Notes: generated by a model from the letters alone, not told the origin. A stretch of 64,000 bases of DNA from Candidatus Raymondbacteria bacterium RIFOXYA2_FULL_49_16 (GCA_001789205.1 MFYT01000054.1:1-64000), one strand, 5' to 3'. Counted from the first letter of the stretch, positions 1 through 64,000 are shown. Translations and numbers: made by a program.

Positions 1-80
1 GATTGAAAACAATAATTTATTGCTTCTAAGCCGAACGAACCAGCACGGAAAAAGAAAATTAAAAAAGTGTAAAAATTAAG

Positions 81-95
81 TGGTCACAGCACTAG
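81..95. repeat. Terminal-repeat copy of MITE-like element
   Basis: The 15 bases TGGTCACAGCACTAG differ at one position from the right end (47014-47028) of the candidate element at 46831-47028, and the sequence before it is also similar (a GTGTAA run followed by an AT stretch). It may be the right end of another copy that begins before this window. No matching left end is visible, so this rests on one 15-mer plus loose flank similarity. Confidence 0.4.
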
Positions 96-224
96 CCCTG
101 ATGGGGTGCGCAAAAACGGTTAAATATTATGACTCGAAATGCGAGGATTGCGATCCTGTGGCCTACAAGTGTATCGATATACAAAAGATTAAATAATGCC
201 GGGAAACAAACAAAAGAGGGAAAT

Positions 225-839
225 ATGATAAAATCGACGTTTCCTCTGGTGTCTGCGCTGATCGTGCTGGCCGTCATTGTTTTATCAGGGTGTTTTAAAA
301 CACCGGAAAAGGAGATGAAAGTCGCCCAGAACGCCATTGAAAAAACCAAACAAGCGCAGGCAGACCGCTTTGCACCCGTTAAATTCAAGGCTGCTATGGC
401 TACCCTAGCTGAGGCAAAGAAAGAGATCGCCTTTCAGAAGAAATCCATGTGGATTCCGGATTACAATAAAGCCAAGCGGCTGTTGAAGAAGACGGTGGAA
501 ATGGCGGGTGCGTCTAAGATTGCCGCAGAAGCGAGTCCGGAAAAGGAAGCCCTGCAGACGCAGCAATTATTCCTGACTGCCGATAGTGTGATTGGCGGCT
601 TTAAGAAAATACTCAAAAAGAACAGAGCGAATATCAGGGACAACAGGTTTTTGCGGGAGATGGATGCCGATATCAAAGCAATAGAGCAGGAAATCGCGGA
701 CCTGATAAAAAAGCTTGCACAAGGCGGCTTCCCGCCAAACGAAAGGATAAAGGAAATCATTGCCAAAGTTGTCGACAACAAGGAAAGAGTCGCGGTTTTC
801 TCAGTATTCAAGAGTGAAAAGGGTAAGAAACGGCGTTGA
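225..839 (+). CDS. DUF4398-like lipoprotein
   Basis: A 204-residue predicted lipoprotein: a short hydrophobic signal peptide ends in the lipobox LSGC, so it should be lipidated by the LspA encoded just downstream. The rest is charged, helical and coiled-coil-like. A segment with APVKFKAAMATLAEAKKEI followed by a Lys/Arg-rich helix resembles DUF4398 envelope proteins, whose function is poorly defined. I chose the ATG at 225 because AGAGGG lies 5 bases upstream and the signal peptide begins there; the frame stays open to 129, but that extension would bury the signal peptide. It lies 81 bases before lspA on the same strand. The family call is from memory of the pattern. Confidence 0.7.
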   Translation: MIKSTFPLVSALIVLAVIVLSGCFKTPEKEMKVAQNAIEKTKQAQADRFAPVKFKAAMATLAEAKKEIAFQKKSMWIPDYNKAKRLLKKTVEMAGASKIAAEASPEKEALQTQQLFLTADSVIGGFKKILKKNRANIRDNRFLREMDADIKAIEQEIADLIKKLAQGGFPPNERIKEIIAKVVDNKERVAVFSVFKSEKGKKRR

Positions 840-920
840 GATTCTCGGGCAGTTGCACCATGCGGGCGGCAAATAGTACTTTTTCTGTGAGTCTTCCTTT
901 TTTTAACAGGAACCGCCGTC

Positions 921-1463
921 ATGAGTCCACGCCAGATAAAACTTTTCATTGTCATCACCCTTATTTTCTGCAACATAGGCTGCGACCAGGCCACCAAACA
1001 CGTCATTGGCGCGTCTATTGACAAGACAAAGACAACATCCGTGGTGGGTGATCTTTTTGTCCTCAAATATGCTGAAAATACGGGCGCCTTTCTCAGCCTG
1101 GGTTCGGCCCTTCCCGCGCGCGCAAAGCCCGTGTTCATGGTCGCCCTGCCTCTTGTTATGATGCTGGCGCTTCTGGTTATGGTCGTTCATGGCTACGTGG
1201 TCACGGGCGCCATGCCCGGGGTTTCCATGTTCGCCTTCTGCTGCATACTCGGCGGCGGATTGGGCAATATGTACGACCGGCTGACCAACAACGGCATGGT
1301 TGTTGATTTCATGAATTTCGGCATCGGCTCCTTGCGCACTGGAATTCTGAATTTCGCTGACCTTTCGATCACACTTGGCGTTGTGACCGTTCTTGCCGCC
1401 CAGGCCCTGCAAGGACGCGCCTTGCGCTCTCAATCACAATTGCACGCTGCTCCCGACAAATGA
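921..1463 (+). CDS. lspA: Prolipoprotein signal peptidase II
   Basis: Inner-membrane aspartyl peptidase that removes signal peptides from diacylglyceryl-modified prolipoproteins. The 180-residue protein has the family's hydrophobic segments and all conserved boxes: CDQATK near residue 21, ENTGAF near 52, GGGLGNMYDRL near 111 and NFADLSI near 144. The catalytic aspartates are predicted to be D129 (in VVDF) and D147 (in NFADLSI). The length is normal. No strong ribosome site precedes the ATG. It heads a compact plus-strand run (tsaE 18 bases on), and a lipoprotein gene lies immediately upstream, which suits its role. Confidence 0.95.
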   Translation: MSPRQIKLFIVITLIFCNIGCDQATKHVIGASIDKTKTTSVVGDLFVLKYAENTGAFLSLGSALPARAKPVFMVALPLVMMLALLVMVVHGYVVTGAMPGVSMFAFCCILGGGLGNMYDRLTNNGMVVDFMNFGIGSLRTGILNFADLSITLGVVTVLAAQALQGRALRSQSQLHAAPDK

Positions 1464-1481
1464 TATTTTAGACATACGCGC

Positions 1482-1907
1482 ATGAACCAGACCGGCACGA
1501 CAGTCCGTATTGTGTCCGCCTCGCCCCGGGAAACCGAGGAAGCGGGGTTTGCCTTTGCCGGACAGCTGGGGCCTCGCGCTGTTGTGGGCCTGTACGGCGA
1601 CCTAGGCAGCGGCAAGACTTGCTTTGTACAAGGCGCCGCCCGCGCCCTGCGGGTCGAAGGCCAGGTGAACAGCCCCACATACGCGCTGGTGCAGGTCTAT
1701 CAGGGAAAGCGGACCGTCATCCACATGGACGCCTACCGGCTCAAGACCCCGGACGAAATGCTGCACATCGGGTTCGAGGACTACCTTGCCGAGGAGGCAA
1801 TCTGCTTTATCGAATGGGCTGATCGCATTCAACCGCTCATGCCCGCGGACGCGCTTGCGGTCAGGTTCAAGGCAATTGACGCGACAACGCGGGAAATCAC
1901 CTATTAA
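1482..1907 (+). CDS. tsaE: tRNA threonylcarbamoyladenosine biosynthesis ATPase TsaE
   Basis: TsaE is the ATPase that works with TsaB, TsaC and TsaD to make the universal t6A37 modification on ANN-decoding tRNAs. The 141-residue protein carries the P-loop GDLGSGKT (residues 39-46), the switch-like SPTYALV, the HMDAYRL motif and the FIEWADR motif, all diagnostic of TsaE, at the usual length. It follows lspA by 18 bases and precedes the DJ-1 gene by 14, so it is probably co-transcribed. The other t6A genes are not in the window. Confidence 0.95.
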   Translation: MNQTGTTVRIVSASPRETEEAGFAFAGQLGPRAVVGLYGDLGSGKTCFVQGAARALRVEGQVNSPTYALVQVYQGKRTVIHMDAYRLKTPDEMLHIGFEDYLAEEAICFIEWADRIQPLMPADALAVRFKAIDATTREITY

Positions 1908-1921
1908 AAGAAAGAACAGCC

Positions 1922-2464
1922 ATGGCAAAAATCCTTGTTCCCCTGGCCAATGGTTTTGAGGAGATTGAGGCCGTCGCAATCATCGACATTCTGCGCAGGG
2001 CTGGCATTGAGGTTGTCGTGGCCGGGCTGCGGACAGGTCTGGCAACAGGGGCGCACAACATTTCCGTTGCCTGCGATGCTGTGCTGAATGCCGGAATGGC
2101 GAACAGTATTGACGGCGTGGTCCTTCCCGGCGGCATGCCTGGCACAACAGCCCTGGTACAAAACAATGTATTGCGCGAGATCATTGTAGAAATGGACCGG
2201 CAGAACAAGCTCCTGGCCGCAATTTGCGCCGCGCCCGCGGTACTCTACGCGGCGGGCGTGCTCGAAGGCCGGATTGCCGCCTGTTATCCGGGAAACGAGA
2301 AGGAAATGCCCGGCATTACCCATTCCCTCGAGAACCATGTGTGCGACGGCAATATCATTACCAGCAGGGGCCCGGGAACGGCAATAGAGTTTTCCCTTGC
2401 TATTGTGCGGTATCTGGCAGGCCCGGCCGCGGCCGCCGGGCTTAAGAAAACGCTCGTGGCTTAA
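1922..2464 (+). CDS. DJ-1/PfpI family protein (YajL/ThiJ type)
   Basis: A 180-residue single-domain DJ-1 superfamily protein. The signatures are an N-terminal LANGFEEIEA with the conserved glutamate that polarises the reactive cysteine, PGGMPGT near residue 69, and the nucleophile elbow AICAAPAVL with Cys102. Members are described as protein/nucleotide deglycases, chaperones or oxidative-stress sensors, and sequence alone does not choose between these. The length matches YajL-like proteins. It sits in the lspA-tsaE-gmk run, 15 bases before the next gene. Confidence 0.9.
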   Translation: MAKILVPLANGFEEIEAVAIIDILRRAGIEVVVAGLRTGLATGAHNISVACDAVLNAGMANSIDGVVLPGGMPGTTALVQNNVLREIIVEMDRQNKLLAAICAAPAVLYAAGVLEGRIAACYPGNEKEMPGITHSLENHVCDGNIITSRGPGTAIEFSLAIVRYLAGPAAAAGLKKTLVA

Positions 2465-2479
2465 CAAGGAACCATCGGT

Positions 2480-2764
2480 ATGATGCAAGAACTATTTTTT
2501 ATGTACTTTTTCGCGGGAGGCGGTCTTGCCGTAGTGCTGGTCGCCTTCCTGGTCATCTCAAAGACACTCACCAATGTGGGCGTCCTGCTGCTGCGCATGG
2601 AATACCTCTTATCGCGCGAATACGAGTTGGTGAAGGAAAAGGAGCGTGTCAAGAAAAAAATTGCGGACCAGGACGCGGCCACGCAGCAGCGCCAGGCGCA
2701 ACGGCACATGGAACACGACCCGCTGCTTCGGGTGCCGTATATGACTAAAAAGGACAAGAAATGA
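2480..2764 (+). CDS. Small membrane-anchored coiled-coil protein
   Basis: A 94-residue protein that I do not recognise. The first ~28 residues form one transmembrane helix (FFMYFFAGGGLAVVLVAFLV), followed by a Lys/Glu-rich helix likely to be a coiled coil (EYELVKEKERVKKKIADQDA) and a basic tail. The layout is that of a small bitopic protein with a cytoplasmic helix. ATG codons at 2480 and 2483 are both possible. Its stop overlaps the next start (ATGA), indicating translational coupling with the gene at 2761. Confidence 0.65.
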   Translation: MMQELFFMYFFAGGGLAVVLVAFLVISKTLTNVGVLLLRMEYLLSREYELVKEKERVKKKIADQDAATQQRQAQRHMEHDPLLRVPYMTKKDKK

Positions 2765-2949
2765 ACAAACGTCCCACGCGATACGACCGCATGCGCAAAG
2801 AAAAGGAGGAGCGTCCGGAGCTCTATCCTGCTGTCAATGAGCAGCCCGCGGAAAAAAAGAAGGTGGCGAAGCTTTCCGACAAGGGCGCGCAGTCCATCGC
2901 CAATGCGCTGCGGATCATGATGGCCGATTCCGGCAAGAAGAATGGCTAG
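2761..2949 (+). CDS. Small basic hypothetical protein
   Basis: A 62-residue, highly charged protein without a recognised domain or membrane segment. The N-terminal half is Arg/Lys/Glu-rich; the C-terminal half (KLSDKGAQSIANALRIMMA) looks like an amphipathic helix. It is probably real because it is wedged in the operon with 4-base overlap upstream and 8-base overlap with gmk downstream. Its position just before gmk recalls RpoZ (omega), which often follows gmk, but I do not see a convincing omega motif. Confidence 0.6.
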   Translation: MNKRPTRYDRMRKEKEERPELYPAVNEQPAEKKKVAKLSDKGAQSIANALRIMMADSGKKNG

Positions 2950-3520
2950 CATTTTCGTCATCTCCGCGCCCTCGGGCGCGGGAAAATCGTCCCTCATCCG
3001 GCGCATTATGCAGCGCTTTCCCGGCATGGTCTTTTCCGTGTCCGTCACCACCCGGAAACCCCGGCCGCGCGAGCAGGAGGGACGCGAATACTTTTTTAAG
3101 ACCCGCGAGGTATTCGAGGCGATGCTTCGGCGCAACGAGCTTGCCGAATGGCAGGAAGTGCATGGGAACTACTACGGCACACCCAAGCGTTTCATCACCG
3201 ACGCGCTTGCCCAGGGCAGGGACGTGATCATGGACATTGACGTGTATGGAAAAAAGAAGTTTGACGTTGCGTTTCCCGAGGCCGTGGGTATTTTTATCAA
3301 CGCGCCGTCGATTGCGGAACTTGAAGCAAGGCTGCGGAGGCGCAATACCGATTCGGACGAGGCCATTGCCACGCGTTTAAAAAACGCCATTGCCGAGATC
3401 GACGTTGCCCGCACCCAGGGAAAATATGAGCATACGGTCATCAACGACTCTCTCGAGCGCGCAACGGACGAACTGGCGGCCATCATCTCCCAGCAACGCG
3501 GGACAAAGGGCGCCCCATGA
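2942..3520 (+). CDS. gmk: Guanylate kinase
   Basis: Converts GMP plus ATP to GDP plus ADP, an essential step in making GTP and dGTP. The 192-residue protein begins with the P-loop SAPSGAGKSS (residues 8-17), then has the GMP-binding segment TTRKPRPREQEGREYFF, the VHGNYYGTP motif, the DIDVYGKK segment (DIDVQG in most relatives) and the lid-like RLRRRNTDSDEAIATRL. Length and order are canonical. It overlaps the small gene upstream by 8 bases and the FHA-ABC gene downstream by 4, so it is inside the operon. Confidence 0.97.
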   Translation: MASIFVISAPSGAGKSSLIRRIMQRFPGMVFSVSVTTRKPRPREQEGREYFFKTREVFEAMLRRNELAEWQEVHGNYYGTPKRFITDALAQGRDVIMDIDVYGKKKFDVAFPEAVGIFINAPSIAELEARLRRRNTDSDEAIATRLKNAIAEIDVARTQGKYEHTVINDSLERATDELAAIISQQRGTKGAP

Positions 3521-5727
3521 CCCAGTCGCGCGATTTCACCATCGAACCGTCGAAGCTGGTGTATACCATTGGCAGGAACGAGGACAGTGAGATATACCTT
3601 AACAGCCCGCAGGTCTCCCGGTTTCACGCGCAGCTCAACGTGCTGGGCGACAGTTCCCTCGAGATAGAGGACCTTGACAGCAAGTACGGGACCCTGGTAA
3701 ACGGCAGGCGGGTGAAGCGCCAGTCCCTGCGGGACGGCGACAAAATATTGGTGGGCATTTTCGAGTTCGTGGTCCAGATAAACGCCATGGGCATGACGTT
3801 AAAGTTTCCCGTTAAAAAACCCGAAAGCAATTTTGTCGCCGAATACGACCTCGCCTATCACAGCTCGCTCCTCATCGGCAGGGGAAAAAACTGCACCATT
3901 GTGCTCGATTCCCAGCAGGTGTCGCGCATTCATTCCCGCATTGAAAAGACCCATGAGAACCAGTACACGGTCGTTGACCTGGGCAGCACCAACGGCACCT
4001 TTGTGAATGGCCGCAGGATAGAGAAGAAGATCCTCAAGAACAAGGACATCATCCAGGCGGGGCCCATCCGCTTTCTGTTCCTCGATGGTACTATCTACCA
4101 GCTCAACGAGAAAGACATTGTGCGCATGGACATTGTCAATATCGCCAAGTCGGTGAACAAGGTCGAGATCCTGCGCGACACCTCGCTCTCCATTCTGCCG
4201 CGGGAGTTCGTGGGCATATTGGGCCCTTCGGGGTCGGGGAAATCAACGCTGGTCAACGTGCTCAACGGCAACATTCTTCCCGACTGCGGCAAAATAAGCC
4301 TCAACGGCACTGACCTCACCAAGAACTACGCCTCGTTCAAGAGCGCCATCGGCTTTGTCCCGCAGGAGGACATTGTGCATCCCGAGCTTTCGGTCTGGGA
4401 CACCCTTCTCTACGCCGCGGAATTGCGCCTTCCCGAGGACATGAACATGGACGAGAAGCGCAAGCGGGTGGAAAAGGTCATTTCCACGCTTGAACTTGAC
4501 GAACGCAAGCACACCAAGGTGCACAGTCTGTCCGGCGGCCAGCGCAAGCGGGTGAGCCTGGGCGTGGAGCTCCTCACCGAGCCCTCGCTCCTTTTCCTCG
4601 ACGAGCCCACGAGCGGCCTCGATCCGGGACTAGAACAGAAGATGATGCAGCTCTTCCGGCGCATTGCCGACAGCGGCCAGACCGTTATCATGGCCACCCA
4701 TTTGCTCAATGAAATGGCGCTCTTCGACCTTGTGGCCATTGTTTTCGAGGGTGACCTTGTCTATTACGGCCCGCCGTCGGACCTTGTCTCCTATTTCAAG
4801 GTCGAAAAGCCCAACGATGTCTACAACCGTCTCTACTATCCGCCCGAAGGGGGCTGGGTGCAGCGTTTCAAGAACTCCTTGTACTACAAGGAATATGTGG
4901 TAGGCAGGCTCAAGATGAACAAGGAGAGCGCCCTTTCCTCGCAGGTAAAGGCGGAGAATTCCCGCGATGGGTTCGAAGGCATGATCTTTTTTAACCAGCA
5001 GTTTTCAGGACTCCGGCAGTTCAAGACCTTGTCTAAGCGCTACATTTCCATCATTTCGCACGACATTGTGAACGTCTGCATTCTCCTTGGCCAGGCGCCG
5101 GTCATCGCGCTGCTGCTTATCCTCGTGTTTGTCAACTACCGCAATGTCTGGTCCCTGCTCTTTTCGCTCTCGCTCTCGGCCATCTGGTTCGGGTGTATCA
5201 ACTCGATCAAGGAGATTACCAAGGAAAAGCACATCTACGCGCGCGAACGGGTGGTTTCGCTCAAGCTGGCGCCCTATCTCTTCTCAAAAGTCGTGGTGCT
5301 CAGCGGCCTGTGCGTTGTCCAGTGCTGCGTGCTCATGGCCATGGTGTCGCTGTTTGTGCCATTCGAGGGCAGCGTCCCCCTCATGTTCGGCGTGGTGCTG
5401 GTGTCGGCCCTTTGCGGCCTCACGCTGGGTCTTGCCATTTCAGCCATGGTGAACACCACGGACAAGGCGCTGGGCGTGCTCCCCGTCATCCTGATTCCGC
5501 AGATCCTTTTCTCGGGCACCGTGGTGAACATTGACAACATGATTCCCGTGAGCCAGATCATCTCCAATTTCATGATATGCCGCTGGAGCTACGGGTTGCT
5601 CAAGAAGATTTCCGTGTGGGAATCCGGCGCGGTCTTTGACACCGACATGCTGGTGCTAGTGGCCTTTATCCCCGTCTCCATTCTGGTGGCGCTCTTTTTC
5701 CAGAAAAGAAAGGACATACGAAGGTAG
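3517..5727 (+). CDS. Double-FHA ABCG-type ABC transporter
   Basis: A 736-residue fusion of two forkhead-associated domains, an ABC ATPase and an ABC-2 membrane domain. FHA1 (about 15-90) shows GRNEDSE, SRFHAQL and NGRRV; FHA2 (about 120-195) shows GRGKNC, SRIHSRI and STNGTFVNG, so both keep phosphothreonine-binding motifs. The ATPase has Walker A GPSGSGKST (about 236-244), signature LSGGQRKRVSLG (about 337) and Walker B LLFLDEPTSGLD (about 356). At least six hydrophobic segments follow from about residue 515. The architecture matches Mycobacterium Rv1747, an exporter regulated by the adjacent kinase PknF; here too a Ser/Thr kinase gene follows after 3 bases. The substrate is unknown. Confidence 0.92.
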   Translation: MTQSRDFTIEPSKLVYTIGRNEDSEIYLNSPQVSRFHAQLNVLGDSSLEIEDLDSKYGTLVNGRRVKRQSLRDGDKILVGIFEFVVQINAMGMTLKFPVKKPESNFVAEYDLAYHSSLLIGRGKNCTIVLDSQQVSRIHSRIEKTHENQYTVVDLGSTNGTFVNGRRIEKKILKNKDIIQAGPIRFLFLDGTIYQLNEKDIVRMDIVNIAKSVNKVEILRDTSLSILPREFVGILGPSGSGKSTLVNVLNGNILPDCGKISLNGTDLTKNYASFKSAIGFVPQEDIVHPELSVWDTLLYAAELRLPEDMNMDEKRKRVEKVISTLELDERKHTKVHSLSGGQRKRVSLGVELLTEPSLLFLDEPTSGLDPGLEQKMMQLFRRIADSGQTVIMATHLLNEMALFDLVAIVFEGDLVYYGPPSDLVSYFKVEKPNDVYNRLYYPPEGGWVQRFKNSLYYKEYVVGRLKMNKESALSSQVKAENSRDGFEGMIFFNQQFSGLRQFKTLSKRYISIISHDIVNVCILLGQAPVIALLLILVFVNYRNVWSLLFSLSLSAIWFGCINSIKEITKEKHIYARERVVSLKLAPYLFSKVVVLSGLCVVQCCVLMAMVSLFVPFEGSVPLMFGVVLVSALCGLTLGLAISAMVNTTDKALGVLPVILIPQILFSGTVVNIDNMIPVSQIISNFMICRWSYGLLKKISVWESGAVFDTDMLVLVAFIPVSILVALFFQKRKDIRR

Positions 5728-5730
5728 CCT

Positions 5731-7224
5731 ATGGATACAAACACTCCCGAGAGGATCGGCAAGTACCGGATTACCGGTGTCTTGGGCAGGGGCGGCATGG
5801 GCAATGTCTACAAGGCGGCCCAGGAGCCTCTTAACCGGCAGGTGGCGCTCAAGCTGCTGCCGCAAGAATACGCGCGTAACGAGGAGTTCCAGTCGCGGTT
5901 TGTGGCCGAGGCCAAGGCCATTTCGCAGCTCGAGCACCAGAACATCGTAGGCATTTACGACTTTGGCACCGAGGAGGGCGTCCACTACATTGCCATGCGG
6001 TACATCGAGGGCGTCAACCTGGGCGACCGGATCAGGAAGGAAAAGAAGCTGGGCTGGGAGCTGGCCGTCGACTACGCGCGCCAGATCTGCCGCGCCCTGC
6101 GGTACGCGCACGAGCGCAATATCATTCACCGCGATATCAAGCCGCAAAATATTTTGCTGGACAATCAGGACCATTTGTTCGTGACTGATTTCGGCATTGC
6201 CAAGCTGTATCAGGAAACCAGCATCACGCGCACGGGCGTCGTGGTGGGCACGCCCGAATACATGTCGCCCGAGCAGGCCGAAGGGCTCGAATTAAATCCG
6301 CAGACAGATCTTTACTCGCTCGGCATCGTGCTCTTTGAAATGATCACCGGCGATCCGCCCTTTACCGGCGAAAACCCCCTTTCCGTCGCCTACCAGCATG
6401 TGAATACACCGCCGCCGCTGCTCACCGATAAGGTGAAGGACATTCCCCGCCGTCTTGAGCTGGTGGTGATCAAAGCGCTCAAAAAGGACCGTAACAATCG
6501 GTACAAGAACGCTGACGAACTGCTCTACGACCTTGACACGGTCTTTGACGAAGGCGCGGGCGCTGGAGATACCCGGGACATGGTCTCACTCGAGGACATG
6601 GAACGCGAAGCGCGCTTTGCCGAGGACAAGCGGATTGTGGACCGCAGGGGCAATGACCGCAGGCGGGGCTTGCGGCGCTCCTATTTCCGGCGCGTGGCAG
6701 ATTCGCGTACGGGAAAAGAGTGGGCGTGGCTTGCTGTAAAAGTGCTTGTTGTTTTGGGCGTACTTGGCTTGGCCGGCTTTGCCATTCGGCGCGCGATAGT
6801 TCTTCGCCAGCCCATTATTCCCGAGGGCCTGCGCTTTGACCGCTTTTCAGGGGCGGGCAACCCGGTCTACGCGTGCGACGACAACACAGCCACCTGCTGG
6901 GAAGCGCCCGCAACAGCCGCTGAATGCTCGCTCCGTTTCAAGGAGCCGCGGCTGGTGAACCGGATCGATGTGGTGAGCGGGAACAACACGGCCCCCGGGG
7001 CCTTTGTCCAGTATGCCCGTCCCAAGCGCGTGCGGTTTGTATTCAACAGCGACATTGAGTTTGAGGTTGAGCTTGCGGATGCCGCGGGCAGGCAGGAATT
7101 GACCATTCCCGAGACCATCAACGCGGAAAAGGTCTCGCTCAAAGTGATGGAGACCTATCCGGGAACAGCCATTGACAAGGTCTGCATATCTGAAGTGCGC
7201 TTCTGGCACTCGCCGGACCAGTGA
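5731..7224 (+). CDS. Membrane Ser/Thr protein kinase with extracytoplasmic discoidin-like domain
   Basis: A 497-residue Hanks-type kinase. The N-terminal catalytic domain has the Gly-loop LGRGGMGNVYKA, Lys41 in VALKLLP, HRDIKPQN near residue 133, DFG at 153 and GTPEYMSPEQ, so it should be active. After a charged linker, one transmembrane helix (about 333-355) leads to a ~135-residue beta-rich domain with NTATCWEAP and a terminal ISEVRFW, resembling F5/8C (discoidin-like) ligand-binding folds. The inferred topology is a cytoplasmic kinase with an outside sensor. It is probably coupled to the FHA transporter 3 bases upstream, phosphorylating its FHA partner sites. It has no PASTA repeats. Confidence 0.92.
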   Translation: MDTNTPERIGKYRITGVLGRGGMGNVYKAAQEPLNRQVALKLLPQEYARNEEFQSRFVAEAKAISQLEHQNIVGIYDFGTEEGVHYIAMRYIEGVNLGDRIRKEKKLGWELAVDYARQICRALRYAHERNIIHRDIKPQNILLDNQDHLFVTDFGIAKLYQETSITRTGVVVGTPEYMSPEQAEGLELNPQTDLYSLGIVLFEMITGDPPFTGENPLSVAYQHVNTPPPLLTDKVKDIPRRLELVVIKALKKDRNNRYKNADELLYDLDTVFDEGAGAGDTRDMVSLEDMEREARFAEDKRIVDRRGNDRRRGLRRSYFRRVADSRTGKEWAWLAVKVLVVLGVLGLAGFAIRRAIVLRQPIIPEGLRFDRFSGAGNPVYACDDNTATCWEAPATAAECSLRFKEPRLVNRIDVVSGNNTAPGAFVQYARPKRVRFVFNSDIEFEVELADAAGRQELTIPETINAEKVSLKVMETYPGTAIDKVCISEVRFWHSPDQ

Positions 7225-7278
7225 GAAATGCCGTCCATTGCCCTATAAAAGATTTCTGAAACCGCATACCTATTGATA

Positions 7279-9384
7279 ATGACAAAAGAACACATACTTA
7301 AAAAACATTTTGGGTTTGATCACTTTTTGCCCCTGCAGGCGGAAATCATCGATCATGTATTGGCACGCAACAACGCGCTGGTGCTGATGCCCACGGGCGG
7401 CGGCAAATCGGTTTGCTTCCAGATTCCGGCAATGTTGCGCACAGGAACAGCGGTAGTGGTTTCCCCCCTTATCGCTTTGATGAAAGATCAGGTTGAGGCG
7501 TTACGGGCAAATGGCATTGAGGCGGCATTCCTGAACAGTTCCCTGTCCGGTGATGAATCGCGCATGGTTCTTGACGCTTGTGAAGAAGGTGCATTGAAGC
7601 TTCTGTATGTTTCTCCCGAGCGGCTTGCCATGCCCGGGTTCTTGAACTTTCTGAAAAGCATCACCATATCCTTGTTTGCAATTGATGAGGCGCATTGCAT
7701 TTCCTCCTGGGGCCATGATTTCAGGCCGGAATACGCAAAATTGCATGTGCTCAGGGAGCAATTTCCTGAAATTCCCCTGCTTGCCCTCACGGCCACGGCT
7801 GATAAGGTCATACGTCGGGATATTGTGAACCAGCTCAGTATCCCGGACGCACAACAGTTTATCGCTTCATTCGACCGCCCCAACCTGCGCCTGACTGTCC
7901 GGCCCGGCAGAAAAAGAAAGGCCCAGGTCCTGGAATTTTTGCGTCATCATCGCGGACAACCGGGCATTATTTATTGCCTGAGCAGAAAGCTCACGGAAGA
8001 AGTCGCGGACACTCTGTGCGATGCCGGATACAAAGCCGGACACTATCACGCGGGCATGGACGCGGATGACCGGTCAAAAACACAGGACGCTTTTTTACGC
8101 GACGATATCCAGGTTATCTGCGCAACCATCGCTTTTGGCATGGGCATTGACAAATCCAATGTTCGCTGGATAATCCATTACAACCTTCCAAAAAACATTG
8201 AAAGCTATTACCAGGAAATCGGTCGCGCGGGCAGGGACGGCGCGCCAGCGGACACACTGCTCTTTTACAGCTATGCCGATGTCATAATGCACGGCAGAAT
8301 GATCCAGGAATCTACCGATGAACGCCGGGAATTGCTCCAGGCAAAACTGGACCGCATGAAGCAATACGCGGAGTCTGAAATCTGCAGGCGCAGGATATTA
8401 CTGAGCTATTTCAACGAGGTCCCGGAGCATGATTGCAACAACTGCGATGTATGCACAAATCCGCCGCAAAAATTCGACGCGACAATCATGGCCCAAAAGG
8501 CGCTTTCCGCCATTGCACGCACCAATGAAAAGGTGAACCTTACGCTGCTCGTTGATATTTTAAGGGGGTCGCACAACAGGCAGGTGCTGGCGAACGGCTA
8601 CGAGACGATCAAGACATTCGGCGCGGGCAAGGACCTGAAATATGACGAATGGTCGGATTATATCTTCCAGATGCTCAATTCCGGATATGTGGACATTGCC
8701 TATGACGAAGGCTATGCATTAAAACTGAATGATACGAGCCGCAGAATTCTTTCCGGAGACAAGAAGGTAATGCTGGTAGCGTTCACACCGTATGAAAAAC
8801 GTATTGAACAGGCGGCTGCGCCTGAAAAGCGTTTCTCTGATGACCCTGAGTTGTTTGACCGGTTGAAACGGGTCCGAAAGGCCCTTGCCGATGAACAGGG
8901 GGTTCCGGCATTTGTTGTTTTCAGCGATAAAACATTGATCGATATGGCGCAGATAAGGCCGCGGAACAGGGAAGAGATGCTGCTGGTAACCGGCATTGGC
9001 GAATTCAAGGCTGACAAGTACGGGAAACTATTTCTTGATGAGATACAGAATTTTTTTGGTGAAGATCCTGTGCGCATAAAAAAAGAAAAAGGCGACACCC
9101 AGCGAATGACCTTTGAGTTGTACCGGCAGGGCAAGACCGTTGATCAGATCGCTGCCGAACGGAACCTTACGAGCGAAACCATTTTTTCCCATTTGATTAC
9201 ACTGTACGAAAGTGGACAATCGGTGGATTTGGCACAATACGTTACAGAATCGGAAAGAAAGGAAATCGCGGCCACAGCAAAATCCTTGGCTGTTCGCAAT
9301 GGCTCCATGAAACCGATATTTGACCGTTGTGGAGGGAAATACGATTATTCGAAAATCAGGATTGCTTTGGCATTGGAAGAATAA
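7279..9384 (+). CDS. recQ: ATP-dependent DNA helicase RecQ
   Basis: A 3'-5' helicase acting in recombinational repair and fork maintenance. The 701-residue protein has Walker A MPTGGGKS, DEAH box IDEAHCISSWGHDFRPEY, motif VI IGRAGRDG, a zinc-binding segment with CRRRILLSYF then CNNCDVC, a winged-helix RQC region, an HRDC domain (about 515-590, with VTGIGEFKADKYG) and a further C-terminal helix-turn-helix-like segment (KTVDQIAAERNLTSETIFSHL). I chose ATG 7279; a TTG two codons earlier is in frame. It lies 54 bases after the kinase gene. Confidence 0.97.
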   Translation: MTKEHILKKHFGFDHFLPLQAEIIDHVLARNNALVLMPTGGGKSVCFQIPAMLRTGTAVVVSPLIALMKDQVEALRANGIEAAFLNSSLSGDESRMVLDACEEGALKLLYVSPERLAMPGFLNFLKSITISLFAIDEAHCISSWGHDFRPEYAKLHVLREQFPEIPLLALTATADKVIRRDIVNQLSIPDAQQFIASFDRPNLRLTVRPGRKRKAQVLEFLRHHRGQPGIIYCLSRKLTEEVADTLCDAGYKAGHYHAGMDADDRSKTQDAFLRDDIQVICATIAFGMGIDKSNVRWIIHYNLPKNIESYYQEIGRAGRDGAPADTLLFYSYADVIMHGRMIQESTDERRELLQAKLDRMKQYAESEICRRRILLSYFNEVPEHDCNNCDVCTNPPQKFDATIMAQKALSAIARTNEKVNLTLLVDILRGSHNRQVLANGYETIKTFGAGKDLKYDEWSDYIFQMLNSGYVDIAYDEGYALKLNDTSRRILSGDKKVMLVAFTPYEKRIEQAAAPEKRFSDDPELFDRLKRVRKALADEQGVPAFVVFSDKTLIDMAQIRPRNREEMLLVTGIGEFKADKYGKLFLDEIQNFFGEDPVRIKKEKGDTQRMTFELYRQGKTVDQIAAERNLTSETIFSHLITLYESGQSVDLAQYVTESERKEIAATAKSLAVRNGSMKPIFDRCGGKYDYSKIRIALALEE

Positions 9385-9548
9385 AGTACGGATACACATA
9401 CATTTTTATATTGATTTGAAAGATGCTTACCAGGTATTCTATCTGCAACTCTATTTTCATTTAGCATAACTATATGAAACGTAATTTGAACTTAGTTGTG
9501 TGTCTGGAGTGGACACTAAAATAGACATCTGCCTGGGAGGAACGGCTT

Positions 9549-9869
9549 TTGACAAGGTATGCATGCCCTTCCTCGCTCATCAAAGCGCTTGTGAGCGAAC
9601 CTGTTCTTACGGCTATACGGCGGGAATTGAATCGGGTATGCGAGTTCAGGCTGGATATTGAAGATGTTTTCAGCTCAATTAAAAATGGCACGTTCAAAGA
9701 CATGGCGCAGTGTAAGGATGAAATGAAAAAAATACTGCTCGATAAAGAAAAAATAGCGCTGGAAAAAGAAATTGAGATGGGCGAATGGGTTCCAGTGCGC
9801 AATATGGCCGAAGAAATCAAAAAATATCAGTCACACGCACAGCACGCGTTGAATAAAAACAGCTCGTGA
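9549..9869 (+). CDS. Hypothetical protein
   Basis: A 106-residue protein that I do not recognise. It appears to start at TTG 9549 because GGGAGGA (9537-9543) sits at good distance and no upstream ATG exists. It is charged and mostly helical (for example MKKILLDKEKIALEKEIEMGEW). The 164-base gap before it is AT-rich and contains a small hairpin, GTGTC (9500-9504) with GACAC (9512-9516), but no clear promoter. Gene reality is moderately supported by the ribosome site and by the absence of overlap with the convergent gene at 9871. Confidence 0.5.
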   Translation: MTRYACPSSLIKALVSEPVLTAIRRELNRVCEFRLDIEDVFSSIKNGTFKDMAQCKDEMKKILLDKEKIALEKEIEMGEWVPVRNMAEEIKKYQSHAQHALNKNSS

Positions 9870-9870
9870 T

Positions 9871-10215
9871 TCAGTCTACCTCTTCACCCGACGCAGTAAC
9901 CTGGTTTGCAGGAGTTACCGTGACCTTGTATTCCATGCATGTTTCAGCATGCAGGGTATAGGCAAATGTGCTGTCCTCACCATGGATTGCGATGGTGAAT
10001 TTTATGTCTCCTGGGTCAAACGTACGCCACAATGACGATTGCCCCACTTCAATACCATTGACGTTTTCCGTATTGCCGCCACTTGTTTTAATCTGAATGT
10101 CCGCACGGTCAGTCCCATTGTTTATCAGCATGACGCGCGGCGGCTCATCTTTGCACGATGCGCATCGTAAAAACAGCGCAAAAACACCGGCTGCCAGAAT
10201 CAATATCTTTTTCAT
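9871..10215 (-). CDS. Small predicted secreted lipoprotein
   Basis: A 114-residue protein starting at ATG 10215, which overlaps the stop of the upstream hydrolase gene by 4 bases (coupled translation). The N-terminus is a signal peptide (MKKILILAAGVFALFLRC) followed by CASCKDE, a possible though imperfect lipobox. The mature part is beta-rich without a recognised family. The longer open frame back to 10452 lies wholly inside the hydrolase gene and would hide the signal peptide, so I rejected it. Its function is unknown; it may be a partner of the hydrolase. Confidence 0.65.
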   Translation of the reverse strand: MKKILILAAGVFALFLRCASCKDEPPRVMLINNGTDRADIQIKTSGGNTENVNGIEVGQSSLWRTFDPGDIKFTIAIHGEDSTFAYTLHAETCMEYKVTVTPANQVTASGEEVD

Positions 10216-11930
10216 GGTTTCACCCTTCCTGTATATTCGTTCGCCAGTACAAGAAAAACACTCGCTGTCCAGGTATATGACAAATCGCGCAAGCCCTTGC
10301 CGGACACCGCGTCGAAACACTCGGCCATGCCGTTTTTCGCTGCCATGGCGCAGAATCGTCCGGCTATTTCTTCTGAAAAGCCCCTCTCCCCTGCCCGGTA
10401 CAGCCCATCCACAAGCAGCATGGTCGAGGGCGCCCAGATAGGGCCGCGCCAATAGCCATCGGTCTCATAATGTTTGCTCTTCACGCTCTCGGTTGCAAAG
10501 CCATTGTCAGTTAAAAACCTGCCTTTTTGCCTTAGGCCCTTGAGTAGTGCCTTCTTGATGTAGATGGGAAGGCGTTTTCCCAGAACAATGGGCATATAAT
10601 TAATGAGGCTATCTGATTTCACACACGTATGATCACCCGACTTGAACGACATAAACGAATTATTTTTCCATGAATGGACGATAAATTTCTTTAACAACAG
10701 GTTTGCACGGTTTGTCCATTTGCGCGCCTCTCCTTTTTTCCCCAGCTTGCCAGCGATTTCAGACAGTGTGTCCATCTGGAGGACCAGATACGCGGGATGG
10801 TCGGGCGCTTCTACTGGCACGCCATTGTCGAACACCGTGGCATTGTCCCAGCCCGAATCGTTCCCATGGTTGTACTGTGGAATACCATCGCCATCATAAT
10901 CGCGATACAAAAACCACCGGTTTGTCCAGGCGACCAGCGAGGGATAGATACGGGCAAGGCGCTCGGGAGTACAATAGGCCGATCGTTGCATCATCCACGA
11001 AAGCGCCCAGCCATGCACGGGCGGTTTGCAGAAATTCCACCCAATCTGTTTATCGTTGATGCTGTCGGGATAGGCGCCGTTTTTGTTTTGATGGTCAGCA
11101 AAAATCATGAGCTGGTCCCAAGCAAGGTGCGGATGGCTGCGCACATGCGCGAGCGCGTTAAAGCAGTTGTCCCAGCTCCAGATGCTGTTCATCCAGTTTT
11201 TTGACATGTACAGAACCGGCCGCGTTAAATGTCCCGATGGTCCCACGTGTGCTGACCAGTTTATGTATGCGCCAAGGGTACGCGCATCGTCAAGCTCCGT
11301 TGTTGTTTGAAGCGTGCGGAAGAGCCACGAATTCCAGGAACGCTGCGTTGCAGCGCACGCCTTTATAAATGATGTGGCCTGCGCAGGCAGTTCACCTATG
11401 CCAGCGCATTGCTCTTCAATCACGCATTCACACGCCTCTCCCTCTTCGGCTGGATGCAAGGACACGGTAAAATCAGAGGTATGGCCAATGGCTGGGACAA
11501 TTCGGGCTGCTGCTGTTCCGGAAACGACCCGGAGGAAATAGCTGCTTTTGTTGGCATAATTGTTTATGGCCCAGACCTGATTGTTAACGGGAATGGCTGT
11601 GCCATAGGCTCCTGGAACCAGCGTCAATCGCAGGCCAACGCCTTTGGCTGCAACTCGTACGCCGGCTATTCCGTCAAAGCAGATACTGGCCAGGCCAACG
11701 CTTGCGGACAAAGTGAGAAGGTGGGGCGCCGCGCATTCCCGAATGTTTTTCACCGGCTTTTTGTTGCGCACAAGATCGATTCTAAAGATTTCGCCGTCGG
11801 GTGTGGTTATATCGCCGCGTACAGAGCGCAGATACAATCCAGCTGGGCGCTTGTCCTTTGCGGGAAGGCGCGAAACCGCGAAAAACGATCCTTGTCTGCT
11901 AAAGGGAATTGCGCGCAAATCGAAACGCAT
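10212..11930 (-). CDS. GH63/trehalase-like (alpha/alpha)6 glycoside hydrolase
   Basis: A 572-residue protein with an N-terminal beta domain (about 1-190) and a C-terminal (alpha/alpha)6 catalytic domain. Diagnostic segments are SIWSWDNCFNAL with the candidate acid Asp, PPVHGWALSWMM, YWRGPIWAPSTMLL, and a terminal ECFDAVSGKG with the candidate base Glu. This set is typical of GH63 and the related GH37/mannosylglycerate-hydrolase-like group, which act on alpha-linked glucosides. I see no signal peptide, so it is likely cytoplasmic. It lies downstream of htrA and upstream of the small lipoprotein in one minus-strand run. The exact substrate cannot be read. Confidence 0.8.
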   Translation of the reverse strand: MRFDLRAIPFSRQGSFFAVSRLPAKDKRPAGLYLRSVRGDITTPDGEIFRIDLVRNKKPVKNIRECAAPHLLTLSASVGLASICFDGIAGVRVAAKGVGLRLTLVPGAYGTAIPVNNQVWAINNYANKSSYFLRVVSGTAAARIVPAIGHTSDFTVSLHPAEEGEACECVIEEQCAGIGELPAQATSFIKACAATQRSWNSWLFRTLQTTTELDDARTLGAYINWSAHVGPSGHLTRPVLYMSKNWMNSIWSWDNCFNALAHVRSHPHLAWDQLMIFADHQNKNGAYPDSINDKQIGWNFCKPPVHGWALSWMMQRSAYCTPERLARIYPSLVAWTNRWFLYRDYDGDGIPQYNHGNDSGWDNATVFDNGVPVEAPDHPAYLVLQMDTLSEIAGKLGKKGEARKWTNRANLLLKKFIVHSWKNNSFMSFKSGDHTCVKSDSLINYMPIVLGKRLPIYIKKALLKGLRQKGRFLTDNGFATESVKSKHYETDGYWRGPIWAPSTMLLVDGLYRAGERGFSEEIAGRFCAMAAKNGMAECFDAVSGKGLRDLSYTWTASVFLVLANEYTGRVKP

Positions 11931-11933
11931 TCA

Positions 11934-13115
11934 CTACTCTGTTGCTTCTATTGCAAGACGCGCTTGCTTTTCTTTCCTATTGCGGACAAAAAACACCGTT
12001 GCAGTGTCGCCGGGTAAATACTGGTTGAAAATTTCCTGGATAGAGGCCGTATCAAACACTTTGTACCTATCGACCTGGGTGATAATGTCGCCAGTGGCAA
12101 GGCCTGCGCGCGCGCCCAGGCTCTTCTTCTCGACCCCGTTGATAATGACACCCCGCACATCCTTGAGACCCATGCTCTGTGCAATGACCTCGTTAATATT
12201 CTGGACCGAAATGCCGGTGTTGAACGACCGTATTTTCCCATATTTGATGATCTCTTTGAGGGTTTTTTGCACCCTGCCCACGGGAATGGCAAAGCCAATG
12301 CCTACATTACCGCCGTCCTGGGTAAAAATGAAGGTATTTATTCCTATGAGTTCTCCAAGGCAATTAATGAGCGCTCCGCCGCTGTTGCCGGGATTAATGG
12401 CAGCGTCAGTCTGGATCATGTCCTTATATTTTGTACCAATGCCGCTTTCGCGCGTAAACTGGCGTCCCATGGCGCTGACAACGCCCACGGTGACGGTTGG
12501 CTTGTTGTCGTCAATAAGACCGCCAAAGGGATTGCCAATGGCAGCGGTCCACTCTCCGATATAGATGCTGTCGTTTGGACACATGGTGATTGCGGGAAGT
12601 CCCTTGCCTTCAATTTTTATGACCGCAAGATCAGTAAATGGATCGGACCCAACGCCCTTTGCCTCGTACGTGGCGCCGCTTTGGCAGTGTACCTCGATGC
12701 GCGAAGCGTTTTCAATGACATGGTAGTTGGTGATTATATGGCCGCTGGCGGTAACAATAACTCCCGAGCCCATGGACTGGAACTCCTGGACATAGGGGGG
12801 GAAAAACTGGCGGAAAAAAGGATCGTTGAAAAGCGGATTTGCGTAGATGCGTACCTGGGTGACGCCGATAAAGACCACTGAGGGCGAGGCCTTGCCTATG
12901 GCTTGGACATATTCGTTGAACCTGCGGACTACGGGCCCTTCAGTTCCTTGGCCGCCGGCAACGCGCATCAGCCCTGGCTCTTCTGCGGCGGACTGCGCAT
13001 TGGTTTGGGTTGCACCGGGGTTTTTCCCAATAAAATACCGGTTTGCAGCAACGCCGGAAAAAAAGGCTGTGCAAAGAAGGATAAGTACAAGGGCTGTTTT
13101 CATGATCCCACGCAT
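11934..13115 (-). CDS. HtrA/DegP-type serine protease
   Basis: A 393-residue periplasmic S1C protease with an N-terminal signal anchor (TALVLILLCTAFFSGVAA). The catalytic triad is visible as His in ITNYHVIENA, Asp in DPFTDLAVIK and Ser in INPGNSGGAL (roughly residues 132, 162, 245), followed by one PDZ domain (about 295-385), so it is DegS/HhoA-like in having a single PDZ. The start is uncertain: TTG 13124 has AGGAAGG at close range, while ATG 13115 and ATG 13103 are further from it. It lies directly after the bactofilin gene. Expected role: envelope protein quality control. Confidence 0.9.
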   Translation of the reverse strand: MRGIMKTALVLILLCTAFFSGVAANRYFIGKNPGATQTNAQSAAEEPGLMRVAGGQGTEGPVVRRFNEYVQAIGKASPSVVFIGVTQVRIYANPLFNDPFFRQFFPPYVQEFQSMGSGVIVTASGHIITNYHVIENASRIEVHCQSGATYEAKGVGSDPFTDLAVIKIEGKGLPAITMCPNDSIYIGEWTAAIGNPFGGLIDDNKPTVTVGVVSAMGRQFTRESGIGTKYKDMIQTDAAINPGNSGGALINCLGELIGINTFIFTQDGGNVGIGFAIPVGRVQKTLKEIIKYGKIRSFNTGISVQNINEVIAQSMGLKDVRGVIINGVEKKSLGARAGLATGDIITQVDRYKVFDTASIQEIFNQYLPGDTATVFFVRNRKEKQARLAIEATE

Positions 13116-13124
13116 TCGCGGCAA

Positions 13125-13481
13125 TTACCCTTCCTTGGCCGGGCTCATGGAACAGTTACCGTGGAAGAGCGCACCTTCGTTGATAATAAGGTCCTTTGTT
13201 TTGATGTCGCCCATGACCGACGCCTTTTCCTCGAGCTCAATCCGTTCCGCGGCAACCAGATTTCCCACGACACGTCCGCCGATCCGAGTGCTTTTCACGG
13301 TAATGTCGGCCTCGACCACGCCCGTCGTGCCAACGATGAGGTCGCCTTCGATGGCCATTTTGCCCTTGATGGCGCCATCAACACGAATGTCGTGGCCCAC
13401 GGTGACTGTACCTTCGATAAGCGCGCCTTCGCCTATCACCGTGTACAACCCTCTGCCGTTTGTTCCATTTTTCTCTCCCAT
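13125..13481 (-). CDS. Bactofilin
   Basis: A 118-residue DUF583/bactofilin protein that polymerises without nucleotide into a beta-helical filament. The core shows repeating Gly-Val/Ile steps (GTVTVGHDIRVDGAIKGKMAIEGDLIVGTTGVVEADI given here only as the region about residues 24-60), flanked by short disordered ends. I chose ATG 13481; the open frame to 13625 overlaps the peptidase gene and lacks family similarity. It follows an M23 peptidase gene by 19 bases. Bactofilin/M23 pairs control cell shape in other bacteria (for example CcmA-Csd1 in Helicobacter), and here the pair sits behind parAB. Confidence 0.93.
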   Translation of the reverse strand: MGEKNGTNGRGLYTVIGEGALIEGTVTVGHDIRVDGAIKGKMAIEGDLIVGTTGVVEADITVKSTRIGGRVVGNLVAAERIELEEKASVMGDIKTKDLIINEGALFHGNCSMSPAKEG

Positions 13482-13500
13482 ATCGTTTCCTTTCGGTTGA

Positions 13501-14364
13501 TTACTTGATAATAAACAGCATCGGATCGATCCGCTGCCCGTCTTTGATGATCTCGAAATGAAGGTGAGGCGCCGAGGACCTTCCTGAGCTGCCGACAAAG
13601 GCGATTGCCTGGCTCCGTTCAACAAGGTCGCCCTTTTTTACCGTGGTGCGCGAGCAGTGGCCATAGCGCGACACATAGCCATATCCGTGGTCTATTTCGA
13701 CTATGTTTCCGAAATCAGGCTTCCATCCGGCAAAAGTTACAATGCCCGGCCCCGAAGCCCTGATGGGCGAATCGTATACCGCGGCAATGTCGATGCCCGT
13801 GTGGTCGTCCCTGCCTCCCTTGTCGCTCTTTCCCTCGAAGCCGCGCGAGATCCAGCCATCAACAGGCAGAATAGTAGGCGCAGACTCAATAATCCGCTTA
13901 CGCCGCTCCTCCCCGTCCTTGATGTTGATATACGCGAGATTGCGCTGGAGTTTGATGTTCTGCACAAACAGGTCAAGCTCCTTCTCGGGCACTACTTCAG
14001 GATAATCGAAAAACGATGCGGATCCGTCTGTCAAGGTTTCGGCGTTTCCCTCGTCATTCATGGTGAGCAAGCGGATCTTCTTTTCGTAGGCCTTGATTTT
14101 ACGGATTTCAGCGTACAGATTGTCAATTTTACGGTTCTTCTCCTTCAGGTCCGTATTTTCCCTGGCAAGTACCGAGACCGTAAGGATGCGATGGGAGATG
14201 CGAGCGTAGTAAGCGACAAAAAGCGCCATGGCGCAGATGACCAGCATAAAGAGCGTCACCAGCAGCTTCACTACCCAGACACTGAGGGCGAAGCTGATAT
14301 TGTGGGCGCCCGTGTCGCTCATCATCAGAAACGAAATTTTTTTGTTTTTTGTTTTTGTCTTCAT
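13501..14364 (-). CDS. M23 (LytM) peptidoglycan endopeptidase, membrane-anchored
   Basis: A 287-residue protein with a short basic cytoplasmic N-terminus, one transmembrane helix (about 28-52), a coiled-coil stalk (ARENTDLKEKNRKIDNLYAE) and a C-terminal LytM domain (about 165-287). The zinc ligands are intact: HTGID and HLHFE, plus GHCSRT. It is therefore probably an active endopeptidase cutting peptide crosslinks. Its start overlaps the parB stop by 4 bases and the bactofilin gene follows, so synthesis is likely coupled. Shape or division-related wall remodelling is the best inference. Confidence 0.93.
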   Translation of the reverse strand: MKTKTKNKKISFLMMSDTGAHNISFALSVWVVKLLVTLFMLVICAMALFVAYYARISHRILTVSVLARENTDLKEKNRKIDNLYAEIRKIKAYEKKIRLLTMNDEGNAETLTDGSASFFDYPEVVPEKELDLFVQNIKLQRNLAYINIKDGEERRKRIIESAPTILPVDGWISRGFEGKSDKGGRDDHTGIDIAAVYDSPIRASGPGIVTFAGWKPDFGNIVEIDHGYGYVSRYGHCSRTTVKKGDLVERSQAIAFVGSSGRSSAPHLHFEIIKDGQRIDPMLFIIK

Positions 14365-15260
14365 TTCCCGGTAATAAGCGATATGATACGGTTGAGGTCG
14401 GCGATGGAGGTGAATTTCACGGTAACAGCGCCTCCCCGCTCGTTGCCGGAAATAACGACCCGTGTGCCCAGTGATTTTGCGAGCCTGTTCTCGCACTCGG
14501 TAATATTAGGGTCTTTTTCCAGTGCGGCCTTCTTCGGTGCCGTGGAAACGCGATTGCCCGACGCCATCTCCTCGGCCTGGCGTACGTTCAGTCCCTTGGC
14601 GACAATAGCCTTGAAAAGCCGCTGTTTCCCTGTCTCGGTCTCCTGTGAGAGAATAGCGCGTGCGTGCCCGGCGGTTATTACGCCGTCGAGCAATGCCTGT
14701 TGCATGTGCTCGGGGAGCTTTAGGAGGCGAAGCGTGTTGGTGACAAAAGAACGGCTTTTGCCGGTTTCGGAGGATATTTTTTCGTGTGTATAGTCGAATT
14801 TTGACATGAGATCGTTGTATCCGCGGGCAATTTCAATGTCGTTTAGGTCTGAACGCTGGAGATTTTCGACCAAGGCAATGACGTGCATCTGGCGATCGGA
14901 GACCCTGTCCTTAATAATCGCGGGAATGGTCGCAAGGCCAAGGGCCGCGGTAGCGGTAAGACGCCGTTCGCCGGAAATGAGTTCGTATCCGCCGCTGGTA
15001 GAGGCACGGACAATGACAGGTTCGAGCACACCGTGCAGGGCTATTGATTTTTTAAGATCTTCCAGTTCTTCGGGGTTAATGCTCTGGCGCGGCTGGAATG
15101 GATTGTGTTTAATTTCGCCAAGCGCGATGTTGGCCAGAAGGTTCTTTGGCCCGTTGCCAGCCGCAGGCTGCTGCTGCGCTTCGGCCGGATCGTCTTCAGC
15201 AGAAGAGAGCAGCGCGCGCAGGCCGCGGTGCAATGCTTTTCGTGGTTCCTTGCTATCCAT
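14361..15260 (-). CDS. parB: Chromosome partition protein ParB
   Basis: A 299-residue CTPase/DNA clamp that loads at parS and forms the partition complex moved by ParA. Visible elements are an N-terminal ParA-stimulating Arg-rich stretch (KALHRGLRALLS), the ParB/Srx fold with ISGERRLTAT (the GERRxRA nucleotide box), LVENLQRSDLN, the HTH region (TGKSRSFVTNTLRLLKLP), and a C-terminal dimerisation domain. Start ATG 15260 overlaps the parA stop by 8 bases. Two matching parS sequences lie at 18531 and 24040, so the system is complete. Confidence 0.96.
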   Translation of the reverse strand: MDSKEPRKALHRGLRALLSSAEDDPAEAQQQPAAGNGPKNLLANIALGEIKHNPFQPRQSINPEELEDLKKSIALHGVLEPVIVRASTSGGYELISGERRLTATAALGLATIPAIIKDRVSDRQMHVIALVENLQRSDLNDIEIARGYNDLMSKFDYTHEKISSETGKSRSFVTNTLRLLKLPEHMQQALLDGVITAGHARAILSQETETGKQRLFKAIVAKGLNVRQAEEMASGNRVSTAPKKAALEKDPNITECENRLAKSLGTRVVISGNERGGAVTVKFTSIADLNRIISLITGK

Positions 15261-16041
15261 GTTTAATAAGCTCCTCCGCCATCCCCATGTAGCTCTGCGC
15301 GCCAATGGAGACAACGTCATACAGAATGATCGGCTTTCCCGAGCTGGGGGCCTCGCTGAGTTTGACATTCCTCTGGATGACCGTATTGAAGACCTTGTCG
15401 CCAAAATAGTCCTTCACGTCGCCAGCCACCTGCTTTGAAAGATTGAGACGGGCATCGTACATGGTCAATAACGCGCCTTCTATTTTCAGGTCCTTGTTGG
15501 TGGTCTTCTGTATGGTGCGGACCGTGTTGAGCAGCTCGGCAAGCCCCTCGAGTGCGTAGAACTCGCACTGGATGGGGATGATGATGGAATCGGCGGCAGT
15601 GAGCGCGTTTATGGTGAGGATGGAGAGCGATGGCGGACAGTCGATGATAATGTAGTCATATGCATCGCGCACGCAGGAAAGAAATTTCTTTAGACGGTAT
15701 TCGCGAGCCATCATTTTAAAGAGCTCGTATTCGGCGCTCACGAGGTCCGGGGTGGAGGGAATGACATCCAGAAACTGCAGCAGTTCCTGACGTTCCGGCT
15801 TCTGGATTATTGTTTGAGGCAGGCTCCCCTCGATAGAGGCGTCGTCGACAAGCGCATCATAGACAGAATACTTTACTTCACGCTTGCTCAGGCCAAGACC
15901 GGTTGTTGCGTTCCCCTGAGGATCAATGTCGACCAAAAGGGTCTTTTTCTCGAGAACAGACAATGAAGCAGCAAGATTAACAGAGGTTGTTGTTTTTCCA
16001 ACACCTCCCTTTTGATTGACAATAGCTATTGTTTTTACCAT
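15253..16041 (-). CDS. parA: Chromosome partition ATPase ParA (Soj)
   Basis: A 262-residue Walker ATPase that moves ParB-parS complexes over the nucleoid. It has the deviant Walker A motif KGGVGKTT (residues 11-18), DIDPQGNAT, the Walker B region YIIIDCPPSL, and the FYALEGLAELL segment typical of chromosomal Soj. It has no N-terminal HTH extension, so it is the chromosomal rather than the plasmid P1 type. Start ATG 16041 was preferred over TTG 16050. It marks the edge where composition changes from the AT-rich rsmG-dnaA block to the more GC-rich partition operon. Confidence 0.96.
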   Translation of the reverse strand: MVKTIAIVNQKGGVGKTTTSVNLAASLSVLEKKTLLVDIDPQGNATTGLGLSKREVKYSVYDALVDDASIEGSLPQTIIQKPERQELLQFLDVIPSTPDLVSAEYELFKMMAREYRLKKFLSCVRDAYDYIIIDCPPSLSILTINALTAADSIIIPIQCEFYALEGLAELLNTVRTIQKTTNKDLKIEGALLTMYDARLNLSKQVAGDVKDYFGDKVFNTVIQRNVKLSEAPSSGKPIILYDVVSIGAQSYMGMAEELIKHG

Positions 16042-16078
16042 AAGGAACAATAAAAATAAATTAAATCACAATTAAAAT

Positions 16079-16672
16079 CTATATCAATGTTTTTGTCTTG
16101 AGAATTACCAATTTTCTTTTCTCACCGGAAGTATTTTTATAAACAACATTGTCAACACTGTTGATAAGTTTGCCAACCATTGTTGATAACCCATCTATAT
16201 CATTATCGATAAATGACTTGAATATAATAATTTTCCCGTTATTTTTTAAATAATATATGGCTTTTTTAACAATTTCCTCTGTTGAAGAAAATGCTCTTGA
16301 AAGGCAATAGTCAAAATGTTTTTTGTATTCATTGGGCTCTTCTTCGATCTTTCCAATAAAAATAGAAAGGTTGGAAATATGTAGACCCTCCTTCATTCTT
16401 TTTAAAAAATATCCTTTTTTGACGTTCTTTTCCATTGCTACAATCTGAAGGTCGTTCCGGCTTAAGGCAATTGGTATTGCTGGAAAGCCATTGCCGCTTC
16501 CAATATCCAGCACTGTTGCGTTTTTAGATATATATTTTTCAGCAACCAAAGAATCAGTAAAATGTCTCTCGTAGAGACGGGGAATATCATTTTTAGAAAC
16601 AAGGTTTATTCGCCTGTTCCATTTTTCAAGACCAGAAAGAAAGCCGGATACGCGGGGATCATTTTTTTCCAT
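16079..16672 (-). CDS. rsmG: 16S rRNA m7G527 methyltransferase RsmG
   Basis: Methylates N7 of G527 in 16S rRNA using SAM. The 197-residue protein shows the SAM motif VLDIGSGNGFPAIPIAL, RRINLVSK upstream, ERHFTDSLV, and LSRAFSSTEEIV. ATG 16672 lies inside the last 14 bases of mnmG; the frame is open to ATG 16708, which would give an N-terminus nearer the E. coli length, so the start is unsettled. No ribosome site is visible for either. It is strongly AT-rich with AAA/ATA/TTA codons, like mnmG and dnaA and unlike parA. Confidence 0.93.
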   Translation of the reverse strand: MEKNDPRVSGFLSGLEKWNRRINLVSKNDIPRLYERHFTDSLVAEKYISKNATVLDIGSGNGFPAIPIALSRNDLQIVAMEKNVKKGYFLKRMKEGLHISNLSIFIGKIEEEPNEYKKHFDYCLSRAFSSTEEIVKKAIYYLKNNGKIIIFKSFIDNDIDGLSTMVGKLINSVDNVVYKNTSGEKRKLVILKTKTLI

Positions 16673-18515
16673 ATTTGTATTTGAGAAAAATGTGCAATAC
16701 ATGAACATCAGAAGGGTTTATACCGGAAATACGGCCTGCCTGACCAAGGACCGATGGCTTGAAGAAAGTAAGTTTTTCAACCGCCTCATTAGTAAGGCCG
16801 GGTACTGTGGAATATTCGATGCCCTCGGGAATCTTTATGTTTTCAATTGCATCGAAAGACTCAACCTCTTCCTGCTGTTTTTTTATATACCCATCATATT
16901 TAATAAGGATCTCTATCCTTAAAAGCTCTTCGTTTGAAAATCTTGTGGAAAAGTCCTTAAGCTCTTGTATAAATGACCAATTTATTTCCGGTCTTTTTAA
17001 AAACGAGAAGAGATTGGTATTCTCCTTTAATGGGGATTTGTTCATGGATCGTAGGAAAGGGTTGGCATCCTCTTTTTTCACAGGCTCTTTTTTAAAAGAC
17101 TCAATTCCCGAATAGATACGCTTCCATTTCTGGACCGCACTTTCATAGACATGTTTTTCAACAAGACCAAGATCAAATCCTTTTTTCATTAACCTTTCGT
17201 CCGCATTGTCCTGTCTGAGTAAAAGGCGGAACTCAGCCCTTGATGTGAACATGCGATAGGGCTCATCGGTCCCTTTGGTTATCAGGTCATCTATTAAAAC
17301 ACCAATATATGCTTCTGATCTTTTTAAAATAAACGGCGCCAGCTTGTTAATTTTTTTCCAAGCATTAATTCCTGCCATGAGACCCTGGGCCGCGGCTTCC
17401 TCATACCCAGAGGTTCCGTTGACCTGACCGGCAAAGAAAAGGTTATCAACGATCTTTGATTCAAGGCTGTTTTTAAGCTGGGTTGGAGGAAAAAAATCAT
17501 ATTCAATCGCATAGGCGGGTATATCAATGACCGCATCTTCAAGACCAGGTATTGTTCTGACAGCCTTGTCCTGAATTTCTCTTGGAAGGCAGTTTGAAAA
17601 TCCATTTAAATATATATTCGGATGGATGCGTCCCTCTGGTTCAATAAATAGCTGGTGTGATTCTTTGTCTTTGAAATTTTTTAGCTTTGTTTCAATGGAA
17701 GGGCAATAACGGGGACCTATAGATAGAATCTCTCCAGAGGCCATGGGGGAGTGGTGAAAGTTTTTTCTTATATAGTCGTGGGTCTGTTTTGTTGTTCTTG
17801 TAATATAACAGGGAACCTGATCAATATCAATTTTCCCAGATGAATAGGAAAATGGTTTTGGTTCTATATCCCCTTCCTGTCTTGTAAGAACAGAATAATT
17901 AACAGACTCTTTTTTTATTCGTGCTGGTGTGCCTGTTTTTAATCTTTTTGAAATAATGCCAGCTTGGGTAAGGCTTTTGGTTAAACCGTGAACCGCAGAC
18001 TCACCAATCCTTCCTGAGTGAAATTTCTCTCTTCCAATGTGGATATATCCATTTAAAAATGTTCCACCTGAAAGAATAACTGTTTTTGCCCTATAATAGT
18101 TTCCCTTGATGGTCTTTACCCCAATTATGATTTTGTTTTTTATAACAATTTCAATTACTGTGTCTTCAATTATTGTTATATCTTTTATTTTTTGAAAATA
18201 GAGTGATAAATTTTTTGAATAATCATCCTTATCAATTTGTGCCCTTGGTCCCCATACTGCAGGTCCCTTACTCATATTCAACATTCTAAATTGTATTCCA
18301 TACTTGTCTGCGAACTTTCCCATTAAACCACCAAGAGCGTCTATTTCTCGTACAATATGTCCTTTTGCAAGTCCTCCTATTGCTGGGTTGCAAGACATCT
18401 TCCCAAAAGAATTACTATCTGATGAAATAAAAACAACCTTCAACCCAAGCATAAATGAAGCGTATGCTGCCTCACAGCCAGCATGACCACCACCTATAAC
18501 GACAACATCAACCAT
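16659..18515 (-). CDS. mnmG: tRNA uridine 5-carboxymethylaminomethyl modification enzyme MnmG (GidA)
   Basis: An FAD protein that, with MnmE, installs cmnm5U at wobble U34 of certain tRNAs. The 618-residue protein has the FAD motif VIGGGHAGCEAA, the family box SCNPAIGGLAKGHIVREIDALGG (spread over about 42-66), the GTFLNG motif, KRLKTGTPARI, and the C-terminal QEEVESFD with VPGLTNEA. ATG 18515 was chosen over an in-frame GTG at 18527 that would leave residues before the beta strand. The parS site and candidate origin lie immediately upstream. MnmE is not in the window. Confidence 0.96.
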   Translation of the reverse strand: MVDVVVIGGGHAGCEAAYASFMLGLKVVFISSDSNSFGKMSCNPAIGGLAKGHIVREIDALGGLMGKFADKYGIQFRMLNMSKGPAVWGPRAQIDKDDYSKNLSLYFQKIKDITIIEDTVIEIVIKNKIIIGVKTIKGNYYRAKTVILSGGTFLNGYIHIGREKFHSGRIGESAVHGLTKSLTQAGIISKRLKTGTPARIKKESVNYSVLTRQEGDIEPKPFSYSSGKIDIDQVPCYITRTTKQTHDYIRKNFHHSPMASGEILSIGPRYCPSIETKLKNFKDKESHQLFIEPEGRIHPNIYLNGFSNCLPREIQDKAVRTIPGLEDAVIDIPAYAIEYDFFPPTQLKNSLESKIVDNLFFAGQVNGTSGYEEAAAQGLMAGINAWKKINKLAPFILKRSEAYIGVLIDDLITKGTDEPYRMFTSRAEFRLLLRQDNADERLMKKGFDLGLVEKHVYESAVQKWKRIYSGIESFKKEPVKKEDANPFLRSMNKSPLKENTNLFSFLKRPEINWSFIQELKDFSTRFSNEELLRIEILIKYDGYIKKQQEEVESFDAIENIKIPEGIEYSTVPGLTNEAVEKLTFFKPSVLGQAGRISGINPSDVHVLHIFLKYKYGKK

Positions 18516-18519
18516 TATT

Positions 18520-18528
18520 ATATCCACA
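18520..18528 (-). promoter_or_regulatory. Near-consensus DnaA box
   Basis: ATATCCACA matches the TTATCCACA DnaA box at 8 of 9 positions and lies just before mnmG, next to parS and the AT-rich stretch. It is the only close match I found in the mnmG-dnaA gap. Other one-mismatch forms (TTATCAACA and complements) lie inside genes at 16159-16167, 16181-16189 and 19912-19920. Confidence 0.3.
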
Positions 18529-18530
18529 AT

Positions 18531-18546
18531 TGTTTCACGTGAAACA
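18531..18546. promoter_or_regulatory. parS site (perfect)
   Basis: TGTTTCACGTGAAACA is a perfect 16-bp palindrome identical to the consensus chromosomal parS bound by ParB. It sits 15 bases upstream of the mnmG start, between mnmG and dnaA, which is where partition sites are expected in an origin region. parAB are encoded 2.5 kb away. Confidence 0.96.
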
Positions 18547-18736
18547 TTCTATTATTTTAAATAAGATTAAGAGAGTTATATTAGTAATAGTCTTTATATG
18601 TTAATAACCATAAAAAAACAGTGTAATGTATTTATTATCAATAACTTAAAAATAAAATAGTATGTTAATATTTTGTTCAAAGAATTTTAAAAAGTTGGTT
18701 ATTTGTTGAAGATCCATGTTTTTAACAAGTTATTAT
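18547..18736. other. Candidate origin of replication (AT-rich mnmG-dnaA gap)
   Basis: About 190 bases of extremely AT-rich sequence with long A/T runs lie between parS and the 3' end of dnaA. Such gaps next to dnaA, mnmG and parS commonly hold oriC. Against this, I see no cluster of consensus DnaA boxes, only one near match at its left edge. The other candidate is the AT-rich dnaA-rpmH divergent gap (20042-20136), where gene direction switches from left to right. It is named here from context, not from box content. Confidence 0.45.
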
Positions 18737-20041
18737 TCAATATGTAATAAGCTCTTTTGTGATAAATGCCATGTCATTTTTTATAAGCTGGTTTTCGGCC
18801 ATAATTTTCTCAATATTTTTACACCCATGAACAACCGTACTATGATCCTTTAAAAATATTTTTCCAATCCCCTTAAGCGATGCGTTTGTAAGCTTTCTTG
18901 AAAGATACATTGCCATCTGCCTTGGAACAACATTTTCTTTTTCTCTTGTTCCATTAATAATTTTTTCCGGGGTTGTTTTATAATATTTAGCCACCGTTTC
19001 TATGACCTCTTCAACATATATTTTCTTGTTTTCATCCCTGTTTTTAAAACTCAGGATCTCAATTGCCTTTGCATAGTCAATATCAACCGCGTACATGGAA
19101 GAATAGGCGAGCAACTTCACAATATATCCCTCCATCTCCCTTATGTTAGAAGACGAATTTTTAGCAATATAATCAATTACGTCGTCTTGAAGGTTGAGTC
19201 GGCTCTTTTCTGCCTTCATGTGGAGGATGGCTGTCTTTGTTTCAACATTTGGCGGTTGTATATCAACAGTGAGGCCGCTTTGGAACCTAGAAACCAGTCT
19301 GTCTTCCAGGTCTCCAAGGTCTTTTGGATGTTTATCGCTAGTAATAACTATCTGTTTGTTGTTTTGATACAATTCATTAAAAACATGGAAAAAGATCTCC
19401 TGGGTGCCAGGCTTTCCCTCAAGAAACTGAATGTCATCTATTAATAAAACACTACATGTTTTATAAAATCTATTAAAATCATCTTGTTTTTTAATTTCGA
19501 GGGATTTTATAAAATGATCCGTGAACTGCACAGAACTTTTCATGCAAATACGGTTGTCGGGAAAGGATTTCTGAATTAGATTTGCAATCGCATGGAGAAG
19601 GTGTGTTTTTCCAAGGCCTGTCCCGCCATAAATAAAAAGCGGGTTGAACCTGTTTTGGCCAGGGGTTTTTGCTATTGCAAGTGCGGCAGAATAGGCGAAT
19701 TCATTGCTTTTACCTACAACAAAGTTCTCAAAGGTAAAATCGTGATTGAGTGGAGACTCATATACTTCTGTGCGGACATCAGCATCTCCTGGCTTTATTT
19801 TTGCCGCCACCCGTATTGCATAATCAGTTCCTGTATTTTTTTTTAAACACTCTTTGATAAGCCGTGAATATTTGTCTTCTATAAAACCAGCGTGGATATC
19901 ACCACCGCTGGTTATCAACAAGGCTTCGGTTGCGGAAAGCCGTGAAATCTCAAGATTCGAAAACCAGGTTTTAAAGGAATCTTCCCTTACCTGCTCTTTG
20001 ATATCAACAAGGCAGCGCCGCCATAATTCGTTTTTATCCAT
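18737..20041 (-). CDS. dnaA: Chromosomal replication initiator DnaA
   Basis: An AAA+ initiator that binds DnaA boxes and melts oriC. The 434-residue protein has the N-terminal domain I (ELWRRCLVDIKEQV), a short linker, Walker A GGTGLGKTH (residues 139-146), Walker B VLLIDDIQFLEG, and the domain IV DNA-binding signature DHSTVVHGCKNIEKI. The linker (domain II) is short, which explains the length. It is strongly AT-rich. It is transcribed away from rpmH; dnaN, recF and gyrB do not follow. AGGA is placed 6 bases before the ATG. Confidence 0.97.
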   Translation of the reverse strand: MDKNELWRRCLVDIKEQVREDSFKTWFSNLEISRLSATEALLITSGGDIHAGFIEDKYSRLIKECLKKNTGTDYAIRVAAKIKPGDADVRTEVYESPLNHDFTFENFVVGKSNEFAYSAALAIAKTPGQNRFNPLFIYGGTGLGKTHLLHAIANLIQKSFPDNRICMKSSVQFTDHFIKSLEIKKQDDFNRFYKTCSVLLIDDIQFLEGKPGTQEIFFHVFNELYQNNKQIVITSDKHPKDLGDLEDRLVSRFQSGLTVDIQPPNVETKTAILHMKAEKSRLNLQDDVIDYIAKNSSSNIREMEGYIVKLLAYSSMYAVDIDYAKAIEILSFKNRDENKKIYVEEVIETVAKYYKTTPEKIINGTREKENVVPRQMAMYLSRKLTNASLKGIGKIFLKDHSTVVHGCKNIEKIMAENQLIKNDMAFITKELITY

Positions 20042-20073
20042 TTTTTCCTGGGTAATAAAATACTTAATATATT

Positions 20074-20101
20074 ATTTTATATAACCTTCTTTAAAGGACA
20101 A
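20074..20101 (-). promoter_or_regulatory. dnaA: Possible dnaA promoter
   Basis: On the minus strand TTGTCC (20096-20101) and TAAAAT (20074-20079) are separated by 16 bases and lie 33 bases upstream of the dnaA ATG. The elements are moderate matches to sigma70 consensus in a very AT-rich gap, so chance is possible. Confidence 0.35.
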
Positions 20102-20136
20102 TACTTTAATATTTAATTAAATAAAAGGAACCGACC

Positions 20137-20286
20137 ATGAGACAACAGACACTGAACCGCACCAGCAATAGGAAAAGGAAACGGAAGCATGGGTTCAGGG
20201 CTCGGATGAAACACCGCACAGGACGGAACATCCTTGCGCGCAGGAGAAAGAAAAATCGGAAACGCCTTACTGTTTCTGATGAGTGA
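20137..20286 (+). CDS. rpmH: 50S ribosomal protein L34
   Basis: A 49-residue, very basic ribosomal protein. The translation begins [20 protein letters not shown] and continues [18 protein letters not shown], matching the L34 signature. It was found by reading the sequence directly: an ATG at 20137 preceded by AAAGGA at 20124-20129, with TGA at 20284-20286. It heads the conserved rpmH-rnpA-yidD-yidC cluster and is divergent from dnaA, as in many bacterial origin regions. Confidence 0.95.
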
Positions 20287-20289
20287 CCT

Positions 20290-20583
20290 TTGGCCACTGA
20301 AAAGAACCCCGGACGGCTATACACGTTTTCAACAGAGTATTTTTCTTTCACTGTCCACGAGGCCCAGGTTGCGGCGCCAACATTTATTTTTTGCCTGAAA
20401 AAGAGGCAGTACAACGCGGTGAAGCGCAACTACATTAAACGCAGGGTGCGGGAGTTTTTCATGATTCGTTGTGCGCGGGCGCCCTGGTCTGTCAGGATCG
20501 TTTCCCTCAAACCGGCACCCCGGCGGCTCAAAGAAGTTTTAACAGGCGACCTTAATGCATTCAAGACACAGTGCGGTATATAG
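20290..20583 (+). CDS. rnpA: Ribonuclease P protein component
   Basis: The protein subunit of RNase P, which matures tRNA 5' ends. The 97-residue protein contains the RNR motif VKRNYIKRRVREFF after FIFCLKKRQYNA, characteristic of RnpA. It must start after the rpmH stop, which is in the same frame, and the only early codon is TTG at 20290, giving a spacing of 3 bases and a rather short protein. The tight coupling and weak start codon suggest lower expression than rpmH. It overlaps yidD by 29 bases. Confidence 0.88.
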   Translation: MATEKNPGRLYTFSTEYFSFTVHEAQVAAPTFIFCLKKRQYNAVKRNYIKRRVREFFMIRCARAPWSVRIVSLKPAPRRLKEVLTGDLNAFKTQCGI

Positions 20584-20815
20584 CATTTCGCGATGTATCG
20601 TCTGGATATATAAGGCGATCATATATCCGGTTTTTCCCAACACCTGCAAATTTACCCCCTCGTGCTCAGAATACATGCTCCAGGCCATAGCCCTTCACGG
20701 CGGCTTCAGAGGCGCCATGTTGGGTGTCCGCCGTTTTTTCAAATGCCACCCTTTTACCAAAGGCGGCATTGACCCCGTACCCCATTCCTTAAAGGAGACC
20801 CTGCCCTGTGGATAG
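20555..20815 (+). CDS. yidD: Membrane protein insertion efficiency factor YidD
   Basis: An 86-residue peripheral membrane protein that assists YidC-dependent insertion. The motif run is diagnostic: TCKFTPSCSEYMLQAIALHG, then RRFFKCHPFTKGGIDPVP (residues about 30-76). The N-terminal amphipathic helix (IVWIYKAIIYPVFP) is present. It overlaps rnpA upstream by 29 bases and yidC downstream by 8, the standard gene order. Confidence 0.95.
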   Translation: MHSRHSAVYSISRCIVWIYKAIIYPVFPNTCKFTPSCSEYMLQAIALHGGFRGAMLGVRRFFKCHPFTKGGIDPVPHSLKETLPCG

Positions 20816-22562
20816 AAACCTGGTCTTTGCATTTGTGCTGATGATCGGCGCATTCATTTTTTTTAACAGCGACTTATACAACAAAACCATCATGGGAAAA
20901 AAGGATGATCCTCTGCACGTGGAGGAATCGGCTCCCAACACAGAAAGCAGGGAAACAGGGCCGTCGTCCGATGCGCAGTTGCTCAAGACCATAGAAGAGA
21001 AAAAAGCCGAGATTATTGACCAGACGATCGGTATTGTTGTCCCCGACAGCGCATCGCGCACCATTACAGTTATTGGCGATAAATTTATCGGCACTATCAA
21101 TACGCGCGGGGCCGTTGTCTCCTCGTGGCAGCTGAGCGAGTATGTCGATTCCAGCGGAAATAACGTGGATCTTATTCCCAGGCATTCCGGCAACATGCTC
21201 AATCTGACAATAGACCGGACAAATTTTGACGGCGCGGAATTTTCAACCGAAGCCGCCGATACTGTGATACTGCGGGGAAACCAGACCCTTGTGTTTACTT
21301 ATGTTTCGCCCGAGGGGGTTGTTGTTGAGAAAGGCTTTATGTTTTCCAGGGACGCGTATGATTTCAGGTTCTATTTTACCCTCAAAGGGACACGGGCCAA
21401 CGAATATACCCTCGGCTGGAAATCGGGCATTACCGAGACGGAAAAAGATTACGACGGCCAGTATGCGGATGATCCTATAGGAATTTTTTACGGAGACGAC
21501 GTTGATCATCCGGTCGGCAAAAAAGATACGCTGAAGGAAATAGAAGGCAGCACGAAATGGGTATCGCTCAAATCAAAATATTTCAGCGGCACGTTGCAGC
21601 CCGACGAATCGGGTGAACTGCGCATGCGGTTCGTCAAATTGGGTACAACGCCCTATTCGAACAATAGCCTGAATTTTTCGGTCGACATAAGTGACAGGAT
21701 CGACCAGGACACCGTTGCCTATCGCGTATATCTTATTCCCAATAAATACGGTGTTCTCAAGGGATACGGCATCAAACTCGACAAGACCTTGTTTAAGGGC
21801 TATTCCTGGTTTTTCAAGGCCGATATCTGGTTTCCGCCTCTGTGCGGCCTGGTGCTCTACGTTCTTAATTTTTTCTACGGCCTAATTCCCAACTACGGAG
21901 TTGCCATTATTTTTCTCACTATTCTTAGCAAGATCATCACCTATCCGCTTTCCTTAAAAAGCATGAAGTCAATGGCACGCATGAAAAAGCTGCAGCCGAA
22001 AATGGCGCAGATAAGGGAAAAATACAAGAACGACCCCATGAATATGAACAAAGCGGTCATGAACATGTACAAGGAGGAGGGGGTAAGCCCCTTGGGCGGC
22101 GCAGGGTGTGTTCCCATTGTGCTGCAGATGCCCATTTTTATTGCGCTCTTTGTGACCCTGCGCAAGGCCATTGAGCTGCGCGGCGCGCCTTTCATTCTCT
22201 GGATCAAGGACCTATCTGGCCCCGAAGCAATTTATATGCTACCGTCAAAAATTCTTTTTTACGGACCCAACGTGTCGGTCCTCACTGTTCTTATGGCCAT
22301 TTCAACCTATTTCCAGAGCAAACAGACCATGACAGACCCCAAACAGAAGTCCATGGTCTACATAATGCCTGTTGTCATGCTTTTTTTCTTCAACAGCATG
22401 CCCTCGGGCCTTATTCTGTACTGGACGCTGAGCAATATTCTTGGCATTGCGCAGAACGCGTTTTTCAAGCCTAATCTTGACAACGAACCGCCACTAAAAA
22501 AGAAAAAGCCCTTCAGGGCAATGTCGTACAACGAACTGTTGAAAAAACGCGCGGGAAAATAG
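20808..22562 (+). CDS. yidC: Membrane protein insertase YidC
   Basis: Inserts and folds inner-membrane proteins with or without SecYEG. The 584-residue Gram-negative form has an N-terminal signal anchor (NLVFAFVLMIGAFIFF), a large periplasmic beta domain (about 60-330), and the C-terminal five-helix core with PLSLKSMKSMARMKKLQPKM, PIFIALFVTLRKAIEL and PSGLILYWTLSNILGIAQ. The start is GTG 20808, overlapping yidD. The tail is basic. The large periplasmic domain is direct support for a Gram-negative envelope. Confidence 0.97.
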   Translation: MDRNLVFAFVLMIGAFIFFNSDLYNKTIMGKKDDPLHVEESAPNTESRETGPSSDAQLLKTIEEKKAEIIDQTIGIVVPDSASRTITVIGDKFIGTINTRGAVVSSWQLSEYVDSSGNNVDLIPRHSGNMLNLTIDRTNFDGAEFSTEAADTVILRGNQTLVFTYVSPEGVVVEKGFMFSRDAYDFRFYFTLKGTRANEYTLGWKSGITETEKDYDGQYADDPIGIFYGDDVDHPVGKKDTLKEIEGSTKWVSLKSKYFSGTLQPDESGELRMRFVKLGTTPYSNNSLNFSVDISDRIDQDTVAYRVYLIPNKYGVLKGYGIKLDKTLFKGYSWFFKADIWFPPLCGLVLYVLNFFYGLIPNYGVAIIFLTILSKIITYPLSLKSMKSMARMKKLQPKMAQIREKYKNDPMNMNKAVMNMYKEEGVSPLGGAGCVPIVLQMPIFIALFVTLRKAIELRGAPFILWIKDLSGPEAIYMLPSKILFYGPNVSVLTVLMAISTYFQSKQTMTDPKQKSMVYIMPVVMLFFFNSMPSGLILYWTLSNILGIAQNAFFKPNLDNEPPLKKKKPFRAMSYNELLKKRAGK

Positions 22563-22569
22563 GGAGTGC

Positions 22570-22591
22570 TGCCTTCGGCTTCGCTCAGGCA
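22570..22591. repeat. Hairpin with conserved 14-nt loop, copy 1
   Basis: TGCC and GGCA enclose the 14-base loop TTCGGCTTCGCTCA, immediately after the yidC stop. The stem is short (4 bp, extendable with a mismatch). It is one of five hairpins here sharing this loop with different stems, and lies between convergent genes where it could end transcription. Confidence 0.6.
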
Positions 22592-22648
22592 ACAGAGCCA
22601 GTACAAGACGAGTCAAACATCATAATACCTTCAGGGAAGGGGCCCTGT

Positions 22649-22684
22649 CACCCGTACGGTGAGCGCAGCCGAACCGAACGGGTG
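22649..22684. repeat. Hairpin with conserved 14-nt loop, copy 2
   Basis: CACCCGT (22649-22655) pairs with ACGGGTG (22678-22684), with an inner GG/CC pair around TGAGCGCAGCCGAA, which is the reverse complement form of the shared loop. It lies 6 bases from the stop of the minus-strand kinase gene, so it may be a terminator for the convergent pair. Confidence 0.65.
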
Positions 22685-22689
22685 AAGCG

Positions 22690-23613
22690 CTAATGCAGTA
22701 TATTTCCAGGACGGACATTAAGGGCATTGAGCGCAGCACAGCGCATGCCCTCGCGAATGGCGGTGACAAGTGGCGCGGCGCAGGAAAGCTGTGACGCCAA
22801 CCCAGCGGTAAAAGCGTCCCCCGAGCCAGTGCTGTTCACGGCCCGGATCTGTTTCACACCCACGCTCCCAATCCTGCCCCCATCAGCAAAGAGCACGGGA
22901 AAACGGCCGCGGGTAAGCACCACGGCGCATCCGTATTTTTTATTCAGCGACACCATGGTTTTCTCGACCCTGTGAAGCAGGCGGGCATTTTCACTCGACT
23001 CCGAAGCAGCAACGCCTGGAACAAATGTAGAAACAAATTCTGCAAAATTCGGTTTTATAACCTGCGGTCCATATTCAAGGCAGCGAACCAGGTCTTTGCC
23101 TTTGATATCAAGAATAACGCGGACCTTCCACCTGCGGGCAGTGCGCACCATCCAGGGATATAGACTATCTGAAAAGCCCGTGGCTTTTGTGCCGGAAATA
23201 ACAAGCGTATGAGCGTGGGTAATGCGGCGGAGAAAAAGATTTTTGACACGGGCCTGGGTCAATCGGGTGACTGGGTCAGCCTCTTCGACAATTTCCGTTG
23301 TCTGGCCTGTTGCCGTATGTATCAGCGTATAGCAGAAACGGATAGCCAAAGGAGCGGGCGCCGTATGCAGGCAAAGGACATGTTGTTTCGCGAGCGCGAG
23401 AAAACGGGCCGCGTTCCATCCGCCCGCCTGCGTTATGAGCTCGGCTTTGCATCCCAGCTGGCCCAAGACCCTGATGACATTGACGCCTTTGCCGCTGGCA
23501 TCTTCGTATAAAGCCTCGACGCGATTGACCTCGCCGTGGATTAATTTTTTGAGCACCACGGTTTTTTGCAGGACCGGATTGAGACAGACAGTGAGAAAGA
23601 GGCGGGGATTCAT
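22690..23613 (-). CDS. 1-phosphofructokinase-type PfkB kinase
   Basis: A 307-residue ribokinase-superfamily sugar-phosphate kinase of the FruK/LacC branch. Evidence: the N-terminus LTVCLNPVLQKTVVL (TxTxNPAxD-like in FruK), the ASGKGVNVIRVL segment, and the C-terminal anion hole STGSGDAFTAGLA with the catalytic Asp. It could phosphorylate fructose-1-P or tagatose-6-P; sequence does not decide. The conserved NPALD aspartate is replaced (NPVLQ), which is odd for FruK and suggests another substrate. ATG 23613 chosen. It lies 12 bases after purU. Confidence 0.82.
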   Translation of the reverse strand: MNPRLFLTVCLNPVLQKTVVLKKLIHGEVNRVEALYEDASGKGVNVIRVLGQLGCKAELITQAGGWNAARFLALAKQHVLCLHTAPAPLAIRFCYTLIHTATGQTTEIVEEADPVTRLTQARVKNLFLRRITHAHTLVISGTKATGFSDSLYPWMVRTARRWKVRVILDIKGKDLVRCLEYGPQVIKPNFAEFVSTFVPGVAASESSENARLLHRVEKTMVSLNKKYGCAVVLTRGRFPVLFADGGRIGSVGVKQIRAVNSTGSGDAFTAGLASQLSCAAPLVTAIREGMRCAALNALNVRPGNILH

Positions 23614-23625
23614 GGGCTGAAGCAA

Positions 23626-24483
23626 TCAGTCAAAAACAACGGTCTTGTTTTTGTACACCAGCACGGTACGTTGCAGATGGGACCAGATGCCGCGCGAGAG
23701 GACGATTTTTTCCAGGTCGCGTCCTTTGCGTATCAGGTCGTCTATTGAATCGCGGTGCGAGATGCGGACAATGTCCTGCTTAATAATGGGCCCCGCATCA
23801 AGATCAGTGGTCACATAGTGGCAGGTTGCGCCGATGATTTTGACCCCCCGGGCGTGGGCGGCATGGTAAGGCTTTGCGCCGACAAAGGCCGGCAAAAACG
23901 AATGGTGGATGTTTATGATTCGCGAAGGATACTGTACCACAAAATCAGCGGAGAGGATCTGCATGTAGCGGGCCAAAACAATGAAATCGATCCGGTGTTC
24001 ATTGAGCAGTGCGAGCGCCTTTTCTTCCTGGGCAGCCTTTGTTTCACGTGAAACCGGAAGCAGGTGAAAAGCAATGCCGAACCGCTCAGCGACTGGACGC
24101 AGGTCTTCGTGGTTGCTGATGATAAGCGGGATTTTTACCTTCCAGTCACCCGATTCATAACTCGAGAGCATGTCGTACAAACAATGGGAGAGTTTTGACA
24201 CAAAGACGGCCATGCGCTGTACCTGGTCTGAAAAATGAATTTCAAACGAAAGATTGAGCGGAGCAGCAACAGCAGAGGAAAAAACCTCTCTAATTTTTTC
24301 AGCGGGAACCGCAAATCCTTCAAGATCCCATTCCACACGCATGAAAAAGGCCTTTTCCACCACATCAACATGCTGGTCGAGGTCGAGGATGTTCCCTTTG
24401 TTGCTATAGATGAATTCAGTGACCGCAGCGACTATGCCTTTGCGGTCCGGACAGTTGATAAGCAGAATGGCAGATGAACCCAT
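23626..24483 (-). CDS. purU: Formyltetrahydrofolate deformylase PurU
   Basis: Hydrolyses 10-formyl-THF to THF and formate, balancing one-carbon pools and feeding PurT. The 285-residue protein has an N-terminal ACT domain (SAILLINCPDRKGIV, DQHVDVVEKAFFMRVEW) and a formyltransferase domain with LARYMQILS, NIHHSFLPAFVGAKPYH (His and Asn catalytic) and GATCHYVTTDLDAGPII. ATG 24483 begins the ACT domain; the open frame to 24633 runs through two hairpin repeats and was rejected. A parS-like site lies within this coding region at 24040. Confidence 0.95.
   Translation of the reverse strand: MGSSAILLINCPDRKGIVAAVTEFIYSNKGNILDLDQHVDVVEKAFFMRVEWDLEGFAVPAEKIREVFSSAVAAPLNLSFEIHFSDQVQRMAVFVSKLSHCLYDMLSSYESGDWKVKIPLIISNHEDLRPVAERFGIAFHLLPVSRETKAAQEEKALALLNEHRIDFIVLARYMQILSADFVVQYPSRIINIHHSFLPAFVGAKPYHAAHARGVKIIGATCHYVTTDLDAGPIIKQDIVRISHRDSIDDLIRKGRDLEKIVLSRGIWSHLQRTVLVYKNKTVVFD
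24040..24055. promoter_or_regulatory. Second parS site, inside purU
   Basis: TGTTTCACGTGAAACC matches consensus parS at 15 of 16 positions, keeping the full central palindrome GTTTCACGTGAAAC. It is embedded in purU coding sequence, as parS sites often are in housekeeping genes near oriC, 5.5 kb from the perfect site. Confidence 0.88.
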
Positions 24484-24532
24484 ACGGTAAAAATGGTAAT
24501 TCACAGCGGGTGAAGGCAATGGAGGATTTTCG

Positions 24533-24562
24533 CCGCATGGTTCGACTACGCTCACCATGCGG
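24533..24562. repeat. Hairpin with conserved 14-nt loop, copy 3
   Basis: CCGCATGG (24533-24540) and CCATGCGG (24555-24562) form a perfect 8-bp stem around TTCGACTACGCTCA. It lies in the 197-base gap between cysK and purU, 50 bases upstream of the purU start. Confidence 0.75.
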
Positions 24563-24600
24563 TTGGAAAAAGAGGTAGATCTCGTGGGCGAGGGGGAGGC

Positions 24601-24626
24601 GCCCGTAGAGCGAAGTCCAAACGGGC
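24601..24626. repeat. Hairpin with conserved 14-nt loop, copy 4
   Basis: GCCCGT and ACGGGC form a 6-bp stem around AGAGCGAAGTCCAA, which matches the reverse-complement loop TGAGCGAAGTCGAA at 12 of 14 positions. It lies 38 bases from copy 3, in opposite loop orientation, in the cysK-purU gap. Confidence 0.6.
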
Positions 24627-24680
24627 ATCGCATATATAAGTCTGTGCGTCGTTTAACCCTGGCCGTACGTGTCGGGAGGA

Positions 24681-25568
24681 CTACAACAGCGCGGTGCTGA
24701 AGTAGCGTTCAGCGCGGTCGGGGAGGACCGTGGCTATGTTACCGGAGATTTTACCAACAATGGCGCGCGCGGACCATACGTTTGCGCCCGATGATATGCC
24801 CACAAGAAGACCGTGGTCGCGGCCCAGCTGTTTGGTGGTGGCAATGGCGTCTTCATCCGTGACTTCGACAACATCGTCGACAAGGGAGACATCGAGCACA
24901 GCGGGAACAAAACCATCACCAATGCCCTGTATTTGGTGAAGGCCCGGCTCGTGGCCAAGAAGGGCTGATACGTTTTTTGGTTCAACAGCTATGATTTTAA
25001 CGCCCGGCCTGTGTTCTTTTAAAAACGATCCAACGCCCTGCAGGGTGCCGCCTGAACCAACGCCTGCGATGAAACAATCGATGTCGCCCGACATTTGGCG
25101 CCACAATTCCCTCGCGGTTTCCTCATAATGAATGCGCGGATTGTCCTTGTTCTCGAACTGCTGGGGGACATACACGCGGCGGTCTTCTTTCCGCATGAGG
25201 GCCACGCGAGCCACTGCGCCGCCAATGCTCTCCGCCGCGGGCGTAAGAATCAGTTCAGCGCCAAGGGCGCGGATAAGCTTTTTCCTCTCTTCACTCATAT
25301 TTTCTGGCATGACAATGATGACCTTGTATCCTTTGAGCCTGCCGACCATGGCTATCCCAATACCCGTGTTGCCCGAGGTAGGTTCAACAATAATGGAATC
25401 GGGTTTGAGATGGCCATCGCGTTCCGCCCCCTCGAGCATGGCAAGGGCCACGCGGTCCTTGATGCTGCCGCCCGGGTTCAGGAATTCAGCCTTGGCAAAG
25501 ACGCTTTCGCCTTTTAACCTGATGAGGGGGGTGTTGCCTATAAGGTCAAGTATGTTGTCAGTCAGCAT
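24681..25568 (-). CDS. cysK: Cysteine synthase (O-acetylserine sulfhydrylase)
   Basis: A PLP enzyme making cysteine from O-acetylserine and sulfide. The 295-residue protein has GNTPLIRL, the PLP lysine in NPGGSIKDRVA, the substrate loop EPTSGNTGIGIAM, the phosphate-binding GVGSGGTLQGVG and GISSGANVW. It is slightly shorter than typical CysK but complete. It starts 1 base after the MBL-fold gene stop, so these two are co-transcribed. CysM-type activity is also possible. Confidence 0.93.
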   Translation of the reverse strand: MLTDNILDLIGNTPLIRLKGESVFAKAEFLNPGGSIKDRVALAMLEGAERDGHLKPDSIIVEPTSGNTGIGIAMVGRLKGYKVIIVMPENMSEERKKLIRALGAELILTPAAESIGGAVARVALMRKEDRRVYVPQQFENKDNPRIHYEETARELWRQMSGDIDCFIAGVGSGGTLQGVGSFLKEHRPGVKIIAVEPKNVSALLGHEPGLHQIQGIGDGFVPAVLDVSLVDDVVEVTDEDAIATTKQLGRDHGLLVGISSGANVWSARAIVGKISGNIATVLPDRAERYFSTALL

Positions 25569-25569
25569 A

Positions 25570-26967
25570 TCACAGGGAGATGGTATCGCCCAGCGCGGGA
25601 TAGTGGACGTTCATATACCCATTGCTGCGCAGTGCGTCGCGGAACGAGAGCGCCTGCTCGGGTTCACCGTGTACCAGAAAAACGTTCTTCAATTTTTCCG
25701 GGGGTGTCATTCTCACATAGTTGAGCAGGTCACGACGGTCGCCGTGGGCGCTGAAACTGTCCATGGCCTTTATTTTGCAGGCAACACGATGTTCCTCGCC
25801 GAAGATGCGCACTACTTGATTGCCGTCCATGATGCGGCGGGCAAGGGTCTCTTTTGCCGCATAGCCGACAAAAAGAATGAGGTTATTGGGATTGTCTATA
25901 CTATTGCGCAGGTGGTGGAGCACCCTGCCGCCTTCGCACATGCCTGATCCCGCAATGATAATATGGGGAAAGGTGACATGGTTCAGCTTCTTCGACTCCT
26001 CTACATCGGTTATATAGGTGAGTCTCCGGAAGTCAAAAGGATCCTCATGCGAGCTCAGGAAAACACGTTCGGTTTCGCGGTCCATAAGCTCCGGATGGGC
26101 CCGGAATATCTCGGTGGCGTGCATGGCAAGGGGGCTGTCGACATAAATGGGGATTTCAGGAATGCGGTCCTGATTGAAAAGCTTGTGCAGCAGATAGACG
26201 AGAAGCTGGGTGCGTCCCACGGCAAACGAGGGGATGATTATCTTTCCGCCTGTTTTTGTTGTTTCGCGTACAACCGTGGCAAGTTCCTCCTCCACATCTG
26301 CAAACTCGTGATGGTGGCGGTTGCCATACGTGGTTTCAATAATGAGTGCGTCCACATCGCGTACGATATTAGGATCGCGGATGACTGGGATATTTGACCT
26401 GCCGACATCTCCGGAAAACCCGAGCTTGAGGGTCCGGCCCTTTTCGCTGATTTCAAGGAAAACACCCGCGGCGCCCAGTATGTGGCCCGCATCGTAAAAA
26501 GTGACCGAGATCCCGGGCGCCACTGGAAAAGCGATGTCATATTCACGGGAAGTAAAATGTTCCATCGCGGCTTCGGCCTCCTCAGGCGAGTAGAGGGGGA
26601 GGGCGGGGGGCTGGCCGTGCTTTTTGCGTATTTTGTTGACCCATTCAAGGTCCTTTGACTGGAGAAAGGCGGAATCGCGCAGCATGATCTTGCAGAGCTC
26701 GGCTGTTGCTGGCGTGGCGAAGATAAGGCCGCGAAAACCGTGTTTTACCAGGTTCGGAAGGTTTCCCGCGTGGTCCATGTGCGCGTGCGACAACACCACG
26801 GCGTCGATTGCCGCGGGCGGGAAAAGGAATGACATGTTTTTTTCATACGATTCCTGCCTGCGTCCCTGGAAAAGGCCGCATTCGAGCAAAATATTTTTTC
26901 CATTGACAGAAAGAAGAAACTGGGAACCAGTGACCGTCTGGGCGCCGCCGCAAAAACGAATATCCAT
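25570..26967 (-). CDS. MBL-fold/beta-CASP RNA-processing nuclease-like protein
   Basis: A 465-residue metallo-beta-lactamase-fold protein of the beta-CASP (CPSF73/Ysh1-like) group. It has the metal motif HAHMDHAGNLP, DAGHILGAAG, GFSGDVGR, the beta-CASP region with SFAVGRTQ and DSPLA, SGSGMCEGGR, and a C-terminal SFSAHGDR and LVHGEP, so both metal sites and the beta-CASP cap are intact. Relatives are RNA endo/exonucleases, although bacterial substrates for this branch are unclear. The RRM gene upstream on the same strand makes RNA metabolism plausible. GGAG lies before the ATG. Confidence 0.88.
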   Translation of the reverse strand: MDIRFCGGAQTVTGSQFLLSVNGKNILLECGLFQGRRQESYEKNMSFLFPPAAIDAVVLSHAHMDHAGNLPNLVKHGFRGLIFATPATAELCKIMLRDSAFLQSKDLEWVNKIRKKHGQPPALPLYSPEEAEAAMEHFTSREYDIAFPVAPGISVTFYDAGHILGAAGVFLEISEKGRTLKLGFSGDVGRSNIPVIRDPNIVRDVDALIIETTYGNRHHHEFADVEEELATVVRETTKTGGKIIIPSFAVGRTQLLVYLLHKLFNQDRIPEIPIYVDSPLAMHATEIFRAHPELMDRETERVFLSSHEDPFDFRRLTYITDVEESKKLNHVTFPHIIIAGSGMCEGGRVLHHLRNSIDNPNNLILFVGYAAKETLARRIMDGNQVVRIFGEEHRVACKIKAMDSFSAHGDRRDLLNYVRMTPPEKLKNVFLVHGEPEQALSFRDALRSNGYMNVHYPALGDTISL

Positions 26968-27061
26968 AGGGGGACCACTCCTTTGTTTTTCCTAAAAGAA
27001 CCAAACCCGTTGCTTCCCTGCCGCCGGAGGAGCGGCACAAATGCCTGGGGTACGCTTCGGA

Positions 27062-27072
27062 GGGGGGGGGGG
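27062..27072. repeat. Homopolymeric G tract (11 G)
   Basis: An uninterrupted run of eleven G (C on the coding strand of the neighbours) lies 12 bases beyond the RRM gene stop and 95 bases upstream of the MBL gene. Runs of this length are prone to slippage and also to sequencing error. It could vary spacing or a frame that would extend the RRM protein. Confidence 0.9.
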
Positions 27073-27084
27073 AAAACCGAACGG

Positions 27085-27348
27085 TCAGCGGGGACGGTCT
27101 TGACCGTCGTTGCGTTCGCGCGCTTCATTGACGCGAAGGTTGCGGCCGCCCAGTTCGGACCCGTTCGACTTTGCGATTGCGTCGGCGCCGTTTTCCATTT
27201 CAACAAAGCAGAACCCGCGGGGTTTGCCCGTGATACGGTCCTTGATTATATTGACGGAAAGGACTTCACCATACTGGCCGAAGAGGCCTTTTACTTCGTC
27301 TTCGGTTGCGGTGAACGGCAGGTTGCCGACATACAGTTTTGTGCTCAC
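27085..27348 (-). CDS. RNA-binding protein with single RRM
   Basis: An 87-residue protein that is essentially one RNA recognition motif: RNP2 is KLYVGNLPFTAT and RNP1 is GFCFVEME, both complete, followed by a short charged tail (EARERNDGQDRPR). Bacterial single-RRM proteins of this kind are often cold-induced RNA chaperones. Start GTG 27348 is set by GGGAGGT five bases upstream; the apparent TTG at 27360 is part of that ribosome site. A hairpin and a promoter-like pair lie upstream (27388-27458). Confidence 0.92.
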   Translation of the reverse strand: MSTKLYVGNLPFTATEDEVKGLFGQYGEVLSVNIIKDRITGKPRGFCFVEMENGADAIAKSNGSELGGRNLRVNEARERNDGQDRPR

Positions 27349-27387
27349 AAGACCTCCCAAAAAGATGCTTTTAACTTATCCATCGCC

Positions 27388-27408
27388 TTTTTCCCGTATA
27401 GGGAAAAA
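27388..27408 (-). promoter_or_regulatory. 5' leader hairpin of RRM gene
   Basis: TTTTTCCC and GGGAAAAA form an 8-bp stem with a 5-base loop, 40 bases upstream of the RRM start, between the putative promoter and the ribosome site. It could regulate translation (for example with temperature) or be a terminator of the upstream flavoprotein gene; the A/T-rich arms allow either. Confidence 0.45.
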
Positions 27409-27428
27409 TACCTGACCAAGGCCTAAAA

Positions 27429-27458
27429 AGTATAATTATTTCTCCGGCGCAATAGCAA
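27429..27458 (-). promoter_or_regulatory. Possible promoter of RRM gene
   Basis: On the minus strand TTGCTA (27453-27458) and TATACT (27429-27434) are 18 bases apart, about 80 bases upstream of the GTG start. The -10 is a good sigma70 match, the -35 fair. Confidence 0.35.
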
Positions 27459-27476
27459 AAAAAAGCTCTGTTGTCC

Positions 27477-28712
27477 CTATTTGGCAATAGACAAGCCCGC
27501 GCAATACCCCGAGGCAAAGGCGCAGGTAAGGTTGAATCCGCCGCAGGGACCGTCAATATCGAGCACCTCGCCCGCAATATGGAGGCCCGGCGTCTTTTTG
27601 CTTGCAAAGGATTCAGGATCCACACCCGCCAATGCAACGCCGCCGCGAGCGACCATGGCGCCGTCAAACCCGGAAGTCCCGCATACCGTGAAAAAGCAGC
27701 CGGTTAACTGGGAGCAAAAAGTCCTTCGCGCCTGTGAGGTCAAATGGGCGGCGGTGGTTTCGGGTGTGCATCCTGCCTGCGAGCAGAGGAATTGCGCAAA
27801 GGAGCGGGGCATATGGTCCGCAAGAAGGTTTAGCACGGTTTTTCTGGGCAGCCGTTCGTACCATCCATCAAAGCGGTTAAGCCACATTTCCCTGGATGTT
27901 TCGGGAAAGAAGTCTATGGTAAGCAGCACTTTTCCCAGGCGTTCTATTGCCTCGGCAACGCTGCCGGAAATATCGAGTACCGCGGGTCCTGACAAGCCTT
28001 GGTGGGTGAAAAGAAGGGGGCCGGTTGCGGCAAATGCGCGGTATTTTGGCAGGTCTATGGCAACCCGTGCGTGTTCGAACGATGCGCCAGCGCATGATGC
28101 GACCCATGGTTCCTCTGTTTTCAGGGGCACAAGCGCTGGCAGCGGCGTCTTTATCGCATGACCAGCCTGGCGGCAGAGGGTGTATCCGCTCTCATTGCCC
28201 CCAAGATCGGGACGCGCCATACTGCCGGTTGCCACAACCACATTTTTAGCTTTAAAAAAAGTTGATCCAGATGCCACACCGGTTACAATGCCGGCTTCAA
28301 TGACCAGGGTGTCTATTTTTGTATGCGTCCGTATCTCAACCCCGGCCCGGGTACAGGCTGTCACCAGCGCGCCAAGTATGTCCGCGGCTTTTTCTGAAGC
28401 AGGATACACATGAAAGGTGTCGGGCGACATGTGTTCAACGCCGCATGATTTGAAAAACTCGATGATCGCCTCTGGTCCAAAGACGCCAAGCGCCTGGGCC
28501 ATGAACCGTCCCTGTCGTCCCAGCCTGGGCCAGAACTCATCGACCCCAAGCGTGTTGGTAAAGTTGCAGCGTCCTCCACCCGAGACAAGAATTTTTGCAC
28601 CGGGCCGCGCGTTTTGCTCAAAGACAATGGTTTTTTTGCCCGCCCGCGCCGCAATGAGCGCTGCCATGAGGCCAGCAGGCCCTGCACCGGCGACAATGCA
28701 GTCGTAGGTCAT
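27477..28712 (-). CDS. HI0933/YhiN-type FAD flavoprotein
   Basis: A 411-residue flavin-dependent oxidoreductase-like protein. It begins with the dinucleotide motif IVAGAGPAGLMAALIAARAG, and has SGGGRCNFTN, the ATGSMARPDLGGNESGY segment and the C-terminal LHIAGEVLDIDGPCGGFNL that defines the HI0933 family. The biochemical role of the family is not settled. ATG 28712 overlaps the glpK stop by 4 bases, so translation is coupled; the longer frame upstream lies inside glpK. Confidence 0.9.
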   Translation of the reverse strand: MTYDCIVAGAGPAGLMAALIAARAGKKTIVFEQNARPGAKILVSGGGRCNFTNTLGVDEFWPRLGRQGRFMAQALGVFGPEAIIEFFKSCGVEHMSPDTFHVYPASEKAADILGALVTACTRAGVEIRTHTKIDTLVIEAGIVTGVASGSTFFKAKNVVVATGSMARPDLGGNESGYTLCRQAGHAIKTPLPALVPLKTEEPWVASCAGASFEHARVAIDLPKYRAFAATGPLLFTHQGLSGPAVLDISGSVAEAIERLGKVLLTIDFFPETSREMWLNRFDGWYERLPRKTVLNLLADHMPRSFAQFLCSQAGCTPETTAAHLTSQARRTFCSQLTGCFFTVCGTSGFDGAMVARGGVALAGVDPESFASKKTPGLHIAGEVLDIDGPCGGFNLTCAFASGYCAGLSIAK

Positions 28713-30160
28713 ACCGTAACCGCCTGTCGCAGGGCCCTGCGCCACCCCGATACAAGCGCTGCGCGCGTCCTGTTCTTCATTGCGGGGACAAAAACACGGT
28801 CTATTGATTTGTGCGCAAAAAGGGCCTCGTGCGTTTTCCACACGCCCGCTTTGAGGCCAGCCAGGTATGCCGCGCCAAGTGAAGTTGATTCTATGACAGT
28901 GGGACGCACCACGGATTTTCCCAGGATGTCCGCCTGAAACTGCATGAGAAAATCGTTTGCGCTTGCCCCGCCATCAACAGCAAGGCTTTTGACCGCAATG
29001 GCGGTTTCGCGTTCCATGGCCTCCAGCACATCGAGGGTCTGGTATGCCATTGATTCGAGCGCCGCCCGTATAATGTGGTTTCTGTTTGCGCCGCGCGTTA
29101 ACCCGGCAAGAATTCCCCGGGCCTCCATGTTCCAGTGGGGCGCGCCCAGGCCCACAAAGGCGGGCACCAGATAGACGCCGTTGGTATTTTCCACCGCCCG
29201 CGCTGCGGCCTCACTTTCGGATGCCGTGTTCAGCAGCTTCAGTTCATCGCGCAGCCACTGGATGGCCGCGCCCGCGATAAATATTGATCCTTCGAGCGCG
29301 TAGCACGGATTTCCCTTGCCATTAACCGCCAGGGTAGTGATGAGGCCCTTTGTCGAGTGCACCGGCACGTCTCCGGTGTTCATAACAGCGAAGCAGCCAG
29401 TGCCATAGGTGTTTTTTATGCTTCCTTTTTCAAAGCACGTCTGGCCAAAGAGCGCCGCCTGCTGGTCGCCCGCGACACCAAAGACGGGCGCCCCGCGGAT
29501 CTGAGGCAGAGATTCAACGATACCGTAGTCATCGATGGATTTTTTAACCTGGGGCAACAGGGCGGGAAATATGTTCATGAGGTCGCACAGTTCCTGGTCC
29601 CACTTTTTAGCGTGGATGTTGAAAAGCATGGTACGCGACGCATTGGTGAAGTCCGTGGCATGCGTTTTTCCGCCTGTCAATTTCCAGACGAGCCAGGTGT
29701 CAATTGTCCCAAAAAGCAGGCCTTCTTGGTATCCGCCGATCGCGTCCAGGATCCACTGGATTTTTGTCCCTGAAAAATAGGCGTCAACCGGCAGGCCGGT
29801 CCTTTCCCTAATGAACGGTTCGTGCTGTTTCAGGCGCGCGCACTGGTCCGCGGTGCGCCTGCACTGCCAAACAATGGCGTTATGCACCGGTGTTCCGGTT
29901 TTTTTATCCCACATAACAGTGGTTTCACGCTGGTTGGTGATACCGAGGGCAGCGATGCGTTTGGCGCGTTCGGGCGTGCAGATTTCAGCGACAGTCTCTT
30001 GCACGGTTTTCCAGATTTCAAGCGGATCGTGTTCGACCCAGCCGGGTTTCGGGAAGATTTGCCTGAATTCACGATAGGCCTTTGCCACGGGCGCGCCGGA
30101 TTCTTCGTACAAGACAGTGGTGGTGCCGGTTGTTCCTTGGTCAATGGCGAGGACATACAT
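28709..30160 (-). CDS. glpK: Glycerol kinase
   Basis: Phosphorylates glycerol to sn-glycerol-3-phosphate. The 483-residue FGGY kinase has DQGTTGTTTVLYE at the N-terminus, TNQRETTVMWDKKTG, the KNTYGTGCFAVMNTG region and AVDGGASANDFLMQFQADIL near the end, all matching GlpK. ATG 30160 gives the usual start MYVLAIDQGTT. No glpF or glpD is nearby; it follows a GH42-like gene by 66 bases and is coupled to the flavoprotein gene downstream. Confidence 0.95.
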   Translation of the reverse strand: MYVLAIDQGTTGTTTVLYEESGAPVAKAYREFRQIFPKPGWVEHDPLEIWKTVQETVAEICTPERAKRIAALGITNQRETTVMWDKKTGTPVHNAIVWQCRRTADQCARLKQHEPFIRERTGLPVDAYFSGTKIQWILDAIGGYQEGLLFGTIDTWLVWKLTGGKTHATDFTNASRTMLFNIHAKKWDQELCDLMNIFPALLPQVKKSIDDYGIVESLPQIRGAPVFGVAGDQQAALFGQTCFEKGSIKNTYGTGCFAVMNTGDVPVHSTKGLITTLAVNGKGNPCYALEGSIFIAGAAIQWLRDELKLLNTASESEAAARAVENTNGVYLVPAFVGLGAPHWNMEARGILAGLTRGANRNHIIRAALESMAYQTLDVLEAMERETAIAVKSLAVDGGASANDFLMQFQADILGKSVVRPTVIESTSLGAAYLAGLKAGVWKTHEALFAHKSIDRVFVPAMKNRTRAALVSGWRRALRQAVTV

Positions 30161-30226
30161 GGTGAAAATATACTCAATATGGGCGGTGTCTCGATATGCT
30201 GCGCTACTCGACAACCGCCCTGGCGG

Positions 30227-32263
30227 CTATTCTTTGAGACCCACGGAAAGGCCTTCGACCGAGCGCGGGGGAAGAACGCAGGAGATCTGCAACTGTTTGC
30301 CGCAGCGCGCTATTTTGATCCGCGCTGAGTCAAACAACAGCGCCACCTTGCCCTGGGCCGGGACGCGCACTACCGCGGTCTGCCGGGTGCGGCCGTAATT
30401 AACCAGGCCTATGAGCATTCCCTTGCCAGTACTGATCACGCATTCTACATCCGGTCCCTTGGCAACAACCCTGTACGTGGAATCAAGGCGGAGGGAGATG
30501 GCCTTGTCAACAATCCCAGAGATTTTTTTATTGGATATAGCAAGGCCAAAGGGCGTTGCGCAGTAAAGCGTTGAGCAGGTAGCGGCGACAAGGGTGTCGC
30601 CCTGTTTGGTTTTTAAAAGCGGTTTGGCACCGAGCAGCGCTATGCGGCTGAACCGTTCCGCGTTTACCCCCGGGTCGTCATAAGGGGAGAAAAAGTCGGT
30701 CTCCTCATATCCGAAAAGGCCGGAAAGCCCCGCAGGTGGGCGCTCGCACGCGAAGCCGTTTTCATCGACCACTGCGAATCTGCCGTCGGCTATGACAAAG
30801 CCGCCGCGTTCAATAAACCGCCGCAGCGCGGCCGCGTGGGCCGCGGCAAGCATTGATTGGAATGGGACAATGAGCACACGGAGACGGGAAAAAGGTTCTG
30901 TGTGCAGATCGTCGGCCTGGAGCACTGATGGCGTGACGCCTTTTTGCCACAAGAAACGGTACCATCCGGCAAAGGAGGCGCGATAGAGCCCTTTTTCGTC
31001 CGGAAGGACCATGTCCGTGAAACGGTCGCACACGGGACTATACAGTATTCCAACGCCGTTGTCGATAATGCGGCGGCCCGTGAAAAGGCCCGGATGTTTT
31101 TCGAGCACGCGCGCCAGCGCGGAGGCCTGGGCGGCGCGTTCGTTGGGAGTTCCGTCGAGCGCGGTCATTCCCCTGCCGCCAACCTGGAAGCCGCGGATAA
31201 AGGGGTTCCATTTCCAGTATATGAGGCCTTCAATGCCGTGAACAAAGGCTTGCCATGTCCAGAGAAGGATTTCATCGAACACGGACGAATTACGCGCAAG
31301 AAGGGTCTGGTTGTGTGTCTGGAGCTCTGAGACCATGACCGGCTTGCCGCTGCTCAGGCTGCCCGCACACACGCCTGCGCGGTAGATCTGTGAAACCGTG
31401 CAAGGGTTTTCGCGCAGCCGCACGTCCCAGCTCTGTGGATAGACGCTCAAGCCAAAGACATCGACCGCGCGCGACACCTGCCAGTCATCGTTTCCCAGTT
31501 CCGTGGTGTCAAACGTTGTCATGGACCATTCATTATCTGCAATGACCAGGCGGCCGGGATCAGCTTCGTGCACCACCATTTTCCATCGTTCAACCAGCGA
31601 GATGATGGCGCTGGCCCGGAAATCCTCAAAATCGAGCTGGGGACGGAGCGACGTCCATTTGCTGTATGCGTAGGAAAAGGTCGCAGGGTCGATCTGGCTG
31701 AAATCAGTAAAAAACCTGCCCCAGATTGTATTCAACTTTTTGATTGAGCCGTATTTTTTCTTGAGCCATTCCCTGAAGGCGTTGACAGCAAGGGGATCGG
31801 CGGAGTGCAGATTGACCTCGTTAAAGAGGTCATAAGCCCAGAGGGCCGGATGGTCCTTGAAATGCTGGGCGACCGCGCGGACATAGCTGTCAATGGCGCC
31901 CGCCACCTGGGGGTGGAAGTAATTGAGCCAGTGGCGCGCCTTGGGGCTTGCCACACAGTGTTCAGTTCCAAAAGCATGGTCAGGTCCATATTGGAAGGCC
32001 GGGTTTTGGCCCTCGAGTTCGAGGATGACCCGCAGGTTGAGACGCGCGCATTCGTCCATGACGCGATCAACGGAATCAAAAGCGATGGAAACACCGTCAG
32101 CGCTGTCCCACCTGCTTATGGGCGGCCAGAGTACCACGGTGTTGAGCCCGGCCTTGGCCATGGCTTCAAGGTCCTTTTTTCTGCGCTCAAAGGGGAGGGC
32201 TTCTTCTATGAGGTAGACCGCGCCCAACAGGGGCTTGTCGAGATGGGGTAGGTGTGTGCGCAT
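30227..32263 (-). CDS. GH42-like beta-galactosidase family protein
   Basis: A 678-residue protein with an N-terminal TIM barrel (about 10-390), a central GATase1-like domain (about 415-560; VLIVPFQSMLAAAHAAALRRF) and a small C-terminal beta domain, the GH42 layout. Candidate catalytic residues are Glu in YDLFNEVN (acid/base) and Glu in VMVSELQTH (nucleophile). There is no signal peptide, so it probably acts on imported oligosaccharides in the cytoplasm. Similarity to GH42 is by architecture; GH5/GH39-like specificity cannot be excluded. It is 6 bases after the CBM48 gene, in the same operon. Confidence 0.75.
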   Translation of the reverse strand: MRTHLPHLDKPLLGAVYLIEEALPFERRKKDLEAMAKAGLNTVVLWPPISRWDSADGVSIAFDSVDRVMDECARLNLRVILELEGQNPAFQYGPDHAFGTEHCVASPKARHWLNYFHPQVAGAIDSYVRAVAQHFKDHPALWAYDLFNEVNLHSADPLAVNAFREWLKKKYGSIKKLNTIWGRFFTDFSQIDPATFSYAYSKWTSLRPQLDFEDFRASAIISLVERWKMVVHEADPGRLVIADNEWSMTTFDTTELGNDDWQVSRAVDVFGLSVYPQSWDVRLRENPCTVSQIYRAGVCAGSLSSGKPVMVSELQTHNQTLLARNSSVFDEILLWTWQAFVHGIEGLIYWKWNPFIRGFQVGGRGMTALDGTPNERAAQASALARVLEKHPGLFTGRRIIDNGVGILYSPVCDRFTDMVLPDEKGLYRASFAGWYRFLWQKGVTPSVLQADDLHTEPFSRLRVLIVPFQSMLAAAHAAALRRFIERGGFVIADGRFAVVDENGFACERPPAGLSGLFGYEETDFFSPYDDPGVNAERFSRIALLGAKPLLKTKQGDTLVAATCSTLYCATPFGLAISNKKISGIVDKAISLRLDSTYRVVAKGPDVECVISTGKGMLIGLVNYGRTRQTAVVRVPAQGKVALLFDSARIKIARCGKQLQISCVLPPRSVEGLSVGLKE

Positions 32264-32269
32264 GCGGGA

Positions 32270-32575
32270 TCAGGCGTCTATGACCGAATTATCGCAATTT
32301 GAAAATGACGAATAGGCGTAGGCGTCCGCGTCTTCCTCATTGTACCAGTTGCCGTGAGCCACATATTTGAACTGGTATTCCTTGTTGATAGGGAGATCTA
32401 TGGTAAGCGTAAATGTTCCATCCTTTCCTTTTTTCATGATATGAGCAGTCTGGTTCCATCCATTGAAATCGCCCGCCACCGCGACAGAGGGTGCGTTTGC
32501 CACAGTGTGGGGCAAGAGGAAAAACGTCACCCTGCATACTGGCTTGTCTTTAAGGTATTCCTTCTTCATGCTCAT
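32270..32575 (-). CDS. Solitary CBM48 (glycogen-binding-type) protein, copy 1
   Basis: A 101-residue protein consisting only of an isoamylase-N/AMPK-beta-type CBM48 domain: SVAVAGDFNGWNQTAHIMKK, then GTFTLTIDLP, YQFKYVAHGNWYNEEDADAYAYSSF. The WN pair and the aromatic residues that stack on alpha-glucans are present. It has no enzyme domain or signal. A paralogue lies at 41374-41682. It is the first gene behind a strong promoter (32638-32666) with AGGAGG before the ATG, and leads into the GH42-like gene. A sugar-sensing or scaffold role is inference. Confidence 0.85.
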   Translation of the reverse strand: MSMKKEYLKDKPVCRVTFFLLPHTVANAPSVAVAGDFNGWNQTAHIMKKGKDGTFTLTIDLPINKEYQFKYVAHGNWYNEEDADAYAYSSFSNCDNSVIDA

Positions 32576-32637
32576 ATCAGCCTCCTGATGGTTTTATGCC
32601 CGCGTATTTCCACTGATCCCTTGCCCCCCTTTATATT

Positions 32638-32666
32638 AAATTATATTAATCAATGGGTTATGTCAA
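32638..32666 (-). promoter_or_regulatory. Promoter of CBM48-GH42 operon
   Basis: On the minus strand a perfect TTGACA (32661-32666) is followed by TAATTT with 17-base spacing (32638-32643), or an exact TATAAT with 15-base spacing (32640-32645), about 63 bases upstream of the CBM48 start. The surrounding 166-base gap (32576-32741) holds nothing else obvious. Confidence 0.65.
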
Positions 32667-32741
32667 TAGTTTTACCAACAGCTTTAAGCCTTCGCTGCCT
32701 CACGAAACAATATTTTTTGCTGCCACGAAAGCTCTTTCTTT

Positions 32742-35700
32742 TTATTTCAGGACAAGTGTTTTGATTTCAAAGGGGGTAAACGAGAGCTTGCATGAATGGT
32801 TGCGTACTGCCACGTTTGTTTCAGGCTGCTCGAGCATGTTTGCCTCGGCGGCTGTTGCAAGCGGCAGGTCCCACGAGAGGACGGTTGTTGCGTGGGCGCC
32901 CATGGTTTCATAGAGGCGCACCACAATGGCGTCCGTGTCCTCAGCCTTTTTCACGGTTTCAATTTTCACGGTGCCTTGTGTCAAGGCGAACGAACGGCGC
33001 AGAGGCGTTGCCGGCGGCCGCGCAACAGGATGGACAATTGCGGGCGTATTGAGTTCGTGCGCCTTGTGCAGCACGTCCGAATGGGTCAGGTCACCCGTGT
33101 GCGGATAGTAGGCATAGGTGAATTCATGCACGCCAATATCGGCGGTCTCGTCCGGGTTCACGGGGCTGCGCAGCAGGGAAAGCTCAATAGCGTTGCCGGG
33201 ACAGCAGTGGCCGAACTTGGAATCGTTCAAGAGGGCGAGCCCAAAATCAGTACTTGATAAATCAGCAAACCTGTGGGCGCACACCTCAAAACGCGCCTGG
33301 TCCCACGAGGTGTTCTGGTGGGTGGGCCTGCGCACCACGCCGTATTGCACCTCGTAGCTTGCCTCGAGCGGCTGGAGCGCGGCCGCGGCGTGCACTTTGA
33401 GCAGCTTGTGACGTTCGTTCCAGGTAACACGGTTTTTGATTGTCACAAGCTTTGATTTTTCGCACAGGGAAATCTCCTGCTCTATGACAGACGCGCCCAC
33501 AGTCAGTTTTTGGCGCACGGTGACACGCAGGGGTGTTTTTTCGACGATGCTCCGCGATACCAGCGTTGCCTGGACCGGTTTGGTTTCCTTGTAGTAGTGG
33601 CTCACGTCCCAGGCGTCCCATTCATAGGGGATGTCTTCCCAAAGGAGCAGGTGGTTCGCCGCTCCCTGGAGCATTTCCCGTTTAAGCTCCTTGTCGAACA
33701 AAGAGACAATTGTCCCGTTGGCACCAAGGCGTACGCGTACCAGACTGTTTTCGAGCAGCGATTCTCTGACAGTGAGGGTGCTGATGATTGGTTCGGGCGG
33801 CGTGCGTACCAGGTGGACCGCCGCGTATCCCATGGAGGGGAGCGTGACGCGTACCTGCAGGGAATTGCCTTTTTTTATGCAGGGCAGCAGCATGCCGTCA
33901 GGCCCGGAAGCAGACCAGGGGCCGTTATCCGGGAGGGGCAGGGTGAGGGTGGCTGCGCGCTGCCAGGAGAGGGTGTTCCATACCGCAAAGAAATGCGCGC
34001 GCGCGGCAGGCGCACCGTGGAGCGCGCGCAAAGCGCGACCAGTAATCTCATTGAGCTCGTTGTGGCATTCCTCGTATAGCGCGTGGGCGTCCTTGTAGAC
34101 CCAGGCAATGGATGAACCAGGGATAATGTCGTGGAACTGGTTGAGCAGCACTTTTTTCCACGTTTTTTCAAGCTGTGCTTTTGGGTATTTGGCGGGCGCG
34201 ATCGCACAAAAAAACTCGGCGTTTCTGAGTTTGTGTTCGAGCGCGCGGTTCTGCTTTTTTACCAGGGCTTGTGTTGTATACGTGCCGCGATGGAGTTCGA
34301 GATAGAGCTCGCCTTTCCAGACGGGAAGTTTTTTTTCCGGAATGGCGGCCATTGTCTTGAAAAAGTCCTTTGCAAAGGAAAAAGTGAAGCGCGGCACGCC
34401 CTCGCTATTTTTCTGGCAAAGGCCGAATTCGATGTGTTTGCGCGAGGGGCCGCCGCCGCCGTCGCCAACGCCGTAGAGTTGGAGAAAGGCGCTGGTAATG
34501 TCGGCCTGGCTGAAGCGGTCCTGGGCCGCCATGAGCTCTTGCGGCTTGTTGGTGGCGTTGTAGCCGTGGGCAGGAAGGAAATGAGTCAAAATACCCGTGC
34601 CATCGATGCCAATCCAGTTAAAGGTATAATGGGGGAAAGGATTGCTCTCGTTCCACGAGATTTTTTGGGTCATAAAATAGTTGACCCCGCATTTTTTCAG
34701 GATCTGCGGCAGGGCCGCTGAATAGCCGAAGACATCGGGAAGCCAGAGGTTATCCACAACAACGCCGAACTCCTGTTTGAAGAACCGTTTGCCATAGAGG
34801 CACTGGCGCACCAGGGATTCGCCGCCTGTGATGTTGGTATCGGCCTCAACCCACATGACACCCTGGCATTCAAGCCGCTTTTTCGCCACAGCCTGTTTCA
34901 CGCGTGCGTAGAGCGTTGGGTACTGCTCTTTCATCCACTGGAAAAGTTGCGGCTGCGATGCGCCGAATTTGTACTGCGGGTATTCGTCCATGAGTTTGAG
35001 CGCAGTGGAAAAGGTGCGGCCGCCCTTGCGGATGGTTTCGCGTATTGGCCAGAGCCAGCCAAGGTCGAGGTGCGCATGACCAATGCCATATGCCGTGAGC
35101 GCGCTTGAGGCGGCGGGTATGGCGAGCAACTTTTTCGTTATCGCAAGACACGCATCAACGCCCTTGCCTTCGGCATAGGCATTGGCCGCCTCGTTGAGGC
35201 CAAAGAGGAGGCGTTTTCTGCGTACCGACTGTTCAGGCAACCCGAGCATGAGATCTTCGAGCACGGTAAGATCGATATCAAGAGCCCATGCCTTGCGGTC
35301 CACCACGGCAAGGGAACACAGATTGAGCCGGTACACCACCTCCCGCTGATTGCCAAAAAGCCCTGTTCCAGCGGCCTCGACCAAAAGGGACACACGCTCG
35401 CTGCCGCGCGCTTTTTTAAACAGGGGATACAAGCGTTTTTGCGCGTTTTTTAGCGGCCATCCATATTCAAACTTGCCTGTAAGGCCCATGTCGGGTGCCC
35501 CATTTTTCCATACGCACGCTTCGCCGCCCGTATCGATAAGCGCCGCGATCTCTTTACCCGTCCACGCCTTGGGCACCTGTCCCTTGAACGTGAACCAGGC
35601 AGAGGCCCATTTGGGTCCCCATTTCGAGCCTATTGCTATGGGATGGAACCGGGTCTTGAGCGCCTGCGCGTAGGGAATGGGATTTTTTTTGTCGACCACG

Positions 35701-35798
35701 ATTGCCGCACTCATGATCTGAGTGGCCGGATAGCGGCTGTTGTACACTGTTTCCCTGAACTGATGAATGCGGCGTTCATAAATGGCGCGGCTCTGCAT
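32742..35798 (-). CDS. GH38 alpha-mannosidase
   Basis: A 1018-residue class II alpha-mannosidase. The N-terminal part is a ~230-residue beta domain; the catalytic domain begins with YGIGHAHLDLGWLWPIRET (zinc His and Asp), and has the nucleophile Asp in WVEADTNITGGESLVRQ (about residue 318) and HDIIPGSSIAWVYKDA (zinc His) further on; a long C-terminal beta sandwich completes it. It should release mannose from alpha-mannosides such as N-glycan fragments, probably in the cytoplasm since no signal is seen. rbsK lies 17 bases upstream. The isomerase at 39590 could use the mannose. Confidence 0.93.
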   Translation of the reverse strand: MQSRAIYERRIHQFRETVYNSRYPATQIMSAAIVVDKKNPIPYAQALKTRFHPIAIGSKWGPKWASAWFTFKGQVPKAWTGKEIAALIDTGGEACVWKNGAPDMGLTGKFEYGWPLKNAQKRLYPLFKKARGSERVSLLVEAAGTGLFGNQREVVYRLNLCSLAVVDRKAWALDIDLTVLEDLMLGLPEQSVRRKRLLFGLNEAANAYAEGKGVDACLAITKKLLAIPAASSALTAYGIGHAHLDLGWLWPIRETIRKGGRTFSTALKLMDEYPQYKFGASQPQLFQWMKEQYPTLYARVKQAVAKKRLECQGVMWVEADTNITGGESLVRQCLYGKRFFKQEFGVVVDNLWLPDVFGYSAALPQILKKCGVNYFMTQKISWNESNPFPHYTFNWIGIDGTGILTHFLPAHGYNATNKPQELMAAQDRFSQADITSAFLQLYGVGDGGGGPSRKHIEFGLCQKNSEGVPRFTFSFAKDFFKTMAAIPEKKLPVWKGELYLELHRGTYTTQALVKKQNRALEHKLRNAEFFCAIAPAKYPKAQLEKTWKKVLLNQFHDIIPGSSIAWVYKDAHALYEECHNELNEITGRALRALHGAPAARAHFFAVWNTLSWQRAATLTLPLPDNGPWSASGPDGMLLPCIKKGNSLQVRVTLPSMGYAAVHLVRTPPEPIISTLTVRESLLENSLVRVRLGANGTIVSLFDKELKREMLQGAANHLLLWEDIPYEWDAWDVSHYYKETKPVQATLVSRSIVEKTPLRVTVRQKLTVGASVIEQEISLCEKSKLVTIKNRVTWNERHKLLKVHAAAALQPLEASYEVQYGVVRRPTHQNTSWDQARFEVCAHRFADLSSTDFGLALLNDSKFGHCCPGNAIELSLLRSPVNPDETADIGVHEFTYAYYPHTGDLTHSDVLHKAHELNTPAIVHPVARPPATPLRRSFALTQGTVKIETVKKAEDTDAIVVRLYETMGAHATTVLSWDLPLATAAEANMLEQPETNVAVRNHSCKLSFTPFEIKTLVLK

Positions 35799-35815
35799 GG
35801 GAGGTCCTTTGTTAG

Positions 35816-36691
35816 CTATGGTCTGATTTCACGATTCCAGGGTATGGAGGCAGCGGCGCCTTTACGCGTTACGCACACGGCAGCTGCTGCGCAGGCAATC
35901 TCAAGGCAGGTACGCGTGTCTTTGCCCGCCATTTTTTGCGCCAGGAAATATCCGATGAAGGTATCGCCCGCCGCAGTGGTGTCAATGGCTTTCACGTTTG
36001 GGGCGGCAACAGCAATACGCGTTTTTTCATGGCCATACATGGCACCCTTGGCGCCGAGGGTAAGCACTGTCTCGGCCTTTGGAAATTTTTTTCCCAATGC
36101 GTCGAGGATATGATCCGGTTTTTTTTCTCCTGTCAATTCAGCGCCTTCAATCTCGTTTACAATAAAGCAGGAGACGTGACGCAGGGGCAAAGAGAGCACG
36201 TTTTTATTCATGGGAGCTGGATTAAAGACAACGTAGAGGCCGCGGCGGGCGCCAAGCGCAATGGCGTCGGCCACGGCGCTGGTTTCGTTCTGCACCAGCA
36301 GATAGTCGCGGGCCGAGAATCCGGGAAGAACGCGGCGTATATCGGCGCGCGTGATGTGCTGGTTGGCACCGCCAAAAAGGACAATGGCGTTTTCCCCTGT
36401 TTTGGCCACCTGGATTATCGCGTGGCCGCTTGGTCCGTCAACTACCTCGACATGCCGTGCGTTTACCCCTGATGTGCGCAGGAGCTTTATGAACCAAGCG
36501 CCGTCTTCCCCGATTTTTCCCGCGTGGTACACGGCCGCGCCCGCGCGCCCCAGGGCAATGGACTGGTTTGCGCCCTTGCCGCCGGGAAAGAGCGCGTATC
36601 CTGTGCTGGCCATAGTTTCGCCAGGCCTGACAAAATGGTCAACAGCGTAGACATGGTCTATGTTCAAGGAGCCGAAATTGAGGATTTTCAT
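35816..36691 (-). CDS. rbsK: Ribokinase (PfkB family)
   Basis: A 291-residue carbohydrate kinase. The N-terminus NFGSLNIDHVYAVDHFVRPGET and FPGGKGANQSIALGRAG are the ribokinase signature with the sugar-binding Asp, and the C-terminal DTTAAGDTFIGYFL carries the catalytic Asp and anion hole. It matches RbsK rather than fructokinase in these segments, but the mannose setting means another sugar is possible. It lies 17 bases before the mannosidase; three tandem hairpin units occupy the gap upstream. Confidence 0.85.
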   Translation of the reverse strand: MKILNFGSLNIDHVYAVDHFVRPGETMASTGYALFPGGKGANQSIALGRAGAAVYHAGKIGEDGAWFIKLLRTSGVNARHVEVVDGPSGHAIIQVAKTGENAIVLFGGANQHITRADIRRVLPGFSARDYLLVQNETSAVADAIALGARRGLYVVFNPAPMNKNVLSLPLRHVSCFIVNEIEGAELTGEKKPDHILDALGKKFPKAETVLTLGAKGAMYGHEKTRIAVAAPNVKAIDTTAAGDTFIGYFLAQKMAGKDTRTCLEIACAAAAVCVTRKGAAASIPWNREIRP

Positions 36692-36734
36692 TGGGTAGAG
36701 AAAATAATTAATGGAAGGGATAAAATAATAGCAG

Positions 36735-36909
36735 GGGCGTCATTCCGCGCACGAGGTCATATATTGCCGAATGACGCCCGTACAATGCGGGGGATTGAGG
36801 GGCGTCATTCTACGCACGAGGTCATATATTGCTGAATGACGCCCGTACAATGCGGGGGATTGAGGGGCGTCATTCTACGCACGAGGTCATATATTGCTGA
36901 ATGACGCCC
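36735..36909. repeat. Three tandem 65-bp units, each with an 11-bp inverted repeat
   Basis: GGGCGTCATTC occurs at 36735-36745, 36800-36810 and 36865-36875, and its exact complement GAATGACGCCC at 36769-36779, 36834-36844 and 36899-36909, so the period is exactly 65 bases. Units 2 and 3 are nearly identical; unit 1 differs at a few bases in the loop. Each would fold into an 11-bp stem with a 23-base loop. They fill the 235-base gap between the PfkB gene at 36927 and the ribokinase gene. Confidence 0.95.
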
Positions 36910-36926
36910 ATACAATCCCGGGCCTG

Positions 36927-38123
36927 TCATTGTGCGCAATACAAATCGTAGTATTTTTTCACACGCGCGTATTTTTCTCCCGGCGTCTTTTCCAGATAGG
37001 TGCCGCCCATATAATAGCAGGCGAATCCGCCAGAGGCAATACCCCAGGCAATGGCGTCCGCGAGATCGAGGTGTCCCGCATCGCGTTCGCGCATCTGCAT
37101 GGCTATTGACGCGAGAACGCCTCCGGCGAAATTATCGCCGCAGCCAGTGGTGTCTCCCTTGAGGCCGGGATTGGCCGCAAGTTCGTCAACAACCGCTTGT
37201 GAAACAGGGAGCGAAAACAACCCAGTTTTTTTAAAGGCCCGGCCCTCTGAATAAGCCTGGACAGGGCGCGATCCATTGGTTACTACCAGGCTGGCAAGGC
37301 CCGCATTTCTGAAAAAGGCCATTGCATCGTCAATGGTGCGCTTGTTACTTAAACGCAGCGCCTCCTCGTGGTCTGTTATAAGCAGGTCAGTGTTTTGGTA
37401 GGTCTCGTCGCTTTTTCCCAACGGCCATTTTGCGCAGGGGTCTTTTTTTTCGTTCCTGAAATCGTACACGGTTGAGACAATAGTGAAACACCCCTTGTCA
37501 TGCGCGCGCCCGGTAAGTTCCGTGAGCCCGTCGTGCAGGTTGGGCACCAGGCCTGTTGCGCCAAAAAGAACAATGGGGGAATTAAAAAACGCTTCGGGCA
37601 GGTCGGACGGATGCAGGTCCCAGGCCGCGCCGATGTTGTTCACAAAAGTGCGCTCGCCATGACCGTGGTCGTACGCAGGGTCGGAAAAGACACAAGTGTA
37701 GGGAGTGGTGGAAAAGGTAATTGCGTAGCGGGAACAATCCAACGGTGTTGCGGCCACGATTTCACCTAGACGTTTTCCCACCCAGTCGTTTCCCCGTACT
37801 CCGTAGAAAGAAACCCCTGCCTGCTGCTGAGATAAAAGCTGGGCTGCGCTAATAAGCGCCACAATGGCAGGGCCGCCCAGGTTCAGGGTATCGGGATCGC
37901 GTGTTCCCACGATCTCAGCTCGCACCTGGTCAAACGATTTTCCAGAGAAACTTTCAAATTCCTCGACAAAGACTAGTTTTCCTGGTGAAAGGCCGCCGTC
38001 GCCCTGGGTTTTTGAGAGGTATTTTTGAAATACAGGGCTGGTGAAATCAACCCTGTTGTACACAAAATCTGCCACTGCGCAGCCAACCCCGGCAATGGCA
38101 ATTTGACCGCCTGTTCCGCCCAT
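36927..38123 (-). CDS. PfkB-family carbohydrate kinase
   Basis: A 398-residue PfkB kinase, longer than ribokinase because of an N-terminal insert (about 20-65). It has GVGCAVADFVYNR, the LGGPAIVALISAAQLL segment, and the C-terminal GDTTGCGDNFAGGV catalytic motif with Asp. The substrate is unknown; in this operon, fructose formed from mannose by the isomerase two genes upstream would make sense. The ATG directly abuts the sulfatase stop, so translation is coupled. Confidence 0.82.
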   Translation of the reverse strand: MGGTGGQIAIAGVGCAVADFVYNRVDFTSPVFQKYLSKTQGDGGLSPGKLVFVEEFESFSGKSFDQVRAEIVGTRDPDTLNLGGPAIVALISAAQLLSQQQAGVSFYGVRGNDWVGKRLGEIVAATPLDCSRYAITFSTTPYTCVFSDPAYDHGHGERTFVNNIGAAWDLHPSDLPEAFFNSPIVLFGATGLVPNLHDGLTELTGRAHDKGCFTIVSTVYDFRNEKKDPCAKWPLGKSDETYQNTDLLITDHEEALRLSNKRTIDDAMAFFRNAGLASLVVTNGSRPVQAYSEGRAFKKTGLFSLPVSQAVVDELAANPGLKGDTTGCGDNFAGGVLASIAMQMRERDAGHLDLADAIAWGIASGGFACYYMGGTYLEKTPGEKYARVKKYYDLYCAQ

Positions 38124-39575
38124 TTACCGTGGTTCCAGGCCTGCTTCCCGCAGCACGGCCTGGGGTTTTCTGCCAACCACCAGCTTCCCCGCCTTTACAT
38201 ATCCTTCTTCGCGGCCCTTGAGTTCAGCCACAAGGCAGGTCCTGAGATATTTTACGCGGTTGGGCCATTTATGAGAAAGGTCGTTCATGTTTACCGGGTC
38301 TTTTTCAAGGTCAAAATACTGTTCCCTGCCGGTCTGGGAATACCAGATGAACATTTCTTTGCCATTGGTTATCCAGTGGTTCGATAACTTGCCCCTTGCG
38401 TGCTCGCCGTGGACGTATTCTCGCCAAGGGCCATCCTTTTTACCGGTGCAGAGAGGGATCAGGTTCCGTCCTTCAACCGCCGCTGGCACGGGCACGCCAG
38501 CGGCCGCAAGCAGCGTTGGCATAATGTCCCTGAGTTCCACGGGCGCGTCAACCGTGTGCGTTGTGGGCCCTGCCCAGTGTTCGGGAAACTTCATGAGGCA
38601 CGGCACGCGCGCCGATGCCGCATAGCCCAGCCCTTTGGCTGTAAAGCCGTGATCGAACAGCATGTCGCCGTGATCGCTCATAAAAAGGATGAGCGAGTTG
38701 TCGAGTTGGCCGTGTTCGTCAAGGGATTGCACCAGCCGAATTATCTGATTATCAATAAATGAGAGGTTGGCATAGTATGCCCTGCGCGCGCGGTCGATCT
38801 GGTCACCGCTGCGGTTGAAGAAATATCGCGGGCTGTCGTACCCCGAGCTGGTGCGGGTTTCGCCTGTTGCCCAGTCGCCCACGGGCGTTTCGGGAAGCGC
38901 GCGGTCGCAATAGAGATCGTACCAGCGCTTTGGCGGATCGAGCGGCGGATGGGGCCGGTGATACGAAACTTTGAGGAAGAAGGGTCTTTCGGTGTCGCGC
39001 CGTCTTAAAAAATCAATGGCCTGCGTGGTGACCCAGGCGGTGGGATGGTCAAGGTCGTTATAGGGCCAGGGGTTTACGGTATAGCCGTTGCAGCCCAGGC
39101 CCGAATCGACGTAGTCGGCCCGGGGACCATATTTTTCCCTGAGCCAGATCCGGTAGTCGTCGCTCAAATCATAGTCTTTTTCGCCGCACCGTTCAGTGTG
39201 CAAATAGCCGTCGTGCAATACCACGTTATGAAAGCCCATGAGCGAGCGCGCGGGAAAGACGTGCATTTTTCCCACGCACTGGGTGTGGTAGCCTGCCTTT
39301 GCCAGTTCACCCGCAAGCGTGGTCTGGTAGGTCCATGGCACGCGGTCCTGATACCCGACTCTGCCGTGGCTGCGCTGAGAAAGTCCTGTCATAAGCGCGG
39401 CGCGCGCTGCAATGCACGAGGGCACAGCGGAATACGCCTGTGTAAAGGCGACACCATGCTGGAAAAGATAGTCAATATTAGGCGTTTCGACCACCGGATG
39501 GCCATGGGATCCAATGCAGTCGCCGCGCCACTGGTCCGCGACAATAAGCACAATGTTCGGCCTTGTTTTTTCCAT
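38124..39575 (-). CDS. Type I sulfatase
   Basis: A 483-residue alkaline-phosphatase-superfamily sulfatase that hydrolyses sulfate esters after a cysteine is converted to formylglycine. It has the metal site PNIVLIVADQWRGD, the modification motif at C54 in SCIAARAALMTG (C-x-A-x-R, the variant also accepted by anaerobic maturases), and the late MSDHGDMLFDHG with metal Asp/His. No signal peptide is evident, so it would work on imported sugars. No maturase (anSME) is in the window. It lies 14 bases downstream of the isomerase gene. Confidence 0.92.
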   Translation of the reverse strand: MEKTRPNIVLIVADQWRGDCIGSHGHPVVETPNIDYLFQHGVAFTQAYSAVPSCIAARAALMTGLSQRSHGRVGYQDRVPWTYQTTLAGELAKAGYHTQCVGKMHVFPARSLMGFHNVVLHDGYLHTERCGEKDYDLSDDYRIWLREKYGPRADYVDSGLGCNGYTVNPWPYNDLDHPTAWVTTQAIDFLRRRDTERPFFLKVSYHRPHPPLDPPKRWYDLYCDRALPETPVGDWATGETRTSSGYDSPRYFFNRSGDQIDRARRAYYANLSFIDNQIIRLVQSLDEHGQLDNSLILFMSDHGDMLFDHGFTAKGLGYAASARVPCLMKFPEHWAGPTTHTVDAPVELRDIMPTLLAAAGVPVPAAVEGRNLIPLCTGKKDGPWREYVHGEHARGKLSNHWITNGKEMFIWYSQTGREQYFDLEKDPVNMNDLSHKWPNRVKYLRTCLVAELKGREEGYVKAGKLVVGRKPQAVLREAGLEPR

Positions 39576-39589
39576 ACTGAACCTCCACG

Positions 39590-40267
39590 TTACTTCAGGA
39601 ATTGTGCGTAATCAGCGGCCAGCAGGTGCAGGGGCGCGCAATCCTCTTCAATATCCGGAAAACGGCTAACGGGTTTGTAGAACCGGTTGTCCTTTGCATC
39701 GTCGTTAACCGTGCTTACTTCGCCCACCAGCACCCGACCCCTGTCTTTTTGCCCATAGAAACGGTGATACAGGCCCTGAGTAAGACAGATGCTTTCACCC
39801 GGCGTAAGAACCACTTTTCCACCCGCTGGAATGGTGCGTGTAATGCCGTCTATTGAAACTGTGACCGGTTTTTTTGAGAACCGTTCGTCGCTCGTGGCGT
39901 TATACAGCTCTATGACCAGGTTGCCGCCACCGCGGTTTATGATGTCTTCCATTTTATGCCGGTGAAAATGCATGGGCGTTTCCTGCATTTCATCCACAAC
40001 CATAATTTTCTCAGCATAGGGCTTCTTGCCCTTTTTCGTGTTCCCATTGCGCATGGTAAACAGAAGAAGGCCTTTTCGCCCAAAGTCTTTGCCGCCAAAA
40101 TCGGTCATATCCCAGCCGAGCATGGCGTCGATGATTTCATGGCAATGGTCCTTTGCTTTTTTCCAGTCGCTCAGAGACCAGAAGGCCCAGGGAGGAAGGG
40201 AGACGCGCATGCGCCTGAAAAAGGCCTTGGCGGCTTGAAGGCGGTTGTTGATTTCAGAGCGTTTCAT
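39590..40267 (-). CDS. D-lyxose/D-mannose isomerase (cupin)
   Basis: A 225-residue cupin of the D-lyxose ketol-isomerase family (former DUF1498), which interconverts D-lyxose and D-xylulose and, usually, D-mannose and D-fructose with Mn2+. The metal ligands are visible as His, His and Glu in TPMHFHRHKMEDII and a later His in QGLYHRFYG. The N-terminal SEINNRLQAAKAFF helix is typical. Context with an alpha-mannosidase and PfkB kinases favours a mannose-to-fructose role. It is 18 bases after the DUF3332 gene. Confidence 0.9.
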   Translation of the reverse strand: MKRSEINNRLQAAKAFFRRMRVSLPPWAFWSLSDWKKAKDHCHEIIDAMLGWDMTDFGGKDFGRKGLLLFTMRNGNTKKGKKPYAEKIMVVDEMQETPMHFHRHKMEDIINRGGGNLVIELYNATSDERFSKKPVTVSIDGITRTIPAGGKVVLTPGESICLTQGLYHRFYGQKDRGRVLVGEVSTVNDDAKDNRFYKPVSRFPDIEEDCAPLHLLAADYAQFLK

Positions 40268-40285
40268 GCGCTGTTTTTGCGGCGT

Positions 40286-40819
40286 TTATTTAGCCATGCA
40301 CCCGATTGCACCAGTTTCGGTATTGTATACAAAGGAGCTGCCGTCGGGATTGAATATCTCAAGGACATTGTCTTCGCGAACCTCGGCGACCTTGATAGAA
40401 CCGGTTTTGTCTTGCGCATACCACGACTCCTCAGCGGCATTATAGACCAGGCTGACGGTCTGGCCAGTCCGCGGGCCCGAGAGAAGCGATATGTCCATCC
40501 GGTTTTGAGAAGCGGCGATTTTATAAGTCTCGGTGTCTTTTACCACGATCGTTTCCTGGTGTTCGAATTCGCCCATGGTAATAGGGTTTGACCCGGTCCA
40601 GAATTCAATAGTATTGAAGATAAAAAAGTCGACCGCCCCGACGGCCGCGTACACGGGGACAATCATCATGATCCACATGACCGCACTATTAGCGGCCCGA
40701 CCTCCCAGCGATCCGTTCCATTGGTACAGTTCTTTTGTAAGCTGGAATTTACCATAGCACCCGGAAAACAGGAACAATGCGAGAGATACCAGGACCAGGG
40801 CTGATTTAACGCGTTTCAT
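40286..40819 (-). CDS. DUF3332-type lipoprotein
   Basis: A 177-residue predicted lipoprotein: the signal peptide ends LFLFSGCYGKF, with Cys as the lipidation site. CYGKFQLTKELYQWNGSLG, a transmembrane-like AVMWIMMIVPVYAAVGAVDF and NTIEFWTGSNPI match DUF3332, a family of unknown function; the second half is a beta-rich soluble part. ATG 40819 has GAGGAAG upstream. It is odd to see this envelope protein inside a sugar operon; no role is known to me. Confidence 0.85.
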   Translation of the reverse strand: MKRVKSALVLVSLALFLFSGCYGKFQLTKELYQWNGSLGGRAANSAVMWIMMIVPVYAAVGAVDFFIFNTIEFWTGSNPITMGEFEHQETIVVKDTETYKIAASQNRMDISLLSGPRTGQTVSLVYNAAEESWYAQDKTGSIKVAEVREDNVLEIFNPDGSSFVYNTETGAIGCMAK

Positions 40820-40866
40820 GGAGACTTCCTCTTTTAAAGGATTAATGCCCGGAGAGCGGGAACGAA

Positions 40867-41334
40867 TCACCCGGCCGCGGCCCAGGCTATCTTTAGCACG
40901 ACTTTTTTTATTTTTTCTGATTGTGTTTCCGCGAAAAGCTGGGGTGTGTGCGCGTCATCAGGATAAAACGCGGCAAAGAGGCCGGGCTTCATGACCATTT
41001 CAGAGAGCGGGACCACGGCTGTGTCGTAGAATTCCGCGTCTTTTGATTCGTCATAGGGGGTTTTTATGACACACACTTTTTTTGGCACCCAGGCGAGCTT
41101 TTCCTTCCCGGAAATGGTTATATGCACATCAATATATTTACGGTGGGTCTCGAGAATGGCCTTGTCACGGCCGTGCGTGCCGTAGCTTACCACAATGGCA
41201 TAAAGGTCGTTTTCCCGAAGGAAGTATTTTTTTTCTTCGGAGGAAACAGAGAGGCCGCGGACAAAGGCGAGGGCTTCGTCCCAAACAGAGCCTTTAAAAT
41301 AAAGACCCCAGGCGTCCAATGAGTCGAGGATCAT
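40867..41334 (-). CDS. YhcH/YjgK/YiaL family protein
   Basis: A 155-residue DUF386 cupin-like protein. It has ETHRKYIDVHITISGKEKL, a typical metal-binding His/Glu stretch, PLSEMVMKPGLFAAFYPDDAHTPQL and a terminal KVVLKI, matching YhcH/EbgC. Family members are linked to sialic acid or other sugar catabolism and EbgC is the small subunit of a beta-galactosidase. Here it is the second gene of the mannose/sulfatase operon, consistent with sugar anomer or isomer handling, which is inference. Confidence 0.9.
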   Translation of the reverse strand: MILDSLDAWGLYFKGSVWDEALAFVRGLSVSSEEKKYFLRENDLYAIVVSYGTHGRDKAILETHRKYIDVHITISGKEKLAWVPKKVCVIKTPYDESKDAEFYDTAVVPLSEMVMKPGLFAAFYPDDAHTPQLFAETQSEKIKKVVLKIAWAAAG

Positions 41335-41373
41335 GGATGCGGTGCTATCCGAATTATGGTATGGACCGGTGTA

Positions 41374-41682
41374 TTAGACCGTGACGACGCAGTTGTCCGT
41401 GTGCGCGAACGACGAGAAGGCGTACGCGTCAGCGGCGGGATCGTTGAGCCAGCGGCCTCCATCGAGCAGGTATCTGAACTGGTAGTTGCGGCCCTTTTGC
41501 AGGTTAAGGGACACATAGTACCCGCCGCGAGGCAGCTTTTTCATGGCCGTGGTCTTGGGATTCCATTCATTGAAATCGCCGACAAGCGCCACTGATTTCA
41601 CGCTTTCGGTCAGCTCCTTGGGAAGCGTAAAGGTCACCTTTACCTGAGGTTTGCCTTTGATGGGTTCTTTCTTGAGACTCAT
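41374..41682 (-). CDS. Solitary CBM48 (glycogen-binding-type) protein, copy 2
   Basis: A 102-residue paralogue of the protein at 32270-32575, again a lone CBM48: SVALVGDFNEWNPKTTAMKK, GGYYVSLNLQKGRNYQFRYLLDGGRW and DAYAFSSFAHTDN. The two proteins share N-terminal MS-KKE and C-terminal DAYA-SSF signatures, so they arose by duplication. It is the first gene of the YhcH-isomerase-sulfatase operon, with AAGGAGG before the ATG and a promoter 40-70 bases upstream. Nothing suggests catalysis. Confidence 0.85.
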   Translation of the reverse strand: MSLKKEPIKGKPQVKVTFTLPKELTESVKSVALVGDFNEWNPKTTAMKKLPRGGYYVSLNLQKGRNYQFRYLLDGGRWLNDPAADAYAFSSFAHTDNCVVTV

Positions 41683-41721
41683 GGATCCTCCTTAAAAATT
41701 TTCTTTCCCGGACAGACAATA

Positions 41722-41750
41722 ATATAATGTTTGGCAATATGAGAATTCAA
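41722..41750 (-). promoter_or_regulatory. Promoter of CBM48-YhcH-sulfatase operon
   Basis: On the minus strand TTGAAT (41745-41750) and TTATAT (41722-41727) are 17 bases apart, 39 bases upstream of the CBM48 start. The rest of the gap to 41994 is AT-rich and I see nothing else in it. Confidence 0.5.
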
Positions 41751-41994
41751 TAGCCTATTTTAATTAGATTAAGTAAAACTTGGGGTGGGCTTAAACAAAG
41801 CATCGTCAGCATAACGCTTTGATTATTAAGTTGTTATATTCATTTAACATAAAAGAAAATGTTGCTCCAGAGGATTTAATATTTTTAATCTTTCTAGTTG
41901 GAAGGGCGCGCGAGGGCTAAAGAGTAGTGTGACTGGTGTGAAGGTATTTTGTATTTTTACAGAGTACAGACACATGAATATGGAGGACTATAGA

Positions 41995-42321
41995 ATGCTC
42001 GATAAAAAAGAAGCCATTAAACGATACAAACAGACCATTCAGCCCATGGGCATTTTTCGGGTCAAGAACCTGGCAAACGGAAAGGTATTCATTGACAGCA
42101 GTAAAAACCTCAACAGCTCATTGAACAGCAACCAGTTTCAGCTTAAACTAGGTGCGCACAGGAACAGGCCCCCTCAGGAGGATTATAACAGTTTTGGCGA
42201 GGACCAGTTTGTTTTTGAGATATTGGACCAGCTAAAACCAAAGGACGATGACCCAGCGTACGATTACACCGAGGATCTTGAAGTGCTGAAATCAATATGG
42301 CTGGAAAAAATTGGGCTATGA
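41995..42321 (+). CDS. Degenerate GIY-YIG family protein
   Basis: A 108-residue protein resembling the small GIY-YIG group common in Firmicutes: MGIFRVKNLANGKVFIDSSKNL, then KLGAHRNRPPQEDYNSFGEDQFVFEIL. The GIY is GIF and the YIG is FID, so the catalytic tyrosines are altered; nuclease activity is doubtful. ATG 41995 is chosen because GGAGG lies at 41982-41986; upstream ATGs at 41974 and 41980 are in frame. It is AT-richer than its neighbours and stands alone, which hints at transfer. Confidence 0.75.
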   Translation: MLDKKEAIKRYKQTIQPMGIFRVKNLANGKVFIDSSKNLNSSLNSNQFQLKLGAHRNRPPQEDYNSFGEDQFVFEILDQLKPKDDDPAYDYTEDLEVLKSIWLEKIGL

Positions 42322-42578
42322 TTACTCCGATGCGTTCGAACATTGCCGGTGCATGAAACATTATTATAAACCAACCGACAATGACGCTTAATATTAACGA
42401 TCATGTCGCGACGTGGTGGCGTTACGCGAAGGCACGATGATTTCCACGTCAGACAGGGACGCCTAAGAAGCTTGTGCCTTCGTATTGATACGCAGGATGA
42501 CCAGATGATCCACTACGACGGTATAAAGGTAAAATAATAGAAGAGCCGGTTTTTTCGGGCTGCACACGGGTAACAGAG
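42322..42578. other. Intergenic region without clear feature
   Basis: 257 bases between the convergent GIY-YIG and corA genes. I see no ORF with support, tRNA or clean terminator; a short AGCC/GGCT pair around 42544-42561 could form a weak hairpin. Confidence 0.5.
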
Positions 42579-43523
42579 TTATTTTTTTAACTTGGTTTTT
42601 TCCCTGCCAATGCGGCTTATGATAACATACACAAGCAGGCCAAGCAGGACCATGGAAAAAGAAAAACAACCATAGGCCACTTTCCAGCTGATGTGGCGGG
42701 TCATCATGCTGTATTCGGACATGCCGCCAATGCCCGCGATAAGATTGAGGGGCATAAAAACGATATTGATGATGGTAAGCCGCTTGATAAGCACATTCAG
42801 GTTGTTGTTCACCACGCCCGCGCGCGCGTCCATAAGGGACGAAAGGACGTTTGAATAGATTTCGGCCTGTTTGTAGCACTGCGTGTTATCGATGACCAAA
42901 TCGTCGAGCGCTTCGAGCTCTTCCTTTGTGATGCCCAGTTTTCCCGCGTTGTATTTGAGCTTTTCAATCACCATGCTATTGGCGTTTATGGAATTAAGAT
43001 AATAGACCAGGCTCTTTCCCAGGGTGAACATATGAATGAGGTACTTGTTCTCCATGGATTGGTTCACCTTCTGCTCAATCTCCCCTGAAATCATGTTAAT
43101 AATCCGTAGATGCTCAAAATAGTGATAGATGGTGCGTCCAAGGAGCTTGATGAGAACCTCATTCAACGAGGCCACGCGTAAAAACTGGCGGCCTTCGAAA
43201 AAGGGGAAGTCGTCGGAACTGACAACGATGAGCGAGTCTTTGAACTTGAAGATACCGATGGAACAGACCTTGAACAGAAGCTCGTCTTCGGCCGACCGGT
43301 TGGTGGGGCGCTTGAAAATGATGGCAACGTGGTCGAGTTCGAATTCGAGACGGGAGATTTCATCCGGGTCCAGGGCTGAACTGAGGGTGTGCTCGTCAAC
43401 GTTGTAATTTTTTATAAGGAGTTCTTTTTCAGCGCTGTCGGGGCTTATGCAGACAAGGATGGTGCTGTTTTCTCGGTTGCTTGCGGCTATTGCGCCATTG
43501 GTGAGGTCGAATTTCTTGATCAT
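42579..43523 (-). CDS. CorA-like divalent cation transporter (GMS variant)
   Basis: A 314-residue CorA-family protein: N-terminal cytoplasmic alpha/beta domain, long helices (about 140-250), and two C-terminal transmembrane helices (about 255-275 and 285-305) with a Lys-rich tail. The signature GMN before the first loop is GMS here (IAGIGGMSEYS). In classical CorA the GMN asparagine binds hydrated Mg2+ and is required, so selectivity or function may differ. I recall GMS in a CorA-like subgroup, which I cannot verify. It stands alone between gaps. Confidence 0.85.
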   Translation of the reverse strand: MIKKFDLTNGAIAASNRENSTILVCISPDSAEKELLIKNYNVDEHTLSSALDPDEISRLEFELDHVAIIFKRPTNRSAEDELLFKVCSIGIFKFKDSLIVVSSDDFPFFEGRQFLRVASLNEVLIKLLGRTIYHYFEHLRIINMISGEIEQKVNQSMENKYLIHMFTLGKSLVYYLNSINANSMVIEKLKYNAGKLGITKEELEALDDLVIDNTQCYKQAEIYSNVLSSLMDARAGVVNNNLNVLIKRLTIINIVFMPLNLIAGIGGMSEYSMMTRHISWKVAYGCFSFSMVLLGLLVYVIISRIGREKTKLKK

Positions 43524-43691
43524 GGGTCCGCGCTCCCCAAATCCGGAAAAATTGTTCCCTCACAAAATAGCTATTCAAGCCGGGAAATTCAAAGGCTAAA
43601 GTGAAGGCGCACGCGGCACTAAGCGGCACTAAAAGGAGATATATTCAAGGACCACAGGCTTTGCCAAGATTGGATAGTCACATCGGCATTA

Positions 43692-43718
43692 GGGCGTCAT
43701 TCATTCAACGAATGCCCC
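43692..43718. repeat. Hairpin sharing the 65-bp repeat arm
   Basis: GGGCGTCATTC (43692-43702) is identical to the arm of the 36.7-kb tandem units; here the second arm is altered (GAATG then CCCCC) and followed by T-rich sequence, so it could act as a terminator on the plus strand. Confidence 0.45.
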
Positions 43719-43754
43719 CTTTTTCTTCTTTGCTCATGAGTGAAGCGATCTTTT

Positions 43755-43961
43755 TCACGAAAGATCCTTTCCCCATAGTGTAATGGTTTCTGTCGTTCTG
43801 GTACTTGGATGCCAGGACACCTCAACTAAAATGTCGATAATGGGTTTGGCCGGGATTCCAGGTATTGAGGTGCTGCCATAATGCTCAATTCTCAATGCGA
43901 GTTCCGAGCCGAGTGTCTTCAAGATCCAGGCCTTGAGCTCTTCATATTTGCTTGGCCACAC
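43755..43961 (-). pseudogene. GrpB-family nucleotidyltransferase-like remnant
   Basis: The reading VWPSKYEELKAWILKTLG and IEHYGSTSIPGIPAKPIIDILVEV is the N-terminal third of a GrpB/YqkA protein (normally ~170 residues). Similarity ends after DILVEV; another frame downstream gives a short run to about 43700 but no full domain. The upstream frame also lacks a normal start. I read this as a decayed gene. The gaps on either side, 43524-43754 and 43962-44340, are otherwise empty. Confidence 0.65.
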
Positions 43962-44340
43962 GGGGAAAGCTTATAGCAATTATTCATATTGTATTCGTAT
44001 GTCAGATGCCTTGTGGGGCAAGGCATCTCGGTAATCTTAGTTTCCCGTCCATAAACCCCTGAATAGAAATTGAGCATATCATTGTCATAGGGTTGGTCGA
44101 TTTTCAGCGTTCCGAAAATTCCAACCGCCAGCAAGGTGCCGGTAGATTTGGCTGGTCCGATTCTAAAATCTTTCATGGTTTTCTGGTTTCTTTCTCTTCG
44201 CCTTGCCTTTATGTATTGAGGCGTGTATTTTATTCTGGAGTATTGGCAGCCGGGTTTCACGCAATTTGTGCTAAGCGAACCGGGATTCGTTGAATACTCA
44301 GAAAAAACATTCAACCATATCCAAAACCGTACTCAAAAAC
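43962..44340. other. Gap upstream of grpB remnant, no supported gene
   Basis: A minus-strand open frame from ATG 44176 reads MKDFRIGPAKSTGTLLAVG and runs into the grpB remnant in another frame. It matches no family I know and overlaps the remnant, so I do not call it a gene. No promoter or RNA is apparent. Confidence 0.4.
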
Positions 44341-45324
44341 CTAAAGCCGTTTTATCCCGCGTCCGCGTGTGAGCGCATAATCGCGCGCTTTGAGCACAGT
44401 CGCGGGAATGGCTTCGTAGGGCAGTACCCCGGTGCCAATGCATGTATGTTGGCGCACCGCGGAGAGCTCCACAATCCGGTCGATTTCCTCGAAGGCCTTC
44501 CAGATATCGGCCAAGGTCAGGACTTTGGGATCCATGTTTACCCGTACCACTACGTCCGGATAGCGTTCCATGGTTTTCATGAACAGCGCCTGGTCGGTTT
44601 CCGATGGACAGATAACATACATGGTCCCGGTTTCAAGCAGGGATTCAACAATGGGCGCTGTATTACCGCCGATAATGCAGGGCACCGGCTTTCCGGCCGT
44701 GGCAGAGGCTGCGGCAATAAGACCAGCGAGAGCCGGCAGTTCCATGCCTCTGAAATCATCGGGTGAAAGCAGGGGAGGGGTGGCTGCGGATTCGAACAGG
44801 GAAACGCCAAGGCCAGCGTTGACAATGGCCCTGCAGAACTCTTCCTGCGCAGCCGCCAGATGCACCAGCGCTTTTCTCACGTCATCTGGGTCAGTGACCG
44901 CTTCGCAGAGAAGCGTATTGAGCCCAACAAGGGCCGCGGCAATGGAAAAGGGACCGCTCACCGGAACGCGCACGTCAGCGTCAGGATGGGCTGCTGCAAA
45001 GCGCTTCGCGGTTTCCAGGACCATGGGCATGCGGCCGTCCACAGACGGATTATACTGTTTCAGCGAAGGAATATCGTTTGTCGAGGTGCAGACAGGCCGC
45101 GAAACAGCCGGGACGCCAGCGCCTTCTGGTTCTCCAATTATGGCGCCATACGCTTCAGCTTCTATATTATAGATATCGATGCCTATGACAACAGGTGAAT
45201 GGCGGTAGCAGCGAAAGGCCTCTGAGTGCGCATCGTACAACAGAGAGCCGCTGCGTGAGACCTCCCAGGGGGTCTTGTTGATCAGCCGTGCCGCGTGCTC
45301 ATAAACTGCGGGTGCGAAATCCAT
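44341..45324 (-). CDS. Uroporphyrinogen decarboxylase (URO-D) family protein
   Basis: A 327-residue TIM-barrel protein of the URO-D/MtaA superfamily: SPVVIGIDIYNIEAEAYG near residue 43, PVSGPFSIAA, PCIIGGNTAPIVESLLETG and VRVNMDPKVL. The heme enzyme's early FRQAGR motif is absent, so it is more likely a methyltransferase-like or uncharacterised paralogue (corrinoid-dependent members include MtaA/MtbA) than HemE. No corrinoid protein is nearby. It is divergent from citrate synthase with 127 bases between the starts. Confidence 0.75.
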   Translation of the reverse strand: MDFAPAVYEHAARLINKTPWEVSRSGSLLYDAHSEAFRCYRHSPVVIGIDIYNIEAEAYGAIIGEPEGAGVPAVSRPVCTSTNDIPSLKQYNPSVDGRMPMVLETAKRFAAAHPDADVRVPVSGPFSIAAALVGLNTLLCEAVTDPDDVRKALVHLAAAQEEFCRAIVNAGLGVSLFESAATPPLLSPDDFRGMELPALAGLIAAASATAGKPVPCIIGGNTAPIVESLLETGTMYVICPSETDQALFMKTMERYPDVVVRVNMDPKVLTLADIWKAFEEIDRIVELSAVRQHTCIGTGVLPYEAIPATVLKARDYALTRGRGIKRL

Positions 45325-45451
45325 GGGATTAAAAATGCATATTAAACGTCTTAAAAGGCAAAAGCTCTGCGAAAATCATTGATTGCGGGCCTGTGATTTT
45401 GCGATTTTATTGCATCACATTGAACGGAAAACCTGTTTCGCGGAGGAACAC

Positions 45452-46753
45452 ATGGATGGATTGACCCAGATGTCTGAAAAAGCGGTTCTTACATTGCCGG
45501 GCAAGCGCATTGAGCTGCCCCTGTTTGAGGGTTCAGAGGGAGAGCGGGCCATTGACATTGGCGCTTTGCGAAAAGAGGCTGGATGCATCACGTTTGACAA
45601 TGGTTTTTCGAACACGGCTTCGTGCCTCTCTGATATTTGCTTTATTGACGGGGAAAAGGGCATACTCAGGTACCGTGGATACGATATCGAGGACATTGCG
45701 GCGCACTGTACCTTTGTTGAGGTGGCCTATCTTTTGGTGCATGGCAAGTTGCCTACTGAACCAGAGCTCAAGACCTTCAGCGAGTACCTGAACGAGCACT
45801 CCATGATCCACGAGGACATGCAGAATTTTTTCAACGGCATGCCCCCGCAGTCGCATCCTATGGCCATTCTTTCCTCCATGGTCACTTCGCTCTCCAGCTT
45901 TTACCCGCACATCATGGACGCTGATCCCAACTTTGACATCACGGCAGCACGGCTCATCTCAAAGGTGCGCACCATTGCCGCTTTTTCGTACAAGAAGTCG
46001 CGGGGTGAACCCGTGGTGTATCCGCGCCACGACCTTCCCTACTGCGCCAATTTCCTCAACATGATGTTCCAGTCGCCCGTAAAGCAGTACGAGATACGGC
46101 CTGAGGTCGTTGAGGCGCTGAACAAGCTCCTGATTTTGCACGCTGACCACGAGCAGAACTGCTCAACCTCCACAGTGCGCATGGTGGCAAGCTCTGGCGC
46201 AAACCTCTACGCGGCAATGTCCGCTGGCGTTTCAGCGCTCTGGGGGCCATACCACGGCGGCGCAAATCAGGCGGTCATTGAGATGCTCAACGAGATCATC
46301 AATGATAACATGAACATTAAAAAGTATATTGCCAAGGCCAAGGACAAAAACGACAAGTTCCGGCTCATGGGATTCGGCCATGCAGTATACAAAAACTTCG
46401 ACCCGCGCTCCAAGTTCATCAAGGGCGTCTGCGACAATCTTCTGGCGAAGATGAAGATTATCGACCCGCTGCTTGACGTTGCCAAGCAACTGGAGGAAGC
46501 GGCACTGAGCGATTCCTATTTTATTGAACGCAAGCTTTATCCCAATGTGGATTTTTATTCAGGAATCATCTACCGCGCAATAGGCATTCCCACAAACATG
46601 CTCACGGTCATGTTCGCCATTGGCCGGTTGCCCGGATGGATCGCCCACTGGAAAGAGACTGTGGATAACAAGCACTGGAAGATCTGGCGGCCCAGGCAGG
46701 TATATGTGGGGCCAGCGCGGCGCGACTTTATTCCCATGAATAAGAGGGCGTAG
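45452..46753 (+). CDS. gltA: Citrate synthase (type II)
   Basis: Condenses acetyl-CoA with oxaloacetate. The 433-residue protein is the GltA type: YRGYDIEDIAAHCTFVEVAYLL, catalytic His in ILHADHEQNCSTSTVRM, His in GFGHAVYKNFDPRS, and Asp in NVDFYSGIIYRAIGIP. ATG 45452 has GGAGGAA upstream and begins MDGLTQMSEKAVLTLPG; the open frame starting at 45383 was rejected. It stands as a single gene ending at a strong hairpin (46774-46808), with a MITE-like repeat beyond. Confidence 0.96.
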   Translation: MDGLTQMSEKAVLTLPGKRIELPLFEGSEGERAIDIGALRKEAGCITFDNGFSNTASCLSDICFIDGEKGILRYRGYDIEDIAAHCTFVEVAYLLVHGKLPTEPELKTFSEYLNEHSMIHEDMQNFFNGMPPQSHPMAILSSMVTSLSSFYPHIMDADPNFDITAARLISKVRTIAAFSYKKSRGEPVVYPRHDLPYCANFLNMMFQSPVKQYEIRPEVVEALNKLLILHADHEQNCSTSTVRMVASSGANLYAAMSAGVSALWGPYHGGANQAVIEMLNEIINDNMNIKKYIAKAKDKNDKFRLMGFGHAVYKNFDPRSKFIKGVCDNLLAKMKIIDPLLDVAKQLEEAALSDSYFIERKLYPNVDFYSGIIYRAIGIPTNMLTVMFAIGRLPGWIAHWKETVDNKHWKIWRPRQVYVGPARRDFIPMNKRA

Positions 46754-46773
46754 GCGGTTTAGCCCAGAAAAGT

Positions 46774-46808
46774 GCCACGGCCCTTCGACTTCGCTCAGGG
46801 GCCGTGGC
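46774..46808. terminator. Hairpin with conserved loop, copy 5; likely gltA terminator
   Basis: GCCACGGCCC (46774-46783) and GGGCCGTGGC (46799-46808) form a perfect 10-bp stem around TTCGACTTCGCTCA plus one G, 20 bases after the gltA stop. There is no U-run, but position and strength suit a transcript 3' end. It is the strongest member of the conserved-loop family. Confidence 0.7.
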
Positions 46809-46830
46809 TTGTAATCCCCGGAATTATGCC

Positions 46831-47028
46831 CTAGTGCCATGACCATTTATTTTTTTCACTTCGAGTTAAAGAAAGACCCCTGTTTTGTCATTTCGAATCA
46901 GCCGCAGGCTGATGAGAAATCCCCTTGGTTTTAAATGTATTAGAACAACGGAGATGTCTCGCCCGAAGCGTGCTCGACTTGACATTGCCAAGGCTTTCCG
47001 TGTAATAACTTTGTGGTCACGGCACTAG
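46831..47028. mobile_element. MITE-like element with 15-bp terminal inverted repeats
   Basis: CTAGTGCCATGACCA (46831-46845) is the inverted repeat of TGGTCACGGCACTAG (47014-47028) at 14 of 15 positions, enclosing 198 bases with no ORF. Inside is an imperfect palindrome around AATCAGCCGCAGGCTGATG. The right end recurs at 81-95. Small size, terminal repeats and lack of coding suggest a non-autonomous element; no transposase with these ends is in the window, and target-site duplication is not clear. Confidence 0.6.
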
Positions 47029-47052
47029 GCTTATTTATTTCAAGTATTCTTT

Positions 47053-48720
47053 CTAGGTTATGGGCGTTGTCCCGTACACGGCACCCTTAAGCTCAAGCTG
47101 AGCAACCTCTGCCGACGAACAGGTAATGCTCAGGGGAATTCCAGCCTTTAGTTTTTTCCCGGCAATGGTTCCCACTGCATGCGAAAGGCCGCTCCAGATG
47201 GCCTTATTATATTGAATAATAACAGGCATGGTCTTTTTTTCCTGCATGGCCCTGATCTTCAGGATTTCACCCATTGGCCTGCCATTTGGCAATGCGCCGC
47301 CGGTTGATCTGAAAGCTTTTCCGTCCTTACACTGGGTCATGATAATACGAAGATCTTTGTTTGCCGGAGGTTTTACTACCACCGTAATTGTATTATGACC
47401 TGTGGGGGTAAAACGTGCGCGCAGGTCTTTAATTTCTAAAGGTACTTTTACGCCTTCCTCAACGCCAAGCGCATGTTTCTCATTCCCGTACGCACCAAAG
47501 CCAAGAAGGCACATTTGTTCCGGGCCCAACAGCACAGTATTGTTTTTCAGCTGTGGGACAAAACCTGAATCGTGAAATAAAAGCGAACAAGGACCGTTTT
47601 TTGGCACAGGCATTTTCTGGAACAATTGCGAGGGGTTCACAACAGTGACAAGCGCGTCTTTTCCGAGCGTGGAATAGTAGCCATATGGTTCGGCCAAACC
47701 AGGCGTTCCGCCCCAGGTGCGTGTAGAGCCTTGTTCGAGAAAGGGCGCAAAAAGCGCCTGGGCCTTTGCGAAAAACCTGGCGGCCGTGTTGCCTAAAAGC
47801 CCCAGATCGCCATAGTAAGTATTCACCAAGCCCCCGCGCGCAAGCGAGAGTAGGAGCATTGCCTTCCAGGCAGCGGTCTTTCGGTTGTAGCAGGTGCCGG
47901 TGTTTCCCACCATAAAGCCCGCATTGTCGATTCTTTTCAGAGGAATGCCATTCATCGCAAAATGACGCACCATGTGGTCTGAATAGATATCTTTTGAACG
48001 CCAGAAATTGGCGCAGGCAACATCAGCGGGCCGCGGATCGCCACAATAGAGCGAGGCGAAGACAGTAAGCCATTTTTTATCAATGGTCTTTGTAAAGGGA
48101 ATAGAAGTATTGTTAATAATGCCGCCAAAGCCGTTATATGCCAGAAAGATCGCGTCTTGGTTTTTTTTCCTGAATGCTGTCAGGCCAGCGTACAGTGCGG
48201 CGCTGTTTTTTTCCCGGATTTTTTCGGGCAGCATTGTTTTCTGGGCTTGTTCTGTTGCAGCGTCAAAGTCTGCAAAATCGAGCTTGAAAACGCGCACACC
48301 CTGGGTGTACCAATGCTGGAGCGCTGCTAAAAAGTCTTTCAGGAACGGTCCCGCGAAGAGGGACGCGCACGAAGCGTCGCGATTCAGCGATCCTTTCCAT
48401 GCAGGCGAAACGCCTACTTTTGAAAAGTCGAGACAATTGACCGAAAACCAGAGGCCGGGGAGAACGTGGTTGTCTTTGCATGCCTTGAGCCAGCGATATG
48501 GGCCTTTTGGCCACGAGCGGTTGCGCCATGTCCGGTAGCCGCTGTTGGGTGTGTACCAGAAAGCGTCCATGAGGTAGCAATCGAGCCGCGCACCGGCTTT
48601 TCGCAGACGCAGGAAATGGTCAAACTGGACCATTGCCAGCGATTCATTGAGCTCCTTGCTGTCCGAGAGCTCGTCGTAGGCAGACCAGTTGATGTAGACG
48701 TAGAGGGGAGAGGGCACCAT
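47053..48720 (-). CDS. GH36/GH27-type alpha-galactosidase-like hydrolase
   Basis: A 555-residue TIM-barrel glycoside hydrolase. The barrel begins YVYINWSAYDEL and has LDCYLMDAFWYTP, GLWFSVNCLDFS, VRVFKLDFADFDAATE (the Asp in KLDF is the expected nucleophile), and a later SDHMVRHFAMNG; a C-terminal beta domain follows. This is the GH-D clan pattern. There is no signal peptide. ATG 48720 chosen; a longer frame upstream reads through the divergent promoter region. Alpha-galactoside cleavage is likely but not certain. Confidence 0.78.
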   Translation of the reverse strand: MVPSPLYVYINWSAYDELSDSKELNESLAMVQFDHFLRLRKAGARLDCYLMDAFWYTPNSGYRTWRNRSWPKGPYRWLKACKDNHVLPGLWFSVNCLDFSKVGVSPAWKGSLNRDASCASLFAGPFLKDFLAALQHWYTQGVRVFKLDFADFDAATEQAQKTMLPEKIREKNSAALYAGLTAFRKKNQDAIFLAYNGFGGIINNTSIPFTKTIDKKWLTVFASLYCGDPRPADVACANFWRSKDIYSDHMVRHFAMNGIPLKRIDNAGFMVGNTGTCYNRKTAAWKAMLLLSLARGGLVNTYYGDLGLLGNTAARFFAKAQALFAPFLEQGSTRTWGGTPGLAEPYGYYSTLGKDALVTVVNPSQLFQKMPVPKNGPCSLLFHDSGFVPQLKNNTVLLGPEQMCLLGFGAYGNEKHALGVEEGVKVPLEIKDLRARFTPTGHNTITVVVKPPANKDLRIIMTQCKDGKAFRSTGGALPNGRPMGEILKIRAMQEKKTMPVIIQYNKAIWSGLSHAVGTIAGKKLKAGIPLSITCSSAEVAQLELKGAVYGTTPIT

Positions 48721-48936
48721 GCTCAATTCCTTTGTACAACGGCTTAAAAAAGGGGCGCATTTTGTTTGTAAAAAATAACCCTTCAAGACAGCTAAAACAA
48801 GGGGTAACAATTTATAGCCGTTTTTTTGAAGGGAATGAAAAAAACCAATGAACTAAAATCTGTCGCCAGTGAAAAATTTAAAAGGTTATATTCCTGGAAA
48901 TGAGAGATTATATGGGGTATTATGAAAGGAGTTGCT
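48721..48936. promoter_or_regulatory. Divergent promoter region with inverted repeats
   Basis: The 216-base gap between the divergent GH36-like and macroglobulin genes contains two interleaved inverted repeats: AACGGCT (48738-48744) with AGCCGTT (48816-48822), and CCCTTCAA (48779-48786) with TTGAAGGG (48826-48833). These could be operator half-sites or a fold. I could not place a convincing -35/-10 pair. Confidence 0.35.
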
Positions 48937-51900
48937 ATGGCGCACATCAGCCGTGCCTGTGCGGCAACCATGGTTATCTGCTTTGCGCTTATCTGTTGTC
49001 AAGCAGCCGGGAGGACAGCAGTCATGTCCGCTGACACCTATACCGCTGATTGGCGCACCATTGACTCACTCAAGGACCAAGGGCTCACGGAGTCGGCCCT
49101 AAAGATAGTGGACGCCATTTACACAAAGGCCAAAGCCAGCCAAAATGCTGACCAGATGATCAAGGCGATCATCTTCAAGATGCGGTTTGAGTCATACAAA
49201 GAGGAGTACGCGTTTATCAAGGCCTTGGACAGGCTGAACAAGGAATTTACGGACGCGGCATTCCCCATAGCGCCCCTGCTCCATTCCATGCTCGCCGAAT
49301 GTTACTGGCACTATTATCAGAACAACCGCTATCGTTTTTATAATCGCACGCAAACAGTGAACTTTGACCTCAAAGATATTCATACTTGGGACCTGCGGAC
49401 CATCATGGACCGGATGAGGAACGAATACAAGCTGTCGCTGCTGAACGCGGACAGCCTTAAGAAAATAAAGACCGATATGTATCATGAGGTCATCACGGAC
49501 CATGACGAGAGCCATATACTCAGGCCCACGGTATATGATGTTCTGGCGCACCGGGCAGTTGATTTTTTTTCTGCTGACGATGAAGGGCTCACCAAACCAG
49601 CCTTTGAGTTCACGCTGAACAATGCCGGCTACTTCAAGCCCTTTGAAGAGTTCGCGGAACTGTCCATTACGACCCAGGACACAGGCTCGCTCAAGTTCCA
49701 TGCCATCAAAATTCTGCAAGACCTGATAGCATTCCATGCAAAAGACCGCAATCCAGAGGCGCTCATTGACGTTGACTTGAAACGGCTGGCTTTTGTCAGG
49801 CAGCACGCGGTCCTTGCGGACAAAGACGCGCTTTACCTGAATGCGTTGCAGGCCCTGGAAAAGCGGTTCCCAAAGAGCCCTGCGTCCGCGGAAGTAACTT
49901 ATCGGATAGCGATGCTGTATCACGAATGGGCGGAAGCGTATCAGCCCCGCGGCAATCAACAGACCCGTTGGATGAATAAAAAGGCCCTGGAGGTGTGCGA
50001 GCAAGCCCAAAAGCAATTTCCCGGATCGTTCGGGGCCCGGCATTGCGCGCGCCTGACAGCGGAGATCAGGGCAAAAACCATGGGTTTTACCAACGAAGAG
50101 ATGAATGTTCCGGACAAGCCGTTCAAGGCATTATTGTCGTATAAGAATATTGAGAAAATCTACTGGAGACTGGTCCCCATCAGCATTGAGAAATACCGGA
50201 AAATGACCGAACACCACCATGACACTGATAGTCTTTTGGACACTTTTACCAAGCTCAAACCAATAAAAGAGTGGTCCACGCAGGCGCCCGACCCGGGTGA
50301 TTATCAGACCCATTCTGCCGAGGCGGAGATCCCCGCGACAGGCATTGGCCATTATCTGATCCTTGCGGCCACAGACCCGCAATTTTCCCACGATCATCAG
50401 GCCATAGCGTACAGCACAACGCAAGTATCGCATATCAGTTATATTGACCGCGTACGGCAGGAAAAGAACGGCGGCCACGAGTTCTACGTTCTGGACCGTG
50501 AAAAGGGCACGCCCATGAAAGGGGTGATTGTCAAGGTCTGGATGCAGGTATATGACGAAAAAGCGTGCAAGTACAAGAGAATCCTCCACGCCACACATGT
50601 GTCGGACCAGGAGGGGCATGTGCAGGTCCTGCCGGTAAAAAAAGATTACAATTCATGCTGGGTTGAGTTCATTAATGGCGAGGACCAGTTGTATCCCGAG
50701 GACGGCGAATTCAGCCTCAATTACTATGACAGGGACCGCAGGTCCAAGGAACTGCACACCTTCTTTTTTACGGACCGCGCCATATACAGGCCGGGACAAA
50801 CCATATATTTCAAAGGCATTGTTTTGCGCACAGACGGTGAAAAGAGCGAAATTGCCGCCAATACCAGCACAACGGTCCGGTTTTACAATGTCAACGAAGA
50901 GGAGGTCGCGAGCCTTAACCTTAAGACAAATAAATACGGTTCCGTTCACGGGAGCTTTGTCGCTCCGGTAAACACGCTGAATGGACAGATGTACATCAGC
51001 GGATACAACGGCGAGGCGTACTTTTCCGTTGAGGATTATAAACGGCCCAAGTTCGAGGTCACGGTAAACCCGTTTCAGGGAACACGACGGCTTGGCGAGA
51101 ACGTGCGCCTGGACGGATACGCAAAGGCCTATGCGGGCTCGGCCATCGATGGTGCGACAATAAAGTACCGCGTGGTGCGGCAGGCCCGCTTTCCAAACTG
51201 GTGGTGGTGCTGGTGGCGGCCGCCGTCATGGTCAGCGGCAACAGAGGTCTGTAACGGTGTTGGCGCGACCAATGACACCGGAGGGTTTGCTATTGATTTC
51301 ACGGCCATTCCCGACCAGGCCGTTCCCAAGACCGAGAACCCTATATTCACGTATACGGTCTATGTCGACGTGACGGATATGACCGGTGAAACGCGGTCAG
51401 GAGCCGGATACGTGAATATCGGCTATACATCACTGACGCTCGCCATTGGAATTCCGCAACAGGTAAGTAAAGAAACCGGACTCACCTTTCCCATTGCCAC
51501 GGCAAATCTGAACAGGACCTTTGAACCGGCCAAAGGGACGATCCTTGTGTATAGGCTTAAAACACCGTCACAGGTGTTTCGCAGCAGGTTGTGGGAGCGT
51601 CCGGATACAGCAATCATGACACAAGAACAACACGAATCGCGGTTTCCGTTTGACCAATACGGCGACGAGATGAATATCGCATCATGGGAGAAAGGCGATA
51701 AAATCCTTGAGGCGGCATTTGACACGCAGAAGGAAAAAGAAGCGGACCTCGCCGCGCTCAAGAAGCGTCAGCCCGGGGTCTATGTACTGGAGGCGCGCAC
51801 CAAGGACCAATTTGGCCAGGACGTTATTGACATCAGGTATTTTACGCTGTTTTCTGAAAAAGAACGCGGCCTGCCCTATGCCATGGCCGACTGGTATATG

Positions 51901-54900
51901 CCAATCAAAGATCTGTGTGAGCCCGGGGAAAAGGCGGTGTTTCTGATTGGATCGGGCCACGATACAGTGCGCGTGCTTTACGAGATAGAATATAAGGAAG
52001 AAATCGTGGCAAAACAGTGGATAACGCTCTCAAACGAACAGAAACGGATCGAAATCCCCGTGGAGGAAAAGCACCGCGGCAATTTGTCGTATCATCTGAC
52101 GTTTGTGCGCTGCAACCGGAGCTATCGCCACGACGGCACCATTACCATTCCCTGGACAAATAAAGAATTGGACATTGCCTTTGAAACATTCCGTAATAAA
52201 TTGGCGCCTGGTGAAAAAGAGGAGTGGCGGCTGAAGATAACGGGAAAAAACAAGGACAAGGTCGTATCTGAGATGGTCGCTACCCTGTACGACGCCTCGC
52301 TCGACGCTTTTGCCATGCATTGGTGGAACTTTAATATTTACCCGTACCGGTATGCAAGCCGCGCATGGGCTGCGGACAGGTGCTTTACGACGCAACAGGC
52401 GAACGTGTATCAAAACAACTGGAACGAGTATCCGGGAACACCACATAGGTATTATCCGGAGCTCAATTGGTTTGGGTATAATTTTGAAGGGAGTTATTAT
52501 TACGGATCTGGCGGAGGAAAAGTGATGTCCAAGAAGGCCATGTCCGAAGACGATGCGATGGCGGCGCCCATGGCCGGCCGTTCCGCTCCTGCGGAAAAAG
52601 AGGCGACTACCGCCAGGGCAATGCAAGCCGCTCCTGCTCCGCCGCCAGCCAAGGAACCGCAAAAAGATAACGACGCAGCACAGGCACAGGACCTTTCCAC
52701 GGTGGCAACGCGCACCAATCTCAACGAGACGGCCTTTTTCTATCCGCTGCTCGAGACAAACAAAGATGGCGACATCCTTGTGAAGTTCCAGGTACCTGAG
52801 GCGCTTACTAAATGGCGCATGATGGGTTTTGCCCACACAAAAGACCTGAAGTACGGACAGACAGGGAATATGCTTGTTACGCAGAAAGACCTCATGGTCA
52901 TGCCCAATGCGCCGCGGTTTTTCAGGGAAAACGACCGTATTACCTTTACGGCAAAGGTTTCCAACCTGGCAGACAAAGACCTGACGGGCGCTGCGCAGCT
53001 CATGCTTTTCAACGCGGCGACCATGGAACCGGTTGACGCGGCGTTCCAAAACAAGAAAGGACAGATTCCGTTTACGGCAAAAAAAGGCCAGAGCGCGAAA
53101 CTTGCCTGGGACCTGGCCATACCCGAAGGCATTGGCGCAGTGACATTCAGGACCGTTGCCAAGGCGGGCGCCTTTTCCGACGGTGAAGAGCAGACCATCC
53201 CTGTCCTTAGCAACAGTATGATGCTGACCGAAGGCATGCCCCTGCCCATACGCAAGAAGGAGACAAAAAAATTCACCTTTGAAAAGCTTGTTTCACAAAA
53301 CAATGGGTCAACAACCCTGCGCAATTTCAAGCTGACCCTGGAATTCACCTCCAACCCCGCGTGGTACGCGATCCAGGCGTTGCCGTATTTGATGGAGTAT
53401 CCCTATGAATGCGCGGAACAGGTCTTTTCCCGGTTCTACGCCAACACTATTGCCGCTTCCATTGCCAATTCAAGTCCGCGCATCAAAGCGGTTTTTGACT
53501 CCTGGAAAACCCAACAGTCCGGCGCATTGCTCTCTAACCTTGAAAAGAACCAGGAACTCAAATCGCTGATGCTCGAAGAAACGCCGTGGCTGCTGGACGG
53601 AAAAGACGAATCAGAACGCAAAAAACGGATTGGCCTGCTCTTTGACCTCAATAAAATGGGGAACGAAAAGGAACGCGCCTTGTCAAAACTCAAGAAACTC
53701 CAGCTCTCAAACGGCGGCTGGCCGTGGTTCGAAGGCATGCCCGACGACCGCTACATTACCCAGTATATCGCGACAGGCCTGGGAAGGCTTGGGCACCTGG
53801 GCATGGCTGATCTCCGTACTGACAACGCCCTATGGGACATGACGCAGCGATGCCTGGCGTATCTTGACGATCGTATCCGCGAGGACCACGAGAGCATTCT
53901 TCGGTCGGGCAGCAGTCCGGACTTGAACCATTTGGGCGAGATACACATCCAGTACCTGTATGCGCGCAGCTATTTCAAGGACGTACCCATTGCCAGCCGG
54001 AATAAAAAGGCCTTTGACTACTTCCTTGGCCAGGCAAAGCAATACTGGCTGAAAAACCGGCGCTACATGCAGGGCATGATGGCCCTGGCCCTCAACCGGT
54101 ATAGCGACGCCGTTACCCCGGGAAAAATAATGAGGTCGCTCAAGGAGAACTCGATAACCAGCGAAGAAATGGGCATGTACTGGAAAGAGATGTACGAACA
54201 ACCCTGTTACTGGTGCTGGTACGACGCGCCCATTGAATCGCAGGCGCTTATGGTCGAAGCGTTTGACGAAGTGGCGCATGACACCGCTTCGGTCGAGGAC
54301 CTGAAGGCCTGGCTGCTCAAGAGTAAACAGACGCAGAATTGGCGGACAACAAAGGCGACCGCCGAAGCGTGCTATGCGCTGCTCCTTCGGGGCGCGAAGT
54401 GGCTTGAACGGAAATCCACGGTGACCATCACTCTGGGCGACACGGTCATTGATGCGGCAAAGCCAAAGGGCGCTGAGTTGGAAGCGGGCACGGGATATTT
54501 CAAAACATCGTGGTCAGGGGCTGCTATTACGCCGGCCATGGGAAACATCACGGTAGCCAAGAGCGAGGCAGGGGTTGCCTGGGGCGCGGTATACTGGCAA
54601 TATTCCGAACAACTTGACAAAATAACGCCACACGAGACCCCGCTCAAGCTCGCCAAGAAGCTGTTTCTGGAGCAAAACACGCCCACCGGGCCTGTGATTA
54701 CGCCGGTCAATGAAAAAACCGCTCTCAAACCTGGAGATAAACTCAAGGTGCGGATTGAGCTGCGCGTTGACCGCGACATGGAATATGTGCACATGAAGGA
54801 CATGCGTGCATCGGGCTTTGAGCCGCTCAATGTCTTTTCAGGATATCGCTGGCAGGACGGTCTGGGATACTATGAAAGCACGCGTGACGCGGCCACCAAT

Positions 54901-55062
54901 TTCTTTTTCGGGGCCCTTCGCAAAGGGACGTATGTGTTCGAGTATCCGCTCTCGGTCACGCATGCGGGCGACTTTTCCAACGGCATTTCGACCATCCAGT
55001 GCATGTACGCGCCTGAATTCACGAGCCATGGCGAGGGGATCCGCATGAAAGTGGGAAAATAA
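48937..55062 (+). CDS. Bacterial alpha-2-macroglobulin with CAEQ thioester
   Basis: A 2041-residue secreted or lipid-anchored macroglobulin that traps proteases by a thioester and conformational collapse. The N-terminal signal (TMVICFALICC) is followed by a helical region (about 30-380), MG-type beta domains, and a disordered Ala/Pro-rich bait-like segment (about 1200-1260). The thioester motif CAEQ is at 1492-1495 in PYECAEQVFSRFYAN, in a terpenoid-toroid domain; a C-terminal receptor-like beta domain ends the protein. A tryptophan cluster (WWWCWWRPP) sits near 750. ATG 48937 is set by AAAGGAG. The usual partner pbpC is absent. Confidence 0.93.
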   Translation: MAHISRACAATMVICFALICCQAAGRTAVMSADTYTADWRTIDSLKDQGLTESALKIVDAIYTKAKASQNADQMIKAIIFKMRFESYKEEYAFIKALDRLNKEFTDAAFPIAPLLHSMLAECYWHYYQNNRYRFYNRTQTVNFDLKDIHTWDLRTIMDRMRNEYKLSLLNADSLKKIKTDMYHEVITDHDESHILRPTVYDVLAHRAVDFFSADDEGLTKPAFEFTLNNAGYFKPFEEFAELSITTQDTGSLKFHAIKILQDLIAFHAKDRNPEALIDVDLKRLAFVRQHAVLADKDALYLNALQALEKRFPKSPASAEVTYRIAMLYHEWAEAYQPRGNQQTRWMNKKALEVCEQAQKQFPGSFGARHCARLTAEIRAKTMGFTNEEMNVPDKPFKALLSYKNIEKIYWRLVPISIEKYRKMTEHHHDTDSLLDTFTKLKPIKEWSTQAPDPGDYQTHSAEAEIPATGIGHYLILAATDPQFSHDHQAIAYSTTQVSHISYIDRVRQEKNGGHEFYVLDREKGTPMKGVIVKVWMQVYDEKACKYKRILHATHVSDQEGHVQVLPVKKDYNSCWVEFINGEDQLYPEDGEFSLNYYDRDRRSKELHTFFFTDRAIYRPGQTIYFKGIVLRTDGEKSEIAANTSTTVRFYNVNEEEVASLNLKTNKYGSVHGSFVAPVNTLNGQMYISGYNGEAYFSVEDYKRPKFEVTVNPFQGTRRLGENVRLDGYAKAYAGSAIDGATIKYRVVRQARFPNWWWCWWRPPSWSAATEVCNGVGATNDTGGFAIDFTAIPDQAVPKTENPIFTYTVYVDVTDMTGETRSGAGYVNIGYTSLTLAIGIPQQVSKETGLTFPIATANLNRTFEPAKGTILVYRLKTPSQVFRSRLWERPDTAIMTQEQHESRFPFDQYGDEMNIASWEKGDKILEAAFDTQKEKEADLAALKKRQPGVYVLEARTKDQFGQDVIDIRYFTLFSEKERGLPYAMADWYMPIKDLCEPGEKAVFLIGSGHDTVRVLYEIEYKEEIVAKQWITLSNEQKRIEIPVEEKHRGNLSYHLTFVRCNRSYRHDGTITIPWTNKELDIAFETFRNKLAPGEKEEWRLKITGKNKDKVVSEMVATLYDASLDAFAMHWWNFNIYPYRYASRAWAADRCFTTQQANVYQNNWNEYPGTPHRYYPELNWFGYNFEGSYYYGSGGGKVMSKKAMSEDDAMAAPMAGRSAPAEKEATTARAMQAAPAPPPAKEPQKDNDAAQAQDLSTVATRTNLNETAFFYPLLETNKDGDILVKFQVPEALTKWRMMGFAHTKDLKYGQTGNMLVTQKDLMVMPNAPRFFRENDRITFTAKVSNLADKDLTGAAQLMLFNAATMEPVDAAFQNKKGQIPFTAKKGQSAKLAWDLAIPEGIGAVTFRTVAKAGAFSDGEEQTIPVLSNSMMLTEGMPLPIRKKETKKFTFEKLVSQNNGSTTLRNFKLTLEFTSNPAWYAIQALPYLMEYPYECAEQVFSRFYANTIAASIANSSPRIKAVFDSWKTQQSGALLSNLEKNQELKSLMLEETPWLLDGKDESERKKRIGLLFDLNKMGNEKERALSKLKKLQLSNGGWPWFEGMPDDRYITQYIATGLGRLGHLGMADLRTDNALWDMTQRCLAYLDDRIREDHESILRSGSSPDLNHLGEIHIQYLYARSYFKDVPIASRNKKAFDYFLGQAKQYWLKNRRYMQGMMALALNRYSDAVTPGKIMRSLKENSITSEEMGMYWKEMYEQPCYWCWYDAPIESQALMVEAFDEVAHDTASVEDLKAWLLKSKQTQNWRTTKATAEACYALLLRGAKWLERKSTVTITLGDTVIDAAKPKGAELEAGTGYFKTSWSGAAITPAMGNITVAKSEAGVAWGAVYWQYSEQLDKITPHETPLKLAKKLFLEQNTPTGPVITPVNEKTALKPGDKLKVRIELRVDRDMEYVHMKDMRASGFEPLNVFSGYRWQDGLGYYESTRDAATNFFFGALRKGTYVFEYPLSVTHAGDFSNGISTIQCMYAPEFTSHGEGIRMKVGK

Positions 55063-55104
55063 AGAAGCGAATCAAAAACACAGCAGGCGAAAGGCATGGT
55101 ATTC

Positions 55105-57801
55105 ATGAAAAAATATATAGTAGGAGTCATATGCGCTTATTTATCAAGTTGTTCCATTCAGAACAATGGACTCTCCGGACTGTATGACCAGCTCAAATCC
55201 GAGGCTGAAGATTCCCGCCACACAGACATTCAGGACAGCCTGTTGGCCATGGGTCCTGAAGCGGTCCGTTTTCTGGTGAAAAAATACCCCGCCGAAGCCG
55301 ATTACCAGGTCCGTTTTAAAATCATGGACATTTTGGGCAGATCAAAAGACAGCGCCGCTGTTCCGCTTATAAAAAAGACCGCCGTGGCTGGACAATGGGA
55401 CGAAAGGGTCTGTGCTATAGACGCCTTGTCCGAGTATGCGCGTCCCGATTTTCTGGATATCTATAAAACGTGCGCACAAGACAGCAATGAGTATGTCGCT
55501 GCCGCGGGCGTGGTCGCCTCCAATGCCCTCAAAACCGCTGAGGGCGCCCGGTTTGCGCTCGGATATATCAATGACCGTCGTGCATGGGTGCGGCTTTCGC
55601 TCGCATCAGACCTGTATATTAATTTCGCACCCGCGGCAGCGGCCGATTATTTTGACGCCTATCAAAGCGCGCGCGACGGATACGTACAATGTTTTCTGCT
55701 GGAAGCCCTGCACAAGAACCAATACCCCTTGGGCACGGATATTCTGGTACAGGCGCTCGGACACCCGAACCAGCACCTGGCGGACGCTGCGGCAATAATC
55801 CTTAAAGAAAGGAAAAATCCCGGAACAGCGGCTATCTTTAAAGAAAGGCTGCTAAATAAAAATGTACACGGCTGGGTCAAGGGACACGCGTGTGAATATT
55901 TCGAAAAGACGAAGAATTCCGGTTTCATACCCAAGGACACCCTGGGTCTCCCTGCCGACTATGCGTTTCAACTATATCGTTTTCTCGCAAAGCAGGGGTA
56001 TCCCGAAGCGATCAGAAGGGTCATTCAGATCGTTAGAAATGAAAAGGGGCTGTCCATCCATTACCGGATGGCATGCATGAACACTGTTCAGGAACTAGGG
56101 GAAAAGAGCGCAATACCTGCCTTACAATCCGCTGCCCGCAATGCAAAATCAATCCGCGTAAAGAAAAAGGTCTGGGAAGCGCTGGCAAGCCTTGGGGACA
56201 CATCAGGCGTGTACCGGTATCAGGGAAACGTCAGTTTTGAGGAGCAGCCGGGAAACAGGGTAAGGATCAGTTGGACCGCGCATCCCAAGGCTGTTTCATA
56301 CAATATATATAAAAGTTCCTTTGACGATTACCGTCTTGGCCTGTACAGGAGGGGTGTTGCATCCAGCGAGTTTATTGATACTCTTTATGGGGAAAAAGTG
56401 CAATACGGCGTCTCGTTCAATCTTGAAGACGGGACAGAATCCGTAATATCAGAACCTGTCAAGGTAGAATGCAAAAATATCAGCCATCAGGAACCTGACA
56501 AAAATCCAGCGGCAAAACCCTTGAAAAGCATTGGAACCAAAGAACATCCGGCCCTGCTGCGCATGGTTTCCCCGCAAAGGAGGGCGGAAATAATCGGGAG
56601 CGATTGGTCTTTCACCACCAACCAAACCGATGTGGTCATTGGCGACCTTGACAATGACGGTATTATTGATTTTATCGTGACCCAGCGCGGCGCCTCGCGG
56701 GCCGCTGCATATACAGGTACTGGGAAATATTTGTGGGAGCGCCGTTTTAACATGACCACAACGCCCATCCACGATTACAGGTATGCAGTTGGCGATTTTG
56801 ATGAGGATGGGAAAAGCGATGTGGCAGTGCTGGATAGAGCGGCCGACTCCATGTATCTGCGCATCCTGGACGCTGTCAGCGGTGCTGTGAAAAAATCACG
56901 CGAACTCAATGGATTGGTGAACGATCAGTGGGAGCTCCGGGACGATGTGCATGTGGCTGACCTCAAGGGAACGGGAAAGAACCAAACCATTATCTATCAC
57001 CATAATTGCTACTCCCGGGTGGACGTAACGGCCTTTGATTCTGATCTCAATATACTATGGCAATACAAGACCGGTAATGCAACCGGCCACAGGGCGCTCA
57101 TTGAAGACCTGGACGGTGATGGCAGGGATGATATTGTTGTTGGCGCTAAAGATATCATCAATCATAAGGGCCAAAAACTTTTCAGTGTCCCGGATTACGT
57201 AGGGGACGGCCATTATGACATGGCTGGTACAGGCGATATTGATCCGCAAAACCCCGGTCTTGAGATTGTTTTTGCCACATGTCACAACGAATGCGTGTTT
57301 ATGACCGATCTCAATGGCCGGATACTGTGGCACGACTTCCCTGGCCATCAGCAGTGGCTGGTACTTGGTGATTTTTATCCAAAAACAGCTGGTCTCGAAG
57401 CGCTGGTGACCTTTCGAAGCTTGGCCAGTGTTGTCTGGAACTATGATTCCAGGGGTGTCTATGCAAGCCAGAAAGCGAATGGAGCCGTTGCCAGAATCGA
57501 CTGGGACGGCGATCTCGAAAATGGCGATGAGCTGGTGACCCGGGAAGGGACCATTATCCGGCCCGCAACCGGGGAGATTCTCGGCCGTTTTAACAACATG
57601 TTTTTAAGGGTCTGTGATGTGGCCGGAGATTACCGGGAAGAAGTGGTTACTGCAAACTTTAAAGACGGAACGCTCGATATATACGGCGCACCCGGACAGG
57701 TGCCGGAGAAACACCCGTCCCGTTGGGACCAGAAATACTGGCGGTTTGAATCCAAATATAAAAGGTCGTATGCCAAGGAATATGTGAATCGACTTAAATG
57801 A
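55105..57801 (+). CDS. HEAT-FN3-beta-propeller lipoprotein (PL11-like)
   Basis: An 898-residue predicted lipoprotein (lipobox LSSC after a short signal). Residues about 25-365 are HEAT/PBS-lyase-like repeats (AVRFLVKKYP, AAVPLIKKT, AIPALQSAA). About 375-455 is FN3-like (VRISWTAHPKAVSYNIYK). The rest is a propeller with FG-GAP/VCBS Asp boxes (GDLDNDGIIDF, GDFDEDGKSD, EDLDGDGRDD) ending DVAGDYREEVVTANF, a pattern recalling family PL11 rhamnogalacturonan lyases. The combination with HEAT repeats is unusual; lyase activity is inference. ATG 55105 is preferred to 55096 on ribosome-site spacing. Confidence 0.75.
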   Translation: MKKYIVGVICAYLSSCSIQNNGLSGLYDQLKSEAEDSRHTDIQDSLLAMGPEAVRFLVKKYPAEADYQVRFKIMDILGRSKDSAAVPLIKKTAVAGQWDERVCAIDALSEYARPDFLDIYKTCAQDSNEYVAAAGVVASNALKTAEGARFALGYINDRRAWVRLSLASDLYINFAPAAAADYFDAYQSARDGYVQCFLLEALHKNQYPLGTDILVQALGHPNQHLADAAAIILKERKNPGTAAIFKERLLNKNVHGWVKGHACEYFEKTKNSGFIPKDTLGLPADYAFQLYRFLAKQGYPEAIRRVIQIVRNEKGLSIHYRMACMNTVQELGEKSAIPALQSAARNAKSIRVKKKVWEALASLGDTSGVYRYQGNVSFEEQPGNRVRISWTAHPKAVSYNIYKSSFDDYRLGLYRRGVASSEFIDTLYGEKVQYGVSFNLEDGTESVISEPVKVECKNISHQEPDKNPAAKPLKSIGTKEHPALLRMVSPQRRAEIIGSDWSFTTNQTDVVIGDLDNDGIIDFIVTQRGASRAAAYTGTGKYLWERRFNMTTTPIHDYRYAVGDFDEDGKSDVAVLDRAADSMYLRILDAVSGAVKKSRELNGLVNDQWELRDDVHVADLKGTGKNQTIIYHHNCYSRVDVTAFDSDLNILWQYKTGNATGHRALIEDLDGDGRDDIVVGAKDIINHKGQKLFSVPDYVGDGHYDMAGTGDIDPQNPGLEIVFATCHNECVFMTDLNGRILWHDFPGHQQWLVLGDFYPKTAGLEALVTFRSLASVVWNYDSRGVYASQKANGAVARIDWDGDLENGDELVTREGTIIRPATGEILGRFNNMFLRVCDVAGDYREEVVTANFKDGTLDIYGAPGQVPEKHPSRWDQKYWRFESKYKRSYAKEYVNRLK

Positions 57802-57886
57802 CAAGTATCAATTGACAACCCGTTGCTAATTTCCTCATGAGGTACGTATCTTACGCGTTGTGAACCGTGATAAAAAAGGCGGCGTT

Positions 57887-59005
57887 ATGCGGATGTTTCA
57901 TGCGATCATCGTATTGACAACGGTCCTTTTTGCGGATGGCCCCATTCCGCGTTCAAAAGCAATTCCCGATTCAACAGGAAACACCCTGTGGTTCAATATC
58001 AATGTGCTGCGTATTGAGGGAAAGGGTTGGAAAGAGACCGCAAAACCGTTTGACCGCCTTCCCGCATCCGCGGAAAGCCTTGTCCGTCCTGAAGTATGGA
58101 AGCTTTCCCGGAATTCAGCGGGCCTGTGCGCCCGGTTTATTACCGATGCTGGATATATTAACGCCCGGTGGAATGTCAGCGGAGCGGATTTGGCAATGAA
58201 CCATTTTGCGGCAACCGGGGTCAGTGGTATTGACCTGTATGTGAAAATGCCAGAGGGACAGTGGCGTTGGCTGGGGATTGGCCGCCCGAAATCTTTTCCG
58301 GTAAATGAATGTTATCTTGCGCAGGATATCATTGGCGCGCAAAAAAGGGAGTATCTGGTATATTTCCCTTTGTATAACGGACTTGACTCCCTTTGGCTTG
58401 GGCTTCCCAAAGACGCTTTTTTCAGCCAGGCGCCTGCCCGGCCGGCCAATGTCCTTCCCATTGTTTTTTACGGCACATCCATTACCCAGGGCGGGTGCGC
58501 CTCGCGTCCAGGCATGGCATATGTATCGCAGCTTGGCCGCATGCTGGACCGGGAGGTCATTAATCTTGGTTTTTCCGGAAACGGCAGGATGGAACCGGCC
58601 CTGGCCAGTTTTCTTGCTGAACTGGCGCCAGCGCTCTATGTCATAGACTGCCTTCCCAATTTACAGCCAGACCAGGTGACCGAAAGGGTGGCGCCGTTTG
58701 TCATGACACTCAGGAAGGCCCGGCCAGCCACACCGATCCTTCTTGTTGATACGCCGGATTATCAGGATGGTTTTTTGATTAAGCCGCGCATGGACCGGGT
58801 ACTAGCCAGCCGTAAAAACCTTATTGAAGAGTTCACCAAGCTCACAGCTGATAACGTCTCCGGATTATTTTATCTGAATGGGGAGAAATTTTTCGGACAG
58901 GATGGTGAGGGAACAGTGGACGGCACACACCCCACGGACCTTGGATTCAAACGGCAAACGGACATCATGCTTCCTGTCATACAGGGGATACTTTCGCGGG
59001 AATAA
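57887..59005 (+). CDS. Secreted SGNH/GDSL hydrolase
   Basis: A 372-residue protein with a signal peptide (MRMFHAIIVLTTVLFADG), an N-terminal beta-sandwich domain (about 25-175) and an SGNH esterase domain: block I IVFYGTSITQGGC with nucleophile Ser, block II LGFSGNGRM with Gly, LYVIDCLPNL in place of the usual block III Asn box, and block V DGTHPTDLGF with the Asp/His pair. This is the two-domain arrangement of carbohydrate esterase-like SGNH proteins. It probably deacylates glycans outside the cytoplasmic membrane. It is 85 bases downstream of the propeller gene. Confidence 0.82.
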   Translation: MRMFHAIIVLTTVLFADGPIPRSKAIPDSTGNTLWFNINVLRIEGKGWKETAKPFDRLPASAESLVRPEVWKLSRNSAGLCARFITDAGYINARWNVSGADLAMNHFAATGVSGIDLYVKMPEGQWRWLGIGRPKSFPVNECYLAQDIIGAQKREYLVYFPLYNGLDSLWLGLPKDAFFSQAPARPANVLPIVFYGTSITQGGCASRPGMAYVSQLGRMLDREVINLGFSGNGRMEPALASFLAELAPALYVIDCLPNLQPDQVTERVAPFVMTLRKARPATPILLVDTPDYQDGFLIKPRMDRVLASRKNLIEEFTKLTADNVSGLFYLNGEKFFGQDGEGTVDGTHPTDLGFKRQTDIMLPVIQGILSRE

Positions 59006-59064
59006 TCATATGACAAAATTGGCCAAAGGTATGCGATGGAGGGACCTCATTGAAAGGATCATGT

Positions 59065-60981
59065 ATGTATGTTATGCTATTTAGCCTGCTTATGTTCTTC
59101 AGTATGCACGCCACTACCTTGTCCCCGCTTTTCCAGGACAACGCGGTACTGCAGCAAGGCATGCCGGTCCCGGTGTGGGGAACAGGAGTTCCCGGAGAAA
59201 AAATCACTGTTTCCATTGCCGGCAAATCAGCATCTGGCATTGCAGGCGCCGACAGTACCTGGATGGTTGAGCTGCCAAAACTGAAGCCAGGCGGCCCTCA
59301 CACTCTTGTGGTAAAGGGAAAAACCACCCTGACGTATACTAATATCCTTGTTGGCGAGGTCTGGATCTGTTCGGGCCAGTCGAACATGGCCTTTGAGACA
59401 AAACAGGCAAAAAACTATGCTGAAGAAAAGAGAAATGCCGCCTTTGACAATATTCATTTTTTCACTGTACAGAGATGCATGAAAACAGAGCCCTTTTCAG
59501 ATCTGCTTGATTCGCGTTGGAAAAAATGCACCCCCCAGACCGCGGCGACTTTTTCTGCAGTGGGCTTTTTCTTTGGCCGCGACCTCCATACGGAACGAAA
59601 GGTCCCCGTAGGGCTTATTCACACCTCCTGGGGCGGTACCACAATTGAGACCTGGATGAGCCCTCAGGCACTGCAGGCATTTGAAAAGTATAAAAACAAT
59701 GTCACGAATGAGATCAAGGCCTTAACGAAGGACTCCGTTAACGCCATTTTGGCGCAAAACATTGAAACCATGCGAACAAAAGACAAGGGATTACAGGACG
59801 GTAAACCCCTGTGGGCCGATCCAAGCCTTGACGTCTTGGAATGGGACACCGTAACCGTGCCCGAAGACTGGGAAAAAGCCATCATGTCTACCCGTGACGG
59901 CGTAATCTGGTTCAGGAAAGACATTGAGATTGACGCTTCCTGCGCTGGTGAGCGTTTTACCCTCAGTCTTGGTCCAATAGATGATACTGAAGAGGTTTAT
60001 TTTAATGGAGTACTCATCGGATACATGTACAAGGGATACACCCTTCCGAGGTTCTATCCTGTTGATCCGGAACTGATCAGGCCTGGAAAAAACACCCTAG
60101 TACTCCGTATTCAGGACTATAACCGGAGCGCCGGTCTGTGGGGCAAGCCGGAAGAGATAGCAATGTACAATCCCTACTGCTCGCTTGCCCTGGCAGGAGA
60201 GTGGCGGTATAAGATTGGTGTAGAGTTTCCCACGCTGCCAAAACCATCCGGACCAAACGGGTATCCCGCCTCGCTGTTTCAGGGAATGATCAACCCACTG
60301 CTTCCAATGGCGGCCGCGGGGGTGATCTGGTATCAGGGCGAATCCAATGCCAGCCGCGCCCTTGAATATGCGTCTCTGTTTCCCGCGATGATTCAGGACT
60401 GGAGAAACCACTTCAAGAACAAGAACCTGCCTTTTCTTTTTGTGCAGCTTGCCAATTATATGAAAGCTGATGAGCAGCCCGCCAGCAGTACGTGGGCGGA
60501 GCTGCGCGAATCGCAGACCAAAGCGCTCTCACTTCCCAAAACCGGCATGGCTGTAGCCATTGATATTGGCGAGGCGGATGATATTCATCCGAAAAACAAA
60601 CAGGATGTTGGCAAACGGCTCTTTTTGGCAGCCCAGAAGGCGGCGTACAACGAGAAGCTGGTATACAGCGGGCCTCTCTATGCATCACATACAATTAATG
60701 GAAAGACGGTAAAAGTCACCTTTGACCATTTCGGTTCAGGACTGAAAACAAAAGATGATGGTAACGCTGTTGGCGGCTTTGCCCTTGCAGGAAAGGACCG
60801 GATTTTTTATTGGGCAAACGCAGAGATCTCTGGGAAAGAAACAGTGAAGGTTTCATCGGAAAAGGTACCCGAACCCGTGGCGCTCAGATATGGGTGGGCC
60901 AACAACCCGGACAAGGTAAATCTCTATAATAAAGAAGGTCTGCCCGCGTCACCATTCAGGACCGATACCTGGGAGCAGTGA
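59065..60981 (+). CDS. Sialate O-acetylesterase-like (SASA) protein
   Basis: A 638-residue secreted SGNH-fold protein. It has a signal peptide (MLFSLLMFFSMHATT), an N-terminal beta domain (about 20-90), the nucleophile motif EVWICSGQSNMAF, an inserted jelly-roll domain (about 240-370) like the galactose-binding inserts of this family, then VIWYQGESNA and a late DIHPKNKQDVGKRL with Asp/His. Members remove acetyl groups from sialic acids or xylan/pectin sugars. ATG 59065 has AAAGGA upstream. Together with the SGNH hydrolase and the propeller protein it suggests esterified-glycan breakdown. Confidence 0.88.
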   Translation: MYVMLFSLLMFFSMHATTLSPLFQDNAVLQQGMPVPVWGTGVPGEKITVSIAGKSASGIAGADSTWMVELPKLKPGGPHTLVVKGKTTLTYTNILVGEVWICSGQSNMAFETKQAKNYAEEKRNAAFDNIHFFTVQRCMKTEPFSDLLDSRWKKCTPQTAATFSAVGFFFGRDLHTERKVPVGLIHTSWGGTTIETWMSPQALQAFEKYKNNVTNEIKALTKDSVNAILAQNIETMRTKDKGLQDGKPLWADPSLDVLEWDTVTVPEDWEKAIMSTRDGVIWFRKDIEIDASCAGERFTLSLGPIDDTEEVYFNGVLIGYMYKGYTLPRFYPVDPELIRPGKNTLVLRIQDYNRSAGLWGKPEEIAMYNPYCSLALAGEWRYKIGVEFPTLPKPSGPNGYPASLFQGMINPLLPMAAAGVIWYQGESNASRALEYASLFPAMIQDWRNHFKNKNLPFLFVQLANYMKADEQPASSTWAELRESQTKALSLPKTGMAVAIDIGEADDIHPKNKQDVGKRLFLAAQKAAYNEKLVYSGPLYASHTINGKTVKVTFDHFGSGLKTKDDGNAVGGFALAGKDRIFYWANAEISGKETVKVSSEKVPEPVALRYGWANNPDKVNLYNKEGLPASPFRTDTWEQ

Positions 60982-61073
60982 CAAGCAGTCTCTTTCCCGC
61001 ATTCACCAATTCATTACTCATAGCAGTTTTTACGGGATATATTGTATTTTGAATTTTTGCCTTTGGAGGTTAC

Positions 61074-61835
61074 ATGCATTTTCTTTCTATGCTCTCGGGA
61101 CTTCTTTTAACCGGATTCAACAACATGGCGGTCCTCATTCTTACCGCCTATGTGTTCAGCCGCACACGCGTATACGAAGATATAATGGCCCGCAAATTCA
61201 CCGTATGGAATATGTCATGGCTCGTGGGCGTCATGGGCGTTCTCTCCATCTGGGGCACGGTAAGTGGCGTGGATGTTTTGGGCAATATTGCCAATATCCG
61301 CAACCTGGGACCCATAATCGCGGGTTTTGTGGCAGGCCCGCTTGCCGGTGTCCTGGCCGGCCTCATCGGCGGCGTGCACCGTTATTTCATGGGCGGCGAC
61401 AGCAGGCTGCCGTGCAGTATTGTCACTGTGCTCGCGGGCTTTTTCGCCGGGATTGTGTATTTGGCCAATGGGAAAAAGTTCGTGGGCATAAAAAAAGCCG
61501 TCATATTCGCGGCTGGTATCGAGGTCTTTCACTCGGCAATGGTATTACTTTTATACGGCGTGCACGAGCCGGCCTTTTTCGCGAACTTTATGGCTGATTT
61601 TGACATGGCTTGGGAGATCGAAAAGGCAACGACCCTGCCGCGGGTCCTTGTTGTCGCGCTGGGTGTGGGGGTCTTCGCCTTTATCATCGACAACCTGGTC
61701 AGGGAACGGAAAGTAAAAGAGGAGAACAAACGGACAGAGTACGAGCTCAAGGGCGCGCGCGAAATACAGATGAACATTGTACCCAAAAACCTTCATTTGA
61801 TCTCCCAATTTTTCCTTATTTTCCTTTATACATAG
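61074..61835 (+). pseudogene. Truncated 5TM-LYT sensor (lost SpoIIE phosphatase domain)
   Basis: 253 residues with six hydrophobic segments forming a 5TMR-LYT (LytS/YhcK-type) domain: GPIIAGFVAGPLAGVLAGLIGGVHRYFMGG is spread over about 82-112. After the last helix come a linker and ELKGAREIQMNIVPKN, the sequence that normally opens a SpoIIE/PP2C phosphatase domain. Instead of continuing, the frame ends within 13 unrelated residues. The phosphatase is not found in the next 2 kb, so the gene was cut near 61795 by insertion or deletion. The first 250 residues remain intact and may still be expressed. Confidence 0.8.
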
Positions 61836-62012
61836 AGAGACAGTCTGACGTATTCTCATTAATTACAATGAGATACATCCTATCCTATTCTATATAAAGT
61901 GCAATAATGGTGCCAAAAGGTCAACTTTAAGGGGATTTTTTCGGTTAATCCGTTAAGCTTACCGTATATTTTTACACGAATCTGGTCGGTACCCTTGTAG
62001 GTCTATGCGGTT
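61836..62012. other. Junction of truncated sensor and accessory DNA
   Basis: About 180 AT-rich bases between the truncated gene and the antitoxin stop. GTGCAATAATGGTGCC near 61900 loosely resembles GTGCAATAGTACCGCC near 62732, which might mark element ends, but I find no clean inverted or direct repeat. Confidence 0.3.
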
Positions 62013-62333
62013 TTATGCTGCTTTTTTATGATAGTTTTCAAGGGAAATCACTACACGGTATCCCAGGGCTCTTGCAAGTTTAGAAAATAATTTGATCCTT
62101 GGTATCACTGTAGAATTTGGGCTTTCTATACGGCAAATAACAGACTGCGGAATATGAGATTTCCGTGCAAGATCAGCCTGTGACATTGATTTTGCCTCTC
62201 TCGCGTTTTTCAAAAGCATCCCCATTACTTTCTTTTCCTTGTGTTCCTCAACGGCTTCCCTGAATCCGGGGTATTTCTTCTCCCACTCTTTTACCGTATC
62301 AAAAAAAGAGGATCCAATGTGTTTTTTATTCAT
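62013..62333 (-). CDS. higA: HigA-type XRE antitoxin
   Basis: A 106-residue helix-turn-helix protein: the N-terminal arm (about 1-38) is followed by an XRE domain, MLLKNAREAKSMSQADLARKSHIPQSVICRIESP, and a hydrophobic tail (ALGYRVVISLE). This is the layout of HigA antitoxins that bind toxin and repress the operon. The ATG overlaps the end of the upstream higB reading (ATGA), the toxin-first order of higBA. The gene itself is intact. Confidence 0.88.
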   Translation of the reverse strand: MNKKHIGSSFFDTVKEWEKKYPGFREAVEEHKEKKVMGMLLKNAREAKSMSQADLARKSHIPQSVICRIESPNSTVIPRIKLFSKLARALGYRVVISLENYHKKAA

Positions 62334-62649
62334 GGCAAAACCTCCTTCATTCTTTTATAGGCAAGCTCAACATCTTGGCGCTGGCTTCCCTGTTTTTGGT
62401 TTTTACACGCATGGAGCAACAGGATTGTCTCACCTGTTATAAGACAATAGAATATTCTTTGCTGCCTCCCTGACCCTGTCTTAGTTTATCTTTTAATTTC
62501 CGTGTCTCAACTGGTGCGTTCCATATCCCAAATGAAGCAACAAGTTCCAGGTCCTCGGCTATTATCTCGCTGTCTTTCCTTTGCAGGTTTCTTAAATAAT
62601 CCCTGACCGGCTCCCTTCTTGACCCGGTTTTATAATACTGAATAAACAT
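62330..62649 (-). pseudogene. higB: Frameshifted HigB-type toxin
   Basis: A RelE/HigB-fold mRNA interferase in two frames. Frame A, from ATG 62649, reads YYKTGSRREPVRDYLRNL and ETRKLKDKLRQ and stops at 62437. Frame B takes over near 62458-62460 and reads IFYCLITGETILLLHACKNQK then ELAYKRMKEVLP, ending in a TGA that overlaps higA. One extra A in the AAA run (TTT on the plus strand) would restore a ~107-residue toxin of normal length. So the toxin is either inactivated, or this is a sequencing error or a programmed shift. The intact downstream frame argues the loss is recent. Confidence 0.85.
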
Positions 62650-62872
62650 GTTGCCTACACCTATAATATAGCAGAAATGCTAATGGTCGAAATCTCTTTA
62701 AAACTGCCTTTTAAACTGCCATTTGAGGAGTGCAATAGTACCGCCGTTCACGGTTTCCATAAGTACTTATTAAAAGAAAAATTGCCGTTTTTACGTCATA
62801 ACCTTCCCCTTGCTTGATGATAATAAGTATCCTTCGCAAAGTCACTTCACCAACCTCAACGAAAGGATTCTT
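62650..62872. other. Gap between higB and recombinase
   Basis: The 223 bases between divergent higB and the recombinase hold the higBA promoter region, with no ORF of interest. Two similar 12-base stretches (AAACTGCCTTTT and AAACTGCCATTT, around 62701-62726) lie 15 bases apart and could be operator repeats for HigA. Confidence 0.35.
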
Positions 62873-63746
62873 ATGTCATCCCTCCGTCAGCGCTTCATCG
62901 AGGAACTCATGCTTCGCGGACGCTCCGCAAGCACGATCGACTGTTATGTGCGGGCCATACGTCGGCTTTCCGAGTTCTACGGAAAGTCCTTGCGCGTCCT
63001 GACCGACGTGGAAATCCGTTCCTACCTGCTTCATATGCGGACAAAACCGGTTGCGATCGCAACATAAAATATCATCATAACAGCAATCATTTCTTTTTTC
63101 AGGTGCTGCATGCCTGAGAGGTTTTTTCCGCCAATACGGCGGATACCAGCCCCATTTATGCTACCGGAAGTCATGTCTATCGAGGAGGTGAGACAACTTC
63201 TGGAGAACATAACCGACTTGAAATACAAGACCATACTATCACTGATATATTCATCAGGCATGCGGGTCAGTGAATGCGCAGGTCTGCGTCCCGAGGACAT
63301 CGATGCCAAACGAATGCTCATGCGCATACGGCAGGGAAAGGGACATGCGGCCCGGTTCGCCATTTTCGGGAAGACTGCGCTCTCTTTGCTTTGCCGGTAT
63401 AAACGGATTTACCGACCCGCGCAATGGCTGTTCAGGGGCATTCGCAAAGACCTGCCGATCCACAGGCGGAGCATCCAGAAGGCATTCAGAAAAGCGGTTA
63501 TGAAAACAGGGATCAGACGGTATGTCCGCGTACACACGCTCAGGCACAGCTTTGCAACCCACTTGCTGGAAGCCAAATGCCCGCTCCCCGCCATCCCAGC
63601 GGTTCTTGGGGCACAAACAGATCGCGAGCACGCTGCGCTACACTCACCTTACGCCACGGACTTTCGCGGAAATTATCAATCCGCTTGACGCCATTGTGCA
63701 ACCATCCACCTGCAGGCGGCGCAGGATGCCCTGTCGAGCGGATTGA
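62873..63746 (+). pseudogene. Tyrosine recombinase (XerC/D-like), broken by one stop and one frameshift
   Basis: Start ATG 62873 has AAAGGA before it. The SAM-like N-terminal domain (RQRFIEELMLRGRSASTIDCYV) reads to a TAA at 63065-63067 standing where family members have Tyr in the T-Y-N motif. Reading resumes in the same frame with the catalytic domain: Arg in SSGMRVSE and HTLRHSFATHLLEA. Near 63592-63598 an extra C in ATCCCAG shifts the frame; the next frame holds QRFLGHKQIASTLRYTHLT with the nucleophile Tyr, then ends at 63746. Such integrases often neighbour IS91-like transposases (from memory). The gene as written is nonfunctional. Confidence 0.88.
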
Positions 63747-64000
63747 ACGCGATGCCCGAGTCGGCGCTTGCGGTTTTTCATCGATCCAGCTTGGCGCGAA
63801 ACATCTGAAGACACGGCGGAGCGGCGCAACCGGCATCTTTTTTCAGGCCAAATAGTGCACTTGCCGTTTTCTGGTTGGGTCAGGGCATTTTAAACAATAA
63901 AGAGGCTCTGGCTGCGGGCTTTTTTATAACCGGGCCGGGAGCAGCCAATGGTCGCCTGAACAACACTTCTTGCGTATTGTCATTGAGAAATTCAGCGTAA
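63747..64000. other. Window end downstream of recombinase
   Basis: About 250 bases with no supported gene. A continuing plus-strand frame to 63855 is open but has no recognised similarity; the partner gene of the recombinase, if any, lies beyond the window. Confidence 0.4.

What the first reader, a model, noticed from the sequence alone, without database searches (positions are those of the whole stretch)
32270..41750. Two lone CBM48 proteins each lead a sugar operon
The paralogues (101 and 102 residues) contain nothing but the AMPK-beta/isoamylase-type domain, and each is the first gene behind a good promoter with a strong ribosome site. CBM48 is normally attached to glycogen enzymes or a kinase. 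A free domain at the head of catabolic operons suggests a regulator or adaptor that reports alpha-glucan/glycogen status, or tethers enzymes to glycogen granules.
Basis: partly seen in the sequence, partly recalled or inferred. Interest (0 to 1): 0.6.

Follow-up and report, generated by a model that had tools for sequence, protein, structure and literature searches.

The report
Two free-standing glycogen-binding-type proteins
The window carries two small proteins that consist only of the sugar-polymer-binding domain found in glycogen enzymes; they belong to a widespread, unstudied bacterial family that probably binds glycogen, but heading a sugar operon is peculiar to this genome and gives no support for a regulator.

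Summary
CBM48-A (32270-32575, minus, 101 aa) and CBM48-B (41374-41682, minus, 102 aa) are lone CBM48 domains, 43% identical, each with AGGAGG before its ATG, each followed closely by sugar-catabolism genes. B clearly starts a gene run. A probably does, but it lies 166 bp behind a same-strand gene with no terminator seen. Lone CBM48 is not unusual: this ~100-residue family occurs in 116/249 genomes of one Chloroflexota class, 36/145 of a Desulfobacterota class, 18/198 of a Spirochaetota class and 13/247 of a Bacteroidota class, and RefSeq already names such proteins 'isoamylase early set domain-containing protein'. In the window's phylum only this genome has it. Positions equivalent to AMPK-beta W100, K126 and W133 are kept in 98-100% of 138 members (N150 in 88%), and both models have the AMPK/GlgB CBM48 fold. 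Of 120 neighbourhoods, 25 hold a glycogen enzyme within 10 kb (about 4-7% expected by rough estimate), but 77 genes stand alone and at most 22 head an operon. None shares the window's mannoside/sulfatase context. Best reading: cytosolic, non-catalytic alpha-glucan-binding proteins associated with glycogen; partner and exact role unknown. The regulator/adaptor reading is possible but unsupported.

The parts
41374..41682 (-). CBM48-B, lone CBM48 protein, 102 aa, no signal peptide apparent from its sequence
32270..32575 (-). CBM48-A, lone CBM48 protein, 101 aa, no signal peptide apparent from its sequence
41721..41750 (-). promoter-like site before CBM48-B, TTGAAT-18-TATATT (9 of 12; 3 sites found in the region, 1.1 expected)
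32640..32666 (-). promoter-like site before CBM48-A, exact TTGACA-15-TATAAT
   Evidence: 0.05 expected in the window; not matched by the 16-18 nt spacer scan
40867..41334 (-). YhcH/YjgK/YiaL (DUF386) protein, 39 bp after CBM48-B
40286..40870 (-). DUF3332 protein
39590..40267 (-). D-lyxose/D-mannose isomerase
38124..39575 (-). arylsulfatase
36927..38123 (-). PfkB-family sugar kinase
35816..36691 (-). ribokinase-like PfkB kinase (235-bp gap before it)
32742..35798 (-). GH38 alpha-mannosidase
30227..32263 (-). GH42-family glycosidase, 6 bp after CBM48-A
28709..30214 (-). glycerol kinase-like protein (GlpK), 12 bp after the GH42-family gene
   Evidence: read from the translation; gap; not run against a family library

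Best explanation
The two genes encode cytosolic, non-catalytic, single-domain alpha-1,4-glucan-binding proteins of a pan-bacterial CBM48 family. Binding is expected at the same surface as in AMPK-beta: W40, K70 (A) or R70 (B), W77 (A) or W78 (B), and N96 (A) or N97 (B), numbered as. The protein most likely sits on the cell's glycogen particle and acts as an accessory there (shielding it, nucleating it, or docking an enzyme). In this genome it is made together with enzymes that take in hexoses from mannosides and sulfated glycans, so that particle protein and carbon influx would rise together. Shown here: domain, fold, conserved contact residues, family distribution, enrichment beside glycogen genes in other phyla, glycogen genes in this genome. 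Inferred: glycogen binding itself, location on the particle, the accessory role and the reason for the operon position.
For: Pfam CBM_48 hits with no other domain. Across 138 family members the positions equivalent to AMPK-beta1 W100, K126, W133 and N150 are W 100%, R or K 100%, W 98% and N 88% (residue correspondence from the profile alignment). Those positions, N150 apart, are shown to matter for glycogen binding in AMPK (PMC2642990), and the two tryptophans in PTST (PMC4339375). Both models superpose on glucan-binding CBM48s: A best on AMPK beta1 GBD 1z0m, B best on E. coli GlgB with malto-octaose 8sdb. 25 of 120 neighbourhoods have a glycogen enzyme within 10 kb and 18 within 1 kb; 4-7% and 1-1.5% expected on rough assumptions. 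The arrangements differ between phyla: divergent from GlgP with GlgC/GlgA downstream and ahead of amylo-alpha-1,6-glucosidase in Chloroflexota, beside GlgA/GlgB in Desulfobacterota, GlgX in Spirochaetota, GlgB or GT3 glycogen synthase in Bacteroidota. Own genome: GlgP 825 aa, GlgA-like 605 aa and GlgB-like 679 aa.
Against: 95 of 120 relatives have no glycogen gene within reach, and the window has none. No GlgC model match in this genome, and the GlgA and GlgB hits are below NCBIfam's curated cut-offs. Some CBM48 domains do not bind starch (CE1-linked group; PMC8040265). No binding was measured. Part of the query set for the enrichment came from neighbours seen in the same family, the chance rate is a calculation and not an empirical control (the control regions could not be fetched), and lineages share ancestry, so the 120 are not independent.
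Confidence: 0.55

Rival explanations
1. Glycogen-status adaptor or regulator: the free domain binds glycogen or maltodextrin and, by contact with a partner protein, tunes the enzymes or expression of the operon it leads.
For: First-gene position of B and probable first-gene position of A; AMPK-beta offers a precedent for a CBM48 as a sensing module (PMC2642990); first-gene position seen in up to 22 of 120 relatives, some ahead of glycogen debranching or branching enzyme genes.
Against: No DNA-binding, kinase or interaction domain in either protein; operon-head position not conserved (77 of 120 stand alone); no relative shares the mannoside/sulfatase context; the family spreads across phyla without a constant partner gene.
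Confidence: 0.12
2. Re-tuned binding module: the two copies bind another intracellular glycan, for example a mannoside or sulfated oligosaccharide handled by the operon, and present it to the enzymes.
For: Operon content is GH38, sulfatase, mannose/lyxose isomerase, not alpha-glucan enzymes; CBM48 domains without starch binding are known (PMC8040265); both copies differ from the family consensus at some positions.
Against: The alpha-glucan contact residues are kept in both copies, unlike what re-tuning would predict; models match glucan-binding CBM48s best.
Confidence: 0.15
3. Incidental position: an ordinary, usually solitary gene of the family landed twice in this gene cluster; co-expression with the operon has no functional meaning.
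For: The gene is usually solitary; only this genome in its phylum has it, which suggests acquisition; upstream regions of A and B are unrelated, and copy number and neighbours vary freely elsewhere.
Against: Two copies in one 9.4-kb stretch, both at the front of a run, where at most 18% of relatives are heads; the short 6-bp and 39-bp junctions look like real operons.
Confidence: 0.2

Closest known systems
RefSeq 'isoamylase early set domain-containing protein' (free CBM48, ~90-105 aa)
   Same: Same length and domain; the related Streptomyces plasmid proteins found with CBM48-B carry this name; the window proteins share the family motif KKxYLKxKPxCKVTF...GDFNxW...W.ND.EAD.Y...ENSVV with members in at least six phyla.
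   Different: Two copies in one gene cluster beside mannoside/sulfatase genes; no other member found in the window's phylum.
AMPK-beta glycogen-binding domain (PF16561, rat beta1 GBD)
   Same: Fold (1z0m, TM 0.66/0.81) and the W, K/R, W, N contact positions.
   Different: No kinase-binding C-terminal part; A passes the Pfam cut-off of this family, B does not.
PTST / FLO6 plant starch-targeting proteins
   Same: Non-catalytic proteins whose CBM48 binds alpha-glucan through two tryptophans (PMC4339375).
   Different: PTST has a coiled coil that recruits granule-bound starch synthase; the window proteins have no such part.
CBM48 of GlgB branching enzymes
   Same: Fold (8sdb best match for B) and weak profile hits.
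   Different: No catalytic domain follows; the genome's own GlgB-like enzyme is a separate gene with its own CBM48.

Membership tests
CBM48 (PF02922) | Match above Pfam's gathering score | tested here: met
   36.9 and 24.5 bits against 22.4
CBM48 (PF02922) | CBM48 fold (immunoglobulin-like beta-sandwich) | tested here: met
   AlphaFold2 models; Foldseek to AMPK-beta and GlgB CBM48
CBM48 (PF02922) | Binds alpha-glucan | not testable with these tools
   Contact residues conserved; no binding data, and some CBM48s do not bind starch
Free-standing CBM48 family (RefSeq isoamylase early set domain-containing protein) | About 100 residues with no other domain | tested here: met
Free-standing CBM48 family (RefSeq isoamylase early set domain-containing protein) | Family motif CxVTF ... 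GDFNxW ... F[RK]Y ... W.N..AD.Y ... N | tested here: met
   Met throughout in A; B lacks the cysteine (V14, as 15% of members) and has the rest
AMPK-beta subunit | GBD followed by alpha/gamma-binding sequence (AMPKBI) | tested here: not met
   Proteins end with the CBM48 domain
Operon regulator or adaptor | Operon-head position conserved in relatives | tested here: not met
   77 solo, 22 head, 10 tail, 4 internal, 7 at contig edge of 120
Operon regulator or adaptor | Direct contact with operon enzymes or transcription machinery | not testable with these tools
   needs pull-down

The most novel reading that the evidence does not exclude
A bacterial AMPK-beta-like or PTST-like system: free CBM48 proteins sit on the glycogen particle and, through a docking surface in the conserved N-terminal KKxYLKxKPxCKVTF segment, recruit or restrain metabolic enzymes, so that a sugar operon's output is tied to stored glycogen.
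Probability: 0.1. Interest if true: 0.75.

Novelty: new member of a known kind. Interest (0 to 1): 0.38.

Why it matters
The family is present in close to half of sampled genomes of one Chloroflexota class and in many other phyla, keeps an intact glucan-binding surface, and often lies next to glycogen genes, yet no experimental study of it turned up in eight literature searches, and a 2021 review says glycogen-associated proteins of prokaryotes are essentially unstudied (PMC8116748). It offers small, easily purified candidates for glycogen-particle proteins in bacteria. For the window itself the importance is modest.

Tried and rejected
Recent duplication of a promoter-plus-gene cassette: coding DNA is 61% identical and the upstream regions do not align above shuffles. 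Separate origins of A and B: the free tree puts them in different groups, but a tree that holds them together is slightly better and is not rejected (AU p 0.57), so paralogy stands as possible. Operon-head position as a family trait: rejected. Shared neighbours with the window operons: none beyond generic kinases, a sulfatase and distant GlpK or BaiN hits. Two family scans failed on wrong coordinates and were repeated (then 83). Annotated Vibrio regions held no gene table.

Full report
What is there. CBM48-A (32270-32575) and CBM48-B (41374-41682) are real, complete minus-strand genes. Each passes Pfam's CBM_48 cut-off and holds nothing else; they are 43% identical. The genome has one further CBM48, inside a GlgB-like enzyme of 679 aa. 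AGGAGG precedes both start codons.

Operon position. B lies 39 bp before a YhcH-type gene; DUF3332, D-lyxose/mannose isomerase, sulfatase and a PfkB kinase follow at -4 to 18 bp, then, after 235 bp, a ribokinase-like kinase and a GH38 mannosidase. A lies 166 bp behind GH38, on the same strand, and 6 bp before a GH42-family gene followed by a glycerol kinase-like gene. An exact TTGACA-15-TATAAT stands before A, but the short spacer and the missing terminator leave open that A is also read from upstream. Neither operon has an alpha-glucan enzyme, and no glycogen gene lies in the window.

The family. It is not. With a 27-member profile, matches at E <= 1e-20 occur in 116 of 249 genomes of the class of an Anaerolineaceae genome, 36 of 145 of the class of Desulfogranum, 18 of 198 of a Spirochaetales genome's class and 13 of 247 of Larkinella's class. 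RefSeq names related proteins 'isoamylase early set domain-containing protein'. In the window's own phylum (168 genomes) only this genome scores above 100 bits; the next best is 69. That pattern suggests acquisition from outside the phylum, which is an inference.

Binding surface. In AMPK-beta, W100, K126, W133, L146 and T148 are reported to contact glucan, and their mutation markedly reduces glycogen binding (PMC2642990); mutating the two matching tryptophans of PTST abolishes starch binding (PMC4339375). In 138 members of the free family the positions matching W100, K126 and W133 are W 100%, R 91% or K 9%, and W 98%; the position matching N150 is N 88% (correspondence by the profile alignment to 1z0n; N150 as a contact is from memory). 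Both window proteins keep all four. The models are confident and closest to the AMPK-beta1 glycogen-binding domain (A) and to branching enzymes, among them E. coli GlgB with malto-octaose (B). A warning: CBM48 domains attached to CE1 esterases do not bind starch (PMC8040265), so the fold alone proves nothing.

Neighbourhoods. I fetched 120 regions around family members. A glycogen enzyme lies within about 10 kb in 25 and within 1 kb in 18. Under an assumed 9 to 15 glycogen loci per 4.3-Mb genome, 4-7% and 1-1.5% would be expected. The arrangements are of different kinds in different phyla: divergent from GlgP with GlgC and GlgA behind, or directly ahead of an amylo-alpha-1,6-glucosidase (GDE_C), in Chloroflexota; GlgA and GlgB in Desulfobacterota; GlgX in Spirochaetota; GlgB, or GT3 glycogen synthase with GH57, in Bacteroidota. 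Limits: some queries were taken from these neighbourhoods, relatives share ancestry, and the empirical control could not be fetched. 95 of 120 have no glycogen gene in reach.

Operon-head test. With crude gene calls, 77 members stand alone, 22 head a run, 10 end one, 4 are inside and 7 lie at a contig edge. Several of the 22 are followed by doubtful ORFs, so 22 is an upper limit. No relative has the window's operon genes around it apart from generic kinases and a sulfatase.

Own-genome glycogen capacity. GlgP is clear (825 aa, 1199 bits). GlgA-like and GlgB-like genes are present below curated cut-offs. GlgC was not found by TIGR02091 at E 1e-10. A glycogen store is plausible, not shown.

Conclusion. 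The two proteins are most likely cytosolic glycogen-binding accessory proteins of a widespread but uncharacterised family. What is special here is two copies fronting mannoside/sulfated-glycan operons in a phylum that otherwise lacks the family. That may mean co-production with carbon influx, or nothing. The regulator idea is not excluded but rests on position alone.

Noticed in passing
L012, L013, L014, L015, L018; L123-L127 (other genomes of the window's phylum, family f3): CBM48 proteins with a 56-80 residue Lys/Ala/Pro/Thr-rich, histone-H1-like N-terminal tail, several overlapping or adjoining a diaminopimelate-decarboxylase-like gene.
   Followed up: partly
L121:9038-9661, L122:2757-3371, L128 region; probably also L091, L095, L098, L099, L103, L111: CBM48 at the C-terminus of zinc-finger anti-sigma-like proteins directly behind an ECF sigma factor gene: a glucan-binding-type domain apparently wired to sigma regulation.
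   Followed up: no
L045:5528-6117, L046:5998-6659: Tandem pairs of free CBM48 genes divergent from a glycogen phosphorylase gene in Anaerolineae.
   Followed up: partly
L265 and three other Chloroflexota regions: In a few Chloroflexota the free CBM48 gene is near KDPG-aldolase-like and PfkB sugar-kinase genes.
   Followed up: no
window 41929-42321 (+): Small ORF divergent from CBM48-B, GIY-YIG-nuclease-like by eye; not run against a library.
   Followed up: no
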